The translations under genes were made by a program, and so were the position numbers. The notes beneath the pieces are model-generated. The model saw nothing but the letters and a program-made list of their open reading frames with translations, did no database searches and was not told the origin of the DNA. Shown in pieces: positions 1 through 64,000 of a stretch of DNA of 64,000 nucleotides. Origin of the DNA: Tuberibacillus calidus DSM 17572 (GTDB lineage Bacteria; Bacillota; Bacilli; Bacillales; Sporolactobacillaceae); contig NZ_AUMM01000005.1 in the NCBI RefSeq assembly GCF_000430685.1, positions 1 to 64,000 of the forward strand, given 5' to 3'. Every line of letters starts with the position of its first letter. Position 1 is the first letter of the stretch.

Positions 1-168
1 ATCCGATCAAAAGGGACTCTTTGCGGAAAATCCGTATATCAAGCAAAAAAATTTGGCGACGTAGACCCCAAAATCGCTACATCGCAAAAAGCTCAATACA
101 TAAGGAAGATTGGATACTCTTAAACGGGCGTGTTACAATGAAGATTAAGCGGTAAAGGAGGGACGGCT
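1..168 (+). other. Window edge, tail of an upstream gene not resolved
   Basis: The first bases stay open in three forward frames, ending at stops near 64, 123 and 153, so one of them is probably the 3' end of an upstream gene. In Bacillus the neighbour would be the thioredoxin-like ytpP, but too little is present to recognise it. The rest holds a promoter candidate and the ribosome binding site of the next gene. Confidence 0.3.
110..139 (+). promoter_or_regulatory. Candidate sigma-A promoter of ytpQ
   Basis: A TTGGAT -35-like hexamer at 110-115 is followed after 18 bp by TACAAT at 134-139, about 30 bp before the start codon. The -35 match is only moderate. Confidence 0.35.
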
Positions 169-960
169 TTGAAAATCCAAGATTTGCTGGAATTATTAAA
201 GGAACGGTTAGATAAGCCTGAGTGGCTTTTTCAGTTTCATAAAAAAGATGAGTCGTTACGCATCGAAGATAAAAATTCCGGTCAAGGTGTGACCATTGAT
301 TTAAACGGGCTACTAGCCAAATATGCCCAGCGAAAAGAACAAGCGATCGACGAAACGATCTATTATATTAAAAATACGCTGAACGCGATGGCTCAAGAGC
401 CGGTTATTAAAGGAAATGAAGAAGCCATCTACCCTGTGATGCGGTCGGCATCGTTTCCTGTCGAAACAAAGGATGGGAAAACGCTCATCTACAATGACCA
501 TACCGCTGAATCGCGCGTGTTTTACGCATTGGATTTAGGCCGAACTTATCGATTGATCGACCGTGCCCTCCTGGAGCGAGAAGGTCTCACTCAAGGGGCG
601 TTGCATGAAATGGCCCTTTTTAACCTCCGCTCGCTACCAGTAGATTATAAAAGTGATCAGGTAGCTGGGAACACCTTCTATTTTATTAACTATAATGACG
701 GCTATGATGCAAGCCGTATCTTAAATCAAGCTTTAATCGATAAAATGGCGCGCATCGCAGAAGGAAAGCTCGCCGTGGCCATCCCGCACCAGGATGTCTT
801 GATTTTTGCGGATATAAAAAACAATAGCGGGTATGACGTCCTTGGACAAATGACCATGAGTTTTTATATGAACGGAAAAGTTCCGATTACTCCACTTTCT
901 TTTCTATGGGAAAACAAGCGGTTGCAGCCGATTTTTATCTTGGCCAAAAAAAAGCCCTGA
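169..960 (+). CDS. ytpQ: DUF1444 family protein (YtpQ)
   Basis: A 263-residue soluble protein without signal peptide or membrane segment, recognised as the DUF1444 (UPF0354) family by overall sequence and by its position before ytpR and sftA, as in Bacillus. Its biochemical function is unknown. The start is TTG at 169, chosen because a strong AAAGGAGGGA ribosome binding site lies at 155-163 and no better start follows. The next gene begins 70 bp downstream after its own ribosome binding site, so cotranscription is likely. Residues about 95-120 and 200-250 contain the hydrophobic strand pattern typical of a compact alpha/beta fold, but no catalytic motif is obvious. Confidence 0.85.
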   Translation: MKIQDLLELLKERLDKPEWLFQFHKKDESLRIEDKNSGQGVTIDLNGLLAKYAQRKEQAIDETIYYIKNTLNAMAQEPVIKGNEEAIYPVMRSASFPVETKDGKTLIYNDHTAESRVFYALDLGRTYRLIDRALLEREGLTQGALHEMALFNLRSLPVDYKSDQVAGNTFYFINYNDGYDASRILNQALIDKMARIAEGKLAVAIPHQDVLIFADIKNNSGYDVLGQMTMSFYMNGKVPITPLSFLWENKRLQPIFILAKKKP

Positions 961-1030
961 CGCCACTGTGAACGGGTTTATAGCGATACCGTCAGGACAG
1001 CGCATGACAAAACAAAAAGGAGAGAGGAAC

Positions 1031-1639
1031 ATGAACTATTATTATAATAAAGAAGGTATTGGTGATACGCTGATCATTGACTTTTTAACAGAAACATCCG
1101 ACGTCGAACCGGTGCGGAAAGGGGATGCCGTTGTTCTTCGCCAAAGCAATGGAGATGTCGTTGGTGCTAACCTTTTCCATGCTTCACAATACATAACGAT
1201 TAATGGTAACGGAAAAATCAAAGTGGATGATGAGCTTGCGGAAAAAATCAGCAAGGTTTTTGAAGAAAACGGCTTTTCGATCACCTTTACTCCGGATACG
1301 GCTCCCGATTTTATTGTAGGGGAAGTCAAAGAGAAAAAAGCCCATCCGGATGCTGACAAATTAAGTGTGTGCATGGTGGATGTTGGCTCTGAAACGTGGC
1401 AAATCGTCTGTGGGGCACCGAACGTAGAAGCAGGCCAACGCGTCGTCGTTGCCCGCATTGGGGCGTTAATGCCGAATGGTCAGGTGATTAAACCTTCCGT
1501 CCTGAGAGGGGTGCGTTCCGAAGGGATGATCTGCTCAGCTCGAGAACTGGGATTGCCGAATGCACCGGCGAAGAAAGGCATCTTAGTTTTGGATTCATCT
1601 TATGAAGTTGGCACACCTTTTACGATCGAAGCGAAATAA
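1031..1639 (+). CDS. ytpR: YtpR-family tRNA-binding domain protein
   Basis: A 202-residue protein close to the usual YtpR length. The N-terminal about 90 residues correspond to the DUF4479 domain. The C-terminal half (about 95-200) is an OB-fold tRNA-binding domain like the N-terminus of PheT (Arg-Gly-Val-Arg-Ser-Glu-Gly-Met and Pro-Asn-Ala stretches are visible). It lacks the rest of PheT, so it is a free-standing tRNA-binding protein of unknown cellular task. ATG 1031 is preferred over the upstream GTG at 968 because AAAGGAGAG sits 7-8 bp before it. It lies between ytpQ and sftA in the conserved order. Confidence 0.9.
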   Translation: MNYYYNKEGIGDTLIIDFLTETSDVEPVRKGDAVVLRQSNGDVVGANLFHASQYITINGNGKIKVDDELAEKISKVFEENGFSITFTPDTAPDFIVGEVKEKKAHPDADKLSVCMVDVGSETWQIVCGAPNVEAGQRVVVARIGALMPNGQVIKPSVLRGVRSEGMICSARELGLPNAPAKKGILVLDSSYEVGTPFTIEAK

Positions 1640-1672
1640 ACAAAGGATGAGAAGGGAGAAACAGGTGATGAT

Positions 1673-4180
1673 ATGGCTAATTGGTGGAAACGATTTTTCG
1701 GTTTAGATGATGATTGGTTGGATGATGAGGATACGTATAACGGTAAAGAAACGGATGGCTTAGGTCGCTCTTTAAAAGGCCGTTTTGAAGACCCGGGGCG
1801 ACGAATCGAAGTGCGCATGGTTAAACAATTTCCTGAACGGACAAAACCCCGATCGCCCATTCAAAGTGATCGGTGGAAAAATGAACCTTGGGACGAACCA
1901 GCTTATGTACGCCGTTTTCGGACACGTGTTCAGGACAAAGCGAGTGCCACCTCACAGCCAGCATACGACAGACATAAAGGGCAAAAGGAAGATAGGAAAG
2001 ATCAACAGATTGAACGGAAAAAAGAACCGTTCCGTCCGTCGATGGTCGCTTCACCGATTTTCGGCTATCGCCAACGACCCAAAATGCGCCCTTTATCTTC
2101 CGAGGGTATGGTTCGGAATCCGGAACTTGATTCCCTACAACGTGCAGCGGATGAAGAACGGGATATTGCGTCCCCACTTGATGTTGCCGAGCCGCTATTT
2201 CCGACTACCGTTTCGGAACCCGTTCGCGAGAGGGTAACGGATCGATTAATGCCTGATATAACGTCAGCGGATGATTCGACAACGGGAGGATCTGAACGAA
2301 AGGAAACGGTTCGTCATGTTGTCGGCGCTTGGAAGATTACCGAAAGCGAAACGAATAAGGGTGAATCAAATGTAACTTTTCGACGAGTTGATTCTGTACA
2401 AGCGGCAATGGCTTCAAACAATGATAATGAGATAAATGACCCGAAAGAGAAAATCGAGATATTGCCTAAGAGGGCGGATTGCTGGTCGGAGCCCGAAAAA
2501 ACCTTTGACACTGAACAGAAACCATCGGTCGGTGAGGTCAACGACGGTGAAAAAACGGCCAATGAACAGGAAGAAAGAACGCTTCGTGACGGAAATGCGG
2601 ATGGACGTGTGGCTGAAAGTGGGAAATCGTCATCCTATTCAACCATTCCTTATAACGTCTTAATGTATGGCGCCGACAAACAAGCTTTACGACGCAAACC
2701 ATCCTACAAATCATCCGTAACAGCTGATCAGCGCTCCTATGAAAGCCATGCGGCTTTGCACGACCAAGGGAAAAGAACCGTGCCGCTGTCATTGTTCCGA
2801 GACCCACCTGAAAACTTAGCACCGGATGAAGCCTGGATTGCTGAAAAACAAGAAACGTTAAAACAAGTTTTGAAGAATTTTCACGTCCGCGCTGATATGG
2901 TGGGATTTGTTCAAGGGCCGTCCGTCACGCGGTTTGAGATTCGCCTTCACCCTGGTGTCAAGGTCAGTAAAGTCGTGGGGCTGACGGAAGATATTAAATT
3001 GAGCATGGCGGCTGAACAAATCCGCATCGCCCCGGTTGCCGGTAAAAGCACGGTCGGCATCGAAATTCCGAATCTCAAGCGCAAACCCGTTTTTCTTAAA
3101 ACCTTATTGCGCTCCAAAGCGTTTTCCGAGAGCGCCTCACCGCTTACCGCCGCCCTTGGAATGGATGTTTCGGGTCAAGAAGTCATTACGGATTTGGCAA
3201 AGATGCCGCACGGCCTCATTGCGGGGGCGACCGGCTCAGGGAAAAGCGTCTGCATTCACTCTTTAATACTCAGTTTGATCTATAAGTCGGACCCTGAATC
3301 TTTGCGGCTTGTGCTCATTGACCCGAAAGTGGTGGAACTGTCTGTGTATCAAAGACTTCCACATCTAGCGGCTCCGGTTATCAATCAACCAAAAGAGGCT
3401 GCTCTGGCGTTGCGGTGGGCCGTGGATGAAATGGAACGACGCTACCAAGCCTTTGCCGACCTTGGCGTCCGCGATATTAAAAAATATAATCAAATCGTCG
3501 GTCCGGATGAAAAATGGCCGTATATCGTCATTATTATCGATGAATTGGCGGATTTGATGATGACAAGCCCGCAAGATGTAGAGGAAGCGATTTGCCGCAT
3601 CGCCCAAAAAGCACGAGCGGCCGGTATTCATATGATCTTGGCGACACAGCGGCCGTCGGTCGATGTGATCACAGGTTTAATCAAAGCGAATATCCCAACG
3701 CGCATCGCTTTTGGCGTCTCATCGCAAGCCGATTCTCGAACGATTTTAGATGCTGGTGGTGCTGAGCGGCTTCTCGGCCAAGGGGACATGTTGTTTGCGG
3801 AAAACGGGTCGCGTGAAATCCGTCGGCTTCAAGGAGCATTTGTGTCCGATGAGGAAATTGAACGCATAACGGAATTCATGATGTCTTGGCCGGCTCCGCC
3901 CCACCTTTTTGACCCTTCGGAATTGCGCGAGCAACGCCAAATGGGAATGGAAGAAGAGGATGAGTTATACGAAGAAGCGGCGCAATTTGTCATCTCTCAA
4001 GGTCAAGCTTCGGTCTCCAGCTTGCAGCGCCATTTTCGTATCGGCTATAACCGCGCTGCTCGTCTTATTGATGCACTGGAAGCGAACGCCATCATCTCTT
4101 CGGCCAATGGCAGTAAACCAAGGCAAGTATTAGTGACGAAAGAGGCGTATTTTACCGAAGAGGATGAAACCGGCCTGTAA
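1673..4180 (+). CDS. sftA: DNA translocase SftA (FtsK/SpoIIIE family)
   Basis: An 835-residue ATP-driven DNA pump of the SftA type, which in Bacillus moves chromosome arms away from the closing vegetative septum. No N-terminal membrane bundle is present, which distinguishes SftA from SpoIIIE. Instead a long charged, low-complexity linker runs to about residue 370. The motor follows, with Walker A Gly-Ala-Thr-Gly-Ser-Gly-Lys-Ser at 518-525 and Walker B ending in Asp623-Glu624. The C-terminal about 60 residues form the winged-helix gamma domain that reads oriented DNA motifs. It is somewhat shorter than B. subtilis SftA (about 950), the difference lying in the linker. The ATG at 1673 starts the MANWWKRFFG sequence. 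Confidence 0.93.
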   Translation: MANWWKRFFGLDDDWLDDEDTYNGKETDGLGRSLKGRFEDPGRRIEVRMVKQFPERTKPRSPIQSDRWKNEPWDEPAYVRRFRTRVQDKASATSQPAYDRHKGQKEDRKDQQIERKKEPFRPSMVASPIFGYRQRPKMRPLSSEGMVRNPELDSLQRAADEERDIASPLDVAEPLFPTTVSEPVRERVTDRLMPDITSADDSTTGGSERKETVRHVVGAWKITESETNKGESNVTFRRVDSVQAAMASNNDNEINDPKEKIEILPKRADCWSEPEKTFDTEQKPSVGEVNDGEKTANEQEERTLRDGNADGRVAESGKSSSYSTIPYNVLMYGADKQALRRKPSYKSSVTADQRSYESHAALHDQGKRTVPLSLFRDPPENLAPDEAWIAEKQETLKQVLKNFHVRADMVGFVQGPSVTRFEIRLHPGVKVSKVVGLTEDIKLSMAAEQIRIAPVAGKSTVGIEIPNLKRKPVFLKTLLRSKAFSESASPLTAALGMDVSGQEVITDLAKMPHGLIAGATGSGKSVCIHSLILSLIYKSDPESLRLVLIDPKVVELSVYQRLPHLAAPVINQPKEAALALRWAVDEMERRYQAFADLGVRDIKKYNQIVGPDEKWPYIVIIIDELADLMMTSPQDVEEAICRIAQKARAAGIHMILATQRPSVDVITGLIKANIPTRIAFGVSSQADSRTILDAGGAERLLGQGDMLFAENGSREIRRLQGAFVSDEEIERITEFMMSWPAPPHLFDPSELREQRQMGMEEEDELYEEAAQFVISQGQASVSSLQRHFRIGYNRAARLIDALEANAIISSANGSKPRQVLVTKEAYFTEEDETGL

Positions 4181-4186
4181 TATGTT

Positions 4187-4215
4187 TTTACATCATCGTG
4201 GATAAAAGATACAAT
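4187..4215 (+). promoter_or_regulatory. Sigma-A promoter for murC
   Basis: TTTACA at 4187-4192 and TACAAT at 4210-4215 are separated by exactly 17 bp, directly after the sftA stop. Transcription would begin near 4222, giving murC a leader of about 284 nt. Confidence 0.6.
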
Positions 4216-4221
4216 GATGTT

Positions 4222-4505
4222 TAGTTGTTAGATTTAAATGAAACGAAACTTTTTCGTGTGCTGAAAGAAATGGGATACCTGAGCATGCTTGGGGTGTTGG
4301 TAACCATTTATAGAAGATAAATCTTAGTTTTACAGGGGATAATGTATTATTAAACAGAAAGCCCGAAGCGATGGTCGAAAGAAGTGACGTTTCCTAACCT
4401 CGCCTTGAAAGGGTGGATGGGCTGAGACGGTCATTCGCCAAACGGACATCTGGGCATATAGTGACAATAGGGGATATTAATGAAAAGGTTTTTGGAGGTT
4501 GTAAA
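4222..4505 (+). other. Long 5' leader of murC, possibly structured
   Basis: This 325-bp gap between sftA and murC contains the promoter above and a long untranslated stretch. A 31-codon reading frame starts with TTG at 4225 and ends at 4320; it encodes a small peptide with a hydrophobic end but has no ribosome binding site, so it is doubtful. Further on, AGCCC at 4360-4364 can pair with GGGCT at 4419-4423 around smaller pairings. I cannot match the RNA to a known riboswitch class. Confidence 0.35.
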
Positions 4506-5807
4506 ATGACGAAGTATCATTTCGTAGGGATCAAAGGAACGGGAATGAGCCCGCTGGCGCAGATTCTTCACGATATGCATCATGACGTACAAGGGTCTGA
4601 TGTGGATAAGCGTTTTTTTACGCAAGAGGCGCTAGAGCGAAAAGGCATACCCATTTTTCCGTTTGATGAAAATAACATAAAGGAAGATTATACGGTTATT
4701 TGGGGCAATGCGTTTCCGGAAACCCATCCTGAAATTGTTCGGGCAAAACAACTGAACGTACCGATTCATCGCTATTATGATTTTCTTGGTGCTTTTGCCA
4801 AACATTTCACAAGTGTTGCAGTAACCGGAACGCACGGGAAAACCGGCACGACGGGGCTTCTTAGTCATGTTTTCTCAGCCTTTAAATCGACTTCTTACCT
4901 CATTGGTGACGGAACTGGGGTTGGCAAGGAAAACAGTGAATTTTTTATCTTTGAAGCTTGCGAATATCGTCGCCATTTTCTTTCCTATGAACCGGATTTC
5001 TGCATTATAACCAATATTGATTATGACCATACCGATTATTTTAAAACCCCAGAAGATTACTTTCATGCCTTTCAGGAGCTCGCTCAACAAGTCAAACAAG
5101 CCATTTTTGCTTGCGGGGATGATCAGAACCTCCAGCGACTTCGCGCCAATGTTCCGATGATCTTTTACGGACTGAAAGAAGACAATGATTTTCGGGCGGT
5201 CAACTTGGAGAGAACCGATGCCGGCACTCAATTTGATGTCTATGTGCGGAACGATTTTTACGGACGGTTTACCGTTCCGGCTTACGGTGAACATAATGTT
5301 TTAAATGCTCTTGCTGTTATTAGTTTTTGTCATTATCAAAACATGCCCATCGAACTTTTAAAAGAGCGTTTATTAACATTTCCGGGTGTCAAGCGGCGCT
5401 TTAATGAACGGCCTTTCGGCTCACAAATTATCGTTGATGACTATGCTCACCATCCAACTGAAATTAAAGCGACGATTCATGCGGCAGCGAGCAAATGGCC
5501 GGGACGGCCGATTGTGGCCATTTTTCAACCTCATACCTATACGCGAACGAAAGCGTTTTTGGACGATTTTGCGGACAGCCTTAAAACGGCTGATCACGTA
5601 TACTTATGCGATATCTTTGGTTCAGCGCGGGAGGCTAACGGCGAACTGACGGTTGATGTATTATTAAATCGCATTCCCGGCGCAAAACGGTTGACGGAAG
5701 AAAACATACGGGAATTGGAAAATTATCCTGATAGTATTTTATTATTTATGGGTGCAGGCGACATTCAAAAATATCAACAGGCATACGTCAAGGCTTTGGC
5801 AAAGTAA
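4506..5807 (+). CDS. murC: UDP-N-acetylmuramate--L-alanine ligase MurC
   Basis: Cytoplasmic peptidoglycan precursor enzyme that adds L-alanine to UDP-MurNAc using ATP. It has 433 residues, matching the family (432 in B. subtilis). The N-terminal Rossmann-like motif Gly-Ile-Lys-Gly-Thr-Gly-Met binds the UDP part. The central ATPase loop Gly-Thr-His-Gly-Lys-Thr is at 108-113, and a C-terminal ligase domain follows with Asp-Asp-Tyr-Ala-His-His-Pro-Thr-Glu. The ATG at 4506 has TTTGGAGG 10-12 bp upstream; an upstream extension to 4413 lacks a binding site. A hairpin terminator follows 20 bp after the stop, so the gene looks monocistronic. Confidence 0.95.
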
Positions 5808-5828
5808 TGGCATCATGAATGAATCATC

Positions 5829-5857
5829 AAGAGGTTGACGCGCTCAACCTCTCTTTT
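5829..5857 (+). terminator. Rho-independent terminator of murC
   Basis: A perfect stem GAGGTTGA/TCAACCTC with a short CGCGC loop is followed by a T tract. Confidence 0.85.
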
Positions 5858-5884
5858 TACATAATACTTGCATAGACGCTCCGC

Positions 5885-5910
5885 GTTTTATTAAAACTAA
5901 GTAAGGGTAT
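5885..5910 (+). promoter_or_regulatory. Sigma-B-type promoter of ytxGH
   Basis: GTTTTA at 5885-5890 and GGGTAT at 5905-5910, spaced by 14 bp, match the sigma-B consensus (GTTTAA, 12-15 bp, GGGTAT) with one mismatch. The ytxGHJ operon of B. subtilis belongs to the general stress regulon, which supports the call. Confidence 0.65.
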
Positions 5911-5932
5911 GTATGACGAAGGAGGTTTGATT

Positions 5933-6355
5933 GTGGAAATTATTCTTTATCTCAGCGTCGCACTTCTAGCGGTCGCCTTTGCGGTCCTCGTTTATTTTAT
6001 AGGAAAGACGCTCACATCGGTGCAAAAGACGCTGGACGGGGTTTGCGATACGCTGGACCGCGTCGTCCAACAAATGGAAGGGATCACAAAGGAAACGGAG
6101 TCATTGTTACATAAAACTAATGAGATGGCCGAGATGGTTCATGAGAAAACGAAGGCGCTCGATCCGGTTTTCGATTCCATTAAAAGCATTGGGGATTCCA
6201 TCCGAACCGTCAACCGTTCCGTGGAGCGTTTGAGTACATCCATCACATCTAAAGGTGAGCGCCATAGCGAAGAAGTGGCGAAGGCCATCCAATGGGGCGA
6301 AGCGATCATCGATCTTTGGAATAAGTGGAAGGTAAAAAAGAGCAAATCTCATTAA
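5933..6355 (+). CDS. ytxG: General stress protein YtxG (DUF948)
   Basis: A 140-residue DUF948 protein. One N-terminal transmembrane helix (about residues 3-24) is followed by a heptad-rich, probably coiled-coil cytoplasmic region containing repeated Thr/Asp/Val patterns. The function in the family is unknown; it is induced by general stress in Bacillus. The GTG start at 5933 is chosen because GAAGGAGG lies just upstream, and because an ATG at 5909 would fall inside the sigma-B -10 element. ytxH follows 30 bp later in the same operon. Confidence 0.85.
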   Translation: MEIILYLSVALLAVAFAVLVYFIGKTLTSVQKTLDGVCDTLDRVVQQMEGITKETESLLHKTNEMAEMVHEKTKALDPVFDSIKSIGDSIRTVNRSVERLSTSITSKGERHSEEVAKAIQWGEAIIDLWNKWKVKKSKSH

Positions 6356-6385
6356 AAATAGTAAAAAACTTAAGGAGATGAGGAC

Positions 6386-6694
6386 ATGGGGAAAGATTCG
6401 TCCACTCATACAAGTGCCTTTTTACTCGGTGCGGTGATCGGTGGGTTGACAGGCGCTGTATGCGCCCTTCTGTTAGCCCCTAAAACAGGTCAAGAAATGC
6501 GAGAAGATCTCAATCGTCGAACAGACGTGCTGAGGCAAAAGGGCATAGACGTGGCGCAATACGCCAAAGAAAAATCGGAAGGGCTTGCCAAAACTGTTTC
6601 CTTGCAATCCGTTCAAGTTGCTGACAAAGTAAAAAGACTTCCGGAGTACATACGAATTAGCGGCAAGAAGCGTTCTAGCGGAAGCGAGCAATGA
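6386..6694 (+). CDS. ytxH: General stress protein YtxH family
   Basis: A 102-residue YtxH-domain protein with a Gly/Ala-rich membrane helix at about 10-30, then Leu-Leu-Ala-Pro-Lys-Thr-Gly, the signature of the family, and a charged amphipathic helix. It is coexpressed with ytxG from the sigma-B promoter and terminated right after the stop. The third B. subtilis operon member, ytxJ, is absent here. TAAGGAGATG precedes the ATG. The role is not known; members of the family are membrane-anchored small stress proteins. Confidence 0.88.
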   Translation: MGKDSSTHTSAFLLGAVIGGLTGAVCALLLAPKTGQEMREDLNRRTDVLRQKGIDVAQYAKEKSEGLAKTVSLQSVQVADKVKRLPEYIRISGKKRSSGSEQ

Positions 6695-6718
6695 AAATTG
6701 AGAACGGCGTATTTTAAC

Positions 6719-6741
6719 AGCTCCCCCTGTGGGGGCTTTTT
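6719..6741 (+). terminator. Terminator of ytxGH
   Basis: The stem AGCTCCCCC/GGGGGCT with a TGT loop ends in five T residues. Confidence 0.85.
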
Positions 6742-6770
6742 CATTTTTTTTAGAAGGGTATCACGAGCTT

Positions 6771-6845
6771 TTTTATACGGGTATGTTAATAAATTTTTCA
6801 GGTCAATAAATGTGCAATCTTTAGCAGAGACTAGTTTTCTTTTTT
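6771..6845 (+). repeat. Dispersed hairpin element, internally deleted copy
   Basis: This stretch aligns by eye with the fuller copy at 54846-54950 at both ends (TTTTTTATACG, then TTTCAGG, CAATAAATGTGCAA, and AGTTTTCTTT) but lacks the central GGCTCCG/CGGAGCC stem. The remainder of the 311-bp gap between ytxH and aroA holds only a terminator and a promoter. Confidence 0.45.
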
Positions 6846-6940
6846 AGCGCTAACGTCACTTCCGCCGATCGGTGAACGTCCAATTTTATGCGGTTTTTTC
6901 ACTTTTGTGGTTAAAAGCTTAAAAGCATTGAAGAAAAGTC

Positions 6941-6970
6941 GTGACATTTCCAAAACGGTTATTATATAAT
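6941..6970 (+). promoter_or_regulatory. Sigma-A promoter of aroA
   Basis: GTGACA at 6941-6946 and a perfect TATAAT at 6965-6970 are separated by 18 bp. Confidence 0.55.
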
Positions 6971-7005
6971 AAACCCTAAGACAAAGCATCTTGGAGGGAA
7001 AGCCA

Positions 7006-8106
7006 ATGAGAGAGAACGAGTTAGAACAGCTGAGACTCAGAATTGACGAGCTAAATGAACAATTGTTGGAATTGATCAACGAGCGCGCTCGGGTCGTCCA
7101 ACAAATCGGTGAAATCAAAAAGAGACAAGGAACCGAGCCATATGACCCTGTTAGGGAACGGGCTATTTTGGATCGCATCATCGCCAAAAATAACGGGCCT
7201 TTCAAAAATGACACACTGAAACATTTGTTTAAAGAAATTTTTAAAGCGAGCTTGGAACTTCAAGAAGATGACCACCGTAAAGGCCTCCTAGTCTCGCGAA
7301 AAAATAAAACGAGCGATACCATCATTGACATAAATGGGGAAACAGTTGGTGATGGTAAGCAAAGGCTGATTGCCGGACCGTGCGCCATTGAAAGCTACGA
7401 ACAAACGCGAAAAGTCGCTGAACAAGTGAAAAAACATGGTGTCCCGTTTCTGCGGGGTGGAGCCTTCAAGCCGAGAACATCCCCATACGATTTCCAAGGG
7501 CTCGGGGTCGAAGGGTTAAAGATTTTGCGGCAAGTCGGCGATGAATTCCACCTTTCTGTTATCAGCGAAATCATGTCGCCACAGGATTTGGATGTGGCCG
7601 AACAATATTTGGATATCATTCAAATCGGTGCTCGGAACATGCAAAACTTTGAGCTGTTGAAAGCTGTGGGCACTTCAAGCAAACCGGTTTTATTGAAACG
7701 AGGCTTGTCAGCAACGATTGATGAATTCATGAAAGCCGCCGAATACATTTATATGGCCGGTAACGAAAATGTAATCCTTTGTGAACGCGGCATTCGCACT
7801 TTTGAACGAGCCACGCGCAATACGCTGGATATTTCGGCTGTGCCGATTTTGAAGAAGGAAACCCATCTGCCGGTGTTTGTGGATGTTACCCATGCGACGG
7901 GACGCCGGGACCTATTGATTCCAACAGCGAAAGCGGCTTTAGCGATCGGTGCCGATGGCGTAATGGTCGAGGTGCACCCCGACCCCTCCATCGCTTTATC
8001 CGACTCCGCACAGCAAATGGACTTTGACCAATTTGACAGCTTTATTGAAGCCATTAAACCCTACGGCCTGCACACTTCCGTACAAGAAAGCAGACTCCCT
8101 CGGTGA
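7006..8106 (+). CDS. aroA: Bifunctional chorismate mutase / DAHP synthase
   Basis: First enzyme of the shikimate pathway, joining phosphoenolpyruvate and erythrose 4-phosphate, fused to a chorismate mutase domain. In Bacillus that domain also acts as the sensor for feedback inhibition by chorismate and prephenate. Residues about 1-85 are the AroQ helical domain (Leu-Arg-x-Arg-Ile-Asp-Glu-Leu start). Residues about 105-360 are the type I-beta DAHP synthase barrel with Gly-Pro-Cys-Ala-Ile-Glu-Ser and Arg-Gly-Gly-Ala-Phe-Lys-Pro-Arg. It has 366 residues, like the family. The ATG at 7006 follows TTGGAGGG. Its stop codon lies inside the terminator stem, so no partner gene follows. Confidence 0.94.
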
Positions 8107-8115
8107 GGGAGTTTT
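8094..8115 (+). terminator. Terminator of aroA overlapping its stop codon
   Basis: The perfect 8-bp stem ACTCCCTC/GAGGGAGT has a 3-base loop. The gene's TGA stop (8104-8106) straddles the loop and the descending arm, and only four T residues follow. Confidence 0.6.
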
Positions 8116-8199
8116 GCGCGTTTTTCGAGGTATGACAAGCCGCAGGATAAAAAGTTTACATGTGATTTTTGAAAATACCGTGTCGATTAAATTTAATGG

Positions 8200-8228
8200 A
8201 TGCAAGTTTTACCTAAAATGGTTATACT
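8200..8228 (+). promoter_or_regulatory. Candidate sigma-A promoter of ccpA
   Basis: TATACT at 8223-8228 is a good -10 element. The -35 hexamer 17 bp upstream, ATGCAA, is weak. Confidence 0.4.
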
Positions 8229-8264
8229 ATTAGAAGGATATCGATCGAACGTAAGGAGGAAACA

Positions 8265-9266
8265 ATGAGCGCAACAATCTATGATGTAGCACGGGAAGCT
8301 GGCGTTTCCATGGCGACCGTTTCACGTGTTGTAAATGGGAATCCAAATGTCAAACCGACCACTCGAAAAAAAGTGCAAGAAGCGATTAAACGCCTCGGCT
8401 ACCGACCGAATGCGGTTGCTAGGGGATTGGCAAGTAAAAAAACGACGACGGTCGGCGTCATTATACCGGATATTTCTAGTATTTTCTTTTCGGAATTAGC
8501 TAGAGGTATAGAGGATATTGCGACCATGTACAAATACAATATTATCCTCTCAAATTCCGACCAAAATAAGGATAAGGAAATCCGATTAATTCAAACCATG
8601 TTAGGCAAGCAAGTGGACGGGATTGTTTTTATGGGTGGCCGCTTATCCGATGAACATCTTGAGGAATTTAAAAATGCGCCGGTCCCGATTGTATTAGCTG
8701 CGACAATCGATGAGAAAGGCGAAATTCCGTCGGTCAACATTGATTATGAGCAAGCCACCTTTGAAGCTGTCAGCCATTTAGTCGAACAAGGTCATCGGAG
8801 GATTGCAGCCGTTTTAGGCCCTGAAGATGATCCCATTAACGGACAGCTGAAGCTTTCGGGTTATAAGAAGGCGCTCGAATCAGGACGGCTTTCGTTTGAT
8901 GACGCCCTGGTTTCCTATGGTGATTTTACATACGATTCAGGGAAAGAAGCGATGGATGCTTTTAGTGCATTGGCGGATCAGCCGACAGCTATCTTTGCTG
9001 CTACCGATGAGATGGCATTAGGGGTCATCCACGCGATCCAAGACGAAGGTAAAAAGGTGCCCGATGATATTGAAGTCATTAGCGGTGAAAACACGCGTCT
9101 TTCGCAAATGATTCGTCCGACATTGTCTTCGATTGTCGTTCCGATGTATGATATCGGTGCCGTGGCGATGCGGCTTTTGACCAAATATATGAATAAAGAA
9201 CGGGTGGACGAGCATATCGTCGTTTTGCCCCATCGCATTGAATACCGGCAATCGACGAAAGAATAA
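8265..9266 (+). CDS. ccpA: Catabolite control protein A
   Basis: Global LacI/GalR-family regulator of carbon catabolite repression that binds cre sites when complexed with Ser-phosphorylated HPr. The N-terminal helix-turn-helix ([11 protein letters not shown]) and hinge helix (Asn-Ala-Val-Ala-Arg-Gly-Leu-Ala) occupy residues 1-57; the periplasmic-binding-protein-like core fills the rest. At 333 residues it matches B. subtilis CcpA (334). It lies downstream of aroA as in Bacillus. AAGGAGGA precedes the ATG. A long hairpin terminator follows immediately. I saw no convincing cre site within the window. Confidence 0.95.
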
Positions 9267-9309
9267 AAAACCGCACCTCTGCCATTTTGGCATGAGGGCG
9301 GTTTTTTTA
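9267..9309 (+). terminator. Terminator of ccpA
   Basis: A long stem begins right after the stop: AAAACCGC pairs with GCGGTTTT, with an inner CCTC-TGCC/GGCA-GAGG helix, and ends in a T tract. Confidence 0.85.
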
Positions 9310-9433
9310 TGTTGGTAAGAAAAGAAAACTAAGGCTTGGCTAACGCAAAGATTGATAGAGCCAGCAAAGATACAAAGCTAGCCCCAAGGTGTTCGTGCCA
9401 GTGGGGCTATTCATAAAAAGCAATAATGCTGTC

Positions 9434-12400
9434 TTACGGACTTGTTCCATTGTATCCGGTGTCGGTCGGCGGGTTATTTGCATCTGTTCCGTCATCGCTT
9501 CCTTGATCTGTCGGCGGATTTTCCGTATCCCCTTTCTTCGGATTATTGGAGGATACGAGGAGATTTCCGACCGTTGGTGACGGGGGCGATTCAAGACCTG
9601 TGATGTCAACGGCTGTGACATAGTAATACCCTTTTGCATGAGATAGGGCGGATGATAATGTTGAACCGCCGACAACATCCTTGATTTTAATAAAGGTTTT
9701 ACCATTTATTGAGTGATAGATGCGATAGCCAACAACATCATCAGAGGAGCTTCTCGTCCATACCAATCGGTTTTTGTTTAATTGTACCTTTGCTATGCCT
9801 TTAGGTGCGGCATCATCCGCCTTATAAGCCGCAACCGGAATAATGCCTCCGGAAATTTTAGATTTGATATCCTTCATGTTGAGATAAGGAAAATGCGTTT
9901 TGATAAAGTCATCGCTCAACAATAACCCTGGCATGGTGAAAGCCTCAGGGGTCGTTGGAAGAGCGGGTACTTTTTTATTATTTAAAATGACATATCGCCC
10001 GCTCGCGAAGGCATTCGTATCATCTTGTTTTGGCAAAGTTTTCGTATTGACGAGATCCGTACTGACGAGTCCCGCGTTCTTGCACGATTCGGTCACCGGT
10101 CCCATCGTTAACCCACAAATCGTTTTCCGTTCAATGCCATCTGGCATGGCAAACTTTTCAGTAGGCGCCATTAGTTTTGGGGCAACGGCATAGGCAGCAT
10201 TGGCGAAACTCGCCCATAAAGCCGACGTGCGTCGATGATAGGAATTTCTATCTAATTGTATACGCGAAAGCAATTGTCCGTTGCTGTAGACGGCTTGTTG
10301 ATCGAAGCCGGTCCATACACCGAGCGTAATATTTGGATTGGCGGCAATGAACCAAGAATCATGCCAATCTTGAGACGTACCGGTTTTACCGAACCAATCC
10401 GCATGGAAATTTAACATGCCCGGTATATCGGCTGCGGTCCCGCGTTTTAATACATCGCGCAGCATATCGATAACGAGATAGGATGTTTGTGGTGAAAAAA
10501 CATGTGTATTTTCGGTTTTATGTTGATAGATCACGCGCCCATCATTTGTCTCAATTCGGTCGATCATATAAGCATCGACAAAGTTGCCACCATTGGCAAA
10601 TGTGGTGTAGGCGTTTGTATTTTCTTCGACGGTTACCCCAAGTGTCAACCCGCCGATCCCTACAGGAAGCGGCCCATTATCTGGATAGACGAGTGTTGAG
10701 AAGCCCATTTTCTCAAGGTAATCGAGCGGCTGGAATTTTTGCTTATTCATCCAGTACACTTGAATGGCTGGTACGTTATGTGACTCGTACAACGCTTTTC
10801 GGGCTGTTTCAAAACCATGGTATTTGCCAATATCGGTCGATGCATAGTTGTGCGGCTCATAGTTCCCAGGATAGGTTGTCGGTAAATCCGCCAAAATGGT
10901 TCCAGGTTGAATCAGGCCGTTTTCAATCGCCGGCCCGTAATCTAAAAGCGGTTTCATTGTTGAGCCGTTTTGCCGGATCGTTTGGGTGGCGTGATTGACC
11001 TGAGAATAGTCGTACTTATCCTTTCTGCCACCGACAAAACTGATTATCGCCCCAGTTTTGTTATCAATTAACATCGCTCCGACTTCCATCGGTAAGCGAA
11101 CGGTCGTCTTTTCACCCGTCTTTGAGTTGGTGACCCGATACACTTTATCAGGTTCATACCCTTTGTATTGAAGAGCAGCCTCTTGCATTTTGTCATATAT
11201 TTTTTTGTTGATGGTCGTGTAAATTTTATAGCCGTTATGTTCTAACTGTTTGTTGGCATTATCCAGAAATTCACCGAAAAGCTCGCTGTTTTTCTTTAAA
11301 GTGTCGTAATCGTACCCTGCTTTTTGCACCGTATCTTGAATGGTGACGTGAAGGCCCTGATTTCTTAAAAGGTTCGTTAAATAACTTAAGTTATTGAACC
11401 GTTCGTAATCTTTCTTTAACCGAGCGGCTTCATAACCGTTTTGGCTAGCTAGGATCTGGGCCAAGATTTCCTTGGCGCGTTGATGGACTTCGGTCATTAA
11501 GTATGGATACTGCGTCAAAACCTTGGAATGCTCTTTCGCAAAGTGCGATCGATAATCATACTTCATGGCATCGGCATACTCGGCTTTCGTGATGGCTCCG
11601 GTGTCAAGCATCCGCTTTAACACCACATGCGCCCGTTCTATACCTGCTGATAGGTCATCCTTCAGCCCGCCTTCATTTTTAAAAGGCGAATAGACGAACG
11701 GATTTTTCGGAAGCCCAGCGAGAAATGCAGCTTGCGGGATGTTCAAGTCCTTGGCGCTAACACCGAATATGCCTTGGCTTGCTGCCTCAATCCCGGCGAC
11801 GTTTTGTCCAGCTGAGTTTCGCCCAAATGGTACGATATTTATGTAAGCATTAAGAATATCCTTCTTGTCAAAAAAGTTTTCTAGTCTCATAGCGAGCAAA
11901 ATTTCTCTCGCTTTTCTTTTAAAAGAAACTTCATTCGTTAAAATTTGGTTTTTGACAAGTTGCTGGGTGATCGTGCTTCCTCCCGTAACGATTGGGCGAT
12001 TCGTCAGCTCTTGGAAAACGGCCCGAAAAACGGCTTTCGGAACCACGCCATGATGTTCGTAAAAAAGCTCGTCTTCAGTCGATAAGAGCGCATCAATAAA
12101 ATGCGGTGAGACTTGCTCAAGCGGTACCACCGTGCGAATTAAGTCGGTTTGTAGCTTGCCGAGCACTTTCTTTTCGGCAAAATAAACGGTGGTCGTCTCG
12201 GAGTAATCGCTCATCGCCTTTTTCATAGTTTCATAGCTTATAACGGGTTGATCTTTGACAAGGGAGGCAAAATAACCTGCACCAAGCCCAAAAGCAAAAC
12301 AGCCTAGGATAACAAGGATGGAAAGGAATATTAAAAATAAGTTCCATACCACTTTGGAGCCGATGCGGAACCCCTTTAAGATCTTTTTTTCTTTGAGCCA

Positions 12401-12451
12401 TGTCACGGCGTTTTGGAAATAGGTGACCCACTTTGAAGGCTCGAAGGACAT
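9434..12451 (-). CDS. Class A penicillin-binding protein (glycosyltransferase/transpeptidase)
   Basis: A bifunctional cell-wall synthase of 1005 residues with a cytoplasmic N-terminus and one signal-anchor helix at about 35-57. The glycosyltransferase domain has catalytic Glu126 in Thr-Glu-Asp-Glu-Leu-Phe-Tyr-Glu-His-His-Gly and the Gly-Gly-Ser-Thr-Ile-Thr-Gln-Gln motif. The transpeptidase domain has the nucleophile Ser497 in Ser-Thr-Met-Lys, Ser-His-Asn, and Lys-Thr-Gly-Thr-Ser at 689-693. A fibronectin type III-like module (about 880-960) and a Pro/Thr/Asp/Asn-rich tail end the protein. All catalytic motifs look intact. It is transcribed opposite to ccpA. AAAGGAGGGA precedes the ATG. The closest B. 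subtilis paralogue is unclear to me, so no symbol is given. Confidence 0.92.
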   Translation of the reverse strand: MSFEPSKWVTYFQNAVTWLKEKKILKGFRIGSKVVWNLFLIFLSILVILGCFAFGLGAGYFASLVKDQPVISYETMKKAMSDYSETTTVYFAEKKVLGKLQTDLIRTVVPLEQVSPHFIDALLSTEDELFYEHHGVVPKAVFRAVFQELTNRPIVTGGSTITQQLVKNQILTNEVSFKRKAREILLAMRLENFFDKKDILNAYINIVPFGRNSAGQNVAGIEAASQGIFGVSAKDLNIPQAAFLAGLPKNPFVYSPFKNEGGLKDDLSAGIERAHVVLKRMLDTGAITKAEYADAMKYDYRSHFAKEHSKVLTQYPYLMTEVHQRAKEILAQILASQNGYEAARLKKDYERFNNLSYLTNLLRNQGLHVTIQDTVQKAGYDYDTLKKNSELFGEFLDNANKQLEHNGYKIYTTINKKIYDKMQEAALQYKGYEPDKVYRVTNSKTGEKTTVRLPMEVGAMLIDNKTGAIISFVGGRKDKYDYSQVNHATQTIRQNGSTMKPLLDYGPAIENGLIQPGTILADLPTTYPGNYEPHNYASTDIGKYHGFETARKALYESHNVPAIQVYWMNKQKFQPLDYLEKMGFSTLVYPDNGPLPVGIGGLTLGVTVEENTNAYTTFANGGNFVDAYMIDRIETNDGRVIYQHKTENTHVFSPQTSYLVIDMLRDVLKRGTAADIPGMLNFHADWFGKTGTSQDWHDSWFIAANPNITLGVWTGFDQQAVYSNGQLLSRIQLDRNSYHRRTSALWASFANAAYAVAPKLMAPTEKFAMPDGIERKTICGLTMGPVTESCKNAGLVSTDLVNTKTLPKQDDTNAFASGRYVILNNKKVPALPTTPEAFTMPGLLLSDDFIKTHFPYLNMKDIKSKISGGIIPVAAYKADDAAPKGIAKVQLNKNRLVWTRSSSDDVVGYRIYHSINGKTFIKIKDVVGGSTLSSALSHAKGYYYVTAVDITGLESPPSPTVGNLLVSSNNPKKGDTENPPTDQGSDDGTDANNPPTDTGYNGTSP

Positions 12452-12590
12452 CGATTTCCCTCCTTTGCATTGAATGACTGCCGTGATAAAAACAGACGAA
12501 AAGTCCTATGAACATCTTATACTAAAAAAAGGCTTTGGGAAATAGGGGTTTTAGAATGAGAAGATCAGTTTCCAGTTGGGGTGAAAGTGG

Positions 12591-12631
12591 AAAAATAAAG
12601 CTCTGCCTTCCCCAAAAGGGCTTGGCAGAGC
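12591..12631 (-). terminator. Terminator of rpsD
   Basis: The 8-bp stem GCTCTGCC/GGCAGAGC (12600-12607 with 12624-12631) is followed on the minus strand by TTTATTTTT. Confidence 0.85.
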
Positions 12632-12650
12632 AAAGCTTTCTTTATCAGCT

Positions 12651-13253
12651 TTAACGTGAGTAAAATTCGACGATCAAAGCTTCTGTGATTTCAGCTGGCA
12701 GTTCGGAACGTTCCGGAAGGCGTGTATAGGTTCCTTCCATTTTATTTTCATCAAATGAAAGGTATTCAGGTACGAAGTTATTCACTTCAAGTGCTTCTTT
12801 AATGATGTCCAAGTTACGCGATTTTTCTCTGACGCCGATGACGTCACCAACGTTTACGCGGTAGGATGGAATGTCCACGCGTTTGCCGTTGACGGTGATG
12901 TGACCGTGGTTGACGAGCTGGCGAGCCTGACGGCGCGTGCGCGCTAAACCAAGGCGATAAACGATGTTATCCAGGCGTGATTCCAAAAGAATCATGAAGT
13001 TTTCGCCATGAACACCTTTCATTTTGGAAGCCGCTTCAAATGTGCGACGGAATTGACGTTCATTCAAACCGTACATAAAACGAAGCTTTTGTTTTTCTTG
13101 GAGTTGCAAACCGTATTCAGAAAGTTTCTTCCGTTGGTTTGGGCCGTGTTGGCCAGGAGCATATGGGCGTTTTTCCAATTCTTTACCCGTGCCGCTTAAG
13201 CTCATGCCATAACGGCGGGATTTTTTCCAGGCTGGACCTGTATAGCGAGCCAT
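12651..13253 (-). CDS. rpsD: 30S ribosomal protein S4
   Basis: Primary 16S rRNA-binding protein that nucleates assembly of the 30S body, 200 residues as in Bacillus. The N-terminal Met-Ala-Arg-Tyr-Thr-Gly-Pro and the S4 RNA-binding domain (about 92-155, Asn-His-Gly-His-Ile-x-Val-Asn-Gly) are clear. The start at 13253 follows AAGGAGGAG; an in-frame extension upstream is ruled out because it runs into the structured leader. Monocistronic, with its own consensus promoter, leader and terminator. In B. subtilis S4 represses its own translation through the leader, and the same is likely here. The usual neighbour tyrS is missing. Confidence 0.96.
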
Positions 13254-13437
13254 TAAAGACTCCTCCTTTGTCATTTTATTTTTGTATAAAATGACAGCTC
13301 CGAACGGCGATTGCGGAGGCATTTTATGTTCACGCATCTTCGCCCGACAGCAGAGGTTACGCGATGCGCCTCGTTTGACGAGGCATAAAATGGTGCTCGC
13401 GCAATGACGACCGTTATACTGTCTCTCATTTTACACA
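13254..13437 (-). ncRNA. rpsD (S4) leader, probable autoregulatory RNA
   Basis: The promoter places the transcript start near 13437, leaving about 184 untranslated nt. These contain hairpins such as GCCTCG/CGAGGC, and CATTTTAT pairing with ATAAAATG just before the ribosome binding site, where refolding could hide it. Bacillales rpsD genes carry the S4 leader family at this position; I identify it by location and structure rather than by a model match. Confidence 0.6.
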
Positions 13438-13443
13438 ACGTTC

Positions 13444-13472
13444 ATTATATCTACCGCTACCGATTGTGTCAA
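13444..13472 (-). promoter_or_regulatory. Consensus sigma-A promoter of rpsD
   Basis: On the minus strand a perfect TTGACA (13467-13472) is followed after 17 bp by a perfect TATAAT (13444-13449). Confidence 0.88.
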
Positions 13473-13531
13473 GAATATGATAAAATTGTATCCAAAGAAC
13501 TAGGACATTTATCCTAAAGAGGCGGATTAAA

Positions 13532-15712
13532 ATGGGTGAGGATAGGTTTGTTTCGAATGTGCCGCGAGTCACTGAGGCGTTAATTGAGCGGTTTAACAGA
13601 ACGGTTGACCACTGTGCGTGGTTGATGCCATCCGTTAAGCCTATCTGTTTATTTTTAATAGATGTCCAACAAAAAATCCTGGCATACCGTAATTTCGGTC
13701 TTGAGATGGTGTCACATCTCCAGTCGGGTTGTGATTGGCCAATCGTTAGATCTTATTGGCCAGAAGCCGCAGTGAAAGAATGGGATACGGAACATGGAAA
13801 ACTGGCTATTGTCAGCTTACGTCCGGACTTGGAGGATTTTTCCGAATATATTCGTCTTACATATCAAATGACAGCGCTTGAGACCTCGGCTTTTGATTTA
13901 AGCCGCTTTAATGGAAAAGATATGCTGATGCATTTATTGCACCGTAGCGATTATGCGCGCCGCTTGAACATCGTGCCGAAAGCCTTTGTTGAATATATGT
14001 CGGGTGTGTTTAAGAAAGATGCGGCATTGTATGTTTATAACGAGTTGGCCGAGCGTTATGACTTTCTTCTGTCCTCGAATGATGGTGGTCACACTGATTG
14101 GAAAAGCCTTTCTTTTACAGAAAATGATGTGCTGCACCTCGCTGGCGGAAAGTGGATGGCGAATATCTTCCTAGGGAAGCGAGACGCTGGCGCTGATCAC
14201 CGCTGTTTGCTCTTTCCGTTATATGGCGGCCAGCGCGTATTTGCTTTGCTTCTTTTAAATATGCCTGAGGCTCCGAATGATCCTGTTGTGGTCAGACATT
14301 TAAAAGAAATCATTGATGAATTTTCAAAGTTAATGCACGAAATCCAAAACTACCTTTACAGCATAAAAATTGGCCGCCGTTATCAACAATTATATACGGT
14401 AACGAAAAAATTTCATTCGACCATGAATGATCGAGATGTGCTTGATGAGGTCCTGAAGACCATCGAGGGTCTTTACGGCCATTGCGATATCCAGTTACTG
14501 TTTACGGATGATTCTATTGACTGGGTAGATGGGGACCCCGAGGCTTTGCAAGCCTACTTAAACGGGCGTGTGCAAGTCCATCATGCCGAAAACGCCGTCC
14601 ACCTATACGCACCTTTGGCCGGACGGCAAGGCGTCTATGGTGTCATAAAAATTAGCACGGACCGAAGGGATGCCTTCTCGAAAGATGATAGGGAATTTAT
14701 TCAATTACTAGCCAGTACCGCTGGCCATGCTTTTGAAAATGCTAAATTATATCAACAATCCCAACGGTCGATTGCCGATTTGCGACTCATTAATAAAATG
14801 AGCCAACAGTTAAACGCCATCATGCGCTTTAACGATACCGTTGACTATTTGATCAAAGAAATTCAGGATCATTTTTCGGTCGAAGAGTTGGGGTTTTTTA
14901 CGATAAGTCCTAACCAATCTCCCGTTATCTATCCGAAATGCACGCCTTTTTTTCATACCGGTGAGGGGTTAAAACTTGTTAACCGGGTGATGGAAAAACT
15001 GATTGAAGATCAGGAGGGGTTATTTCTTGGCGATGTTCACGCCGAAAATTGGTTGAACATCCCCTATCGATCCCTTATCGCTTTGCCGTTGATAACAAAA
15101 GACAGCTTTTTAGGTCTCATCGTGGCCGTCCATCGCGAGCCTTATCACTTTTCTTTTGATGAATTTCGCTTGCTTCAATCCATTGTCCGCCATTCGACGC
15201 TAGCCATTACCAACGCAAGGCTCCGCGAAGAATTGGAGCGGCAAGTGAATACCGACCAACTCACAGGGCTTTTTGCCCGCGATTATCTCAATAAAAAAGT
15301 GGAGCTATCCCTGAAGACCGACCTTAGGGGCGTTATGATTTTAATTGACATTGATAATTTTAAAATCATCAATGACACCCACGGGCATGCGGTGGGGGAT
15401 GAAATCCTCATCCATGTTGCTAATATCATAAAACAGAATGTTCGGAAAACAGATATTGCCGCGCGGTGGGGTGGAGAGGAGCTCGCCGTTTATTTGCCGA
15501 ATTGCACCGTTGAGCAAGGACGTGCCATTGCTGAACGCATTGTTACCAGTGTTCGAAAATCAACCGTACCGAGGGTGACAATTTCTTGCGGTCTGTCATT
15601 TTGGAGGCAAAGAGATTTTCAAGGCGGGGGTCGTGATTTATTCCTCAAAGCCGATCAGGCCCTCTATCGCGCAAAAGAGCAAGGCAAAAACCAGCTTTAC
15701 ATTTATCACTGA
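13532..15712 (+). CDS. dgcP: Diguanylate cyclase with GAF sensory domains (DgcP-like)
   Basis: A 726-residue cytoplasmic enzyme predicted to make c-di-GMP from two GTP. The N-terminal about 270 residues are unassigned. GAF-like modules follow at about 280-410 and 420-570, then a GGDEF domain from about 575. The active loop reads Gly-Gly-Glu-Glu-Leu (647-651) and is preceded by Arg-Lys-Thr-Asp (638-641), the RxxD inhibitory site at the canonical five-residue distance, so catalysis and product inhibition both look intact. In B. subtilis dgcP (ytrP) also sits beside rpsD; that protein is shorter (about 580), so the N-terminal region here is extended. No membrane segments. Confidence 0.88.
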   Translation: MGEDRFVSNVPRVTEALIERFNRTVDHCAWLMPSVKPICLFLIDVQQKILAYRNFGLEMVSHLQSGCDWPIVRSYWPEAAVKEWDTEHGKLAIVSLRPDLEDFSEYIRLTYQMTALETSAFDLSRFNGKDMLMHLLHRSDYARRLNIVPKAFVEYMSGVFKKDAALYVYNELAERYDFLLSSNDGGHTDWKSLSFTENDVLHLAGGKWMANIFLGKRDAGADHRCLLFPLYGGQRVFALLLLNMPEAPNDPVVVRHLKEIIDEFSKLMHEIQNYLYSIKIGRRYQQLYTVTKKFHSTMNDRDVLDEVLKTIEGLYGHCDIQLLFTDDSIDWVDGDPEALQAYLNGRVQVHHAENAVHLYAPLAGRQGVYGVIKISTDRRDAFSKDDREFIQLLASTAGHAFENAKLYQQSQRSIADLRLINKMSQQLNAIMRFNDTVDYLIKEIQDHFSVEELGFFTISPNQSPVIYPKCTPFFHTGEGLKLVNRVMEKLIEDQEGLFLGDVHAENWLNIPYRSLIALPLITKDSFLGLIVAVHREPYHFSFDEFRLLQSIVRHSTLAITNARLREELERQVNTDQLTGLFARDYLNKKVELSLKTDLRGVMILIDIDNFKIINDTHGHAVGDEILIHVANIIKQNVRKTDIAARWGGEELAVYLPNCTVEQGRAIAERIVTSVRKSTVPRVTISCGLSFWRQRDFQGGGRDLFLKADQALYRAKEQGKNQLYIYH

Positions 15713-15718
15713 AAAGAG

Positions 15719-15751
15719 AAAAACGTTGGCCGCCCCCTAGAGGACGGCCAA
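15719..15751 (-). terminator. Terminator between convergent dgcP and ytsP
   Basis: The stem TTGGCCG/CGGCCAA (15726-15732 with 15745-15751) is followed on the minus strand by CG and TTTTT. It mainly serves ytsP but may act in both directions. Confidence 0.7.
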
Positions 15752-15807
15752 ATGTATGCGTTTTTACAATGGCAAGACATTTAACTATGATATTAGCGAC
15801 AATTTCT

Positions 15808-16287
15808 TTATAAATGTTTTTCGAGCGTTTCGACAAATTGTTCCAAACCTTTTTGGTCGGTGTCATCGAAGCGGTCAACGATCGGGCTGTCAATGTCGAG
15901 GACACCGATGACGCTACCCTTAACGGTGATTGGGACGACAATTTCTGAACGGGAATTGGCATCACAGGCGATGTGACCTTCGAAGGCATTCACATCTTTC
16001 ACCCGAATCGTTTTTCTTTCCGCAAAAGCGGTGCCGCAGACGCCTTTCCCAAAAGGGATGCGTATGCAGGCTGGAAGCCCTTGAAACGGACCAAGCACCA
16101 ATTCTTTTCCATCGCTGAGATAAAAGCCGACCCAATTAATATTTTCTAAAAACTGGTTTAATAATGCAGACGCATTGGCCAAGTTGGCGATGCGGTTCGG
16201 TTCATTTGCAATTAACGCTTCGAGCTGCTTTGCGACGAGTGCATATTGTTCTTCACGCGTCCCAGTATATTTCATCGGTGTAAACAT
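15808..16287 (-). CDS. ytsP: Free methionine-(R)-sulfoxide reductase, GAF type (YtsP)
   Basis: A 159-residue single GAF-domain enzyme that reduces free methionine-R-sulfoxide using cysteine chemistry and thioredoxin. The three conserved cysteines are present: Cys74 (Pro-Ala-Cys-Ile-Arg), Cys84 (Gly-Lys-Gly-Val-Cys-Gly) and Cys108 (His-Ile-Ala-Cys-Asp-Ala), followed by Ser-Glu-Ile-Val-Val-Pro. The ATG at 16287 is preferred over a long upstream extension because an AAAGAGGGGA site precedes it and homology begins there. It is transcribed divergently from refZ, with about 140 bp between the starts. Confidence 0.92.
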   Translation of the reverse strand: MFTPMKYTGTREEQYALVAKQLEALIANEPNRIANLANASALLNQFLENINWVGFYLSDGKELVLGPFQGLPACIRIPFGKGVCGTAFAERKTIRVKDVNAFEGHIACDANSRSEIVVPITVKGSVIGVLDIDSPIVDRFDDTDQKGLEQFVETLEKHL

Positions 16288-16345
16288 GCTTTCCCCTCTT
16301 TCTTTTTTACTCAGTTTATCAGAAAACAGTCTGATTTTCATTTTT

Positions 16346-16355
16346 TTTGTCGAGT
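16346..16355 (+). promoter_or_regulatory. Possible Spo0A box upstream of refZ
   Basis: TTTGTCGAGT differs from the 0A-box TTTGTCGAAA at two positions and from the TGTCGAA core at one. It lies about 75 bp before refZ, which is under Spo0A control in B. subtilis. A short motif such as this can arise by chance. Confidence 0.3.
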
Positions 16356-16426
16356 GATTTATGAAGGATAAAAGCGTAAGCCGTTGAACATCTACAATAT
16401 GAGAAGGTTTAAAGAGGGTGTGAGCG

Positions 16427-17053
16427 ATGAAAGCGAAGACGGGCGGCAAAAAGCAAATGACCAAAAAGCTGATTGCAAAAGCGGCAGCAAGGCTGTTTCA
16501 CATGTACGGCTATCACGGCACCTCGGTGCGCAATATCGCTGAAGAAGCCGGTGTCAACGCTGCCCTTGTCTCTTACTATTTTGGAGGAAAGAAAGCCCTG
16601 TTGGAATATTTAATGGAAAGCTTTTATGAAGGGTATTTGCGCGTTATGGAAGAGACACTGACAGCAGAAACTGACCGGCGTCCAGAGGAGCTTTTAGTCA
16701 TCCTAGCAGAAAACCTGATTCGTTATCAGCTGGATCATTTTGATTTGTCGCTCTTCGTTCATCGAGAAGTGACAACAGACTCCACGCTCGTCAGGGAACT
16801 GATGGCAACCTATTTGATGAAGGAAAAATACATGTATGAGATCATCTTTGAATCCGCACACGAAACCATTCCTTTGGTTCCGACTGATCTTTTTATCCTT
16901 CAATATCGGAATATGATTATCATGCCGTTTTTACAACCGCTTTATTTGCGCCAAGTCCACACGCTGGAACCGACGGCGGAAGTTTTTCTCAATCGTTATT
17001 TGGCAATGGTCAAAGAGTGGGTCGATCATATGTTGACCCCAGTTGTACAGTAA
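16427..17053 (+). CDS. refZ: TetR-family DNA-binding protein RefZ (YttP)
   Basis: A 208-residue TetR-fold protein. The helix-turn-helix lies in residues about 15-60 (Gly-Thr-Ser-Val-Arg-Asn-Ile-Ala-Glu-Glu-Ala-Gly-Val-Asn, then Tyr-Tyr-Phe); the rest is a helical dimerisation domain. Its position next to ytsP and before ezrA matches B. subtilis refZ, which binds sites near the origin and helps relocate FtsZ and capture the chromosome during polar division in sporulation. Assignment to RefZ rather than a generic TetR regulator rests on synteny plus the overall sequence. GAGGGTG precedes the ATG at 16427. Confidence 0.8.
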   Translation: MKAKTGGKKQMTKKLIAKAAARLFHMYGYHGTSVRNIAEEAGVNAALVSYYFGGKKALLEYLMESFYEGYLRVMEETLTAETDRRPEELLVILAENLIRYQLDHFDLSLFVHREVTTDSTLVRELMATYLMKEKYMYEIIFESAHETIPLVPTDLFILQYRNMIIMPFLQPLYLRQVHTLEPTAEVFLNRYLAMVKEWVDHMLTPVVQ

Positions 17054-17063
17054 GCGTTGCACG

Positions 17064-17121
17064 ATGCCCCGTTTGGTATACCATGTCCTTATCGGTCCAT
17101 TGATCGAGGGGCATTTTTTTT
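17064..17121 (+). terminator. Terminator of refZ
   Basis: ATGCCCC (17064-17070) pairs with GGGGCAT (17108-17114), with an inner self-complementary GGTATACC in the long loop, followed by eight T residues. Confidence 0.75.
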
Positions 17122-17244
17122 CGGAACTTGCCTGAGAACGATAAAAAATATGTCATAAAACGTCAATTCATGATATGATTAAAACTACTAATGCATTTTG
17201 GTCGAACGGAAAATGCGTGGCTTTCGAATGGGGGAAGTTTCGGT

Positions 17245-18939
17245 ATGGTATATGCAATTGTCGGCATTATTCTTCTTTTTGCTGCCATTGTCGTTTATGG
17301 CTCTATCATGCGCCGGCGCATATTCAAACAAATTGACCGATTTGAATCATGGAAAATCGATATTTTAAATCGGCCGATAACAGAACAAATTTCCAGAATA
17401 AAAGAACTAAAAATGGTCGGTGAAACAGAGAAAAAATTTGAGAAGTGGCGCGCCGATTGGGATGAAATCGTAGCAACGGAATTGCCGATGATTGAAGAAA
17501 TGCTTTTCGATGCCGAAGAACTCACCGATCGCTTTCAATTTGGAAAAGCACAAAGCACCCTCCGGGATATTCAGAAAAACCTCGAAAACATTGAAGACCA
17601 GATCAAAAAGATGCTTGATGATTTAAATGAAGTGGTCGAAAGCGAAGAAAAGAACCGGCAAGATATCGTAAGGGTTAAAGAGCAATACCACAATTTGAAG
17701 CGCGAACTGATAACCCGCCGTTCTTATTACCGGGAAGCGGGTGACTATTTAGAAAAAGAACTGACTCAAGTTGAAACCGATCTCTCCCAATTTGAACAAC
17801 AAACGGATGAAGGCAATGTCATAAAGGCAAGAGAAATTCTCATCGGCGCCAAAGATCGTCTTGAAACGCTAGCGAATTTAGTCCAAGAGATCCCTGACTT
17901 ATATAAGGATATACATACGGTTATCCCTAAGGAATTAAACGAAATAGAAAACGGCATGAAAGACATGATCGAAAATGGTTATTCCCTTGACCACCTCAAT
18001 CTTGAGGATTGGCTTGCGCAAACCCGCAAAGCTTTGCAACTCTTCGATGAGGGCATGAGGAAAGCATCCTTCGCCGATGTCAAAGAAGGGCTGGAAAATA
18101 CGTTTGAACAAGTGGAATGGGTATACGGCAGACTAGAAAGAGAAGTCGAGTCCAAAAACCGATTGCGCGAAGAAGCACCTGTCATTCGCCGTGATTTAGA
18201 AATCGTTGGGGAGAAAATCAAAGACATCAATAAAGAAACCGAAGTCGTCAAACAAAGTTATTACATTGATGAAGAAGACTTGAAAACCCAAAGTGAAATC
18301 GATAAAACGTTTAAGAAATTGGAACAGGAATTTCAGGAAGTGGACCAAGTCCTTAATGAAAATAAACAAGCGTTCAGCATCCTTCACGAAAAAATGGAAG
18401 ACATGAAAGAGCATATCGATGTGCTGCGTGACAGTGTTGACCGTTTTAAAGAATTTTTAACGAATTTGCGTAAAGATGAGATGCTGGCCAAAGACACCTT
18501 GCAACAATTAAAGGAACAATTATTGGAAGCCCGCCGAAAAGTTCGAAAAAGCAATCTTCCTGGTATCCCCAATAGTTATATGACGATTGTCGAAGAGGGT
18601 GAGGAGATACTCAGGGAAATCAGTCAAAAACTTGACATGAAGCCGCTCACGATGCCGACGATCCATCAGCTTCTCGATGAAGCCCGAGAGAAAATTGTGT
18701 TGGTTAAAGAAAAAACTGATGAGATGGTGGAATCGGCCATTTTAACTGAACAGCTCATCCAATACGGCAATCGCTATCGCAGCCAAAATCCCGAACTGGA
18801 TGAGGCGCTCCGTAAAGCGGAAAGCTACTTCAGAAGCTATAATTACAGTGAAGCGGTGGAATTAGCCGCTTTAGCCATCTATAAAATCGACCCGAGCGTC
18901 ATTAAACGCTTTAAAGTCGAAATTGAAGAGGTCGTCTGA
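17245..18939 (+). CDS. ezrA: Septation ring formation regulator EzrA
   Basis: Membrane-anchored cell-division protein that restrains FtsZ ring assembly away from midcell and links the division machinery to PBPs. It has 564 residues, as in B. subtilis (562). One N-terminal transmembrane helix (residues 3-22) is followed by Arg-Arg-Arg and a long, spectrin-like coiled coil of Glu/Lys/Leu-rich heptads to the end, placing the bulk in the cytoplasm. ATG 17245 is chosen because homology starts with MVYAIVG; the GGGGGAAG upstream is a moderate binding site. The stop codon lies in the loop of the terminator hairpin. Confidence 0.94.
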   Translation: MVYAIVGIILLFAAIVVYGSIMRRRIFKQIDRFESWKIDILNRPITEQISRIKELKMVGETEKKFEKWRADWDEIVATELPMIEEMLFDAEELTDRFQFGKAQSTLRDIQKNLENIEDQIKKMLDDLNEVVESEEKNRQDIVRVKEQYHNLKRELITRRSYYREAGDYLEKELTQVETDLSQFEQQTDEGNVIKAREILIGAKDRLETLANLVQEIPDLYKDIHTVIPKELNEIENGMKDMIENGYSLDHLNLEDWLAQTRKALQLFDEGMRKASFADVKEGLENTFEQVEWVYGRLEREVESKNRLREEAPVIRRDLEIVGEKIKDINKETEVVKQSYYIDEEDLKTQSEIDKTFKKLEQEFQEVDQVLNENKQAFSILHEKMEDMKEHIDVLRDSVDRFKEFLTNLRKDEMLAKDTLQQLKEQLLEARRKVRKSNLPGIPNSYMTIVEEGEEILREISQKLDMKPLTMPTIHQLLDEAREKIVLVKEKTDEMVESAILTEQLIQYGNRYRSQNPELDEALRKAESYFRSYNYSEAVELAALAIYKIDPSVIKRFKVEIEEVV

Positions 18940-18957
18940 ATCAGTCGATCTCTTTTT
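18928..18957 (+). terminator. Terminator overlapping the ezrA 3' end
   Basis: GAGGTCG pairs with CGATCTC through one G-U wobble. The TGA stop is in the loop and CTTTTTC follows. Confidence 0.6.
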
Positions 18958-19104
18958 CATTTGGGGTTGGGCGGCCAACTCGCCAATAAGCTGAATCTTT
19001 TGTTACCATTTTGACTGTTGCATGTGAAAAAATTGCTTGCTGGTGAGAAAATGGTGTATAGTGAATGGTTGATGGACCATGCCAAAGCTTATCCATTTTT
19101 ACGC

Positions 19105-19135
19105 TTGGAAAATAAGGAATCGGTTATGCTATGAT
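19105..19135 (+). promoter_or_regulatory. Candidate promoter of iscS-thiI
   Basis: An extended -10 TGCTATGAT ends at 19135, with TTGGAA at 19105-19110. The 19-bp spacer is long, so the extended -10 may matter more than the -35. Confidence 0.45.
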
Positions 19136-19177
19136 GCAGGATAAAGCTTTTGATGTATGATTTAAGGAGCAATCGTT

Positions 19178-20323
19178 ATGATATATTTTGATAACAGTGC
19201 GACTACGAAACCGTATCCCGAGGTATTGGACACTTACCGGACGGCAGCCGAACAGTTTTTTGCCAATCCATCCTCGATTCACAAACTCGGTGGCCGTTCA
19301 GAAGAATTACTGAAGAAATCACGAGAGCAGGCGGCTCAGCTTCTACGCGTCAAACCGCAGGAAGTGATTTTTACTTCCGGAGGCACGGAAGGCAATAATT
19401 TTGCGATTAAAGGTACAGCCTTCGCGTTTCGCCATCGCGGCAAACACTTGATGACAACACGTGTGGAACATCCAGCCAGTCTCCGGGCGTTTGAACAGTT
19501 GGAAGCGCTCGGTTTTGACGTCACTTACCTCGAAGTGGACCGTAACGGCCGCATTTCTTTAGATGATGTCAAAAAGGCTTTGCGTGAGGATACAATACTT
19601 GTTTCAGTCATCCATGTTAATAATGAACTTGGAACGATTCAACCCGTTAAGGAAATCGGTCAGTTGTTAAAAGATCGGCCGAAAACGCTTTTTCATGTCG
19701 ACCATGTTCAAGGCTTTACAAAAGTACCTTTAGATTTTCATGAGGCAAACATTGATTTATGCACGATCAGCGGCCATAAAATCCATGGGCCGAAGGGTAC
19801 GGGTATCCTTTATAAGCGTGAAGGCATCATGTTGAGCCCGCTCTTAGCAGGTGGTGGACAGGAATTCGGTTTTCGTTCGGGTACGGAAAACTTGCCAGCG
19901 ATCGCTGCTTTTGTGAAGGCCATGCGCTTGTCGCTTGAACGCGCCCAAAACGGCGGCATCGCCCGGCTGCGAAACATGACCGACCGTCTCCGCCAAGCAC
20001 TTGCTTCCCATCCGCTCTTATCTTTTAATACGCCGAGCGGAGCAAGCGCCCCACATATTTTAAATCTAACGGTCAAAGGCATACGTTCTGAGGTGCTCGT
20101 ACACGCTTTGGATCGTCAAGGGATCTATGTGTCGACGAAATCGGCCTGTTCCTCGAAAACTCAAGAACCGAGCGCCGTATTGCTCGCAACAGGATTGTCT
20201 GAAGAAGACGCTTCTCATGCCATTCGCATTAGCTTATCTTTTGAAAACACGATGGATGAAGTGGAAAGCTTTTTAGACATCTTTATGCAAACGATCGATA
20301 AATTGGAAACCGTAATGGAGTGA
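19178..20323 (+). CDS. iscS: Cysteine desulfurase (IscS/NifZ type)
   Basis: A PLP-dependent enzyme that takes sulfur from cysteine as a protein persulfide; here it is most likely the dedicated donor for ThiI. It has 381 residues, equal to B. subtilis NifZ. The PLP lysine is Lys201 in Ser-Gly-His-Lys-Ile-His-Gly-Pro-Lys-Gly, and the active-site cysteine is Cys324 in Ser-Ala-Cys-Ser-Ser. Both are intact. Also visible is Thr-Ser-Gly-Gly-Thr-Glu-Gly-Asn-Asn in the phosphate-binding region. It is tightly linked to thiI (5-bp gap), which argues for translational coupling and a role in 4-thiouridine and thiamine formation. AAGGAGCAA precedes the ATG. Confidence 0.94.
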   Translation: MIYFDNSATTKPYPEVLDTYRTAAEQFFANPSSIHKLGGRSEELLKKSREQAAQLLRVKPQEVIFTSGGTEGNNFAIKGTAFAFRHRGKHLMTTRVEHPASLRAFEQLEALGFDVTYLEVDRNGRISLDDVKKALREDTILVSVIHVNNELGTIQPVKEIGQLLKDRPKTLFHVDHVQGFTKVPLDFHEANIDLCTISGHKIHGPKGTGILYKREGIMLSPLLAGGGQEFGFRSGTENLPAIAAFVKAMRLSLERAQNGGIARLRNMTDRLRQALASHPLLSFNTPSGASAPHILNLTVKGIRSEVLVHALDRQGIYVSTKSACSSKTQEPSAVLLATGLSEEDASHAIRISLSFENTMDEVESFLDIFMQTIDKLETVME

Positions 20324-20328
20324 TCGCC

Positions 20329-21528
20329 GTGCAATATGATTCGATGATTTTAACATTTGGAGAAATGGCTTTAAAAGGAAAAAACCGAAATTCATTTACC
20401 GATTTGCTTTATAAACATGTCAAAAAACAATTGGCACCATTTCCTGATGTAGACATCAAAAAACATTTTGACCATATCGAAGTTGCTCTAAATGGCCGAC
20501 CCGCTGAGGACGTGGCGGAACGGCTTCGCCATGTGTTTGGCATCCACTCCATGCGCTGTGCCATTTCCGTTGAAAACGATTTAGAAAAAATTCAAGAAGC
20601 TGCTTTAAAAGTCGTGCGTGCCGAAAACGCCGAAGCGCGCACGTTTAAAATTTCCGCCAAGCGCAATAACAAACAATTTCCCATCAATTCCATGGAATTA
20701 AACCATAAAGTGGGAAGTTTTATTCTTAGAAATACCGAACACTTAAAAGTGGATGTGCATCATCCCGATTTGGAAATAAAAATTGAAGTGAGAAATACAA
20801 AAACGCGCATTTATGGAAAAACCTTTGCCGGCGAAGGAGGTATGCCGGCCGGTTCAGCAGGGAAAGTTCTTTTGCTTTTATCCGGCGGCATTGACAGTCC
20901 AGTTGCGGCTTATCAAATGATGCGCCGCGGGGCAACGGTAGAAGCCATTCATTTTCACAGCCCGCCATATACAAGCGACAGAGCAAGACAAAAAGTGGTG
21001 GATCTTGCGGAAAAGTTGCAGGAATATGCGGCTGTTGATCTAAAACTCCATATTGTCCCTTTCACCGAGGCGCAAATTGCGATTCGGGACAATGTGCCTG
21101 AGAATTATCGAATGACGATCATGCGCCGCGTCATGTTGCGCATTGCGGAAAAAGTGGCAGAAAAGCGCGGGGCGCTCGCTTTAGTTACCGGTGAAAGCCT
21201 TGGGCAAGTTGCGAGCCAAACGCTCGAGAGCATGAATACCATCAATGAAGTCACGAATCTGCCGGTGCTTCGTCCGCTTGTTGCGATGGATAAATTAGAC
21301 ATTATTCAAATCGCTAAAAAAATTGACACGTATGAGATTTCCATTCGGCCTTATGAAGATTGCTGTACGCTCTTTTTGCCGAGGCAACCGAAAACAAAAC
21401 CCGACCGCGCACACGCCAATCGTTTTGAAGCATATCTTTCGGTCTCTGAGTTGGTGGATCAGGCGATCGGTGGCATCGAAACCGTCGATGTCGGACGCAT
21501 TCAAGATGATTTGAGTTCGCTGTTATAA
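20329..21528 (+). CDS. thiI: tRNA 4-thiouridine synthase ThiI
   Basis: ATP-dependent sulfurtransferase that thiolates uridine 8 of tRNA and can supply sulfur for thiamine. It has 399 residues: an N-terminal ferredoxin-like and THUMP RNA-binding region (about 1-165), then the PP-loop Ser-Gly-Gly-Ile-Asp-Ser at 185-190 in the adenylating domain. The C-terminal rhodanese domain of the E. coli enzyme is absent, as usual in Bacillus, so sulfur must come directly from the adjacent cysteine desulfurase. The GTG at 20329 gives the MQYDSMILTFGE start expected from homologues and has TGGAG 8 bp upstream; a GTG at 20320 overlapping the iscS stop is the alternative. Confidence 0.93.
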   Translation: MQYDSMILTFGEMALKGKNRNSFTDLLYKHVKKQLAPFPDVDIKKHFDHIEVALNGRPAEDVAERLRHVFGIHSMRCAISVENDLEKIQEAALKVVRAENAEARTFKISAKRNNKQFPINSMELNHKVGSFILRNTEHLKVDVHHPDLEIKIEVRNTKTRIYGKTFAGEGGMPAGSAGKVLLLLSGGIDSPVAAYQMMRRGATVEAIHFHSPPYTSDRARQKVVDLAEKLQEYAAVDLKLHIVPFTEAQIAIRDNVPENYRMTIMRRVMLRIAEKVAEKRGALALVTGESLGQVASQTLESMNTINEVTNLPVLRPLVAMDKLDIIQIAKKIDTYEISIRPYEDCCTLFLPRQPKTKPDRAHANRFEAYLSVSELVDQAIGGIETVDVGRIQDDLSSLL

Positions 21529-21554
21529 AAGAAATAATTACCATAAGGAATACT

Positions 21555-21584
21555 GCATGTTTTCACCCCTTGTGAGTCATTCTA
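21555..21584 (+). promoter_or_regulatory. Sigma-G (forespore) promoter of the SASP gene
   Basis: GCATG at 21555-21559 and CATTCTA at 21578-21584, spaced by 18 bp, fit the sigma-G pattern. SASP genes are classic sigma-G targets. Confidence 0.6.
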
Positions 21585-21609
21585 TAGGTACACAAGGAGG
21601 TGAGACAAT

Positions 21610-21813
21610 ATGGCTAACAACAACAGCAATCAAATCTTGGTTCCTGGTGTAGAGCAAGCTCTTGATCAAATGAAACAAGAAATTGCCCAAGAATTCGGTG
21701 TACAACTTGGTCCTGACACGACTTCTCGCGCAAACGGTTCTGTCGGTGGTGAAATCACGAAACGTCTCGTTGCAGCTGCGCAACAACAACTTGCCGGCGG
21801 CCGTACCTTCTAA
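21610..21813 (+). CDS. sspA: Alpha/beta-type small acid-soluble spore protein
   Basis: A 67-residue protein made in the forespore that coats and protects spore DNA and is degraded at germination. The family signatures are visible: [11 protein letters not shown], containing the Glu/Phe cleavage region of the germination protease Gpr, and the C-terminal [10 protein letters not shown]. AAGGAGGTGA precedes the ATG. It is a single-gene unit between a sigma-G promoter and a strong terminator, located after thiI as in B. subtilis sspA. Confidence 0.95.
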
Positions 21814-21837
21814 TATGTAATTGAATAAACCATGGCT

Positions 21838-21868
21838 GAGAGTGGCTTTCGGGCCACTCTCTTTTTTT
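21838..21868 (+). terminator. Terminator of sspA
   Basis: The perfect 9-bp stem GAGAGTGGC/GCCACTCTC with a TTTCGG loop is followed by seven T residues. Confidence 0.92.
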
Positions 21869-21913
21869 ATACGACGAGTCGCTCGCCTTCCCTTAAAAGG
21901 CTTGCACTGGGCT

Positions 21914-21988
21914 TTTTAATCAGGCAAGAATACGGATAACTAAGGTTCTGCTATCGCCTTAAAAGACATAGAAAAGCTATCTTCTTTA
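21914..21988 (+). repeat. Dispersed hairpin element, diverged copy
   Basis: By eye this aligns with the copy at 54846-54950: CAGGCAAG for CAGGCCAG, ATAACTAAGG for GCAACTAAGG, TCGCCTTAAAAG for TCGCCTAAAAGG, and TCTTCTTTAT for TCTCTTTAT. The stem bases have drifted so the hairpin is weaker. Confidence 0.45.
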
Positions 21989-22033
21989 TTTTTTATCGAC
22001 AAAAACTTACAAAAATTCCCTATGCCGTTAATC

Positions 22034-22062
22034 TTCAAAAAATTATATGGATTTCGTATAAT
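22034..22062 (+). promoter_or_regulatory. Sigma-A promoter of the acyl-CoA synthetase gene
   Basis: TTCAAA (22034-22039) and a perfect TATAAT (22057-22062) are 17 bp apart, 40 bp before the GTG start. Confidence 0.55.
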
Positions 22063-22102
22063 GGAAGGTGAGGAAAGACGAATAAGAAAGGGGAATTGGT
22101 TC

Positions 22103-23677
22103 GTGGAAAACTTAGTCGCACCCGAATTTTACAACCTGACGGAAGAAATCGAAAAACATGCGCAAGACCCGGACAAGCTGGCTTTGAAATATCTTGGGAC
22201 TGACGGCACGTTGGTCACCATGACCTATTCTGAATTGATAAAGAAAGCTAATCGTTTAGCTAATGGCTTGACCTCTCTAGGACTAGAGAAAGGTGATCGT
22301 CTTCTCATCATGATGCCCCGCGCGATCGATACATATGTTGCCTATATTGCTGCCCTTAAAGCGGGACTAGTTATCATCCCATCTTCGGAAATGCTCCGTC
22401 CCAAAGACTTGACTTATCGCTTAAATCATTCGGAAGCTCGCGCGATCTTAACGCATGAACGACTGACCAAAAACTTTCATGACGCTGACCTCACTGGCGT
22501 AGCGGTTAAAATCGTCGTCGGCAAAGCACCGTCTTCCGACTGGATTGTATATGAGGAATTATTAAAAACCCATTCGGATGTTTTTCAAGCCGTACAGACG
22601 CAAAAAGATGATATGGCCTTCATTTCCTATACATCCGGAACGACGGGAAATCCGAAGGGGGTCGTTCATGTTCACGCATGGGCCTATGCGCATTTACGAA
22701 CAGCTGCCAAAAGCTGGCTTGATATTCAACCTGAGGATACAGTTTGGGCGACAGCAGGTCCTGGATGGGCAAAATGGGTTTGGTCGCCTTTCGTCTCTAC
22801 ATTAGGTTCTGGGGCAACCGGTTTTGTCTATGGTGGGCCCTTTGACCCAGTCCGTTATTTGAGCATTTTACAGGACTTTAATATCAATGTGCTCTGTTGT
22901 ACACCGACCGAATATCGCTTGATGGCAAAAGTTGACAACCTCGCGGATTACAAGCTCCCGCATTTGCGCAGTGCCGTATCCGCCGGTGAGCCGCTCAACA
23001 TCGAAGTCATCGAGACCTTTAAAAAGCATTTCAACGTTCTCGTCCGCGACGGCTACGGCCAAACGGAAAACACGTTAATTGTCTGCACGCAGAAAGACAT
23101 GGTGCCGAAACCTGGTTCCATGGGCAAACCAACGCCGGGAAACCGCGTTGAAATCATTACGGAAGACGGCGATGCTGCGGATGTCGGAGAAGTCGGTGAC
23201 ATTGCCGTTCATATCAGCACCCCAGCCCTTTTTAAACGGTACTATAAAGATGAAGAACGCACGGCGCAAGCATTCAGAGGAGAATATTACATTACAGGTG
23301 ACCGCGCCCGAAAGGATAAAGACGGCTACTTCTGGTTTGAAGGGCGCCGCGATGACATTATCATCAGCGCGGGCTATACAATCGGACCCTTTGAAGTCGA
23401 GGATGCCTTAGTTAAGCACCCGAAAGTGAAGGAATGCGCTGTTGTGGCGAGCCCCGATCCGGATCGCGGGCATGTGGTGAAAGCGTTTATCGTATTGCGA
23501 AACCCCGATGACAAATCGGATCCCCATCTCGTCAAGGAACTGCAAGACCATGTGAAAACATTGACGGCACCGTATAAATATCCAAGAAAAGTGGAATTTG
23601 TCGATGACCTTCCAAAGACGACTTCCGGAAAAATTCGCCGCGTCGAGCTCAGGGCGCGCGAAAACCAAGCTCAATAA
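22103..23677 (+). CDS. ytcI: AMP-forming acyl-CoA synthetase (YtcI-like)
   Basis: A 524-residue ANL-superfamily ligase that activates a carboxylic acid to acyl-AMP and transfers it to CoA; the acid substrate (acetate, propionate or medium chain) cannot be told from sequence. Visible motifs are the phosphate loop Tyr-Thr-Ser-Gly-Thr-Thr-Gly-Asn-Pro-Lys-Gly, the Tyr-Gly-Gln-Thr-Glu core motif, the Arg-Lys-Asp-Lys-Asp-Gly-Tyr hinge area, and the C-terminal catalytic lysine in Thr-Thr-Ser-Gly-Lys-Ile-Arg-Arg. The GTG at 22103 follows AAAGGGGA; longer in-frame extensions run into the promoter. It stands next to sspA as ytcI does in B. subtilis. A separate acsA/acuABC cluster is not in the window. 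Confidence 0.87.
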   Translation: MENLVAPEFYNLTEEIEKHAQDPDKLALKYLGTDGTLVTMTYSELIKKANRLANGLTSLGLEKGDRLLIMMPRAIDTYVAYIAALKAGLVIIPSSEMLRPKDLTYRLNHSEARAILTHERLTKNFHDADLTGVAVKIVVGKAPSSDWIVYEELLKTHSDVFQAVQTQKDDMAFISYTSGTTGNPKGVVHVHAWAYAHLRTAAKSWLDIQPEDTVWATAGPGWAKWVWSPFVSTLGSGATGFVYGGPFDPVRYLSILQDFNINVLCCTPTEYRLMAKVDNLADYKLPHLRSAVSAGEPLNIEVIETFKKHFNVLVRDGYGQTENTLIVCTQKDMVPKPGSMGKPTPGNRVEIITEDGDAADVGEVGDIAVHISTPALFKRYYKDEERTAQAFRGEYYITGDRARKDKDGYFWFEGRRDDIIISAGYTIGPFEVEDALVKHPKVKECAVVASPDPDRGHVVKAFIVLRNPDDKSDPHLVKELQDHVKTLTAPYKYPRKVEFVDDLPKTTSGKIRRVELRARENQAQ

Positions 23678-23687
23678 ATCATTGTTC

Positions 23688-23729
23688 AAATGTTCCGTCG
23701 AACACTTGCGACGGAACATTTTGGTTTTT
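23688..23729 (+). terminator. Terminator of ytcI
   Basis: The perfect 12-bp stem AATGTTCCGTCG/CGACGGAACATT is followed by TTGGTTTTT. Confidence 0.88.
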
Positions 23730-23789
23730 ATGGACATTTTAATGTTTTAATTTTTGGTTTCCGGTTGATGATAAGAGTAGGGGAAGGGG

Positions 23790-24431
23790 GTGGCCGTCAT
23801 ACAGTTACTAGCCGCTATCATCATCCTCACGCTTTTCGGCCTCATTGTCCTTTTCTTTATCTTTGGCCTAATGCATGTCTATATAGATGTGAAAGTGATT
23901 GATTTTCATCTTGATTTGAAAGTCTCCTTGTATTTATGGAAATTACGCCTCACAACGTTTTCATTTTCTGACATAGCGGTCGACACCTCACGCTTTATTA
24001 AAAACAAAGCCGACGACGGAACATACGCGGAAGATAAGGCGGAGGCGACTTCAGCCCGCAAAAAGGTGGCCATACCCACTTACATAAAATATGATCTCGA
24101 AGCGCTAGGGAAGCTTTTAAACATGATCCACATCCATAAAATCAAATGGGCGACAACGATAGGTTTGGATGATGCTCAGCTCTCGGCCATTATCAGTGGG
24201 GTTATTTGGGCAATAAAGGGTCAGATTATGGCTTTTTTGTTTAACCGTATAAAGCAAGTGGAAAGGCCGATCATGGATGTGCGCCCTGTCTTTCAAGGAT
24301 GGGCATTCAGTACGCATTTTACGTGCATGATCAGTTTCCGTATTGGGAAAACTATCCTCGCAGTCTACCGGATCGCTAAAAGATGGAAAAGGAGGCAACG
24401 ACTATGCCAGAACATCCAATACAAGGCTTAA
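23790..24431 (+). CDS. ytfI: DUF2953 membrane-associated protein (YtfI)
   Basis: A 213-residue DUF2953 protein with one strong N-terminal transmembrane helix (about 3-28) and a mostly soluble remainder rich in beta/alpha pattern and basic residues. A second, weaker hydrophobic stretch lies around 135-155. The family is found in spore formers beside gerW and is thought to act in sporulation, but its biochemistry is unknown. The GTG at 23790 is used because it is next to an AGGGGA stretch. The gene overlaps gerW by 28 bp, so the two are surely cotranscribed. Confidence 0.83.
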   Translation: MAVIQLLAAIIILTLFGLIVLFFIFGLMHVYIDVKVIDFHLDLKVSLYLWKLRLTTFSFSDIAVDTSRFIKNKADDGTYAEDKAEATSARKKVAIPTYIKYDLEALGKLLNMIHIHKIKWATTIGLDDAQLSAIISGVIWAIKGQIMAFLFNRIKQVERPIMDVRPVFQGWAFSTHFTCMISFRIGKTILAVYRIAKRWKRRQRLCQNIQYKA

Positions 24432-24898
24432 TGAAGACGGCGCTGGAGAGCCTGCAAGAGATGACGGATGTCAACACAATCATCGGCGACCCGATCGAAA
24501 CACCCGACGGCAATGTTATTTTAACGGTCTCCAGAGTCGGGTTCGGATTTGCGGCGGGCGGCAGTGAATTCATGTCCGGTCAATCGGATGGCAATTCCCA
24601 AGGCGATTCCAGTCAAGGGGGATCTGGCTTGCCGTTTGGCGGCGGCTCGGGCGGCGGTGTATCGATTACCCCTATTGCTTTTTTAATCGTCGGACCGCAC
24701 GGTATTAAAACCATTCATTTGGATAACAGCACGCATATTTATGAAAAAATGCTCGATTTTGCCCCGCAGGTTGTTGATAAAATCCAGAATATGTTAAACG
24801 GTTCAAAAAAGATGAAGAGCCAAGGCAGTGAAGCACAAAATGGCCGCAGCGGCACCCGCCGGAAAACCAACCAAGAACAAGAGGACTATTTCAGCTGA
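24404..24898 (+). CDS. gerW: Spore protein GerW (YtfJ family)
   Basis: A 164-residue GerW/YtfJ protein, required in B. subtilis for normal germination of spores. The conserved core begins with His-Pro-Ile-Gln-Gly-Leu-Met, continues with Ile-Gly-Asp-Pro-Ile-Glu and Ser-Arg-Val-Gly-Phe-Gly-Phe-Ala-Ala-Gly-Gly, and is followed by a Gly/Ser-rich loop (about 60-85) and Pro-Ile-Ala-Phe-Leu-Ile-Val. A hydrophilic tail ends the protein. AAAAGGAGG before ATG 24404 lies inside the ytfI coding region, supporting coupled translation. The terminator stem includes the stop codon. Confidence 0.92.
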   Translation: MPEHPIQGLMKTALESLQEMTDVNTIIGDPIETPDGNVILTVSRVGFGFAAGGSEFMSGQSDGNSQGDSSQGGSGLPFGGGSGGGVSITPIAFLIVGPHGIKTIHLDNSTHIYEKMLDFAPQVVDKIQNMLNGSKKMKSQGSEAQNGRSGTRRKTNQEQEDYFS

Positions 24899-24926
24899 TT
24901 GCTGTTTTGCGATCAGCTTTTTATTT
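24892..24926 (+). terminator. Terminator of ytfI-gerW
   Basis: AGCTGAT (24893-24899, containing the TGA stop) pairs with ATCAGCT (24912-24918), followed by TTTTATTTTT. Confidence 0.8.
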
Positions 24927-24989
24927 TTATACACATGCTATATGGAAGAACTGAGGTTAAAAAGGCAAAAATCGTGAGCGGGCACGATG

Positions 24990-25150
24990 ACCATGCAGAA
25001 CTAGCCGTGAAAACGTCCAGAACGGCATTTATGCCCGTTTTTTAGCGAGGAAAGCCGCCTTGATCAGCATCTGTTCCAGAAAAACGAAAAATCTAGAGCT
25101 TACCATGAAAATCTGCCAAAGTGATGGTTAAGCCCGTTTTTTTTTTGCCC
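24990..25150 (+). repeat. Degenerate copies related to the 143-bp repeat family
   Basis: Two stretches (about 24990-25070 and 25085-25150) resemble the third unit of the array at 61.4-61.8 kb. Shared pieces are CAGAACT-N-GCCGTGAAAA with AACGGC and a T-rich end in the first, and CC-N-TGAAAAT-N-TGC with GTTAAGC and a T tract in the second. No gene is visible in the 347-bp gap between gerW and ytxK. Confidence 0.45.
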
Positions 25151-25245
25151 TAACAGGTGTCCGAGCAGCTCAAACAGTAAAATCTTTGAAGGAACCTCGT
25201 TTGTTGTATAAGATGGTGGTATAAGTTTTCATTGGAGGAATGGCC

Positions 25246-26220
25246 ATGGATGTCGTTCACGAATGGTTTGACGTATTGGACCGTTCAGCTGAGAAAATTG
25301 CCAAGCACACCGATGTCCCGTATCTAGAGGGACTTGTGATGACGGCAGACAACATCGTTTGGGAAAAGACAGACCCGGAGGCAATCGAGCGGGAATTGCA
25401 GACGCTTTACAAAAGGCTTTACCGTTTAGAAACGAGTGCTGAACAAGTAAGAAAAGCCCTTCAGCTTTCGATTCTCAAAGGGATGAAAAACGCGTCTCAA
25501 CCACAACATCAAATGACGCCAGATGCCGTGGCCTTATTTATAAGTTACCTCGTCAACAAATTCCCTTTAAAAGACGGTTGGACACTTTTGGATCCGGCAG
25601 TCGGAACAGGGAATCTCTTGACTTGTGTCTTGAATCATGCCCAAAAAAAGTACGGACAAGCCCAGGGTGTCGATGTTGATGAACTATTGATAAAACTTGC
25701 TCTATCTAGTGTCAATTTGCAGCAACACGATGTAGAGCTTTATCGCCAAGACAGTCTCCGGCCGTTACTCATCGACCCGGTAGATATTGTTCTATGTGAT
25801 CTGCCTTATGGTGTTTATTACGACAAGGAGAATGCCAAGCGCTTTAAGACGGCAACGACGGAAAAGCCTTTAAGCCAATTTTTGATGATCGAACAAGCAC
25901 TTTCGTATACCAAACCGGGCGGATTTCTTATTTTTATTATTCCGAACGATTTATTCGCGATGGACAATGACCGCTTGCTCCATGCGGTCATTCAAGAGGC
26001 GGGAATCGTCCTCGGGATTTTGCAACTTCCAAAAACCATGTTTCGTCATGCCGATTTTGCTAAAAGCCTTTTATTATTGCGCAAAAAAGGCGACGGGGTA
26101 AAAACTCCTCGGCAAGCATTACTAGCCGAATTGCCAAGTTTCAAAAACCGCGAGGCAATGACCGCGATGATGAGCCGCATAAATCAATGGTTCGGCGAAA
26201 ATTTTTCTGATGGTCAATAA
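25246..26220 (+). CDS. ytxK: Class I SAM-dependent methyltransferase (YtxK)
   Basis: A 324-residue protein whose fold resembles the N6-adenine DNA methyltransferase/HsdM class. The SAM site reads Leu-Asp-Pro-Ala-Val-Gly-Thr-Gly-Asn-Leu-Leu (about residues 118-128). The catalytic motif is Asp-Leu-Pro-Tyr-Gly at 185-189, equivalent to (N/D)PPY. An N-terminal helical region of about 85 residues precedes the catalytic part. The target of YtxK is unknown and no specificity subunit or endonuclease is nearby, so a restriction role is unlikely. ATG 25246 is placed 7 bp after GGAGG; the ATG at 25240 is too close. Confidence 0.88.
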   Translation: MDVVHEWFDVLDRSAEKIAKHTDVPYLEGLVMTADNIVWEKTDPEAIERELQTLYKRLYRLETSAEQVRKALQLSILKGMKNASQPQHQMTPDAVALFISYLVNKFPLKDGWTLLDPAVGTGNLLTCVLNHAQKKYGQAQGVDVDELLIKLALSSVNLQQHDVELYRQDSLRPLLIDPVDIVLCDLPYGVYYDKENAKRFKTATTEKPLSQFLMIEQALSYTKPGGFLIFIIPNDLFAMDNDRLLHAVIQEAGIVLGILQLPKTMFRHADFAKSLLLLRKKGDGVKTPRQALLAELPSFKNREAMTAMMSRINQWFGENFSDGQ

Positions 26221-26324
26221 CCATCCGCCGATTTTTCCCATTCGATGAGAGGGCAATCGGTGTCGGATAAACAACGGACTTAAGCCGGTGTTTTTTCATG
26301 CTTTTGGACCAGGAGGATCGCCTT

Positions 26325-26831
26325 ATGAGTGTTCATGAACATAAAAAACAAGCTCAAAAAACAGTAAATTGTGCGGTGTTAACCGTCAGTGATACGAGGG
26401 ATGAAAAAACGGACAAAAGCGGGGCGCTTATCATCGATATGCTCCAAAAAGCCGGCCACCATGTCGTTGACCGGAAAATCGTTAAAGATGAAAAGGATGC
26501 GATTTTAACGTCCCTAAACGCTTGGCTTGACCGTGACGGCATCGATGTGATTTTAACGAATGGCGGTACTGGAATCGCCAAGAGAGATGTCACGATCGAG
26601 GCTGTTGAAGCTTTGTTCGAGAAAACGATCCCGGGTTTCGGTGAATTGTTCCGGATGTTGAGTTACACAGAGGACATCGGATCGAGTGCGATGATGAGCC
26701 GGGCTAGCGCCGGAACGAGCCGAGGCAAAGTCCTTTTTTCGATGCCTGGTTCAAGTGGGGCGGTGCGCCTCGCCATGACGAAGCTCATTTTACCGGAACT
26801 CGCTCATGTCGTTTACGAACTCCACAAGTAG
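26325..26831 (+). CDS. moaB: Molybdenum cofactor biosynthesis protein MoaB
   Basis: A 168-residue MogA/MoaB-fold protein, which adenylates molybdopterin before molybdenum insertion. Recognisable are Leu-Thr-Val-Ser-Asp-Thr-Arg, Thr-Asn-Gly-Gly-Thr-Gly (the molybdopterin-binding loop) and the end Met-Pro-Gly-Ser-Ser-Gly-Ala-Val. AGGAGG lies 7 bp before ATG 26325, which excludes an upstream in-frame ATG at 26298. No other moa or moe gene is in the window; moaB also stands apart from them in B. subtilis, near ytxK. Its own terminator follows. Confidence 0.93.
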   Translation: MSVHEHKKQAQKTVNCAVLTVSDTRDEKTDKSGALIIDMLQKAGHHVVDRKIVKDEKDAILTSLNAWLDRDGIDVILTNGGTGIAKRDVTIEAVEALFEKTIPGFGELFRMLSYTEDIGSSAMMSRASAGTSRGKVLFSMPGSSGAVRLAMTKLILPELAHVVYELHK

Positions 26832-26865
26832 ATCCTAAGAGAAAAAACTCTTATATTCACGGAAT

Positions 26866-26896
26866 CCGGTCATTTGCGGAAAATGGCCGGTTTTTA
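26866..26896 (+). terminator. Terminator of moaB
   Basis: CCGGTCATTT pairs with AAATGGCCGG (one wobble) around a GCGGA loop, followed by five T residues. Confidence 0.85.
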
Positions 26897-27113
26897 TATG
26901 CCATTTTTCTCTAAAAATGTAATGAGATGGATCGAGGGGCTGAAGGCGATAGGACACGACACGCCATCGGAGAAGGTTCAGCTTTCATCCATCAGCTTTT
27001 AACGTTCAAAAGATCCCGCCATGCTAATAGCTTCGCCATACTCTTACATATCCCTATACATAATGAAGCAGACTATGAATAAGGCTTGCCACTAAACATA
27101 CGGAGGGATAATG

Positions 27114-27263
27114 ATGGCTGACCACAAAAACGTTCATTACGATCCGGAAGGTGAAAAAATCGTCCATCAGCAAATTACAGAATCTTACCAAAGCGGTGTC
27201 ATTGATCGCATACTAGAGAATGAAAAGCTTATCGCTGAAAAAGAGGAAAGCACAAGCCAATAG
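27114..27263 (+). CDS. Small acidic protein, 49 residues, unassigned
   Basis: A short gene with a strong binding site (CGGAGGGA) and tandem ATG codons at 27111 and 27114; the second has better spacing. The peptide is hydrophilic and charged, with the core His-Gln-Gln-Ile-Thr-Glu-Ser-Tyr-Gln-Ser-Gly and no membrane segment. That core recalls the DUF4025/YozQ type of small Bacillus proteins, but I am not sure of the family. A hairpin terminator 45 bp downstream makes it a free-standing transcription unit. The 280 bp before it hold only the moaB terminator and no clear promoter. Confidence 0.6.
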   Translation: MADHKNVHYDPEGEKIVHQQITESYQSGVIDRILENEKLIAEKEESTSQ

Positions 27264-27308
27264 TCGTGGCGGTACAGAATTTTTTCGGCGTGATGAAAAA
27301 GCGCTGGG

Positions 27309-27342
27309 GAGGGCTCCATTCGTTTGGATGCCCTTTCTTTTT
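27309..27342 (+). terminator. Terminator after the small gene
   Basis: AGGGC-TCCA pairs with TGGA-T-GCCCT with one bulged base, followed by TTTCTTTTT. The remaining gap to the next gene (27343-27507) shows nothing recognisable. Confidence 0.7.
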
Positions 27343-27507
27343 GCCGCTCGTGTGGTATGTTGGTTTGCACACTTCAGTAGCCATCGGATACGTAAAAAGT
27401 CGATGATCACGAGAATACCTACAGAAACGCGCCCCCTCAAGTTGTGTTGGGAGACCAACTTCATGTCTTCATAACCCTACACTTGTCCGAACGTGAATGG
27501 TCTTTGA

Positions 27508-27537
27508 TTTACGACTCAAGCTTTATGGGATTATAAT
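27508..27537 (+). promoter_or_regulatory. Sigma-A promoter of ytkK
   Basis: TTTACG (27508-27513) and a perfect TATAAT (27532-27537) are 18 bp apart. The inferred start near 27544 rules out the longer in-frame extension of the SDR gene. Confidence 0.55.
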
Positions 27538-27565
27538 AGTCAAAAAACAGGGAGCGAGGGGTATA

Positions 27566-28327
27566 GTGCGACATGCTATTATAACTGCTGGTAGCAAAGG
27601 ACTCGGCCGAATGGTTACAGAAGCTTTTTTGGCAAAAGGTTATGCCGTGACCGTCAATTATCGAAGCGACGAGAAGGCGGTTGTCGATTTAAAAACCAAA
27701 TGGGAAGCAGCTCAGGATCGGTTGCAAGTAATAAAAGGCGATATGACCCGCCGAGAAGATATCGATGCATTGGTAGAAGGGGCTTATCGGCGTTTTGGGC
27801 GGATCGATTGTCTGATCAATAATGCTGGTCCTTTTGTTTTTACACGCAAACCAATCATTGACTACAGTGAAGACGAATGGTTCGAAATGATCAACGGCAA
27901 TTTAACCAGTGTCTTTCGGCTAGTAAAAAAGGTTGTGCCGATCATGAGACGACAACACTTTGGACGCATCATTACATATGGTTTTCAAAATGCTGATGTG
28001 GCACCGGGATGGATACATAGAGGACCATTTGCTTCGGCAAAAACCGGCTTGGTGTCTTTAACGAGGACAATTGCCTTAGAAGAAGCGGCATACGGCATTA
28101 CCGCCAATATGGTATTACCGGGATTAATTGAAGATGACATGAAAGAAGCAACGATAGCGATGGCTCGGGAGGATCGGAAAAAAAGGACGCCGATCGGACG
28201 GTCTGTTACAGGAGAAGACATCGCCCGCACCATTCTTTTCTTATGCGCGGAAGATTCGGAAATGATTACCGGAGCCGTTGTGGATATGACCGGCGGAAAA
28301 GATGTCATCAACCGAATGAGAAGCTAG
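27566..28327 (+). CDS. ytkK: SDR-fold protein lacking the usual catalytic tyrosine (YtkK-like)
   Basis: A 253-residue short-chain dehydrogenase/reductase fold. The cofactor-binding Thr-Ala-Gly-Ser-Lys-Gly-Leu-Gly and structural Asn-Asn-Ala-Gly motifs are intact, so NAD(P) binding is likely. The catalytic Tyr-x-x-x-Lys is Phe155-Ala-Ser-Ala-Lys159, and the segment that normally carries the active serine reads Thr-Tyr-Gly-Phe-Gln, so classical carbonyl reduction is doubtful. B. subtilis YtkK, next to ytkL, appears to be the counterpart, and I believe it has the same substitution. GTG 27566 follows GAGCGAGGGG. The repeat array begins 45 bp after the stop and no terminator of its own is seen. Confidence 0.78.
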   Translation: MRHAIITAGSKGLGRMVTEAFLAKGYAVTVNYRSDEKAVVDLKTKWEAAQDRLQVIKGDMTRREDIDALVEGAYRRFGRIDCLINNAGPFVFTRKPIIDYSEDEWFEMINGNLTSVFRLVKKVVPIMRRQHFGRIITYGFQNADVAPGWIHRGPFASAKTGLVSLTRTIALEEAAYGITANMVLPGLIEDDMKEATIAMAREDRKKRTPIGRSVTGEDIARTILFLCAEDSEMITGAVVDMTGGKDVINRMRS

Positions 28328-28372
28328 TGTAACGCTAGGAAGAGCCAAGGAAATTATACTTTGCTCATTCAG

Positions 28373-28945
28373 GTGAATGAATAGACGCTCCTGTAAATGA
28401 AAAAAGCAAGGACAAAAGCTGTAAAAAAACTGGAGTATATGCGCAATTTCAGATCGATCGGTGACCAAAACTGAGCAAAAACCGATTTCTGCGCACTTTT
28501 GAGACTTCAGCAAGCGGAAAATGAGTAAACGCTCCAGTAATTGGAAAAACGAGTGTGAAAACTGTAAAAAACAGGAGTATATGCACAATTTCAGATCGAA
28601 AAGCCACCAAAAATGAGCACAAACCCGATTTCTGCGCAAATTTAAGGCTCTAGCGGGCGAAAAATGCGCAGACGCTCCAGTAAATGGAAAAACGGGTGTG
28701 AAAACTGTAAAAAACAGGAGTATATGCACAATTTCAGATCGAAAAGCCACCAAAAATGAGCACAAACCCGATTTCTGCGCAATTTTAAGGTTCAAGGTAT
28801 TGAAAAATGCGCAGACGCTCCAGTAAATGGAAAACCATAGCTTGATATGTAAAAAACTGGAGCGTATGCACAATTTCAAACCGAAAAGCGACCAAAAATA
28901 AGCACAAACCCAATTTTTACGCAAATTTTAGGCTCTAGTAAATCA
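28373..28945. repeat. Tandem array A: four units of a 143-144-bp repeat
   Basis: The marker GCTCC(A/T)G recurs at 28387, 28531, 28674 and 28817, giving periods of 144, 143 and 143 bp. Each unit starts with (T)GCGCAGACGCTCCAGT, runs through TGGAAAAA and TGTAAAAAACTGGAG, then has a locus-specific half containing CAATTTCA, GAGCACAAACC and GATTTCTGCGCA. CTCCAGT and ACTGGAG form an inverted repeat; in the last unit CGCTCCAGT (28816-28824) and ACTGGAGCG (28856-28864) match perfectly. The array fills the gap between the convergent ytkK and M24 peptidase genes. Confidence 0.9.
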
Positions 28946-28955
28946 GGAGCTGACG

Positions 28956-30059
28956 TTATTCAATAATTTGCAGCTCTTTAGGAAAACTTGTCAGAACGAG
29001 CGGGCCGGTCTCATCGAGGTAAACATCGTCTTCGATGCGGACGCCGCCGACTTCCGGCAGATAAATGCCCGGCTCAATTGTAAACACCATACCAGCTTTT
29101 AATAGCGCTGTGTTCTGACTGTTCATCGAAGGTGCCTCATGGATGTCAAGGCCCAATCCGTGTCCGACGCGATGGGTAAAATAGTCGCCGAAACCTGCGT
29201 CTTGAATGACTTGTCGCGCGGCTAAGTCGACATCCCCAATGCGCACGCCGGGTTTTGCGCTTTGAATAGCTGCTTCATTGGCTTTCCGTACGGCTTCATA
29301 TATTGCTTCTTGTTCTTTGCTTGCGTGTTTATAGACAAACGTCCGCGTAATATCCGAACAATAGCCATTGACGACAACGCCGAGATCGAACAGAACGAAA
29401 TCACCTTCGCGAATTTGCCGATCATTTGGTGTGCCGTGCGGCAAGGCACTTTTTGGACCTGTAAGAACAGTTGTCGCAAACGACATGCCTTCTGCCCCGC
29501 GTTTTTTGACCTCATATTCAATTTCTGCTACGAGGGCAAGTTCGGTTTTTCCTTTTTTAATAGCATTTTTTCCGATATTGATCGCAAAATCAGCGAGTTC
29601 AGCCGCTTTTTTCAGATGTTCCAGCTCATCGGGTCCCTTGATTAACCGTTGCGCGAGGATGGCTTCTTCCGACGAGACGAAACGGACATCATCAAACAAA
29701 GCTCGCAGTTGTTCAGCTTTGGCAAAGGACAGCGTCTCGGTTTCAATGGCTACCGTTACTTTTCTGGATATACCGCGGCCGGCTAATGCTTTTTGGATCA
29801 GATGCCACGGGTTTTGGTCATCGTCATAGCCGATAATCTCGCTTGTCCAACCGGCCTCTTCGGCGCGGGTAACTTCCATGTTCGGACATACGAGAAACGG
29901 CGTTTTTCCCGGTATGATGAATAGACCTAATAATCTTTCATGTGGGTCACATTTAAAACCTGTAAAGTAAAAAACATTTTTAGGGTCGCTTAAAAAAGCA
30001 AAGTCAATGTGTTCGCGTCCGACCCATTCGGCAAACCGTTCTAAGCGGTGTTGCACCAT
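28956..30059 (-). CDS. M24 family Xaa-Pro peptidase
   Basis: A cytoplasmic metallopeptidase of about 367 residues that removes the residue before proline from peptides. An N-terminal creatinase-like domain (about 1-130) is followed by the pita-bread catalytic domain. Metal ligands are visible as Asp in Phe-Asp-Leu-Gly, Asp in Cys-Ser-Asp-Ile-Thr-Arg, His in Val-Gly-His-Gly-Leu-Gly, Glu in Thr-Ile-Glu-Pro-Gly and Glu in Arg-Ile-Glu-Asp-Asp. Whether it is a dipeptidase (PepQ) or aminopeptidase (PapA/PapB) is undecided. GGGAGGG precedes ATG-ATG-GTG; I use the ATG at 30059, with GTG 30056 nearly as likely. Convergent with ytkK across repeat array A. Confidence 0.9.
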   Translation of the reverse strand: MVQHRLERFAEWVGREHIDFAFLSDPKNVFYFTGFKCDPHERLLGLFIIPGKTPFLVCPNMEVTRAEEAGWTSEIIGYDDDQNPWHLIQKALAGRGISRKVTVAIETETLSFAKAEQLRALFDDVRFVSSEEAILAQRLIKGPDELEHLKKAAELADFAINIGKNAIKKGKTELALVAEIEYEVKKRGAEGMSFATTVLTGPKSALPHGTPNDRQIREGDFVLFDLGVVVNGYCSDITRTFVYKHASKEQEAIYEAVRKANEAAIQSAKPGVRIGDVDLAARQVIQDAGFGDYFTHRVGHGLGLDIHEAPSMNSQNTALLKAGMVFTIEPGIYLPEVGGVRIEDDVYLDETGPLVLTSFPKELQIIE

Positions 30060-30337
30060 CATCCCTCCCATTGTGCTATACATCTACTCTTACATATTAT
30101 AAAACAGTGCGCGTCAAAATGCTTTACGGATGATTCAGGTGGACAAAAATTGAGATGAGAAGGGAAAGAGCCAAGTTTTTTTATAGCAGTATAAAAAAGC
30201 TATCGGACTGTATGTCAGGCACGATTCTTAAGTCCAAGCACCTTTGCACGACGTTTTTAAGCTCCCACCATGAGAAAACGTTGGGCAAAAAGTGAAATCG
30301 CAACGTTTTATTGCTTTAACGGCTGGCATGGTTTTTA

Positions 30338-30367
30338 TTGAAATTGATGGAATGGCTTCGGTATTAT
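30338..30367 (+). promoter_or_regulatory. Sigma-A promoter of ytkL
   Basis: TTGAAA (30338-30343) and TATTAT (30362-30367) are separated by 18 bp. The rest of the 348-bp gap upstream holds only a weak ATAGC/GCTAT inverted repeat near 30182-30200. Confidence 0.55.
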
Positions 30368-30407
30368 TATTAATAGAATTTAAATTCGGATAAAGGGAGA
30401 TGGGCGA

Positions 30408-31088
30408 ATGAAACTTACATATTTGGGACATGCTGTGGTCCTGATTGAAACCGGTGAAAAAAATTTAATTATTGATCCGTTCCTCAGCGGCAATCCTCTT
30501 GCTCCAATTGGACCAGATGAACTGCCGAAATTGGATTACATCATTTTGACTCATGGCCATAACGACCATGTCGGTGATGCTTTTGATTTGGCGAAAAAAC
30601 ATGACGCTACAATCATTGCCGTCGCGGAGCTGGCGGATTACTCTAGTGGTAAGGGATTAAAAGCACACGCGATGAGCATTGGCGGCGGGTACAATTTTGA
30701 TTTCGGCCGATTGCAATATACTATCGCTTTTCACGGTTCAAGTTATACGGATGAAAATGGGCAAATCATTTATACAGGCATGCCCGGTGGCGTCCTCTTA
30801 AACATTGACGGGAAAACGATTTATCATGCGGGGGATACCGCGCTTTACTCCGATATGAAATTACTCGGTGAGAAACACGACATTGATCTTGCCTTTTTAC
30901 CGATTGGCGATAATTTTACGATGGGGCCGGATGATGCGGTCATTGCGGCGAATTGGATTCAAGCGAAAAAGGTTGTGCCCATCCATTACAACACGTTCCC
31001 GGTCATTCAACAAGACCCGGATGAATTTGTTTCCAAACTGAATGGTGTAGGGGTGAAACTCGCTCCCGGAGAGAGTCTTGAACTGTAA
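30408..31088 (+). CDS. ytkL: Metal-dependent hydrolase, UPF0173 family (YtkL)
   Basis: A 226-residue metallo-beta-lactamase-fold hydrolase of the UPF0173 family. The dinuclear metal motif Thr-His-Gly-His-Asn-Asp-His is present near residues 47-53, with further ligands in His-Ala-Gly-Asp-Thr and the C-terminal Pro-Ile-His-Tyr-Asn-Thr. The natural substrate is not known. It is cytoplasmic, without signal peptide. AAAGGGAGATG precedes the ATG. A hairpin follows before ytoI, so the two genes are probably separate units although only 140 bp apart. Confidence 0.93.
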
Positions 31089-31139
31089 GGCGCTTAATGA
31101 GTCCAATTGACAATCAGACGTGATACTTACTAGAAATGA

Positions 31140-31170
31140 CGGCGGACCCGTGGGTGGTCCGCTTCCTTTT
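31140..31170 (+). terminator. Terminator of ytkL
   Basis: The stem GCGGACC/GGTCCGC (31141-31147 with 31155-31161) is followed by TTCCTTTTG, a broken T tract. Confidence 0.55.
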
Positions 31171-31227
31171 GAATTTTTTTGAAAGAAAAAGCACCCGCTT
31201 GGAGTGATGGAAAAGGGGTGAAAGGTT

Positions 31228-32532
31228 TTGTCGACCAAGCACGAACAAATTCTTAAGTATATCGAAAATTTGGAAGTCGGTCATAGAATTTCCGTCCGTC
31301 AAATTGCCAAGACATTAAACGTCAGTGAAGGGACGGCCTATCGGGCGATCAAAGAGGCGGAAAATCAAGGGTATGTCAGCACGATCGAACGGGTCGGGAC
31401 CATCCGCATTGAGAAAAAACACAAGGGTAATATTGAAAAATTAACGTTTGCCGAGGTCGTCAATATCGTTGACGGACAAGTTCTCGGCGGGCGGGAAGGC
31501 TTACATAAAACGTTGAACCGCTTTTTCATCGGAGCCATGCGGTTGGAAGATATGATGCGATATGTTGAAGCTGGGGGACTTTTGATCGTCGGTAATCGGG
31601 ATAAAGCGCACGAGTATGGTTTACAAGCAGGCGCTGCTGTGTTAATCACGGGCGGGTTCGATGCCTCAGACGTTGTCAAGCGCCTTGCCGATGAACTCAG
31701 TCTGCCCGTCATTTCAACGACTTATGACACCTTTACCACCGCGGCGATGATCAACCGCGCGATTTATGATCAGTTAATCAAAAAAGAAATTGTTCACGTT
31801 GCCGATATTTTTATTCCTTTTGAGCGGACAAATGTCTTGGCGCTTGGCGACAGCATTCGCGATTTTCGCAAGCTCAATGAGGAAACCGGTCATAGCCGCT
31901 ATCCTGTTATTGACGACAGAAATCGGGTGCAAGGCATGATCACCGCCAAAGACATCATTGGCCATAACGATGAGGTGCCGATTGAGAAAGTGATGACGAA
32001 GGATCCGATCACAACGGGGATGACTACGTCTTTGGCAAGTTGCGCCCACATGATGATTTGGGAAGGCATTGAATGTTTGCCAGTGGTTGATGATGCGAAG
32101 AGACTGCTCGGCATTATTACGAGGCAGGATGTGTTAAAAGCATTACAAATGATGCAACGCCAGCCACAAGTCGGGGAAACGATCGATGATTTGATTACGG
32201 CGCATTTGACGGAAATGGATGATGACCGTTTTTCTTTTAAAGTCATGCCGCAGATGACCAACCATCTTGGCGTGCTCTCGCAAGGGGTCGTCACAACGGT
32301 CGTCATTACGGCTGCGATCCGGTTGCTCAGGAAACAAAAAAAAGGTGACCTTGTGATCGAAAATGTCACCCTTTACTTTATTAAGCCAATCCAAATTGAA
32401 AGCATTGTGGAAATCCAACCGAAAGTTTTAGACGCGACGCGCCGATATGGTAAAGTGGATGTTGAAATCTTTTATAACGGCCAAGCTGTCGGCAAAGCTT
32501 TTGTACTGGCGCAGTTTATCGATCGTTACTGA
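31228..32532 (+). CDS. ytoI: CBS/DRTGG-domain regulatory protein (YtoI)
   Basis: A 434-residue multidomain protein. A winged helix-turn-helix occupies about 1-60 (Val-Arg-Gln-Ile-Ala-Lys-Thr-Leu-Asn-Val-Ser-Glu-Gly-Thr-Ala-Tyr), then a DRTGG domain (about 70-180), two CBS domains (about 190-312) and a C-terminal hot-dog thioesterase-like domain (about 330-430). The architecture suggests a nucleotide-sensing regulator. CBS pairs bind adenine nucleotides, and c-di-AMP is a plausible ligand in Bacillota, but that is inference. The start is TTG at 31228, 8 bp after AAGGGGTG. It lies between ytkL and ytpI, as in B. subtilis. Confidence 0.9.
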   Translation: MSTKHEQILKYIENLEVGHRISVRQIAKTLNVSEGTAYRAIKEAENQGYVSTIERVGTIRIEKKHKGNIEKLTFAEVVNIVDGQVLGGREGLHKTLNRFFIGAMRLEDMMRYVEAGGLLIVGNRDKAHEYGLQAGAAVLITGGFDASDVVKRLADELSLPVISTTYDTFTTAAMINRAIYDQLIKKEIVHVADIFIPFERTNVLALGDSIRDFRKLNEETGHSRYPVIDDRNRVQGMITAKDIIGHNDEVPIEKVMTKDPITTGMTTSLASCAHMMIWEGIECLPVVDDAKRLLGIITRQDVLKALQMMQRQPQVGETIDDLITAHLTEMDDDRFSFKVMPQMTNHLGVLSQGVVTTVVITAAIRLLRKQKKGDLVIENVTLYFIKPIQIESIVEIQPKVLDATRRYGKVDVEIFYNGQAVGKAFVLAQFIDRY

Positions 32533-32542
32533 TGACATGGCG

Positions 32543-32857
32543 TCATTGTCCGTTTGAGGTAACCGAGCGGCGGGATTCCTCCACCATCCTTGGCCAGTAA
32601 TAGCGGTACGCTTTTATGCTGTAATAAATAATAAAGAGGCCGTATAAAATGAAAACGCCGCATACAATGGCTGAAAGAGCGGACGCTTGAATAAACAAGC
32701 GGTTTAAACCAAAGAAAAACATAAAAGCTCCAAGCCCCATATTGGCTTTTGTCACAGTCCATTTTTTCTTATAAGGGGCGTGAATTTGCCAAGCTCGAAT
32801 GCGATAGTAGATGAACATGGCAAAAGATAAGATAATGAGTATGATGAATGTGGGCAC
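32543..32857 (-). CDS. ytpI: Small membrane protein YtpI
   Basis: A 104-residue integral membrane protein with three predicted transmembrane helices (about 2-20, 38-58 and 62-82) and a basic C-terminus. It matches the YtpI family, which has no assigned function. It is transcribed opposite to ytoI and nrnA, its end facing ytoI with only a 10-bp gap. GTG 32857 is 7 bp after GGAGG on the minus strand. Confidence 0.85.
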   Translation of the reverse strand: MPTFIILIILSFAMFIYYRIRAWQIHAPYKKKWTVTKANMGLGAFMFFFGLNRLFIQASALSAIVCGVFILYGLFIIYYSIKAYRYYWPRMVEESRRSVTSNGQ

Positions 32858-32965
32858 AGTGTCACCTCCAGGTCGGCATCGCGTTCGCTTTTAATTTTAG
32901 CGGTTTTTGTCCAAGAATGCGACCTTCATGGACAAGTGATTGTGAGTAGATAGGAGAATGAACTG

Positions 32966-33898
32966 ATGATTGATGAAATTTTTAAACAGATCGAAGCCTT
33001 TCAGACGATTATTATTCACCGCCATGTACGGCCCGACCCCGATGCGCTCGGCTCTCAAGGCGGGCTCGCTCGGTTGATCAAAGATCATTATCCGGATAAA
33101 AACGTCTATGTCGTCGGTGAGGATGTTCCATCACTGGCTTATCTGAACACGATGGATGATATTCCGGACAGCGCCTATGATGATGCATTAGTCATCGTTT
33201 GTGATACAGCTAACCAAGCGCGCATCAGTGATGACCGCTGGCGAAAGGGTCGGTTTTTGATAAAAATCGATCATCATCCCAATGTCGAACCTTATGGCGA
33301 CCTGATGTGGGTGGATGAAAATGCGAGTTCTGTCTCCGAAATGATCGCTTCCCTCTATGAGATGCGGCCGGACCTCACGCTGTCTGAAGATGCAGCGAGA
33401 CTTCTTTATGCTGGCATCGTCGGAGATACCGGTAGGTTTCTTTATAACAATACGACGCCGAAGACGTTTGAAACCGCAAGCCGGCTGATACAAAAAAATT
33501 TCGACCGCAACACGCTTCACGACCGCATGTATGAAATGCCCCTCCCCCTTATGCGGCTGAACGGTTATGTGCTGGAACATTTTGAATTAAATGAGGCGGG
33601 TGTCGGCCAGATGCGGATCCCTATAGAGTTGATGCAGCGTTTTGGCGTAACGCCGGAAAGTGCTTCTCTTTTAATTAACAGCTTCTCAAGTGTGACAGGA
33701 ATAAAAGCTTGGGTTTTCTTTATCGAAGAAGCCGACCAAATCCGGGTGCGCCTCCGCTCCAAAGGTCCTGTGGTCAATACGCTTGCGGCCAAATACAATG
33801 GAGGCGGGCACCCGTTGGCTGCGGGAGCGACGGTTTATTCATGGGAAGCTTGTGATCAAGTGGTCAAAGACCTAACAGAACTCTGTTTAAATAAGTAA
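32966..33898 (+). CDS. nrnA: NanoRNase / pAp phosphatase NrnA
   Basis: A bifunctional DHH-family enzyme of 310 residues that degrades 2-5-nt RNAs and dephosphorylates 3'-phosphoadenosine 5'-phosphate, linking RNA turnover to sulfur assimilation. Metal-binding motifs are present: His-Arg-His-Val-Arg-Pro-Asp-Pro-Asp-Ala, Cys-Asp-Thr, the signature Asp-His-His-Pro and Gly-Asp-Thr. The C-terminal DHHA1 domain has Gly-Gly-Gly-His-Pro. Length and neighbours match B. subtilis ytqI. AGGAGA precedes the ATG. A terminator shared with the opposing small gene follows. Confidence 0.94.
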   Translation: MIDEIFKQIEAFQTIIIHRHVRPDPDALGSQGGLARLIKDHYPDKNVYVVGEDVPSLAYLNTMDDIPDSAYDDALVIVCDTANQARISDDRWRKGRFLIKIDHHPNVEPYGDLMWVDENASSVSEMIASLYEMRPDLTLSEDAARLLYAGIVGDTGRFLYNNTTPKTFETASRLIQKNFDRNTLHDRMYEMPLPLMRLNGYVLEHFELNEAGVGQMRIPIELMQRFGVTPESASLLINSFSSVTGIKAWVFFIEEADQIRVRLRSKGPVVNTLAAKYNGGGHPLAAGATVYSWEACDQVVKDLTELCLNK

Positions 33899-33901
33899 AA
33901 A

Positions 33902-33955
33902 GAAGAGAGGTTGATACAGAAAGGATGCGGCTTTCTGAAATCAACCTCTTTACTT
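33902..33955. terminator. Bidirectional terminator between nrnA and the small convergent gene
   Basis: AGAGGTTGAT pairs with ATCAACCTCT, with an inner CAGAAAG/CTTTCTG helix. T-rich sequence follows on the plus side and an A-rich mirror (T-rich on minus) on the other. Confidence 0.75.
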
Positions 33956-34135
33956 CTATTTAACAGGGTAAAACCAATACCCTATTGATGTTTGATCTTC
34001 TATTGCTTCCATGTTTCGTTTCTTTAATTCCCTTTTTAAAAGACGAGCGACCTCTTGGGAATCCGTATAGGCTGAAAAGCCCTCTTCAAGTAATTGTAAT
34101 TTCGCTTTAGCAATTTCGCGGCGATTAATGATCAT
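33956..34135 (-). CDS. Conserved small protein, 59 residues, function unknown
   Basis: A short hydrophilic, helical protein starting Met-Ile-Ile-Asn-Arg-Arg-Glu and ending Trp-Phe-Tyr-Pro-Val-Lys. GAGGTGA lies 6-7 bp before the ATG at 34135, giving good support for a real gene; an upstream in-frame extension has no binding site. Position between nrnA and ytrI corresponds to the small ytzJ-like gene of B. subtilis, but I cannot confirm the relation. It contains Glu-Glu-Gly-Phe-Ser-Ala-Tyr-Thr and a basic patch Leu-Leu-Lys-Arg-Glu-Leu-Lys-Lys-Arg. Confidence 0.65.
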   Translation of the reverse strand: MIINRREIAKAKLQLLEEGFSAYTDSQEVARLLKRELKKRNMEAIEDQTSIGYWFYPVK

Positions 34136-34290
34136 AACAATCACCTCACAAAATTGGTCTAAAGCTATTTTACAAAAAAAAATGCGCGTTTGTCTGATAA
34201 AGTGCCCAATCGTCAAAAATTTGTAAAAACATCTTTACGAAAAAATGTCAATGGAAATATTGCTGATTTAATGGTGATGATGGCAAAGAT

Positions 34291-34797
34291 TTAAGCCTCT
34301 TTAACACCTGTCAGCAAAACCGTGATTTTGACGGTGGAGAAGATGATCAGGCTTTTGATTTTAAAAGTATACGTCTTATCTTCAACGGTAAAGGGATGGC
34401 CTTCGATGGCTTGAAAAATTAATTGATCATTATCGCCGACGGTTTCAATCCTTTTGTTGATGAGAATTTTAAGCTGTGAAGCGAGGGCCTGTTCCAAGTC
34501 AAGTTTGACTAAATGGTTCAAAGAAAATTTGCCTTCGTCGACGAACACTTTCACTTCCTGAATGGTCAACTGTTTCGTAAGTTCCTCATTTTCTTTTTCG
34601 CTGCTTTCCCTTAAAACCTCAAGGTTATCTTTCAAATCTTTAATGATGGTTTCTTGTTCCATAATTTTATCGATCTGCCGTTCTTGGGCCATGCCATATA
34701 GGAGGATGAAAAAGCAAAAACCGATAATCGCACCGACCGCACAACCGGCAAAAAACCTTTGCCAAGCGGGATATTTATAGTATGGCGGAATGCGCAT
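34291..34797 (-). CDS. ytrI: Sporulation membrane protein YtrI
   Basis: A 168-residue protein with a single transmembrane helix (about 20-40) preceded by Tyr-Tyr-Lys-Tyr-Pro, then a coiled coil (about 45-80) and a compact C-terminal domain. YtrI and YtrH are made in the mother cell under sigma-E in B. subtilis and are needed for efficient sporulation, with the exact role unknown. The start at 34797 has AGGAG 9 bp upstream. It follows ytrH with a 2-bp gap, so the two form an operon. Confidence 0.87.
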   Translation of the reverse strand: MRIPPYYKYPAWQRFFAGCAVGAIIGFCFFILLYGMAQERQIDKIMEQETIIKDLKDNLEVLRESSEKENEELTKQLTIQEVKVFVDEGKFSLNHLVKLDLEQALASQLKILINKRIETVGDNDQLIFQAIEGHPFTVEDKTYTFKIKSLIIFSTVKITVLLTGVKEA

Positions 34798-34799
34798 CG

Positions 34800-35129
34800 C
34801 TAAGACTCCTGTGTCAACCAATGAATGATGATGGATGCGGTATGGGCACCGACCATGGCAGAGGCGATGAGTAATAAATGCTTGATAACCTCGCTTGGCG
34901 TTCCTTCCAAAAAGCCTTTTTCTAAGTCATTGATGGCGTCAAACGTTCCGCCAATCGCTGAGACTATTGCCCAAATCTTGAGTTTATCAACTAATTCATT
35001 CATCGCAAAAAGCGGGGGTTTGCTGATTAAAAAGGCACCGATCCCGCCAACAATACAGCCGCCAATTAAGACGCCAAAAGCGATAAAAAAATTCATCGTT
35101 GCCGTTTTGGCGAAGGTTTCCATGTCCAT
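34800..35129 (-). CDS. ytrH: Sporulation membrane protein YtrH
   Basis: A 109-residue integral membrane protein with three hydrophobic segments (about 10-35, 50-65 and 80-105), Gly-rich in the first (Gly-Gly-Cys-Ile-Val-Gly-Gly-Ile-Gly). It belongs to the YtrH family, restricted to spore formers. GGGAGG precedes ATG 35129 by 8 bp. It is the first gene of the ytrH-ytrI operon behind a sigma-E-like promoter, facing away from dnaE. Confidence 0.9.
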   Translation of the reverse strand: MDMETFAKTATMNFFIAFGVLIGGCIVGGIGAFLISKPPLFAMNELVDKLKIWAIVSAIGGTFDAINDLEKGFLEGTPSEVIKHLLLIASAMVGAHTASIIIHWLTQES

Positions 35130-35152
35130 CTCTATTGCCTCCCATCGCTATC

Positions 35153-35182
35153 ATCATATGGGACAAGAAAGGAGAGTATTCC
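35153..35182 (-). promoter_or_regulatory. Candidate sigma-E (mother-cell) promoter of ytrHI
   Basis: On the minus strand GGAATACT (35175-35182) and CATATGAT (35153-35160) are separated by 14 bp, close to the sigma-E pattern of ATA-containing -35 and CATACAAT -10. Confidence 0.5.
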
Positions 35183-35214
35183 GGTTTCCCGTTCTACTGG
35201 AATGCGGGGATCGC

Positions 35215-35346
35215 ATTTTTTAGGCTAACATAAGGCGAACTGAGGTTGACACCACTCAAAGGCTTAGTAAAGTCAAGTTTTGCAATTGACCAGCATAACG
35301 GCACTCTAGGCCCTGCCTTCTTTAGCGGAGCCAAGTTTTCTTTAAG
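35215..35346 (+). repeat. Two adjoining copies of the dispersed hairpin element
   Basis: Copy one (about 35215-35283) contains TTAGGCTAACATAAGG, GAACTGAGG and GTCAAGTTTTG. Copy two (about 35284-35346) contains GACCAGCATAA, then GCGGAGCCAAGTTTTCTTTA. Both align with the copy at 54846-54950. The -10 sequence TATAAT (35359-35364) of the likely dnaE promoter lies 12 bp beyond, without a convincing -35. Confidence 0.55.
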
Positions 35347-35418
35347 ATGCGGATGTTTTATAATAGAGATAAGCATTTATGAACGTCTTGTCTAACATTA
35401 GCCATTTGGGGTGAGCCC

Positions 35419-38400
35419 ATGGGTTATACGCATCTGCACGTACATAGTGAATATAGTTTATTGGACAGCACTTGCCGCATCGATCGGCTCGTTGCGAAAG
35501 CCGCGGCATTAGGCATGCGGTCGCTTTCGATTACAGATACAGGGGTTCTCTACGGTGTCATTCCATTTTATAAGGCTTGCCTTGCCCGCGGCATTCATCC
35601 GGTGATCGGAATGGAAGTGCCTTTATGGAAAAAGGAAAACCATCCTCGCCGACGGGAAACAGAACGGGCGTCCCTCATCCTGCTGGCTGAAAACAAAGAC
35701 GGCTATCAAAATCTCGTGAAAATCAGTACCATGATACAAACGGAACGCATGAAAGCCGTGGAAAGAGAAAAGCTGAAACCCTACACGGCTGGGCTCATTG
35801 CCCTTTCTGGGGGTCCTGAAGGGGAAATTGAACGAAAGCTTGCCGTTAGGGACTTCGAAAGTGCAGCGAGCATCGCACGCGAGTATCAGGCGCTTTTTCC
35901 GGGGCGCTTTTATGTTGAACTTCAAGATCACGGGCGCTTAGCTGATCGGGAATTGATTTTACGTGCGGTAACACTTGCCGAGCAATGCGGCCTTCCCCTT
36001 GTGGCGACCAATGATGTCCATTATTTAACCGAAGAAGAAGCCCTCGCTTATCAATGCGTTACAGCGATTCGCACGGGGCGTTCTTTGCAAGACATTCAAG
36101 ACATGGGGGGTGAGACAAACCGTTATTTAAAGAGTGGTGCCGAAATGGACGCGCTTTTTTCCGCTTATCCCGAAGCGCTTCGCAATACCGAAGTCATTGC
36201 CGAGCGGTGCCAAGTGTCCTTTGAATTCGGGAACTATCACTTTCCGAAATTCCCCGTGCCTTCAGGATATCAGGCGGCAGATTATTTAAAAGAATTATGT
36301 TACAAAGGCGTATGGCAGCGTTTCGGCCACATGGATGACAGGATCAGGAAAAGGCTGGATGATGAGCTAAGCGTTATTAACCAAATGGGGTTTCAAGATT
36401 ATTTTTTAATCGTTTGGGATGTCGTCCGTTTTGCCAGGCAGAACGGCATTCGCCCTGGCCCCGGCCGAGGATCGGCTGCCGGCAGTCTCGTCTCCTATGT
36501 GCTCGGCATCACCGATGTCGACCCGCTTCAATTTCATTTGCTGTTTGAGCGGTTTTTGAATCCGAAACGCGTGTCAATGCCTGATATTGATATTGATTTT
36601 CCCGATCATCGCCGTGACGAAGTGATCGCTTACGTCCATGAAAAATACGGAAATGAACGGGTGGCACAAATCGGCACGTTTGGAACGCTTTCTGCTAAAG
36701 CGGCCATTCGCGATATCGGCCGGGTGTTGGAACTTCCCATTCCATTGATTGATCGCCTTTCGAGGTACATCCCATCAAAGCCGGGCGTCACCTTGAAAGA
36801 AGCTTACAAACAGTCGAAGCCTTTGCAAGAGCTGATCCAAAAGGAAAAAGAAGCACAAACCCTCTTTCGTTTGGCACGTTTGGTGGAAGGTTTGCCGAGG
36901 CATCCATCCATACATGCGGCAGGCGTCATCATCAGCCGTGAACCACTGACCGAACTCGTCCCGCTTGCTGAAGGACGGGAAGGGCTTTACGTCACGCAGT
37001 TTCCGATGGAAGTTTTGGAAGCCCTCGGACTTCTTAAAATGGATTTTCTCAGCCTCCGAAATTTAACCTTGATCGAAGAAATTTTGGATCTCATCGAACA
37101 GGAAAAAGGGGTGCGGCCGAACCCCGAAGCCTTTCCAGTCGATGATCCGTTAACCTACCAACTTTTAAGTTCGGGGGATACAACGGGAATTTTCCAATTT
37201 GAAAGGGAAGGCCTTCGCCGCATTCTCCGGCAGCTTAAGCCGTCGACATTCGATGACCTCGTTGCGGTTAATGCCTTAAACCGCCCGGGGCCGATGCAAA
37301 ACATTCCAACATTTATCGCGGCCAAACACGGAAATATTCCGATTCGCTACCCGCACCCGGATTTGGAACCTATTTTAAAATCAACGTATGGGATCATTAT
37401 CTATCAAGAACAAATCATGCAAATTGCCTCAATCGCGGCTGGTTACAGTTTAGGGGAGGCCGACATTTTGCGGCGGGCGGTTTCTAAGAAAAAAAGGGAC
37501 ATACTGGAACGCGAAGAAAGCCGATTTATTGACGGTTGTCTAAAGAATGGTTACTCCCTTGATGTTGCGAAAACGCTATATGACTGGATCGTTCGATTCG
37601 CTGATTACGGTTTTAATAAGTCCCATTCCGTCGCCTATACCATGATCGCCTATCGGCTTGCTTATTTAAAAGCCCATGAACCTAAGGCTTTTATGACCGC
37701 TTTAATGTCGAGTGTCATGCACGACCCGGAAAAATTAGCGGAATACCGCTATGAACTCATTCAAAAAGGCATAAAAATTTTACCGCCATCCATCAATCGA
37801 AGTGCTGCCGAATTTAAAAACACTTCCGAAGGCATTCTTTATGGGCTTTCGGCGATCAAAAACGTCGGTACGGCTGCTATCCAAGATTTATTAAAGGAAA
37901 GGGAAACCCGCCCGTACCGGGATTTATTTGACCTTTGTGAACGGACAGTCGGATTCCACGTCAATCGCAGAACATATGAGGCATTGATTGCGTCAGGAGC
38001 CATGGATGAATTTGGTGTGGACCGTGCCGTGTTGCTCGCTTCACTGGACCGCGCCATGCTTCTAGCGCGCGAGAGTGATCCAAAGCAATCCACGTTCGGT
38101 TTTGAAAATGAAACGGAGCCGGTTTATGCCGATGTGCCGCCTTTAACGTTGAATGAAAAACTAGCATTGGAAAAAGAAGCGCTCGGGTTCTATTTAACAG
38201 CCCACCCGTTGGAAGCATTCGGTCGCCTCATCAAGCGGCTTAGAGCATTGACCGTCCGCGAAGTTCGCGAACAAGAAGGGCCGGTGAAAACCGTTGCCAT
38301 GATTGACCAATTTCGACAATTGCGCACAAAAGCCGGCCGTCAGATGGGGACGATGGTGCTCAATGACCCATCGGGAAGCATCCGGGCGGTCGCCTTTCCG

Positions 38401-38760
38401 AACGTTTTCGAAAAAAATATGCGGCTGTTTCAGAACGGTGCCCTCGTTGTGGTCACCGGTACAGTGACCACAGAAGACGACCAGCAGGTCATCATTCAAA
38501 AAATAGAAGACTTACAAAGCATCACGATCCCTCAGCAGTTATTTTTACGCATTCCGTCAAAAGTCGGCACAGGCGAATTGCTTAGGCACGTGAAAGATTG
38601 CTTGGAAAAACATAAAGGGACGACGAATGTATTCCTGTATTACGCAGCCGAAAAACAGACGGTGCAATTATCCCAGCATCTAGCCGTTAATCCGTCTTCT
38701 GCTTGCTTGAATGAATTAAAGGCATTGCTTGGGAGCACTAATGTCATTTTGCGCACATAA
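35419..38760 (+). CDS. dnaE: DNA polymerase III subunit alpha DnaE
   Basis: Replicative C-family DNA polymerase of 1113 residues (1115 in B. subtilis). In Bacillus, DnaE extends RNA primers on the lagging strand before handing over to PolC. The N-terminal PHP domain starts with His-Leu-His-Val-His-Ser-Glu-Tyr-Ser. The polymerase core has the catalytic aspartates in Pro-Asp-Ile-Asp-Ile-Asp-Phe-Pro-Asp (about residue 390), with Gly-Pro-Gly-Arg-Gly-Ser-Ala-Ala-Gly just before. A helix-hairpin-helix and an OB domain follow (about 970-1060). The ATG at 35419 is preceded by TTGGGGTGAG. accD follows without ytsJ, which lies between them in B. subtilis. Confidence 0.96.
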   Translation: MGYTHLHVHSEYSLLDSTCRIDRLVAKAAALGMRSLSITDTGVLYGVIPFYKACLARGIHPVIGMEVPLWKKENHPRRRETERASLILLAENKDGYQNLVKISTMIQTERMKAVEREKLKPYTAGLIALSGGPEGEIERKLAVRDFESAASIAREYQALFPGRFYVELQDHGRLADRELILRAVTLAEQCGLPLVATNDVHYLTEEEALAYQCVTAIRTGRSLQDIQDMGGETNRYLKSGAEMDALFSAYPEALRNTEVIAERCQVSFEFGNYHFPKFPVPSGYQAADYLKELCYKGVWQRFGHMDDRIRKRLDDELSVINQMGFQDYFLIVWDVVRFARQNGIRPGPGRGSAAGSLVSYVLGITDVDPLQFHLLFERFLNPKRVSMPDIDIDFPDHRRDEVIAYVHEKYGNERVAQIGTFGTLSAKAAIRDIGRVLELPIPLIDRLSRYIPSKPGVTLKEAYKQSKPLQELIQKEKEAQTLFRLARLVEGLPRHPSIHAAGVIISREPLTELVPLAEGREGLYVTQFPMEVLEALGLLKMDFLSLRNLTLIEEILDLIEQEKGVRPNPEAFPVDDPLTYQLLSSGDTTGIFQFEREGLRRILRQLKPSTFDDLVAVNALNRPGPMQNIPTFIAAKHGNIPIRYPHPDLEPILKSTYGIIIYQEQIMQIASIAAGYSLGEADILRRAVSKKKRDILEREESRFIDGCLKNGYSLDVAKTLYDWIVRFADYGFNKSHSVAYTMIAYRLAYLKAHEPKAFMTALMSSVMHDPEKLAEYRYELIQKGIKILPPSINRSAAEFKNTSEGILYGLSAIKNVGTAAIQDLLKERETRPYRDLFDLCERTVGFHVNRRTYEALIASGAMDEFGVDRAVLLASLDRAMLLARESDPKQSTFGFENETEPVYADVPPLTLNEKLALEKEALGFYLTAHPLEAFGRLIKRLRALTVREVREQEGPVKTVAMIDQFRQLRTKAGRQMGTMVLNDPSGSIRAVAFPNVFEKNMRLFQNGALVVVTGTVTTEDDQQVIIQKIEDLQSITIPQQLFLRIPSKVGTGELLRHVKDCLEKHKGTTNVFLYYAAEKQTVQLSQHLAVNPSSACLNELKALLGSTNVILRT

Positions 38761-38785
38761 TTCGTTTTAATCCTCCCTTTATGTT

Positions 38786-38794
38786 TGTTATAAT
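38786..38794 (+). promoter_or_regulatory. Extended -10 promoter of accDA
   Basis: TGTTATAAT is a full extended -10 element; the -35 region is poor. It would give accD a leader of about 115 nt that includes a possible CCCC/GGGG hairpin (about 38874-38897) next to the ribosome binding site. No FapR operator was recognised. Confidence 0.5.
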
Positions 38795-38914
38795 AGGTTG
38801 GTCATATGGATAATATGGAAGTCGGCGTGGGAAGACCCCATTTCGGTTCCAACTCCTCAGAAAGAAAGATTAACCCCGTCAAAGAGCTTGAGAGGGGAAA
38901 GAAGGTGACACAAC

Positions 38915-39751
38915 GTGTTATTTAATAAAAAGAAAAAAAGATATGCGACTGTTCCCGCACAAGTTGCCAAACAAGATGTTCCGGAAGGTATTATGAAAAA
39001 ATGCCCGAGCTGTAAAAAAATCATGTATACAAAAGAATTACAAAAGCACTTATTTATTTGTCAAAATTGTGGATACCATTATCAGATGACAGCTCCGGAA
39101 CGTTTGGCCATGTTAATGGATGAAGGTACTTTTACCGAGTTTGATCGTGAGCTCATTTCGGAAAATCCGCTCGGTTTTCCGGGTTACGAAGAAAAATTGA
39201 AAAAAGATCGCGAAAAAACGAATTTAAATGAAGCGATTGTGACGGGAAAAGGGAAGATTGACGGTTATGAGACCGTCATTGCTGTCATGGATGCGCGTTT
39301 TCGAATGGGCAGCATGGGCTCTGTCGTCGGTGAAAAAATGGCACGGGCGATCGAATATGCCGAACGCCATCACTTGCCCGTCATCGTCTTTACCGCTTCG
39401 GGCGGAGCGCGCATGCAAGAAGGGGCGCTGAGTCTCATGCAAATGGCTAAGACAAGTGCGGTATTAAAACGGTTTAGTGACGGCGGGGGTTTATTCATCA
39501 CGGTGATGACGCACCCGACAACAGGTGGGGTGACCGCAAGCTTTGCCTCACTCGGCGATTACAATTTTGCAGAACCGGGGGCGTTAATCGGTTTTGCCGG
39601 CAGAAGAATTATTGAACAAACCATTCGTGAAAAACTGCCCGATGATTTTCAGACCGCTGAATTTTTACTCGAGCATGGCCAATTGGATAAGGTGATTCAC
39701 CGTAAAGATCTCAAATCGACCCTGGCCACCATATTGTCTCTGCACGCATAG
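38915..39751 (+). CDS. accD: Acetyl-CoA carboxylase carboxyltransferase subunit beta
   Basis: Beta half of the carboxyltransferase that moves CO2 from biotin to acetyl-CoA, the committed step of fatty acid synthesis. It has 278 residues. An N-terminal zinc ribbon uses Cys30, Cys33, Cys49 and Cys52. The crotonase-like core carries Ser-Gly-Gly-Ala-Arg-Met-Gln-Glu-Gly and Pro-Thr-Thr-Gly-Gly-Val. The GTG at 38915 follows AAGGTGA. accA begins 12 bp downstream, so the two subunits are made from one transcript in equal amounts. Confidence 0.95.
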
Positions 39752-39763
39752 GGGGGAAGACGC

Positions 39764-40729
39764 GTGGACTTAGAATTTGAAAAACCGATCATTGAATTAA
39801 AGGCGAAAATTAAAGAACTTGAAAGCTTTATGGAAGACAAAGATCTGGATCTATCGGATGAGTTAGGACGCTTGAAAGCGCGCCTTGCCGAATTGGAAGA
39901 AAAAACATATGGGAACCTTACGGCGTGGGATCGGGTGCAACTTGCCCGTCATATGGAACGCCCGACGACATTGGATTATATTCCTTATCTTTTCACTGAT
40001 TTCATCGAATGCCACGGAGACCGTCTTTTTGGTGATGATCAAGCCATTGTTGGCGGCATTGCCAGATATAAAGGGACCCCAGTCACGATTATCGGCGAGC
40101 AAAGAGGGCGGGATACGAAAGAAAATCTCCGCCGCAATTTTGGCATGCCCCACCCTGAAGGTTACCGGAAAGCGCTCAGGTTGATGAAACAAGCAGAAAA
40201 ATTCCGCCGGCCGATTATCTCGTTTATCGACACGAAAGGCGCCTTCCCAGGTAAAACAGCCGAAGAACGCGGGCAGGGCGAAGCGATTGCCCGCAATTTG
40301 TTCGAGATGGCGGGGCTGAAAGTGCCGATTATTTGTATTGTCATTGGTGAAGGTGCTTCTGGCGGGGCACTCGCCATCGGTGTGGGTGACCGTCTGCTCA
40401 TGCTTGAAAATTCGTGGTATTCTGTGATTGCGCCAGAAAGCGCCGCTGCTCTTCTATGGAGAGACGCATCACTTGCCGAACGCGCAGCCGTCACCATGAA
40501 AATTACGGCACCGGATTTAAAGGCAATGCATATTGTTGATGAAGTGATACCGGAGGTCAAAGGCGGCGCCCATCACGACCCGGCTGAACAAGCTGCCATC
40601 ATTGATGATTTTCTATCGAGACATTTAGCGGAATTAAGACAACTCTCACCCGATGAACTCGTCGAAAACCGACTTAAAAAATATCGCAATTTGGGTGAAT
40701 ATGCTGTTGTAAACGATTTCAAAGTCTGA
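39764..40729 (+). CDS. accA: Acetyl-CoA carboxylase carboxyltransferase subunit alpha
   Basis: Alpha subunit partnering AccD in an alpha2-beta2 complex. It has 321 residues, an N-terminal helical arm (about 1-45, Leu/Glu/Lys-rich), and the carboxyltransferase core with Asp-Thr-Lys-Gly-Ala-Phe-Pro-Gly, Gly-Glu-Gly-Ala-Ser-Gly-Gly-Ala and Ala-Pro-Glu-Ser-Ala-Ala. The start is GTG 39764 after a GGGGGGAAG site. It is followed by a terminator, so pfkA is mainly expressed separately. Confidence 0.95.
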
Positions 40730-40734
40730 AGAAT

Positions 40735-40762
40735 GTGCTTTCCATTGTGGAAGGCACTTTTT
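40735..40762 (+). terminator. Terminator of accDA
   Basis: GTGCTTTCC pairs with GGAAGGCAC (one wobble), followed by TTTTT. Confidence 0.82.
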
Positions 40763-40799
40763 CTTCAGACCCTTACTCTATTAAAACCAATCTATATAG

Positions 40800-41771
<972 letters not shown>

Positions 41772-41788
41772 CGAGGAGGTTTCCTTTT

Positions 41789-43543
41789 ATGCGAAAGACA
41801 AAGATTGTCTGTACGATCGGTCCGGCGAGTGAATCGGTAGATAAACTCGTGGCATTAATGAATGCCGGCATGAACGTCGCCCGGTTGAATTTTTCTCACG
41901 GCGACCACGAAGAACATGGTGCGCGCATCGCCAACATCCGAGAGGCAGCGAGACGGACCGGTAAAACCGTAGGCATTTTATTGGATACAAAAGGACCGGA
42001 AATTCGGACGGGAGACATGGCGGAGGAAAAAGTCGTTCTCAATGCCGGACAACAGCTCATCATTTCGATGAAAGAGGTGAAAGGCACCGCGGAAAAAATT
42101 TCGGTTACATATTCGGGGTTAGCCAAAGACGTTCATCCCGGTTCTAAAATTTTATTAGATGATGGTTTAATCGAATTGGAAGTCATAAGCCGAACCGATG
42201 ATGAAATTGTCACTAAAGTGCTGAATAGCGGCGAGCTGAAAAGCAAAAAAGGCGTCAATGTTCCGGGAGTCAGCGTCAATTTACCGGGAATTACCGAGAA
42301 AGATGCCAAAGACATTCTCTTTGGCATTGAACAAGGCATAGATTTTATTGCGGCATCTTTTGTTCGTCGGGCGTCAGATGTTCTCGAGATTCGTGAATTG
42401 CTGGAGAAAAATCATGCCGGACATATCATGATCATCCCAAAGATTGAAAACAGAGAAGGCGTTGAAAACATTGATGAAATTTTGAGCGTCTCCGACGGAT
42501 TAATGGTCGCCCGTGGGGATTTAGGCGTTGAAATTCCCGCCGAAGAAGTGCCGCTTGTACAGAAAATGTTAATTAAAAAATGCAATGCCCTTGGTAAACC
42601 CGTTATTACGGCGACGCAAATGCTGGATTCCATGCAAAGAAATCCGCGGCCAACCCGTGCCGAAGCGAGTGATGTGGCCAATGCAATTTTTGATGGGACG
42701 GATGCCATCATGCTGTCTGGGGAGACGGCGGCTGGTGAATATCCCGTCGAAGCGGTGAAAACGATGGACCGCATCGCTTTTCGAACCGAACAAGCCTTGA
42801 ATTATCGGGAACTCTACGAAACACGAAGTCGTGATAGTGAAACGACCATCACCGATGCCATCGGACAAGCGGTCACAAATACTGCTTTAAAATTAAAAGT
42901 TTCCACCATCATCACGGCCACCGTCAGCGGTCATACCGCTAAAGTCGTCTCGAAATACCGCCCGAAAGCATTAATTTTAGCTGTCACAAGCACCGAGGAA
43001 GCGCTGCGGAAACTGACTCTGTTCTGGGGAGTATATCCAGTATTGGGGAAAACCGCTACTTCAACCGACGAAATGCTTGAATCGGCCGTCGACCAAGCAT
43101 TGAAATCGGGCTTTGTGCACCACGGAGACCTCGTTGTCATCACAGCGGGCGTGCCAGTCGGTGAAGTGGGTACGACGAATCTCTTAAAAGTCCATGTCGT
43201 TGGAGAAGTTTTGGCCAAAGGTCAGGGAATTGGCAAGCGGTCGGTATGCGGGGCTGTCTATGTGACGAATAACGCAGAGGACGCCAACCGCAATATGCCG
43301 GACGGCGCCATTCTCGTCACGCGGGCGACTGATAAAGACTTGATGCCGGCTGTTGAGCGGGCAAGTGCGATCATTACCGAGGAAGGCGGATTAACCTCAC
43401 ATGGTGCAGTCGTCAGTGTCAGCCTAGACATTCCGGCCATTGTCGGGGTTCGGGAGGCGACATCCATTTTAAAAACCGGTCAAGAAATCACGGTGGACGC
43501 AGAACGTGGTCATATCTACGACGGCCACGCCAAAGTATTGTAA
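41789..43543 (+). CDS. pyk: Pyruvate kinase with C-terminal PEP-utilizer domain
   Basis: Makes ATP and pyruvate from phosphoenolpyruvate. It has 584 residues, the long form typical of Bacillus: an (alpha/beta)8 barrel with Asp-Thr-Lys-Gly-Pro-Glu-Ile-Arg, a B domain, Thr-Ala-Thr-Gln-Met-Leu-Asp-Ser-Met, and an allosteric C domain to about 475. An extra swivelling domain resembling the phosphohistidine domain of PEP-utilising enzymes follows, with Leu-Thr-Ser-His538-Gly-Ala. That extra domain is not needed for catalysis in studied bacilli. GAGGAGG precedes the ATG. Confidence 0.96.
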
Positions 43544-43546
43544 TGC

Positions 43547-43576
43547 GAAGAGGAAGGTTTCGCCTTTCTCTTTTTT
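43547..43576 (+). terminator. Terminator of pfkA-pyk
   Basis: AGAGGAAGG pairs with CCTTTCTCT (one wobble) around TTTCG, then five further T residues. Confidence 0.82.
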
Positions 43577-43598
43577 ACGGAAAAGGAGAGGATAAGGG

Positions 43599-44015
43599 AT
43601 GAAGTCGGAGACGAAATTGCGGGTCCGATACAGCGAAACCGACCAAATGAAAATCGTTCACCACAGCGAATATGTCAAATGGTTTGAAGTCGGACGTACG
43701 GATTATATTCGCGCCTTGGACAAGTCATACGGTGAGATTGAACAGGAAGGGTTTTACCTGCCAGTCATCGGCGTTCAAGTCGCTTATAAAGCGCCGGCTA
43801 AGTACGAGGATCTGGTGACGATTGAAACCCGCATTCACTCATATAACGGTGTAAGGATAAAATTTCATTATAAGGCCATCCGAGATGAAGACGGGGCGGT
43901 GTTAGCCGAAGGATTTACGGAACATTGCTGGACGACAACAGACATGCGTCCGGTAAAGTTAAGCCGACATTGGCCGGATTTACATCAAAAAATCTTAGAC
44001 AGCATGAGAAGCTAA
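43599..44015 (+). CDS. Acyl-CoA thioesterase, 4HBT hot-dog family
   Basis: A 138-residue single hot-dog domain of the YbgC/4-hydroxybenzoyl-CoA thioesterase type. The signature Tyr-Ser-Glu-Thr-Asp-Gln-Met, with the catalytic aspartate position filled, is followed by His-His-Ser-Glu-Tyr-Val-Lys-Trp-Phe-Glu-Val-Gly-Arg. It should hydrolyse short or medium acyl-CoA; the substrate is unknown. Closest in character to B. subtilis YneP. AAAGGAGAG precedes the ATG. It sits alone between the pyk terminator and the convergent ytvI. Confidence 0.88.
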   Translation: MKSETKLRVRYSETDQMKIVHHSEYVKWFEVGRTDYIRALDKSYGEIEQEGFYLPVIGVQVAYKAPAKYEDLVTIETRIHSYNGVRIKFHYKAIRDEDGAVLAEGFTEHCWTTTDMRPVKLSRHWPDLHQKILDSMRS

Positions 44016-44017
44016 AA

Positions 44018-44035
44018 GTTGGGGTCTGACCCCTC
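44018..44035 (-). terminator. Weak terminator of ytvI
   Basis: The minus strand has GGGGTCAGACCCC followed by AACTTTTAG. The stem is short and the T tract poor. Confidence 0.35.
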
Positions 44036-44051
44036 ATGAGTCTACCTTTTC

Positions 44052-45191
44052 TTATTTCCCGGAAGATCCGACGATAAACGTCCAGGCAGTTTTGAAGACA
44101 TTCGCATGGGACAGCGATTTGAGGAATACGACAAGCCACGGCCCGATCATTATGCCCGCCCAGCCGAAGATTTGAAAACCAACGAAAACGGAAACCAAGG
44201 CAGCCAAAGGGTTTAAACCGATGGATGTCGCCAGTAATTTTGGCTCAAGGAGCTGTCGAATGGCGACAAGTAATAGGTAAATGACCGCCAAATAAAAAGA
44301 AAGCGGTGCTTGTCCGGATAAAAACGCATATGTTGCCCACGGAAGTAGCACGGCCCCAGTTCCGATATAAGGCAAAAAATCAACTCCAGCCGTTAGAAGG
44401 GACACGGTAAACGCATGAGGCACGCGCAGGATCGATAAACAAATCATTAAAACCGCACAGGTTACTGACATCAATGCCAGCTGCGCCCGCATATAGCCGA
44501 GGACAGCTTCTTTAAAGTCATTGAAAACTTGCAGTAATGTCGAGTGAATGGCTGTCGAAAGCCTTCTGTGAAGATAGTTGGAAATCCGATGCCAATCTTT
44601 ACAAATGAAAAACGTTGCCATAAAGATAATGATCAATAAAGCAATGGCGTTCGGAAGGTGAAGAATCATATCCATCAATTGCCGCAAGACATTTGTCCCA
44701 GTTGTCGTGATCAAAGCCATCATCTCATGATTGACGTTTTCGATATGGTGGAGAAGGGCGGCTTTTTGACTATCATTCATGGTATAAAAGAAATCGATCA
44801 TTTTTTCTCGAATCGGAAAAAAGTGGTGGGTTATAAAACCATTTAGTAACGTTATTGCCGATTGCATGGCAACGGGCAAGCGGTCGATGAGATAGGACAA
44901 GCCGCTGATCATTTCCACGGAAATAAGGCTGATTGTCCCGACCATAAGGGCTAAACCAGCCATCATGACAATGAGGGTGGCAAACGCCCGCGGCATTCTG
45001 AGATGGCGTTCCAACCATGCGACAAAGGGTTGGATGAGGATGGCGAGTATCAGGGCGATAACGAACGGATAGGCATATTTTAAAACATAGTAAGAGAGCG
45101 CCGTGAACACAATAATAATGGCCAATACAAAAGAAAAACGTAGAAAAATGGTTAAATATTTAATGAGAAAGAATGAATGGGAATCGTTCAC
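44052..45191 (-). CDS. ytvI: YtvI-type membrane protein, AI-2E transporter superfamily
   Basis: A 379-residue polytopic protein of the AI-2E/PerM superfamily. About seven to eight hydrophobic segments are visible, two near the N-terminus (about 10-55), one at about 70-95, a large soluble loop (about 100-180), and a C-terminal bundle with the family's Pro-x-x-Gly-Thr-Gly-Ala-Val motif and Leu-Glu-Pro-Lys-Leu-Leu. In B. subtilis ytvI lies before citZ and is annotated as a sporulation-associated membrane protein; transported substrates are not established. The GTG at 45191, 8 bp after AAGGAGGA, is preferred over an ATG at 45266. Confidence 0.85.
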   Translation of the reverse strand: MNDSHSFFLIKYLTIFLRFSFVLAIIIVFTALSYYVLKYAYPFVIALILAILIQPFVAWLERHLRMPRAFATLIVMMAGLALMVGTISLISVEMISGLSYLIDRLPVAMQSAITLLNGFITHHFFPIREKMIDFFYTMNDSQKAALLHHIENVNHEMMALITTTGTNVLRQLMDMILHLPNAIALLIIIFMATFFICKDWHRISNYLHRRLSTAIHSTLLQVFNDFKEAVLGYMRAQLALMSVTCAVLMICLSILRVPHAFTVSLLTAGVDFLPYIGTGAVLLPWATYAFLSGQAPLSFYLAVIYLLLVAIRQLLEPKLLATSIGLNPLAALVSVFVGFQIFGWAGIMIGPWLVVFLKSLSHANVFKTAWTFIVGSSGK

Positions 45192-45271
45192 TGCGGATCC
45201 TCCTTGTCCATTTTTCAAGTCGGTCACCGTCTGGGTAGGCGTTTGATGAGGGTGGGAACCATCCATATTTA

Positions 45272-45300
45272 TTCACAAACAGTTCCCAGTTGTTTATAAT
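45272..45300 (+). promoter_or_regulatory. Sigma-A promoter of citZ
   Basis: TTCACA (45272-45277) and a perfect TATAAT (45295-45300) are 17 bp apart. The implied start near 45307 shows that a longer upstream reading of citZ is not translated. No CcpC or cre operator was clearly identified. Confidence 0.7.
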
Positions 45301-45395
45301 TGTATGTGGACTCTACCGTTCCATTGACTAAAAGCCCGATTTTTATTAAAAATGAAGGCGCCACTTTAAATGTTGAGATTAAGGAGGAGATTGGG

Positions 45396-46514
45396 ATGCC
45401 AGCAACCAAGGGTTTAGAAGGGGTTGTCGCCGCAACTTCGGCGATTAGTTCCATTGTCAATAGCGTTCTTAGGTATAAAGGCTATAATATCGACGATTTG
45501 GCAAACTATGCCACGTTTGAAGAAGTCGTCTATTTATTGTGGAACGATAAACTTCCAAATAAAGAGGAATTGGCGGCTTTTAAGAAAGAACTTGCTAGTG
45601 AATACGCCATTCCGAATGAACTGATTGAACAAATCAAATCCTATCCACTGAAAAACGTTCATCCTATGGCCATTTTGCGCACGGCTGTTTCCGCTCTCGG
45701 TTTATTCGACAGTGAAGCCGATGACATGAGCGATGAAGCGAACAAAAGAAAAGCGCTACGCCTACAGGCTAAGGTACCGACCATTGTCGCCGCTTTCACC
45801 CGGCTTCGCGATGGCAAAGAGGTTGTTGCACCCCGCCAAGATCTTGGTGTCGCTGCTAACTTCTTGTATATGCTGTTTGATCGCGAACCGAATGAAGTGG
45901 AAGTCAAAGCCTTTGATAAAGCCTTGATTCTCCATGCCGATCATGAATTTAATGCATCAACCTTTACCGCACGTGTTGCCGTCGGTACGTTAAGCGATAT
46001 TTACTCCGGTATTACCGCAGCGATCTGTGCGTTAAAAGGTCCGCTTCACGGTGGTGCCAATGAACGGGTAATGAAAATGCTGAGCGAAATCGGTAGCGTT
46101 GACAATGTCGAAGCCTATATCAACGATAAACTTGAAAAGAAAGAAAAAATTATGGGCTTCGGTCACCGCGTGTATAAAACTGGCGACCCGCGCGCTAAAC
46201 ACCTTAAAGAAATGTCCCGTCAATTGACGCAAATTACCGGAGAACCTAAATGGTATGAAATGAGCGAAAAAATTGAAGAACTTGTCTCAAGCAAGAAAGG
46301 GCTTTTGCCGAATGTTGATTTTTATTCCGCATCGGTTTATCACAGCCTCGGCATCCCACATGACATCTTCACACCGGTGTTTGCCGTAAGCCGCGTATCA
46401 GGATGGTTGGCCCACATTCTTGAACAATATTCCGATAACCGTCTGATTCGTCCGCGTGCGGAATATGTCGGTCCGGAAGCGCGCGAATATGTGAAGCTCG
46501 AAGACCGTAACTAA
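45396..46514 (+). CDS. citZ: Citrate synthase
   Basis: Condenses oxaloacetate with acetyl-CoA at the entry of the TCA cycle. It has 372 residues, the same as B. subtilis CitZ. The type I bacterial short form is clear: Lys-Gly-Pro-Leu-His-Gly-Gly-Ala-Asn (catalytic His), Gly-Phe-Gly-His-Arg-Val-Tyr-Lys, and Asn-Val-Asp-Phe-Tyr-Ser-Ala with the catalytic Asp. AAGGAGGAG lies 8 bp before ATG 45396. icd follows after 114 bp with no terminator visible, so they are likely one operon. The mdh gene that follows icd in B. subtilis is missing. Confidence 0.96.
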   Translation: MPATKGLEGVVAATSAISSIVNSVLRYKGYNIDDLANYATFEEVVYLLWNDKLPNKEELAAFKKELASEYAIPNELIEQIKSYPLKNVHPMAILRTAVSALGLFDSEADDMSDEANKRKALRLQAKVPTIVAAFTRLRDGKEVVAPRQDLGVAANFLYMLFDREPNEVEVKAFDKALILHADHEFNASTFTARVAVGTLSDIYSGITAAICALKGPLHGGANERVMKMLSEIGSVDNVEAYINDKLEKKEKIMGFGHRVYKTGDPRAKHLKEMSRQLTQITGEPKWYEMSEKIEELVSSKKGLLPNVDFYSASVYHSLGIPHDIFTPVFAVSRVSGWLAHILEQYSDNRLIRPRAEYVGPEAREYVKLEDRN

Positions 46515-46628
46515 GGCGACCTTTTTGACAAACGGCGCCAATGCGTAAAAAACTTAATGACCTGAAAAGAAACACATTTTTTAACCAGACCACCATCAAT
46601 GGTTAATCGATTTTAGGAGGTTTTTTGA

Positions 46629-47897
46629 GTGGCAAACGGAGAACGCATTACAGTCGAAAACGGAAAATTAAATGTACCGGATTACCCGATTATTCCTTTT
46701 ATTGAAGGCGACGGAACTGGCCCGGACATCTGGGCTGCGGCTTCCCGTGTATTGGAAGCAGCCGTTGATAAAGCCTATGCTGGTAAGAAGAAAATCGTTT
46801 GGAAAGAAATTTTAGCGGGTCAAAAAGCTTTTGACCAAACCGGCGAATGGCTGCCGCAAGAAACGCTCGATACCGTCCGGGAGTACATAATTGCCATTAA
46901 AGGTCCGCTCACAACACCGGTCGGCGGCGGTATCCGTTCTTTGAACGTCGCCCTTCGCCAAGAGCTTGATCTTTTCACTTGCCTGCGTCCTGTGCGCTAT
47001 TTCCAAGGCGTTCCTTCACCGGTCAAACATCCGGAAAAAACCGACATGGTCATTTTCCGCGAAAACACGGAAGACATCTATGCTGGTATTGAATGGGCAA
47101 AAGGAACCGAAGAAGTTAAAAAGGTCATCGACTTCTTGCAAAACGAAATGGGCGTGAAGAAAATCCGCTTCCCGGAAACTTCCGGCATTGGCATTAAGCC
47201 GGTTTCCGAAGAAGGCTCGAAACGTCTTGTTCGCGCCGCTATTCAATACGCTATTAAAGAAGGCAGGAAGAGCGTCACGCTCGTCCATAAAGGCAATATC
47301 ATGAAGTTTACGGAAGGCGCCTTTAAAAACTGGGGCTACGAAGTGGCGGAAGAAGAATTTGCCGATAAAGTCTTCACATGGGCTCAATATGACCGCATTG
47401 CGGAAAAAGAAGGCAAAGACGCTGCCAATAAAGCTCAAGAAGAAGCGCTCGCTTCCGGCAAAATCTTGATTAAAGATTCGATTGCGGATATTTTCTTACA
47501 ACAAGTCTTAACCCGTCCAGAAGAATTTGATGTTGTTGCAACGATGAACTTAAACGGGGACTACATTTCCGATGCATTAGCAGCCCAAGTTGGCGGCATC
47601 GGCATTGCTCCAGGTGCAAACATCAACTATGAAACCGGACATGCTATTTTTGAAGCGACACATGGCACGGCACCGAAGTATGCTGGCCTTGATAAAGTCA
47701 ACCCGTCTTCGGTTATTCTCTCCGGCGTCCTCATGCTCGAACACTTAGGTTGGCATGAAGCCGCATCCTTGATCATTAAAGCCATGGAAAAAACAATTGC
47801 CGAAAAAGTTGTTACCTACGACTTCGCCCGTCTCATGGAAGGCGCAACGGAAGTCAAATGCTCCGAGTTCGGCGATGCGTTAATCAAAAATATGTAA
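46629..47897 (+). CDS. icd: NADP-dependent isocitrate dehydrogenase
   Basis: Oxidative decarboxylation of isocitrate to 2-oxoglutarate. It has 422 residues, as usual for the Bacillus/E. coli type. Substrate site Ser-Leu-Asn-Val-Ala-Leu-Arg-Gln and Phe-Arg-Glu-Asn-Thr-Glu-Asp-Ile-Tyr are intact. The C-terminal [12 protein letters not shown], with Lys and Tyr, marks NADP preference. The start is GTG 46629 after TTAGGAGG. The second and last gene of the citZ-icd unit, closed by a strong terminator. Confidence 0.96.
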
Positions 47898-47914
47898 AAC
47901 TTAAGCGTTCTAAT

Positions 47915-47951
47915 AAGCGCCGCCTCAATGGTTCTGAGGTGGTGCTTTTTT
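47915..47951 (+). terminator. Terminator of citZ-icd
   Basis: AGCGCCGCCTCA pairs with TGAGGTGGTGCT through two wobbles, followed by six T residues. Confidence 0.88.
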
Positions 47952-47986
47952 ATGCCCATGATTGGGTGGACTCAAGGAGAATGAGC

Positions 47987-48061
47987 ATGTCGATCGAAGA
48001 TTTTCATGACGATCAGCCAAAAAAGTCGTGTTGTCTTTTTCTCTCATTTGCTTTCGAGTAA
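47987..48061 (+). CDS. Possible 24-residue peptide upstream of polA
   Basis: ATG codons at 47981 and 47987 follow AAGGAGA; the frame encodes a short peptide beginning Met-Ser-Ile-Glu-Asp-Phe-His-Asp-Asp and ending in a hydrophobic stretch with Cys-Cys. The binding site is good and spacing fits the second ATG. No homologue comes to mind. It could be an upstream peptide on the polA transcript or chance. Confidence 0.3.
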   Translation: MSIEDFHDDQPKKSCCLFLSFAFE

Positions 48062-48161
48062 ACCCGATTGACTTAAGCTTCTCCTTTATAAACAATAGGA
48101 AAAAGTGTATGATGGACACAGGATAATTAAAGGAGACAAGACCCTGAAAAGGAGTGCTTTC

Positions 48162-50798
48162 ATGAACAAGCTTGTTCTTATTGATGGCAATAGCATTGCT
48201 TACCGAGCCTTTTTTGCCCTCCCGCTTCTAAATACTGACAAGGGCGTGTACACCAACGCGGTCTACGGGTTTACAAACATGCTTTTAAAAATTATTGAAG
48301 AGGAAAAGCCAACACATATGCTCGTCGCTTTTGATGCCGGCAAAACGACATTCCGGCATCAAACATTTAAAGAGTATAAAGGCGGCCGCCAAAAAACACC
48401 GCCTGAGCTGTCGGAGCAGTTCCCTTTCATACGTGAAGTGCTAGATTTAATGGGGATTAAAAGGTATGAAAAGGAACTTTACGAGGCCGATGATATCATC
48501 GGAACGCTCGCTAAAGCTGCGCAAGAGAAAGGCTGGGAAACGGAAGTCGTTACTGGGGATAAAGACTTGCTCCAACTCGCCGACGAGCGCGTCAAGGTGC
48601 TTTTGACGCGAAAAGGGATCACGGATGTTGATGGGTATACCCCGGAAAAGGTTTTTGAGCGCTATGAACTCAATCCAGATCAAATCATTGACTTAAAAGG
48701 GTTGATGGGTGATGCATCCGACAACATCCCCGGCGTACCGGGAGTCGGAGAAAAGACGGCCATCAAACTCCTGAAACAATTTGGCTCGGTTGAGGCGATC
48801 TATGACCACTTGGATGACGTCTCGGGTACGAAATTGCGGGAAAAATTGGCCCAGCACCAAGAGCAAGCATTGATGAGCAAAAAACTGGCAACGATCAATT
48901 GTCAAACACCGCTCGACTTTAGCCTAGACGATTTGAAATATGAACCGTCCTTCAACGCCCCGCTCATTGACCTTTTTAAAGAGCTGGAGTTTCAGTCGCT
49001 TCTTGAACGCATTGGTGCGGAGGCAACCCTTTCAGAAGAAGCGAAACAAACGGATTTATCATTTACGGTGATCGAGCACATTGATAAAGAAGCGCCAGTA
49101 TTTGAAGACAAGACGGCTTTAATTGTTGAAACTTTAGAGGAAAATTACCACTTTGCCGACATCATCGGCTTCGCTCTGACCAATGCGAAAGGCCGTTGGT
49201 ATATTCCGAAATCCGTTGGCCTGGCGTCTGACCTTTTTAAAGAATGGCTTGCCGACGCCTCTAAAAGAAAAATTGTTTTGGATGCTAAACATGACCAAGC
49301 GGTTTTGCACTGGCACGGTTTGACATTTGATGGCGTCTGTTTTGATGTGAATCTTGCTGCATACCTTATCGACCCGTCGGAGACGTTCAGCGATTTGGCG
49401 GCTATTGCCAAGCGGTACGGCATCACCTATGTTTTTGCCGATGAAGCGTTCTACGGAAAAGGTGTGAAGCAGCACGTGCCCGGTGAGGAGGAACTTGCTG
49501 ATCACCTTGTGCGTAAAGCCCAGGCTCTTTTAGATCTCATGCCGCTGCTTAAAAAAGAGCTTGCGAAAAACAATCAAGATGAACTCTATAACCAGCTTGA
49601 GAGGCCGCTCTCCAAAGTTTTGGCGGATATGGAGCTAGAAGGTGTGGCCGTAAGCGAAGAAGCGCTTAAAAAAATGGGAGTTGACCTTGAGGAAAGACTC
49701 GCAGAATTGGAAAGCGATATTCATAAACTAGCCGGGGTGGATTTTAATATCAACTCTCCGAAACAGTTAGGCGAAGTGCTTTTTGAAAAACTCAATCTAC
49801 CTCCGGTGAAAAAAACGAAAACCGGATATTCCACATCGGCGGACGTTTTAGAGAAACTGAAAGGCCAGCACGAAATTATTGATAAAATCTTGGATTATCG
49901 CCAACTCGGCAAGTTGAGTTCAACCTACATCGATGGCCTTTTAAAAGTCATTCACCCAAAAACGAAAAGAATTCATACCGTCTTTCGCCAGACGTACACA
50001 CAAACAGGGCGCCTTAGCTCGATTGACCCGAACTTGCAAAACATCCCGATTCGCTTGGAAGAGGGGCGAAAAATTCGCAAAGCCTTTATGCCTTCTGAAC
50101 CCGGTTATATGATTTTTTCAGCCGACTATTCGCAAATTGAACTGCGCGTCCTCGCCCATATTTCTGAAGACGAGAATTTAATCCGGGCTTTTAAGGAAGG
50201 CATGGACATTCATACGAAGACGGCCTCGGATGTCTTCGACGTCCCGCCGGAAAAAGTCACACCGCTCATGAGGCGCCATGCCAAGGCTGTTAATTTCGGG
50301 ATTGTCTATGGCATCAGCGATTACGGCTTATCCCAGAGCTTGAATATTTCAAGAAAAGAAGCCGGTGCATTCATTGAAAAATATTTGGAGACATTCCCCG
50401 GGGTCAAAAATTATATGACGGAGATCGTTCAAAAAGCAAAACACGACGGCTACGTCACGACATTGTTAAACCGGCGCCGCTATTTACCCGATATTACCAG
50501 CCGGCAATTCAACCGCCGCAGTTTTGCGGAACGCACGGCGATGAATACGCCCATTCAGGGAACAGCCGCCGACATTATCAAGCTTGCCATGGTACAAATG
50601 GCCAAACGGCTTAAACAAGAAGGCTTAAAAGCAAAAATGCTGCTTCAAGTACACGATGAATTAATTTTTGAAGCGCCTGAGGAAGAAGTTGAAAAACTTA
50701 AAATCGTTGTACCTGAGGTAATGGAAAACGCCATCGATCTCAAAGTACCGCTTATTGTGGACGTGGCGTACGGTCCGACATGGTATGACGCGAAGTAA
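48162..50798 (+). CDS. polA: DNA polymerase I
   Basis: Repair and Okazaki-fragment polymerase of 878 residues (880 in B. subtilis). The N-terminal 5' nuclease domain (about 1-290) includes Glu-Ala-Asp-Asp-Ile-Ile and Gly-Asp-Lys-Asp-Leu. The middle 3'-5' exonuclease domain (about 300-465) lacks the Asp-x-Glu catalytic pair and is presumably inactive, as known for Bacillus Pol I. The polymerase domain has Ser-Ala-Asp-Tyr-Ser-Gln-Ile-Glu-Leu-Arg, Arg-x-x-x-Lys-x-x-x-Phe-Gly-x-Tyr-Gly and Val-His-Asp-Glu. ATG 48162 follows AAAAGGAG. It starts the polA-mutM-coaE unit; phoPR, upstream of polA in B. subtilis, is absent. Confidence 0.96.
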   Translation: MNKLVLIDGNSIAYRAFFALPLLNTDKGVYTNAVYGFTNMLLKIIEEEKPTHMLVAFDAGKTTFRHQTFKEYKGGRQKTPPELSEQFPFIREVLDLMGIKRYEKELYEADDIIGTLAKAAQEKGWETEVVTGDKDLLQLADERVKVLLTRKGITDVDGYTPEKVFERYELNPDQIIDLKGLMGDASDNIPGVPGVGEKTAIKLLKQFGSVEAIYDHLDDVSGTKLREKLAQHQEQALMSKKLATINCQTPLDFSLDDLKYEPSFNAPLIDLFKELEFQSLLERIGAEATLSEEAKQTDLSFTVIEHIDKEAPVFEDKTALIVETLEENYHFADIIGFALTNAKGRWYIPKSVGLASDLFKEWLADASKRKIVLDAKHDQAVLHWHGLTFDGVCFDVNLAAYLIDPSETFSDLAAIAKRYGITYVFADEAFYGKGVKQHVPGEEELADHLVRKAQALLDLMPLLKKELAKNNQDELYNQLERPLSKVLADMELEGVAVSEEALKKMGVDLEERLAELESDIHKLAGVDFNINSPKQLGEVLFEKLNLPPVKKTKTGYSTSADVLEKLKGQHEIIDKILDYRQLGKLSSTYIDGLLKVIHPKTKRIHTVFRQTYTQTGRLSSIDPNLQNIPIRLEEGRKIRKAFMPSEPGYMIFSADYSQIELRVLAHISEDENLIRAFKEGMDIHTKTASDVFDVPPEKVTPLMRRHAKAVNFGIVYGISDYGLSQSLNISRKEAGAFIEKYLETFPGVKNYMTEIVQKAKHDGYVTTLLNRRRYLPDITSRQFNRRSFAERTAMNTPIQGTAADIIKLAMVQMAKRLKQEGLKAKMLLQVHDELIFEAPEEEVEKLKIVVPEVMENAIDLKVPLIVDVAYGPTWYDAK

Positions 50799-50825
50799 AT
50801 CAGAAAGATAAAAGCAGGGGTAGAC

Positions 50826-51659
50826 ATGCCGGAATTACCAGAAGTCGAAACCGTCAAGCGGACATTGCAGCGGTTAGTGACTGATAAAACCATTGCAGAT
50901 GTCGATGTTCGCTGGGGCAAAATCATAAAACAACCGAGTGATCCAGAACAATTTAAAACGATGCTCCTTGGTGAGACGATTCGCGATATTGAACGTAGAG
51001 GAAAATTTTTACGGTTTATCCTTGACCATTATGTATTGGTCTCCCACTTAAGAATGGAAGGCAAATACCGAGTAGAGACGCCGGATGTTCCGATCGACAA
51101 GCACACCCATGTCATATTTCGCTTTACTGACGGGAGTGAATTGCGTTACCGTGACGTTAGGAAGTTCGGAACGATGCATCTATTTGCAAAAGGAACGGAA
51201 TGGGATCACCCGCCGCTTAACGCGCTCGGCCCTGAACCATTTGATGACGATTTTAATGAGACGTACCTGCGGCAAGTCTTAAAAAATACGGAAAGAACGA
51301 TTAAAGCTGTATTGCTCGATCAGAAGGTCGTCACGGGACTCGGAAACATCTACGTGGATGAAGCGCTGTTTCGGAGTGGCATCCATCCGCAAACCACAGC
51401 GAAAACATTAACGAAAAAACAAATCCGGTTGCTTGCGACATCCATTAAGAAAACGCTCGCGGAAGCGGTGGAAATGGGCGGTAGTTCTGTGCGAACGTAT
51501 TTAAATAGTCAAGGGGAAATGGGCATGTTTCAACAAAAATTGTATGTTTACGGACGTAAAGGCGAACCGTGCAAGCAATGTGGGACATTAATCGAAAAAA
51601 CGAAGACCGCCGGCCGCGGCACTCATTTTTGCCCCAAGTGCCAGGGGAGGGTTTCATAA
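50826..51659 (+). CDS. mutM: Formamidopyrimidine-DNA glycosylase MutM
   Basis: Base-excision repair enzyme that removes 8-oxoguanine and cleaves the abasic site. It has 277 residues. The catalytic N-terminus Pro2-Glu3 is intact (Met-Pro-Glu-Leu-Pro-Glu-Val-Glu), Lys60 is in Arg-Arg-Gly-Lys-Phe, and a C-terminal zinc finger has Cys-Lys-Gln-Cys and Cys-Pro-Lys-Cys. It lies 27 bp after polA, and its stop abuts the coaE start. The arrangement couples repair synthesis with glycosylase expression. Confidence 0.95.
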   Translation: MPELPEVETVKRTLQRLVTDKTIADVDVRWGKIIKQPSDPEQFKTMLLGETIRDIERRGKFLRFILDHYVLVSHLRMEGKYRVETPDVPIDKHTHVIFRFTDGSELRYRDVRKFGTMHLFAKGTEWDHPPLNALGPEPFDDDFNETYLRQVLKNTERTIKAVLLDQKVVTGLGNIYVDEALFRSGIHPQTTAKTLTKKQIRLLATSIKKTLAEAVEMGGSSVRTYLNSQGEMGMFQQKLYVYGRKGEPCKQCGTLIEKTKTAGRGTHFCPKCQGRVS

Positions 51660-52256
51660 ATGCTTAAAATCGGTTTAACGGGCGGGATTGCGAGCGGAAA
51701 AAGCACTGTGTCACGGATGCTTAAGAAAAGAGGCTTGCCCATTGTGGATGCTGACGTTTGCGCCCGGGAAGTGGTAGAGCCGGGTGAATCCGCCTACCGT
51801 CAAATCGTTGAAACATTTGGGCGAGAAGTACTCTTAGAAGACGGGACGTTAAACCGCAAACAGCTTGGAGAGATCGTTTTTGCCGATGAAGAAAAGCGAA
51901 AACAGTTAAACGCCATTGTTCACCCTGAGGTGCGGAAAAGGATGCTGGAAAAAGTCGCCGCATGTGAGGCGGCACAAGAGAAGGCAGTGGTTTTAGATAT
52001 TCCGCTTCTCATCGAAAGCCGATTGACCAGCTGGGTGGATAAAGTGATCGTCGTATATGTCCCGCAAGAAGTGGAACTCAAACGGCTCATGGCTCGCGAC
52101 CATTTGTCCGAAGCGGAAGCCCTTTTGCGCATACGCGCCCAGATGCCTTTAGAAGAAAAGAAAGCGTACGCCGATGTTGTGATTGATAACAGCGGGTCGC
52201 TTGCGCAAACAGAAAAACAATTAGATATGATCTTGAAAGAATGGAGCTTGGCTTAA
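51660..52256 (+). CDS. coaE: Dephospho-CoA kinase
   Basis: Last step of coenzyme A synthesis, phosphorylating the ribose 3' hydroxyl. It has 198 residues with the P-loop Gly-Gly-Ile-Ala-Ser-Gly-Lys-Ser-Thr at 8-16, Asp-Ala-Asp after the second strand, and a lid region with Arg-Asp. The ATG directly follows the mutM stop (TAAATG), so translation is probably coupled. The GGGAGGG within the mutM end serves as the binding site. The terminator stem begins inside the last codons. The ytaF gene found in this cluster in B. subtilis is absent. Confidence 0.95.
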   Translation: MLKIGLTGGIASGKSTVSRMLKKRGLPIVDADVCAREVVEPGESAYRQIVETFGREVLLEDGTLNRKQLGEIVFADEEKRKQLNAIVHPEVRKRMLEKVAACEAAQEKAVVLDIPLLIESRLTSWVDKVIVVYVPQEVELKRLMARDHLSEAEALLRIRAQMPLEEKKAYADVVIDNSGSLAQTEKQLDMILKEWSLA

Positions 52257-52275
52257 TCCGCCGGCTCCATTTTTC
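52240..52275 (+). terminator. Terminator of polA-mutM-coaE, overlapping coaE
   Basis: AATGGAGC (52240-52247, inside coaE) pairs with GCTCCATT (52264-52271); the coaE stop is in the loop and further T residues follow. Confidence 0.75.
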
Positions 52276-52359
52276 TTGCCCATCAATGATATTTTTTCAT
52301 GAAAAGCTGCTCGATCGGGACATTTCACATTTGGACGAAAAGAATTCACAATAAACCGC

Positions 52360-52387
52360 TTACAAATAAGTTTTATTATGTTATACT
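52360..52387 (+). promoter_or_regulatory. Sigma-A promoter of gapB
   Basis: TTACAA (52360-52365) and TATACT (52382-52387) are spaced by 16 bp. The -10 is covered by the first CcpN site. Confidence 0.55.
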
Positions 52388-52420
52388 GTTTTTGAGGATA
52401 AAGATAAAAAGTATAGCACA
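52377..52420 (+). promoter_or_regulatory. Two CcpN operator matches at gapB
   Basis: TATGTTATACT (52377-52387) fits the CcpN consensus TRTGHYATAYW at every position and overlaps the -10. AGTATAGCACA (52410-52420) is an exact match in the opposite orientation, downstream of the start. CcpN represses gapB on glycolytic carbon in B. subtilis. Confidence 0.65.
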
Positions 52421-52438
52421 TTTGGAGGTAGAAGGTTC

Positions 52439-53473
52439 ATGCCTGTGAAACTTGCTATTAATGGATTTGGTCGAATCGGCCGGATGTTTTTAAGAAAGGC
52501 GATCACCCAACCGGAACTCAACATCGTTGCCATCAACGCGCGTTACCCTGCGGAAACGTTAGTACATTTAATAAAATATGACAGCGTCCATGGACGTTTT
52601 GACGGAACGGCGAAGGCAATCGATGATCAACATATTCAAGTGAATGATCAAGTCATCACGCTTGTCAATGCCCGTGATCCTCGGGAATTGCCTTGGCGGC
52701 AAATGGACATCGACATCGTCATTGAAGCCACTGGAAAATTTAAAACGAAAGAAACAGCTGGGTATCATTTAGAATCCGGTGCAAAGAAAGTCATCATCAC
52801 AGCACCAGCGAAAGACGAAGACGTGACAATTGTCGTAGGTGTCAATGATGGAGATTATGACCCTGAACATCACCAAATCTTGTCAAATGCCTCATGCACG
52901 ACGAACTGCTTAGCACCCGTTGTCAAAATCATTGATGACCGATTCGGCATCGAAGGAGGCATGATGACAACCGTTCATGCTTATACCAACGATCAAAACA
53001 ACATCGATAATCCCCATAAAGATTTGCGCAGGGCGCGGGCATGTGGGGAATCGATCATTCCGACGACGACGGGAGCGGCAAAAGCAATTGGTAAAGTTTT
53101 GCCTCACTTGAATGGAAAATTGAACGGATTGGCTTTGCGTGTGCCAACGCCTAATGTTTCCTTAGTGGACCTCGTTTTAGATGTGAAAACGCCCGTCACT
53201 GTGGATACCGTGAACGAAGTGTTAAAAGAAGCGGCGCAAACGGATTATGAAGGGATTGTCGCCTTCTGTGAAGAGCCGTTGGTATCGGTTGATTTCAGAA
53301 CGGACTCGCATTCTGCGATTGTCGATGGTTTATCGACTATGGTCATCGGCGACAGAAAAGTGAAAATTCTAGCCTGGTACGATAATGAATGGGGCTATTC
53401 CTGCCGGGTTGTCGACTTGGCGGTCCATGTGGCACGGCATATGCTTAATAAAGCTGACGTGAAAGTTTCGTAA
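52439..53473 (+). CDS. gapB: Gluconeogenic glyceraldehyde-3-phosphate dehydrogenase GapB
   Basis: NADP-preferring GAPDH that runs in the gluconeogenic direction; 344 residues. The Rossmann motif Gly-Phe-Gly-Arg-Ile-Gly-Arg is followed by Ile-Asn-Ala-Arg-Tyr-Pro-Ala-Glu-Thr in place of the Asn-Asp-Leu found in glycolytic NAD enzymes, which indicates GapB rather than GapA. Catalytic Cys153 is in Ser-Asn-Ala-Ser-Cys-Thr-Thr-Asn-Cys. Also visible is Ala-Trp-Tyr-Asp-Asn-Glu-Trp-Gly-Tyr. TTTGGAGGT precedes the ATG. It is probably repressed by CcpN through the two operators upstream; CcpN itself is not encoded here. Confidence 0.95.
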   Translation: MPVKLAINGFGRIGRMFLRKAITQPELNIVAINARYPAETLVHLIKYDSVHGRFDGTAKAIDDQHIQVNDQVITLVNARDPRELPWRQMDIDIVIEATGKFKTKETAGYHLESGAKKVIITAPAKDEDVTIVVGVNDGDYDPEHHQILSNASCTTNCLAPVVKIIDDRFGIEGGMMTTVHAYTNDQNNIDNPHKDLRRARACGESIIPTTTGAAKAIGKVLPHLNGKLNGLALRVPTPNVSLVDLVLDVKTPVTVDTVNEVLKEAAQTDYEGIVAFCEEPLVSVDFRTDSHSAIVDGLSTMVIGDRKVKILAWYDNEWGYSCRVVDLAVHVARHMLNKADVKVS

Positions 53474-53507
53474 GGATCAACCAACAGATCCTGGCGGTTT
53501 ACATGAA

Positions 53508-53536
53508 GAGAGCGCACCGGATGGGCGCTCTTTTTT
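53508..53536 (+). terminator. Terminator of gapB
   Basis: AGAGCGC/GCGCTCT stem with a nine-base loop, then TTTTTT. Confidence 0.85.
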
Positions 53537-53692
53537 ATATATAATCCAGAAATTGGAAAACTAGGAAATTTAGGGATTGATAAAGAGAGAACTGGATCTT
53601 CAATGTCTTTTGATCGAAGCGCCGTGTTATTTTGTAAAGCCCGACTCCTAAAAAAGGCTGAATGAATGCCCGGCTGTTCTTTAAAAATTTTA

Positions 53693-53721
53693 TTGCATTC
53701 TGAGAACAAAACAAGTATACT
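53693..53721 (+). promoter_or_regulatory. Sigma-A promoter of speD
   Basis: TTGCAT (53693-53698) and TATACT (53716-53721) are exactly 17 bp apart, giving a start near 53728. Confidence 0.7.
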
Positions 53722-53727
53722 TAGTCT

Positions 53728-53871
53728 CGAATGAAAAGTGTAGTTTTTAATGGATGGGCTTGAACACTTAAAGGGTTAGGACCTCAGCGGACTAACTATC
53801 CCCCGTGGTGTTACAACCATCCACATGCCACTCAAGCGGGCATGGGTATCATTTTAAAGGGGGAATGTCAT
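53728..53871 (+). ncRNA. Structured leader RNA of speD, candidate riboregulator
   Basis: The 144-nt leader can fold into nested helices: GGATGG (53752-53757) with CCATCC (53817-53822), AACAC (53763-53767) with GTGTT (53808-53812), and GTTAG (53775-53779) with CTAAC (53792-53796). A second hairpin follows, CATGCC (53824-53829) with GGCATG (53839-53844). Its loop contains TCAAGC (53832-53837), complementary to GCTTGA (53758-53763), so a pseudoknot is possible. It ends about 20 nt before the ribosome binding site. I cannot match it to a known SAM riboswitch class. Confidence 0.5.
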
Positions 53872-54258
53872 ATGGAAACCATTGGTCGTCACATTATTTC
53901 CGAATTGTGGGATTGTAATGTCGACCGGTTGAATGACATTGATTTTATTGAGAAAACTTTTGTAGAAGCCGCTTTGGCATGCGGTGCAGAAGTGAGAGAA
54001 GTAGCCTTTCACAAATTTGCACCACAAGGCGTGAGCGGTGTCGTCATCATTTCGGAATCGCATTTGACGATTCACAGTTTTCCAGAACACGGTTATGCGA
54101 GCATTGACGTGTATACTTGCGGCGATCGGATTGATCCCGCCATCGCTGCTGATTACATCGCGCGAGAATTGGAAGCAAAAACAATAGAGACGGCTGAAAT
54201 CCCGCGCGGAACTGGACCCGTGCAGGTCCCCGAACGGAATATCAGAGCCGTCATTTAG
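53872..54258 (+). CDS. speD: S-adenosylmethionine decarboxylase proenzyme SpeD
   Basis: Produces decarboxylated SAM, the aminopropyl donor for spermidine. It has 128 residues, the short class Ib form of Bacillus. The proenzyme cuts itself between Glu62 and Ser63 (Ser-Glu-Ser-His) and Ser63 becomes the pyruvoyl group. Catalytic His68 (Ile-His-Ser-Phe-Pro-Glu) and Cys83 (Tyr-Thr-Cys-Gly) are present. The start is ATG 53872, 6 bp after AAAGGGGGAA. It is a single-gene unit between its own promoter and leader and a strong terminator. Confidence 0.95.
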
Positions 54259-54291
54259 TAAAAGGAGGCGATTCGCCTCCTTTTCGTTTTT
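54259..54291 (+). terminator. Terminator of speD
   Basis: The perfect stem AAAAGGAGGCG/CGCCTCCTTTT has a three-base loop, then CGTTTTT. Confidence 0.92.
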
Positions 54292-54294
54292 CGC

Positions 54295-54323
54295 TTGTCC
54301 CTCAACCTTGTTTCGACTAAAAT
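54295..54323 (+). promoter_or_regulatory. Candidate sigma-A promoter of nrdR
   Basis: TTGTCC (54295-54300) and TAAAAT (54318-54323) are 17 bp apart, immediately after the speD terminator. Confidence 0.5.
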
Positions 54324-54366
54324 TAATCTAGATGATTATCGCCTGTCGTGTGGAGGAGGCCAGACC

Positions 54367-54828
54367 ATGCGTTGCCCTAATTGCCAAGGGATGGGTTCGA
54401 AAGTATTGGATTCCCGGCCTGTGAATGACGGCCGTTCCATTCGTCGCCGAAGAGAATGCGAGGCGTGTCACTTTCGCTTCACCACTTTTGAAACCATCGA
54501 AGAGACACCGCTCATCGTGATCAAAAAAGGAGATAACCGAGAAGCCTTTAATCGCGAGAAACTGCTCAATGGTTTGATTAAAGCCTGTGAGAAACGGCCA
54601 GTCCCTTTGGAAAAGCTTGAAGAAATCGTCAATCATGTAGAACGGGAATTGCGAAGTCGCGGGGTTTCTGAAGTCAAAAGCGGGGAGATCGGCGAACTTG
54701 TGATGGACGAGCTGGCAAAGGTTGATGAAGTGGCCTACGTCCGTTTTGCTTCGGTTTACCGGCAATTTAAAGATATTAATGTTTTTATTCATGAGTTAAA
54801 GGAATTACTTAAGAAGGCCCGACAATAG
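54367..54828 (+). CDS. nrdR: Transcriptional repressor NrdR
   Basis: ATP/dATP-sensing repressor of ribonucleotide reductase genes. It has 153 residues: an N-terminal zinc ribbon with Cys3, Cys6, Cys31 and Cys34 and Arg-Ser-Ile-Arg-Arg-Arg-Arg-Glu between them, then an ATP-cone (about 49-139). GGAGGAGG lies 7 bp before ATG 54367, so an extension to 54295 is rejected. It heads the nrdR-dnaB-dnaI group, although the 143-bp gap to dnaB here contains an intergenic repeat. Confidence 0.95.
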
Positions 54829-54845
54829 GCATGGAGCCAATAGCG

Positions 54846-54950
54846 TTTTTTATACGAGTAAAAAAGTATAAAATATTTTCAGGCCAGCATAAGTGCAACT
54901 AAGGCTCCGACTTCGCCTAAAAGGCTTGCGGAGCCAAGTTCTCTTTATGG
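54846..54950 (+). repeat. Dispersed hairpin element, best-preserved copy
   Basis: The element runs from TTTTTTATACGAG through CAGGCCAGCATAAG to AACTAAGGCTCCG, an inner loop with GCCTAAAAGGC, and CGGAGCCAAGTTCTCTTTA. GGCTCCG (54903-54909) pairs with CGGAGCC (54929-54935), extended by AACT/AGTT, giving a long hairpin. It fills the nrdR-dnaB gap; diverged copies occur elsewhere in the window. Confidence 0.65.
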
Positions 54951-54971
54951 GTTGCGATGGGGGGAATTTTT

Positions 54972-56330
54972 ATGCAGACCCATTGGAAAGAAGTGCTTCC
55001 GGTTGACCCTTATACGGTTTTAGCCGGTGGATTGATCCAACCAATCGATTTAAAAATCATTAATTATCTTTATCAGCCCCTTATCGGCCCACTTGCTTGC
55101 CAATTATATGCTACGCTGTTGTATGAAGCTGAAGACGGCAGAGCATTAGGAGAGGGCGCCTTTACGCATCATCATCTTATGGTCCGCACAGACAGTTCGT
55201 TAGATGTGCTTCTTGATGCACGTAAAAAATTAGAAGCGATTGGTCTTCTAAAAGTTTACAAAAAATCTGGGGAAGAAAGACCGTCCTTCGTTTATATATT
55301 GGAGGCACCGCTTTCACCGGCTCGTTTTTTTTCTGATGGTTTATTAAATATTTATCTATACAACCGCGTTGGAAAGCGTGAATACTTAAGATTGAAGGCG
55401 TTGTTTCAAGCGCAGACTTCAGCACCCGATGGCTTAGAAGAATTAACGGCTAGTTTTAATGATGTCTTTACATCCCTTCATCCATCGGAATTGACGCAAG
55501 GATGGGAAGCGGAAGCGACGGGGATGGCAGAAGATGCGCTAGACCGCAAGGAAGGCACACCTCTCTTTCGGTCTCACTTTGATTTTGATCACTTATATCG
55601 GCTTTTATCCGATGTCATTATTTCTAAAGAGGCATTTACGGATGAGGTAAAAACAGCTGTTGAAAAGCTCGCTTTTGTTTACCGGCTTACCGCCGAAGAG
55701 ATGAGCCAGATCATACAAGGCGCCTTTTTACATACTGGAATCATTGATATTGACCAATTGCGTAAAGAGGTCCGCAACTACTATCAAATTGAGCATGGCG
55801 ATACACTTCCGGCACTTGCGCTTCGCAAACAAGCACCGGCTGACCGTGAGATGGATCATACAACGCCGAAAGATGACTATGAACGGCAAATACAATTTTT
55901 TGAAACCATTAGCCCATATGAACTTCTTAAAGCAGTCTCTGGCGGAGCGAAACCGGCACCGGCCGATTTAAAAATCGTTGAAGAGACCATGTTCGATCAA
56001 AAACTTTCTCCCGGCGTCATGAACGTGCTTTTACACTACGTGATGACGACGAATGATTATAAACTCAGCAAGAGCTATGTACAAAAAATTGCCGCGCATT
56101 GGGCGCGAAAAAACATAAAAACCGTTCGCCAAGCCATGGAACTGGCAAAAAGCGAGCATAAAAAATACCAAGATTGGCAGACAAAGAAAAAGCGTTCATC
56201 CAACCGCTCCAATCCGCACCAAGAAAAACTGCCGAAGTGGATGACAGGCGAGTGGGAAACGGATACCCGGTCGGATGAAGACATCCAAAAACGGGTGGAA
56301 GAGCTTGAACGTTTTTTAACTAATTTATAG
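54972..56330 (+). CDS. dnaB: Replication initiation / helicase loading protein DnaB (Bacillus type)
   Basis: Primosome protein that, with DnaD and DnaI, loads the replicative helicase at oriC; it is not the helicase itself. It has 452 residues. The N-terminal half is the winged-helix DDBH1 region (Tyr-Gln-Pro-Leu-Ile-Gly-Pro-Leu-Ala). The C-terminal half has DDBH2 with Tyr-Val-Gln-Lys-Ile-Ala-x-His-Trp (about 370-400), followed by a basic low-complexity tail. GGGGGG is 7 bp before ATG 54972. dnaI starts 11 bp after the stop. Confidence 0.93.
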   Translation: MQTHWKEVLPVDPYTVLAGGLIQPIDLKIINYLYQPLIGPLACQLYATLLYEAEDGRALGEGAFTHHHLMVRTDSSLDVLLDARKKLEAIGLLKVYKKSGEERPSFVYILEAPLSPARFFSDGLLNIYLYNRVGKREYLRLKALFQAQTSAPDGLEELTASFNDVFTSLHPSELTQGWEAEATGMAEDALDRKEGTPLFRSHFDFDHLYRLLSDVIISKEAFTDEVKTAVEKLAFVYRLTAEEMSQIIQGAFLHTGIIDIDQLRKEVRNYYQIEHGDTLPALALRKQAPADREMDHTTPKDDYERQIQFFETISPYELLKAVSGGAKPAPADLKIVEETMFDQKLSPGVMNVLLHYVMTTNDYKLSKSYVQKIAAHWARKNIKTVRQAMELAKSEHKKYQDWQTKKKRSSNRSNPHQEKLPKWMTGEWETDTRSDEDIQKRVEELERFLTNL

Positions 56331-56341
56331 GTGGTGATCGT

Positions 56342-57274
56342 TTGGAATCGATCAAATCAACCGTCCGTAAAATGGCTGGGTCCGTTGACCTCGACCATCA
56401 ATATCAACTGTTGTTGGAAAAAGTCATGATGGATGCCCGCATTGACCGTTTTCGACAAGATCATCCTGAAATCAATGGGCGGACTTGGCGGAAAGCGCTG
56501 CCTAAATTGGTTGAGTTTATGGAAGGATCTGACCATTGTGCGACTTGTCCTGGCCTAGAAAACTGTCCGAATTTAGTAAAAGGACACGAGCCGGTGTTAA
56601 CCGTGGATAAAGGCACTGTGGAAATCGTCTATCGTGCCTGTCCTTTAAAGGTGAAAGCAGATCGGGAAAAACGTCAGAGGGCACTGATCGGCAGTTTGTA
56701 TATTCCTAATGACGTGTTGCGGGCAACCTTTAAAACGATTGAAAAAAATGATCTTGGGCGCATTGATGCCCTTGAAGCTGCAGGAAGATTTGTGCAAAAT
56801 TATTTGCAAAATCCAAAAGAAACGAAAGGCTTGTACATGCACGGCCCCTTTGGCGTCGGCAAAACTTTTATTATGGGAGCTGTTTTAAACGCATTAGCTG
56901 AAGCGGGCGTCGAATCGATGATGGTCTATGCCCCCGATTTTTTCCGTGACTTAAAGAGCGCCATCGAGGATCAAACGCTTAATGAGAAGCTCGACTACAT
57001 TAAAACCGTGCCGATTCTTGTTTTCGATGACATCGGTGCCGAATCGATGTCGCCTTGGATTCGTGATGAAATATTGGGGAGCATTTTGCAACGGCGGATG
57101 ATGGACAAGCTTCCGACATTATATACCTCAAATTTTGATTACGATGAACTGGAAGACCATCTCGCTTATTCTAATAAAAGCGGGACAGAATACGTCAAAG
57201 CAAAAAGAATCATGGAACGCATCCGATATTTAACCATCAATGTGCGCGTTAACGGGAAAAATCGAAGAGCATGA
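56342..57274 (+). CDS. dnaI: Primosomal protein DnaI, helicase loader ATPase
   Basis: AAA+ ATPase that delivers the DnaC-type helicase in Bacillus; 310 residues. The N-terminal helicase-interaction domain carries zinc ligands (Cys-Ala-Thr-Cys, Cys-Pro, and a later Cys). The ATPase has Walker A Gly-Pro-Phe-Gly-Val-Gly-Lys-Thr at 168-175, Walker B Val-Phe-Asp-Asp-Ile-Gly, sensor I Thr-Ser-Asn, and a C-terminal arginine-rich end. The start is TTG 56342 after AGGTGGTGA. Cotranscribed with dnaB. Confidence 0.95.
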   Translation: MESIKSTVRKMAGSVDLDHQYQLLLEKVMMDARIDRFRQDHPEINGRTWRKALPKLVEFMEGSDHCATCPGLENCPNLVKGHEPVLTVDKGTVEIVYRACPLKVKADREKRQRALIGSLYIPNDVLRATFKTIEKNDLGRIDALEAAGRFVQNYLQNPKETKGLYMHGPFGVGKTFIMGAVLNALAEAGVESMMVYAPDFFRDLKSAIEDQTLNEKLDYIKTVPILVFDDIGAESMSPWIRDEILGSILQRRMMDKLPTLYTSNFDYDELEDHLAYSNKSGTEYVKAKRIMERIRYLTINVRVNGKNRRA

Positions 57275-57332
57275 GTCAGGCTAGCCGGAAAAAGAAAAAT
57301 TGAGATTTTTATTTTGACAGCGAAAAGCAAAA

Positions 57333-57379
57333 GGCCGTCTCTTAAATCATTTAAAGGATTTGAGAGACGGCTTTCTTTT
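57333..57379 (+). terminator. Terminator of dnaB-dnaI
   Basis: GCCGTCTC (57334-57341) pairs with GAGACGGC (57364-57371), with further pairing inside, followed by TTTCTTTTT. Confidence 0.85.
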
Positions 57380-57428
57380 TACAAATACGTTACTGAACGA
57401 TCTTACTCGGCATCTCCTAAGTGAAGGT

Positions 57429-57458
57429 GTCATTTTTTTTGGACCAGCCCCATATATT
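57429..57458 (+). promoter_or_regulatory. Candidate sigma-E promoter of ytxC
   Basis: GTCATTTT (57429-57436) and CATATATT (57451-57458), 14 bp apart, resemble the sigma-E consensus GTCATATT/CATACAAT. The remaining gap before ytxC (57459-57615) shows no other feature. Confidence 0.45.
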
Positions 57459-57615
57459 TTATTAAACGTAAGCCTGCTTAAAGGGCAAAAGCGTTTGTCG
57501 TCCGCCGTAGCCGGTCAACGATTCAAGATCATTTTGTCCTTGTGAATAAAGTTGTCCTGAAAATGATACCTATAACCAAATTGATTGGAGTCGTGTTTGA
57601 GGAGGGGTCGAGGGA

Positions 57616-58443
57616 TTGATTCGCATGCAACTGTCAACGCGTCGAGAAGCCACCGCTTTACATACATACTTGTCGGAACGCTTGGAAGAAAAGTCAGCGG
57701 TTCGTGTGTTAAATGAAACAGTGGAAGTAGAGCTTTTCCATCCGCTAGATGGCGATGCACAAAACGCCTTGACGGAAGCTCTGACGGATTATATTTTGGA
57801 TCGTTACCAAGAAAAATGGATGAACGAGATTTTAACGAATGTCTTTTATTTTACGGAAGAAGCCGACAGAGAACAAATTCTTGAGATTGCCCGGGCGATC
57901 TTCGCCGGTGAGAAGCCAGAACTGCCAAACGTCAATCAACTGCCATCGAGAAGGAAACTGATTTCGGAAGCTATTTTCGATTTGGTTTGCGAACAAGCTT
58001 CTTTCAGTTTTCAATCCTTAGTGACGTTCCGTTTATCCGGGTATTATCAATGCTTGATGCGGTATTTGGAAATTGCCATTGATGAGTACAAGTTACAGCA
58101 GGAATACGCCGCCTTTGTTGACAAGCTGCGGCGAATCGTGAAAGCTTACCGCCCATTGCGGAATGTTGTCTATGCCATTGATTGCCAACCCATGCGATTG
58201 TACGATGAACATTTTAAACCGATCGAAAACACAAATGCCATCCGGTCCTTTTACCCGTTATTAAAACAATGGGGCGTTGACGCCGAGCCTTCCATTCTCC
58301 TGACGTTAATTGGGCTTTCACCATTGAAAGTTTTTGTTTATACAGACCGGCAGGACGACGGCATGATGCGAACGCTTTTAAACGTTTTTGAAGAGCGGGT
58401 GGAATTTCGACCCTTGGCAGAAGCGAAAAAAATTGATTTATAA
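57616..58443 (+). CDS. ytxC: Putative sporulation protein YtxC
   Basis: A 275-residue YtxC-family protein (about 280 in B. subtilis), found in spore formers beside dnaI and thrS. It is soluble and mostly helical, without signal peptide, known motif or catalytic site. Conserved-looking parts are the central Phe-Arg-Leu-Ser-Gly-Tyr-Tyr and the C-terminal Leu-Thr-Leu-Ile-Gly-Leu-Ser-Pro-Leu-Lys. The role in sporulation is inferred from family naming and from the sigma-E-like promoter. The start is TTG 57616, 8 bp after GGAGGGG. Confidence 0.85.
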   Translation: MIRMQLSTRREATALHTYLSERLEEKSAVRVLNETVEVELFHPLDGDAQNALTEALTDYILDRYQEKWMNEILTNVFYFTEEADREQILEIARAIFAGEKPELPNVNQLPSRRKLISEAIFDLVCEQASFSFQSLVTFRLSGYYQCLMRYLEIAIDEYKLQQEYAAFVDKLRRIVKAYRPLRNVVYAIDCQPMRLYDEHFKPIENTNAIRSFYPLLKQWGVDAEPSILLTLIGLSPLKVFVYTDRQDDGMMRTLLNVFEERVEFRPLAEAKKIDL

Positions 58444-58624
58444 CGCACTCGTCCAACGAGGAATGCATGGGACATGGTTTGGACATAGAGATATAGAGAC
58501 GGCATCCTCAAGAAAGGCGCGGATTCTTTTCTGTAAATTTCGTCAGTGACCACCTTCTTCATGACTATTGGTTGATAAGGTTTTCAACAACCGTGATATT
58601 GTGGCATTGGTTGCCGTTTGCCGC

Positions 58625-58653
58625 TTGCATTTTTGCTGTCAAATGATTATAAT
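58625..58653 (+). promoter_or_regulatory. Sigma-A promoter of the thrS T-box transcript
   Basis: TTGCAT (58625-58630) and a perfect TATAAT (58648-58653), spaced by 17 bp. The stretch 58444-58624 after ytxC has no recognisable feature. Confidence 0.8.
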
Positions 58654-58659
58654 ACGAAA

Positions 58660-58918
58660 CATAAAAACTGAAATCGCAACAAGCGATGACAGAGGACATG
58701 AATGTGTGAACCAGCTGTTGATAGAGAGGGAAGGGTTGGTGGAACTTCCTAGCAGCATCACAGATTTACCCCCTCTGAGCTGTGCCGGTGAACGGACGAC
58801 CTAGTAATCGGCAACGGAGAATCCGTTATCATACTTCGAGCCGTGATTTTTCACGGGAAGAAGGGTGGAACCGCGAGTGAGGCATTCGTCCCTTATTGGG
58901 ACGGATGCTTTTTATTTT
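58660..58918 (+). ncRNA. T-box leader sensing uncharged tRNA-Thr
   Basis: The T-box core AGGGTGGAACCGCG is at 58862-58875. Stem I contains the AGAGGGAAGG region and, opposite it, the specifier ACC (Thr) at 58768-58770. The UGGA of the T-box bulge fits a tRNA ending UCCA, as expected for tRNA-Thr. The terminator is GCATTCGTCCC (58882-58892) with GGGACGGATGC (58898-58908) followed by TTTTTATTTT. Uncharged tRNA-Thr should stabilise the antiterminator and switch on thrS. Confidence 0.93.
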
Positions 58919-58951
58919 ACACCACACACATATTGAAAGGAGATTATGGCG

Positions 58952-60862
58952 ATGGCTAATATCCGCATCACTTTTCCGGATGGTGCTGTTAGAGAATACC
59001 CGAGCGGTGTCACGGTTGAAGACATTGCCGCATCCATCAGTCCGGGATTAAAAAAGCAAGCGATTGCCGGCAAATTCAATAGTCAACTCGTTGATTTGCG
59101 CCGTCCGCTTCATGAAGATGGAACGGTCAGCATTTTAAAAGAAGATGCGCCGGAAGCGCTCGAAATTCTTCGCCATACGACGACACATGTCATGGCCCAA
59201 GCGGTCAAACGCCTCTATGGTAAAGTAAAGCTTGGCGTAGGACCCGTTATTGAAGAAGGTTTTTATTATGATATGGATTTGGAAACATCGCTGAATCAAG
59301 ACGATCTAGCAAAAATCGAAAAAGAAATGCAAAAAATTATCGACGAAAATCTTGAAATCAAGCGGGAAGTCGTCACCCGTGAAGAGGCGATTGCCCTTTT
59401 TACTGAAATGGGAGACAATTTAAAGCTTGAATTGATTCGCGATATTCCTGAAGGGGAAACGCTGACCCTTTATCGTCAAGGGGAGTTTGTTGACCTTTGC
59501 CGCGGGCCGCATTTGCCGTCAACCGGAAAAATTAAGGCGTTTAAATTATTGAGCGTCGCAGGAGCTTATTGGCGTGGCAACAGTGAAAATCAAATGCTAC
59601 AACGCATTTACGGCACAGCTTTTTACAGTAAAAAAGAACTGGAAGAACATTTAAACCGTATAGAAGAAGCGAAGAAAAGGGATCACAGAAAACTTGGCAA
59701 AGAGCTTGAGCTGTTTATGTTTTCTGAAGAAGCACCGGGGATGCCTTTTTATTTGCCTTACGGTATGATTGTCCGTAATGAATTGGAGAATTTTTCAAGA
59801 AAACTGCAGACGAAACACGGATATCAAGAAGTTCGCACACCGTTAATGATGAACCGGCGGTTATGGGAACAATCAGGCCACTGGGATCACTATCATGAAA
59901 ACATGTATTTTACGAATGTCGATGATGTGCCTTTTGCCTTAAAACCAATGAACTGCCCGGGACATATGCTGATTTTTAAAAGCAAGTTAAGGTCTTACCG
60001 TGATTTGCCGATTCGAATGGCGGAGTTTGGTCAAGTTCATCGTCATGAATTAAGTGGTGCCCTAAGCGGAATGACTCGGGTACGGACATTTGTCCAAGAC
60101 GATGCCCATATTTTCGTCATGCCGAGTCAGATTGAGTCAGAAATAAAAGGGGTTATTAAGCTCATTGATGAAATGTATCAAACTTTCGGGTTTACGTATG
60201 AAGTGGAACTCTCAACACGGCCGGAAGATTCCATGGGTTCCGATGAGCTTTGGGAACAAGCGGAAGCAGCCTTAAGCAATGTGCTTCATGATTTAAATCT
60301 GGACTATAAATTAAACGAAGGCGATGGAGCTTTTTATGGACCAAAAATAGATTTCCATATCAAGGATGCATTAGGACGTAGCTATCAATGCGGAACGGTC
60401 CAACTGGACTTCCAGATGCCAGAGAAATTTGATTTAACCTATATTGACGACAAAAATGAAAAAGCTCGACCCGTTGTCATTCACCGGGCCATCTATGGGT
60501 CGATTGACCGTTTCTTTGGTATTTTGATTGAGCATTTTGGCGGCGCTTTTCCAACTTGGCTTGCGCCGGTGCAAGTGAAAGTGATTCCGGTCGCATCAGC
60601 CCATCATGACTATGCCCAGCGAATTGCCGATGACTTGCAACAAAGCCTCATCCGCGTAGAAGTGGACGACCGAGATGAAAAACTCGGCTATAAAATCCGC
60701 GAAGCCCAAACGATGAAAATCCCGTACATGCTCGTTGTCGGCGATAAAGAAAGAGAACAAAATGCTGTCAATGTGCGCAAATACGGCGAGAGCGATTCGA
60801 AAACCGTCGCCTTCAACGATTTTAAAGAAAGCCTCTTAAACGAAATTAAAGAGAAAAAATAA
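58952..60862 (+). CDS. thrS: Threonyl-tRNA synthetase
   Basis: Class II synthetase of 636 residues. Domains in order are TGS (about 1-62), the editing domain (about 63-225, with His-Thr-Thr-Thr-His and Cys-Arg-Gly-Pro-His), the catalytic core (about 270-535, motif 2 with Arg-x-Glu/His-Arg-His-Glu, zinc ligands Cys in Met-Asn-Cys-Pro-Gly and later His residues), and the anticodon-binding domain. ATG 58952 gives the expected MANIRITFPDG start and better spacing to AAAGGAG than ATG 58946. Controlled by the T-box upstream; terminated by a strong hairpin. Confidence 0.96.
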   Translation: MANIRITFPDGAVREYPSGVTVEDIAASISPGLKKQAIAGKFNSQLVDLRRPLHEDGTVSILKEDAPEALEILRHTTTHVMAQAVKRLYGKVKLGVGPVIEEGFYYDMDLETSLNQDDLAKIEKEMQKIIDENLEIKREVVTREEAIALFTEMGDNLKLELIRDIPEGETLTLYRQGEFVDLCRGPHLPSTGKIKAFKLLSVAGAYWRGNSENQMLQRIYGTAFYSKKELEEHLNRIEEAKKRDHRKLGKELELFMFSEEAPGMPFYLPYGMIVRNELENFSRKLQTKHGYQEVRTPLMMNRRLWEQSGHWDHYHENMYFTNVDDVPFALKPMNCPGHMLIFKSKLRSYRDLPIRMAEFGQVHRHELSGALSGMTRVRTFVQDDAHIFVMPSQIESEIKGVIKLIDEMYQTFGFTYEVELSTRPEDSMGSDELWEQAEAALSNVLHDLNLDYKLNEGDGAFYGPKIDFHIKDALGRSYQCGTVQLDFQMPEKFDLTYIDDKNEKARPVVIHRAIYGSIDRFFGILIEHFGGAFPTWLAPVQVKVIPVASAHHDYAQRIADDLQQSLIRVEVDDRDEKLGYKIREAQTMKIPYMLVVGDKEREQNAVNVRKYGESDSKTVAFNDFKESLLNEIKEKK

Positions 60863-60867
60863 TAAAA

Positions 60868-60904
60868 TGGCGCGTCTACCGCAAAACGGTAGGCGCCTTT
60901 TTTG
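60868..60904 (+). terminator. Terminator of thrS
   Basis: GGCGC-CTACCG pairs with CGGTAG-GCGCC (two bases bulged on the first arm), followed by six T residues. Confidence 0.88.
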
Positions 60905-61126
60905 CTTTTCCAAGCGACATGAAGCATGAAATACAAAAAATTCCCTTTAGACCTAATCCATTGAAATTTCAGAGAAATACTTGCCAACGATATCCTGAAA
61001 TAGTATTTTTGTATTATACTTTTTTCTATTCAAAACAGGACGTGTTAAGACGAGAAGAGAGAGCAGCTAAAAATGACAAGTTTGTTCGGAATATTCCTGC
61101 TTGCTAGATTAAAAGGGGGTTGTCAT

Positions 61127-61384
61127 ATGCTGTCTGAGGTTCTTAAAATCGGTGTCAAATTTATTATATCTGCGCTTGGCATTGTTTTTGTTGGTGCCTT
61201 GCCGAGTTTGTTTAACGGCATGTCCTTGGATTTTTCCAGTTATATTAATCAAATTGTAACAGCTTTTTCGCAATTGCTGAATCCGGGTCAGCTTGTTTAC
61301 ATAGAAAAATCCGGGGAGCGACCGTTATTTCCGCATCTCTTTGCCCCTTACTTTTATTCTATGATTGAGCTGGATGAGTCATGA
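61127..61384 (+). pseudogene. Truncated ABC transporter permease (OppB/DppB-like N-terminus)
   Basis: An 85-codon remnant with a good start (AAAGGGGGTTGTCAT before ATG). It has one N-terminal transmembrane helix (about 7-28) and an extracytoplasmic region ending Phe-Ala-Pro-Tyr-Phe-Tyr-Ser-Met, the style of the start of a DppB-type permease. The frame then runs straight into repeat array B: its last residues Glu-Leu-Asp-Glu-Ser and the stop are encoded by sequence repeated 143 bp later. The following complete gene is a DppC-type permease, so the lost part is probably the other permease subunit. Alternatively it is a genuinely short membrane protein. Confidence 0.6.
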
Positions 61385-61800
61385 AAATGCGCAGACGCTC
61401 CATAAACTGGAAAAATAAAGGCTAAATATGTAAAAAACTGGAGCATATACGCAAAATGAAGGCGGAATCGACCAGAAAGTGCGCAAAAACAGCATTTATG
61501 CGCATTTTTGAGCTGGATGAGTCATGAAAATGCGCAGACGTTCCATAAATTGAAAAAATCCTGGACTAATCTGTAAAAAACTGGAGCATATGCGCAAAAT
61601 GAAGGCGGAATCGACCAGAAAATGCGCAAAAACGGCATTTATGCGCATTTTTCAGCAGGCTGAGGCGCGAAAATGAGCAGACACCCCATTATTTGGAAAA
61701 AATCAAGTCTAAATTTAGGGGTATACCCGCAAAAATCTACCAGAACTCGCCGTGAAAATATGCAAAAACGGCGTTAAGCGCTTTTAACCGAGCGAAGATT
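61366..61800. repeat. Tandem array B: three units of a 143-bp repeat
   Basis: The marker GCTCCAT/GTTCCAT/ACCCCAT recurs at 61397, 61540 and 61683, exactly 143 bp apart each time. Units share GCGCAGACG-N-TCCATAAA, TGTAAAAAACTGGAGCATA and a second half with AAAATGCGCA and TGCGCATTTT, an inverted repeat forming a terminator-like hairpin. Units one and two are nearly identical; unit three is diverged. The first half matches array A; the second half is specific to this locus. The array occupies the whole gap between the truncated and intact permease genes. Confidence 0.9.
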
Positions 61801-61828
61801 TCTTTCTAGAGACGAGAAGGGGGTTATT

Positions 61829-62854
61829 ATGAAGGTTTTTAAGCAACCTATGTTTGTGATCGGTTTTTTATTTGTCGGACTGCTTCTTACCGCAAGCATT
61901 GTTTACCATTTTAAATATGACGATCATATTCCGAAGGCACCATTACTCTTGATGAAGGATGGGAAATTACTCGGACAGACGCCTTACAGTCCAGCCCTCG
62001 TTCCACCGGCGGGTACGGACCAGTCAGGACGGAACTATGGCGCCATGCTTTTAATTGGGGCAAAATATACCTTGGGAATCGGAATTTTAACGGCACTCCT
62101 ACGCGTTTTGTTTGGTGCGGTCCTCGGTACGATATACGGATTGTATTTTTATCGCTTTAAAGCCATTGTGACAGGGCTTCTTGATGGGTTTCATTATATC
62201 CCGCTCACGTTGCTTGCATATTTATTGTTAAGCCCGGTATTGATCATGGATTATACTACCGAAACGTTTGCATACTCATTCATGGCGCGTCTTTCATTCG
62301 AAGTGATTCTCTTAGCCGTTATCGCCTTGCCCGTCGTCTGCGTGAATATCGGCAACGAAATTGGTGAACACATGCATCGTGAATACATTATATCGGCAAA
62401 AGTATTGGGTGCTGGACGCTTACACATTCTTTTCAAACATATCATGCCGCATTTAATGCCTAAGATCATTTATATCTTGCTGCAGCAAACCGTCCAAGTG
62501 TTGATCGTTTTGGCTCATCTGGGGATTTTGCAATTATTTTTGGGTGGCACCTTAAAAATTGGCTATCCCCCGGATACGCTCTCACAAACCGGCGAGTGGG
62601 CGGGGCTCATCGGTCAAAACTATAAAGTCGTCGCCTCTGGCTTGCATACTTGGCTTATTTTTGCTCCCCTAATTTTATTAAGTTTATCCGTCCTCGCGTT
62701 TAGCTTTATGGCTGAAGGCTTTAAAAAGACAATGATGTCCATGGGGAGAAAGCGACCGGCGGGGAGCAAGCGTGTGGTGGATGAACGGCCACGAACATTT
62801 ACGGAAGATGACCTTTTTACACCAGTCAACCGTCGTCATGTCATGGTCGAGTAA
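61829..62854 (+). CDS. ABC transporter permease, DppC/OppC type
   Basis: A 341-residue inner-membrane permease of the peptide/nickel importer class. About six hydrophobic segments are visible (residues about 7-25, 72-98, 110-130, 145-178, 210-240 and 275-298). The EAA-type loop that docks the ATPase reads Glu-Tyr-Ile-Ile-Ser-Ala-Lys-Val-Leu-Gly-Ala-Gly, followed by His-Ile-Met-Pro-His-Leu. A basic hydrophilic tail ends the protein. AGAAGGGGG precedes the ATG. No ATPase or binding-protein gene is nearby and the partner permease upstream looks truncated, so function is uncertain. Confidence 0.82.
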   Translation: MKVFKQPMFVIGFLFVGLLLTASIVYHFKYDDHIPKAPLLLMKDGKLLGQTPYSPALVPPAGTDQSGRNYGAMLLIGAKYTLGIGILTALLRVLFGAVLGTIYGLYFYRFKAIVTGLLDGFHYIPLTLLAYLLLSPVLIMDYTTETFAYSFMARLSFEVILLAVIALPVVCVNIGNEIGEHMHREYIISAKVLGAGRLHILFKHIMPHLMPKIIYILLQQTVQVLIVLAHLGILQLFLGGTLKIGYPPDTLSQTGEWAGLIGQNYKVVASGLHTWLIFAPLILLSLSVLAFSFMAEGFKKTMMSMGRKRPAGSKRVVDERPRTFTEDDLFTPVNRRHVMVE

Positions 62855-63030
62855 ACGAGCGTTTCTGTAAAATGACGTTGCCAATGGCGCAAATAGGCTC
62901 TCGCTTAATTCGCCGAGCGAATAGGTGTCACGGTGATGAAAAGCATCAAACGAAAACAATAACTAATCCATAACGGGATGATTTTTCGCACGCTCCCTCT
63001 CCAATAAAAATGCTTTAGTCTGAAATAGGC

Positions 63031-63059
63031 TTGCCTTTGTCCGCAGATGGTGTTATACT
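63031..63059 (+). promoter_or_regulatory. Sigma-A promoter of infC-rpmI
   Basis: TTGCCT (63031-63036) and TATACT (63054-63059), 17 bp apart, with an extended TG before the -10. Confidence 0.75.
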
Positions 63060-63065
63060 ATGGAT

Positions 63066-63283
63066 CGTAAAAAGTATTCAAGCAGAAGCGCCCAGCTTCT
63101 CACCTGATCGACGCGACGTTTTCTCGCTGTTGGCGGGTCCCGATAAGCGATTCGTTTAATTGTTGACAACGCAAAGGGGAAGGTGTGGGCGTATGCCTAC
63201 ACCTTTTTTGATTCTGCTTAAATTCGATCGCTTGCGCGTACCATCGGAGAAATGCCGGGCAAAATTTTTGGAGGTGGCTCAAT
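63066..63283 (+). ncRNA. infC operon leader (L20-type) with attenuator
   Basis: The 218-nt leader contains a terminator hairpin, AGGTGTGGGC (63181-63190) with GCCTACACCT (63195-63204), followed by T residues, about 75 nt before infC. In Bacillus the infC-rpmI-rplT leader binds ribosomal protein L20, which promotes premature termination. Position, length and attenuator agree; the L20-binding fold itself was not verified. The stretch 62855-63030 upstream holds no recognisable feature. Confidence 0.75.
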
Positions 63284-63799
63284 ATTAGCAAAGAGATGTT
63301 TGTCAATGAAGCCATTCGGGCAAGACAAGTGCGTTTGATTGGGCAAAACGGGGATCAACTCGGAATTAAAACGAAGCAAGAAGCCCTTGATATGGCGAGA
63401 AACGTAAATCTTGATCTTGTGCTGGTGGCACCAAACGCGAAACCGCCGGTCTGCCGGATTATGGATTACGGAAAGTACCGCTATGAACAGCAAAAGAAGG
63501 AAAAAGAAGCGCGTAAGAATCAAAAAGTCATTAACGTTAAAGAAATCCGTCTGAGTCCAAGCATTGAGGAACATGATTTTAACACAAAATTGCGCAGCGC
63601 CAGAAAGTTCCTTGAAAAAGGCGATAAAGTTAAAGCGTCCATCCGTTTCCGGGGGCGTGCGATTACCCATTCCGATCTTGGCCGCCAAGTGCTTGAACGA
63701 CTGGCCAAAGAATGCGAAGACATCGGCGTTATTGAAGCCGCACCGAAGATGGAAGGCCGCAGCATGTTTCTTATCCTTGCACCAAAAAATGAAAAATAG
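63284..63799 (+). CDS. infC: Translation initiation factor IF-3
   Basis: Binds the 30S subunit, checks the initiator codon-anticodon pair and prevents premature 50S joining. It has 171 residues with the N-domain Val-Asn-Glu-Ala-Ile-Arg, the linker [15 protein letters not shown], and the C-domain ending Met-Phe-Leu-Ile-Leu-Ala-Pro. The start is most likely the rare codon ATT at 63284 (ATT-AGC-AAA), 8 bp after GGAGGT, as known for infC, where IF-3 discriminates against its own start. An in-frame ATG at 63296 is 12 bp further and poorly spaced. Confidence 0.93.
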
Positions 63800-63881
63800 C
63801 CGATGGATCGCCGTGGAAAGGGCGAATCCGGAGCGGCATGCGCATCGAAGAACGATTATTAGCTTATAGGGAGGATTTATC

Positions 63882-64000
63882 ATGCCTAAAATGAAAACCC
63901 ATAAAGGGGCAGCGAAACGCTTCAAACTGACCGGATCCGGAAAAGTGAAACGCACACACGCTAACCGCAATCACTTCTTCCGCAACAAAACACAAGATCA
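63882..64000 (+). CDS. rpmI: 50S ribosomal protein L35, cut by window end
   Basis: The first 39 codons of L35, a small basic protein of the large ribosomal subunit, beginning [14 protein letters not shown]. AGGGAGG lies 7 bp before the ATG. It follows infC by 82 bp in the conserved infC-rpmI-rplT operon; the 3' part and rplT are outside the window. Confidence 0.95.

Follow-up and report, generated by a model that had tools for sequence, protein, structure and literature searches.

Clusters of A/T tracts spaced at the helical period have been described in bacteria and, in the excerpts cited here, are proposed to serve DNA compaction or to mark loop apexes (Tolstorukov 2005, as cited in PMC4761138; PMC3431218, PMC3940949). 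The helical phasing of A-tracts is known as a statistical feature of bacterial genomes, and the cited part of the same literature treats its role as open (PMC3431218). Several families of dispersed repeats are also on record. BOX elements of Streptococcus pneumoniae are described, in the portion of the source used here, as dispersed and composite, with a tandem module, special ends and an enrichment at gene 3' ends (PMC3049150). According to the abstract, STAR elements of staphylococci are interspersed intergenic direct repeats with sequences distinct per locus (PMC3532100), and the stem-loop families Bcr1, Bant-1 and Bhal-1 of Bacilli appear in the extract consulted as dispersed sequences with dyads, tens of copies and listed sizes of 72-167 bp (PMC2267715). 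Among DNA-binding proteins, the cited excerpt on RemA reports that it protects periodic 7-bp AT-rich repeats at 3-bp intervals and that its octameric rings may wrap DNA (PMC8481266). The present study concerns a family of 143-bp repeats, represented by two tandem arrays, A and B, in a 64-kb window, that is, the whole stretch of 64,000 nucleotides that was analysed. In open-access PMC literature, none of the matches listed describes this 143-bp family or helically phased intergenic satellites of Bacillales.

Arrays of the window and their genome-wide family

Array B occupies positions 61365-61785 on the + strand, as delimited by TRF, by matches of the R1 model (a sequence-only profile of 143 positions) and by a phasing scan. 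It comprises what is left of a preceding unit (61365-61382), followed by copy 1 (61383-61525; R1 match 61383-61522), copy 2 (61526-61668; R1 match 61526-61665) and a decayed and shortened copy 3 (61669-61785, the same as its R1 match), all on the + strand. TRF, run with a score of at least 50 and a period of at most 500, reported array B at 61365-61714 with a period of 143, 2.4 copies and a score of 521. Array A, recognised by the same three means, lies at 28376-28938 on the + strand and holds four copies, also on the + strand (R1 matches 28376-28508, 28517-28655, 28661-28796 and 28804-28938); TRF placed it at 28383-28938 with a period of 143, 3.9 copies and a score of 691, and found no tandem array besides A and B in the whole 64-kb window. 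A single decayed family copy was additionally matched by R1 at 24939-25055 on the + strand (E 5.8e-8). Within array B, copies 1 and 2 are 91% identical across 143 nt, and the step to copy 3 is 143 bp at columns 8 and 20 and 135-136 bp at columns 58-118. The original prediction had placed markers 143 bp apart twice in array B; the third marker is real, but the copy that carries it is degenerate and 7-8 nt shorter past the marker.

The gene content of the window includes dnaE, a GerW-family sporulation gene and thrS, upstream of which a T-box leader stands at 58677-58896 (Rfam RF00230, 105.5 bits), and such a set would fit a spore-forming member of the Bacillales. The decayed copy at 24939-25055 lies behind the GerW-family (ytfJ) gene and is followed by a second degenerate piece, ending by eye in a long T-run. 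The ORF beside it (25240-26220) has a remote match to the DNA methyltransferase entry NF047738, at 39 bits against a cut-off of 720.

The repeat seen in arrays A and B was confirmed as real and genome-wide. BLAST against the own genome returned 60 matches, the best non-query one at E 3.2e-71, which excludes chance, and the R1 profile gave at least 156 matches at E<=0.01, antisense matches due to the dyads included. Family sites amount to at least 37 on the contigs plus the decayed copy, about 38 in all, a few of them single weak copies and up to five, at contig ends, possibly halves of the same arrays; they are mostly intergenic in a genome of 3.24 Mb in 81 contigs. At the level of sequence, the dispersal and tandem amplification of the family are established. 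Runs of N and contig ends fall inside arrays at L021, L025, L094 and the ends of contigs 15, 23, 42 and 49, and copy numbers at these loci are therefore uncertain. The right flanks of L011 and L012, which lie 3 kb apart on contig 32, seem related by eye, as if a block had been duplicated together with its array.

Unit anatomy, length and helical register

The original prediction divided the unit into a first half common to both arrays and a second half that differs between loci and is alike within each, that is, into one conserved and one locus-specific module. Arrays A and B are indeed closer in their first halves (identity 0.62-0.83) than in their second halves (0.41-0.58), and second halves resemble one another inside array A (0.71-0.95) and between copies 1 and 2 of array B (0.91), but copy 3 of array B reaches 0.64-0.68 with its neighbours. 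The division into two modules of this kind was abandoned, since each half alternates between conserved and variable blocks, and since columns 94-107 and 112-127, which form the core of the second half, are conserved at every locus compared (0.84-0.85 between loci). A better genome-wide division has conserved blocks at columns 1-33, 47-77, 94-107 and 112-127, and variable parts in the form of spacers at columns 34-46, 78-93 and 128-142 and a 4-nt loop at columns 108-111. Between arrays A and B, the conserved blocks are 82% identical and the spacers 35%. The identities between loci and the indel counts were obtained from 62 units of at least 110 columns; alignment A1 holds 32 of the 33 non-redundant units, a shifted one from L003 having been dropped and one from L013 shortened.

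Module 1 (columns 1-77) has the arms AAAATGMGCAnACGCTCCA and TGGAGCRTnTGCnCAnTTT with a middle of about 36 nt between them, module 2 (columns 94-127) has the form AAAATGMGCAAAAAC..ATTTATGCKCATTTTT, and the two imperfect dyads provide each unit with four TGMGCA boxes. In copy 2 of array B, on the + strand, module 1 (61526-61597) contains the imperfect dyad GAAAATGCGCAGACGTTCCA ... TGGAGCATATGCGCA, whose mismatched positions are those mismatched in most units, and module 2 (61619-61652) is the imperfect palindrome AAAATGCGCAAAAACGGCATTTATGCGCATTTTT. Spacers A (61559-61571, columns 34-46), B (61603-61618, columns 78-93) and C (61653-61668, columns 128-143) of this copy, likewise on the + strand, are variable in sequence and fixed in length.

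Such dyads could belong to an RNA element, with tandem hairpins or terminators at transcript 3' ends. The arrays lie mostly downstream of co-oriented genes, module 2, when matched, folds to -11 to -12 kcal/mol and is followed by TTTTT, and three of seven folded right ends are terminator-like (-11 to -14). However, the mismatches of the dyads are fixed: among 77 of 111 model matches (those with at least 90 columns), Watson-Crick pairing occurred in 2/52 at positions 12.65, in 2/72 at 104.116 and in 9/54 at 8.69, and column pair 100.120 was C.T or A.G in 41/71 and Watson-Crick in 19/71, a mismatch with which the fold falls to about -6.6. The RNAalifold covariation term was 0.02, with a double change in 1 of 18 pairs; the T-box, away from the arrays, is the only Rfam match in the window; and a crude search already placed a terminator-like hairpin no more than 75 nt upstream of 8 of the 38 arrays. 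With covariation absent and mismatches conserved, the hairpin or terminator array was rejected as a candidate, and an RNA element is a very improbable source of the family. Columns 12 and 65, which almost never pair, hold mostly G with A, and T with C in several loci. At columns 100 and 120, the commonest state is one A-type and one C-type half-site.

A single main period applies throughout the genome, as had been predicted: steps between neighbouring units are 143 bp in 37 of 47 cases when measured at column 58, and in 37 of 42 when measured at column 20. Five of the ten other steps at column 58 differ by +-1, four (134, 134, 135 and 140) fall at last copies and one (51) is an artefact of overlap; at other columns, steps of 285, 320 and 205 span N runs. 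The 134-bp variant step belongs to the last copies of three loci. Module 2 is separated by 45 bp from the module 1 that follows it in 66 of 69 cases. The three spacers hold 943 mismatches to the consensus versus 10 indel events, or about 94 mismatches per indel event. Both counts derive from a profile alignment and are thereby biased towards mismatches; the anchor distances are independent of the alignment. Spacer identity between loci is 0.43-0.62. The constant anchor distances, the ratio of mismatches to indels and the low identity thus indicate that spacer sequence drifts and spacer length hardly does, period and register being held constant. Of 37 units, 28 had their nearest neighbour at their own locus, which agrees with local homogenisation within arrays and bears out that part of the original prediction. 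Neither a broad spread of periods nor second halves common to loci at random, the two outcomes named there as refuting, appeared.

The proposed length constraint of about 14 helical turns was supported by several measures of phase. Across 34 gapless units from 16 loci, the set that also served the shuffle, gain, box and spacer tests, the AA/TT profile is dominated by harmonic 14 (143/14 = 10.21 bp) at 0.143, the next harmonic reaching 0.085; about ten A/T tracts at multiples of about 10.2 bp carry this harmonic 14. In the consensus, it amounts to 0.158 compared with 0.040+-0.021 in dinucleotide shuffles, 0 of 2000 of which reach 0.158, and for each of the 34 gapless units, 0 of 200 own shuffles match harmonic 14. 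The excess is weaker when the order of tracts and spacers is permuted, the observed value being reached in 12 of 3000 permutations for harmonic 14 and in 25 of 3000 for 9.5-11.5 bp. AA/TT power at 10.2 bp is 40.9 in 18 arrays of at least 250 bp versus 2.2 in 36 flank pieces. SS dinucleotides lie in antiphase to AA/TT (174 degrees), the G/C boxes TGMGCA and TCCA/TGGA lie in antiphase to the A/T tracts, and seven hand-picked conserved boxes have a common phase (R 0.93; p 8e-4 when the period is not fixed beforehand). Moreover, A/T content across the 45 spacer columns can be predicted from the phase of the core columns alone (r 0.52, p 0.0005; positive in 16 of 16 loci), and only the 14th of harmonics 9-20 does so, the signal coming partly from A/T-conserved columns (42-45, 84 and 136) and the 16 loci sharing ancestry. 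In a 300-bp scan of the whole window with a threshold of 14, only three places exceeded the threshold: array A with 38.9, array B with 29.7 and the decayed copy with 15.5. The power of the decayed copy alone means little, because individual array-free windows of 300 bp in other genomes reach 15-18.

Wedge models, with wedge values taken from general background knowledge, predicted a net bend of 116-140 degrees per 125 bp in 22 arrays (at least 200 bp, without N) versus 43-46 degrees in shuffles and 41-43 degrees in flanks, and the predicted bend lay above all 30 own shuffles in 18-21 of the 22 arrays. We infer from these models that array DNA may be bent in solution. At 10.5 bp per turn, 143 bp would correspond to 13.6 turns, so coherence over several units hinges on the actual helical repeat. 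A case for selection of new in-phase AA/TT steps looked suggestive at first and was rejected once tract neighbours were left out, newly gained in-phase steps showing no significant excess without the positions beside existing tracts (r 0.17-0.20, p 0.15).

Array ends, neighbouring genes and other genomes

The left end TGTAAAAAACTGGAGC stands beside unrelated flanks, and the right end ..TCCATAATnTGGAAAA recurs, at many loci by eye, and the outer ends TGGAGC..TGCGCA and TGMGCA..GCTCCA form imperfect inverted repeats of about 20 bp. A common right-end module, GAACGAGCCAAGAAAACGYGCAAAA..TTAACCCCGTTTTTT, is clear in six loci (L003, L019, L027, L085, L087 and L088) and partial in some more of 12 loci picked by eye; many arrays end without it. 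In L085, L087 and L088, the right-end module comes after a middle about 9 bp shorter.

At the site of array B, a truncated OppB-like permease gene (61073-61384, + strand) is represented by an ORF of 103 aa, the first ~100 of ~300 codons; the corresponding frame in relatives is mostly 285-326 aa, so the ORF of the window is its first third. The OppB-like homology stops at about 61363-61372, and array B starts at 61365. The next gene encodes an OppC-like ABC permease (61829-62854, + strand); in each of the seven loci of relatives that were examined (7 of 7), its homologue adjoins the OppB-like gene. Since about 200 codons cannot fit between array B and this gene, the rest of the OppB-like gene is taken to be missing. 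The locus is the nearest thing to an empty site. A second OppB-like homologue, on contig 27 of the own genome, has a stop inside the matched stretch.

The inverted ends, their placement beside unrelated flanks, the common right-end module and the apparent loss of two thirds of a permease gene where array B sits are all consistent with a MITE- or BOX-like element that is mobile, non-autonomous and purely selfish, bears imperfect terminal inverted repeats, spreads to the ends of genes and expands by unequal exchange, the curvature aiding insertion or being incidental. However, eight loci with both ends gave no sign of a target duplication (longest common word, mean 4.62 versus 4.36 across loci, p 0.31). 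Among the matches listed for the own genome, the inverted-end pattern occurs in arrays except for one exact site and five sites with one mismatch, so no autonomous partner was seen. In a REPIN/RAYT system, a RAYT-type Y1 transposase would be linked to the palindromes; here the sole Y1 transposase (Y1_Tnp, a 140-aa frame on contig 11) lies about 14 kb from the nearest array among the matches listed. A transposon with an autonomous partner or a target duplication was set aside, none having been seen among the pattern matches listed or in the eight loci, and the phase and length kept in drifting spacers are left unexplained by a mobile element, which makes a purely selfish origin rather unlikely. 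The lone exact inverted-end site outside the arrays looks by eye like coding sequence.

Genes, taken as open frames of at least 110 codons by a naive caller, showed that the arrays lie mostly downstream of genes. Where a left-hand gene was called (34 cases), it is oriented like the array in 29, and the median distance from a co-oriented upstream gene to the array is 104 bp. Gene contexts were '++' in 19, '+-' in eight, '--' in three and '-+' in two cases, with six open; with frames from 70 aa they were '++' in 19, '+-' in seven, '--' in four and '-+' in three. Local GC skew in the orientation of the unit is positive in 28 of 38 loci, and transcription and replication are therefore inseparable as causes of array orientation, which may follow replication rather than transcription.

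R1 with stricter filters was applied to 58 genomes, namely the own genome and 57 related ones (25 belonging to its taxonomic family and none to its genus), and the family was not found in the 57 related genomes; weak R1 matches in G050 and G053 were rejected as family members, not being 143-bp arrays of this family. Plasmid and phage records gave no blastn match to the 143-bp family and viral contigs did not contain the exact core pattern, so a phage or plasmid origin was rejected, these collections possibly omitting records of the own or very near genomes. In genome_contigs, to which the same reservation applies, the exact core pattern had 10 matches in scattered organisms versus about two expected, by pattern match alone.

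The pattern GCAAAAAC..GCAAAAAC was rejected as a marker of a wider class, its occurrence in 36 of 98 genomes being mostly chance-like. TTTATGMGCAAAAAC was present in 22 of 299 genomes, mostly as single sites, with arrays around the match only in G050; one locus of G143 with TTTATGMGCAAAAAC (L108) has a short 20/40-bp array elsewhere in the locus. BLAST of a G050 array against 199 genomes was strong only in G050 and weak in 11 others, the own genome included. In G050, five arrays made of boxes of the TGAGCAAAAAC type, which are similar to module 2, advance in steps of 20-21 bp and have their peaks at 10.14-10.46 bp; two of the arrays (L124 and L125) stand at contig ends and are possibly one array. 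Long, mostly intergenic arrays of TTTATGAGCAAAAAC / TGAGAAAA boxes were seen in G050 at L153:2772-3542, L154:3450-4466, L119, L113, L124, L125 and L032; their steps are about 20.5 bp and they are phased at 10.1-10.5 bp, L154:3450-4466 partly overlapping an open frame. A sample of tandem arrays covered 50 stretches (999 kb) from 27 genomes. G030 carries an intergenic array of 52 bp x 8.8 between convergent genes, phased at 10.4 bp and unrelated in sequence (L149:9132-9595). G033 carries an intergenic array of 193 bp x 4.3 with AGCGGAAT dyads, phased at 10.15 bp, with 20/41-bp arrays beside it (L183:5827-6660), and a 41-bp array of G042, phased at 10.1, overlaps an open frame. Several non-coding arrays of the same sample lacked phasing at about 10.2 (those with units of 135, 131 and 81 bp and one with 52 bp), and another 52-bp array (10.4, power 11) and the 20/41-bp arrays of G033 (power about 5) were weakly phased. 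Outside the lineage of the 143-bp family, phased arrays with other units are present in three and perhaps four lineages of the order.

These arrays bear on a further explanation, a neutral satellite whose constant length would reflect recent spread and homogenisation and whose helical phase would be inherited from a founder. The homogenisation is real, the copies share a founder, decayed copies exist and the gain test is not significant, all as such a satellite would have it. On the other hand, spacers that are only 43-62% identical between loci keep their A/T phase and accumulate mismatches far more often than indels, and the phasing recurs in other lineages with other unit lengths and sequences. 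A neutral satellite is on this evidence improbable.

A possible architectural role and comparison with known systems

Considering these results, we favour, with a probability of roughly 55%, a lineage-specific dispersed element that is amplified in tandem and locally homogenised, and whose 143-bp unit carries a curved-DNA pattern of 14 x 10.21 bp with an architectural role. Spacers would keep their length and A/T phase as their sequence drifts, and the register would be kept because a protein wraps the DNA or binds one face of it. Arrays behind genes may then act as architectural sites, as loop apexes or as points of supercoil or nucleoid-protein nucleation. Wrapping of the arrays by a nucleoid protein is probable on this reading, and RemA and LrpC-type octamers, for which DNA wrapping has been proposed in Bacilli, would be the first candidate wrappers. 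HU is another candidate binding protein for the arrays. RemA-like genes (PF04025) are present in 9 of 9 genomes tested, the own genome included, and do not discriminate, because they also occur in genomes in which no phased array was seen in the sampled stretches; the own genome has one AsnC/Lrp-type gene. Both the RemA-like and the AsnC/Lrp-type genes are candidates.

A broader proposal, which is possible and at present tentative, is that Bacillales keep lineage-specific intergenic satellites of whole helical turns because a DNA-wrapping protein packs on them, the sequence being free and the register not. Unit lengths are compatible with whole turns, 14 x 10.2 = 143 here and about 2 x 10.28, 5 x 10.4 and 19 x 10.16 elsewhere. 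If true, such satellites would be a bacterial counterpart of nucleosome-positioning DNA. The findings suggest that some spacer DNA of free sequence and fixed length is kept for its shape, and a family that holds phase and length amid spacer drift offers a natural set of units for testing phase, bend and protein binding and hints at a reason for the unit lengths seen in some intergenic tandem repeats of Bacillales.

By the partial descriptions available, the 143-bp family resembles BOX in its dispersal, its tandem module and its position at gene 3' ends, and it may share the composite layout with special end modules. It is set apart from BOX, again by description, in that BOX elements are described as RNA stem-loops, whereas the 143-bp dyads keep mismatches and the register and unit length are conserved. 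The sequence of STAR differs from that of the 143-bp family. Both are intergenic direct repeats with locus-distinct sequences, but STAR belongs to a different organism group, and its abstract makes no mention of helical phasing (PMC3532100). The likeness to Bcr1, Bant-1 and Bhal-1, which are also dispersed, with dyads and tens of copies, is drawn from the description in the extract alone. Among the RemA and LrpC wrapping sites of Bacillus, the RemA footprints resemble the arrays in being reported as periodic AT-rich repeats; unlike the arrays, the wrapping sites lie upstream of promoters and, in the excerpt cited, are not described as dispersed tandem repeats (PMC8481266). Like the A-tract clusters, the arrays have A/T tracts spaced by the helical period. 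Unlike the clusters and genome-wide signals, as far as the cited excerpts describe them, these tracts belong to a repeat family of 143-bp, 14-turn units with conserved boxes, arranged in tandem at about 38 sites. What is known from those excerpts is phased A-tracts as a statistical signal, and what is described here is a repeat family that bears them.
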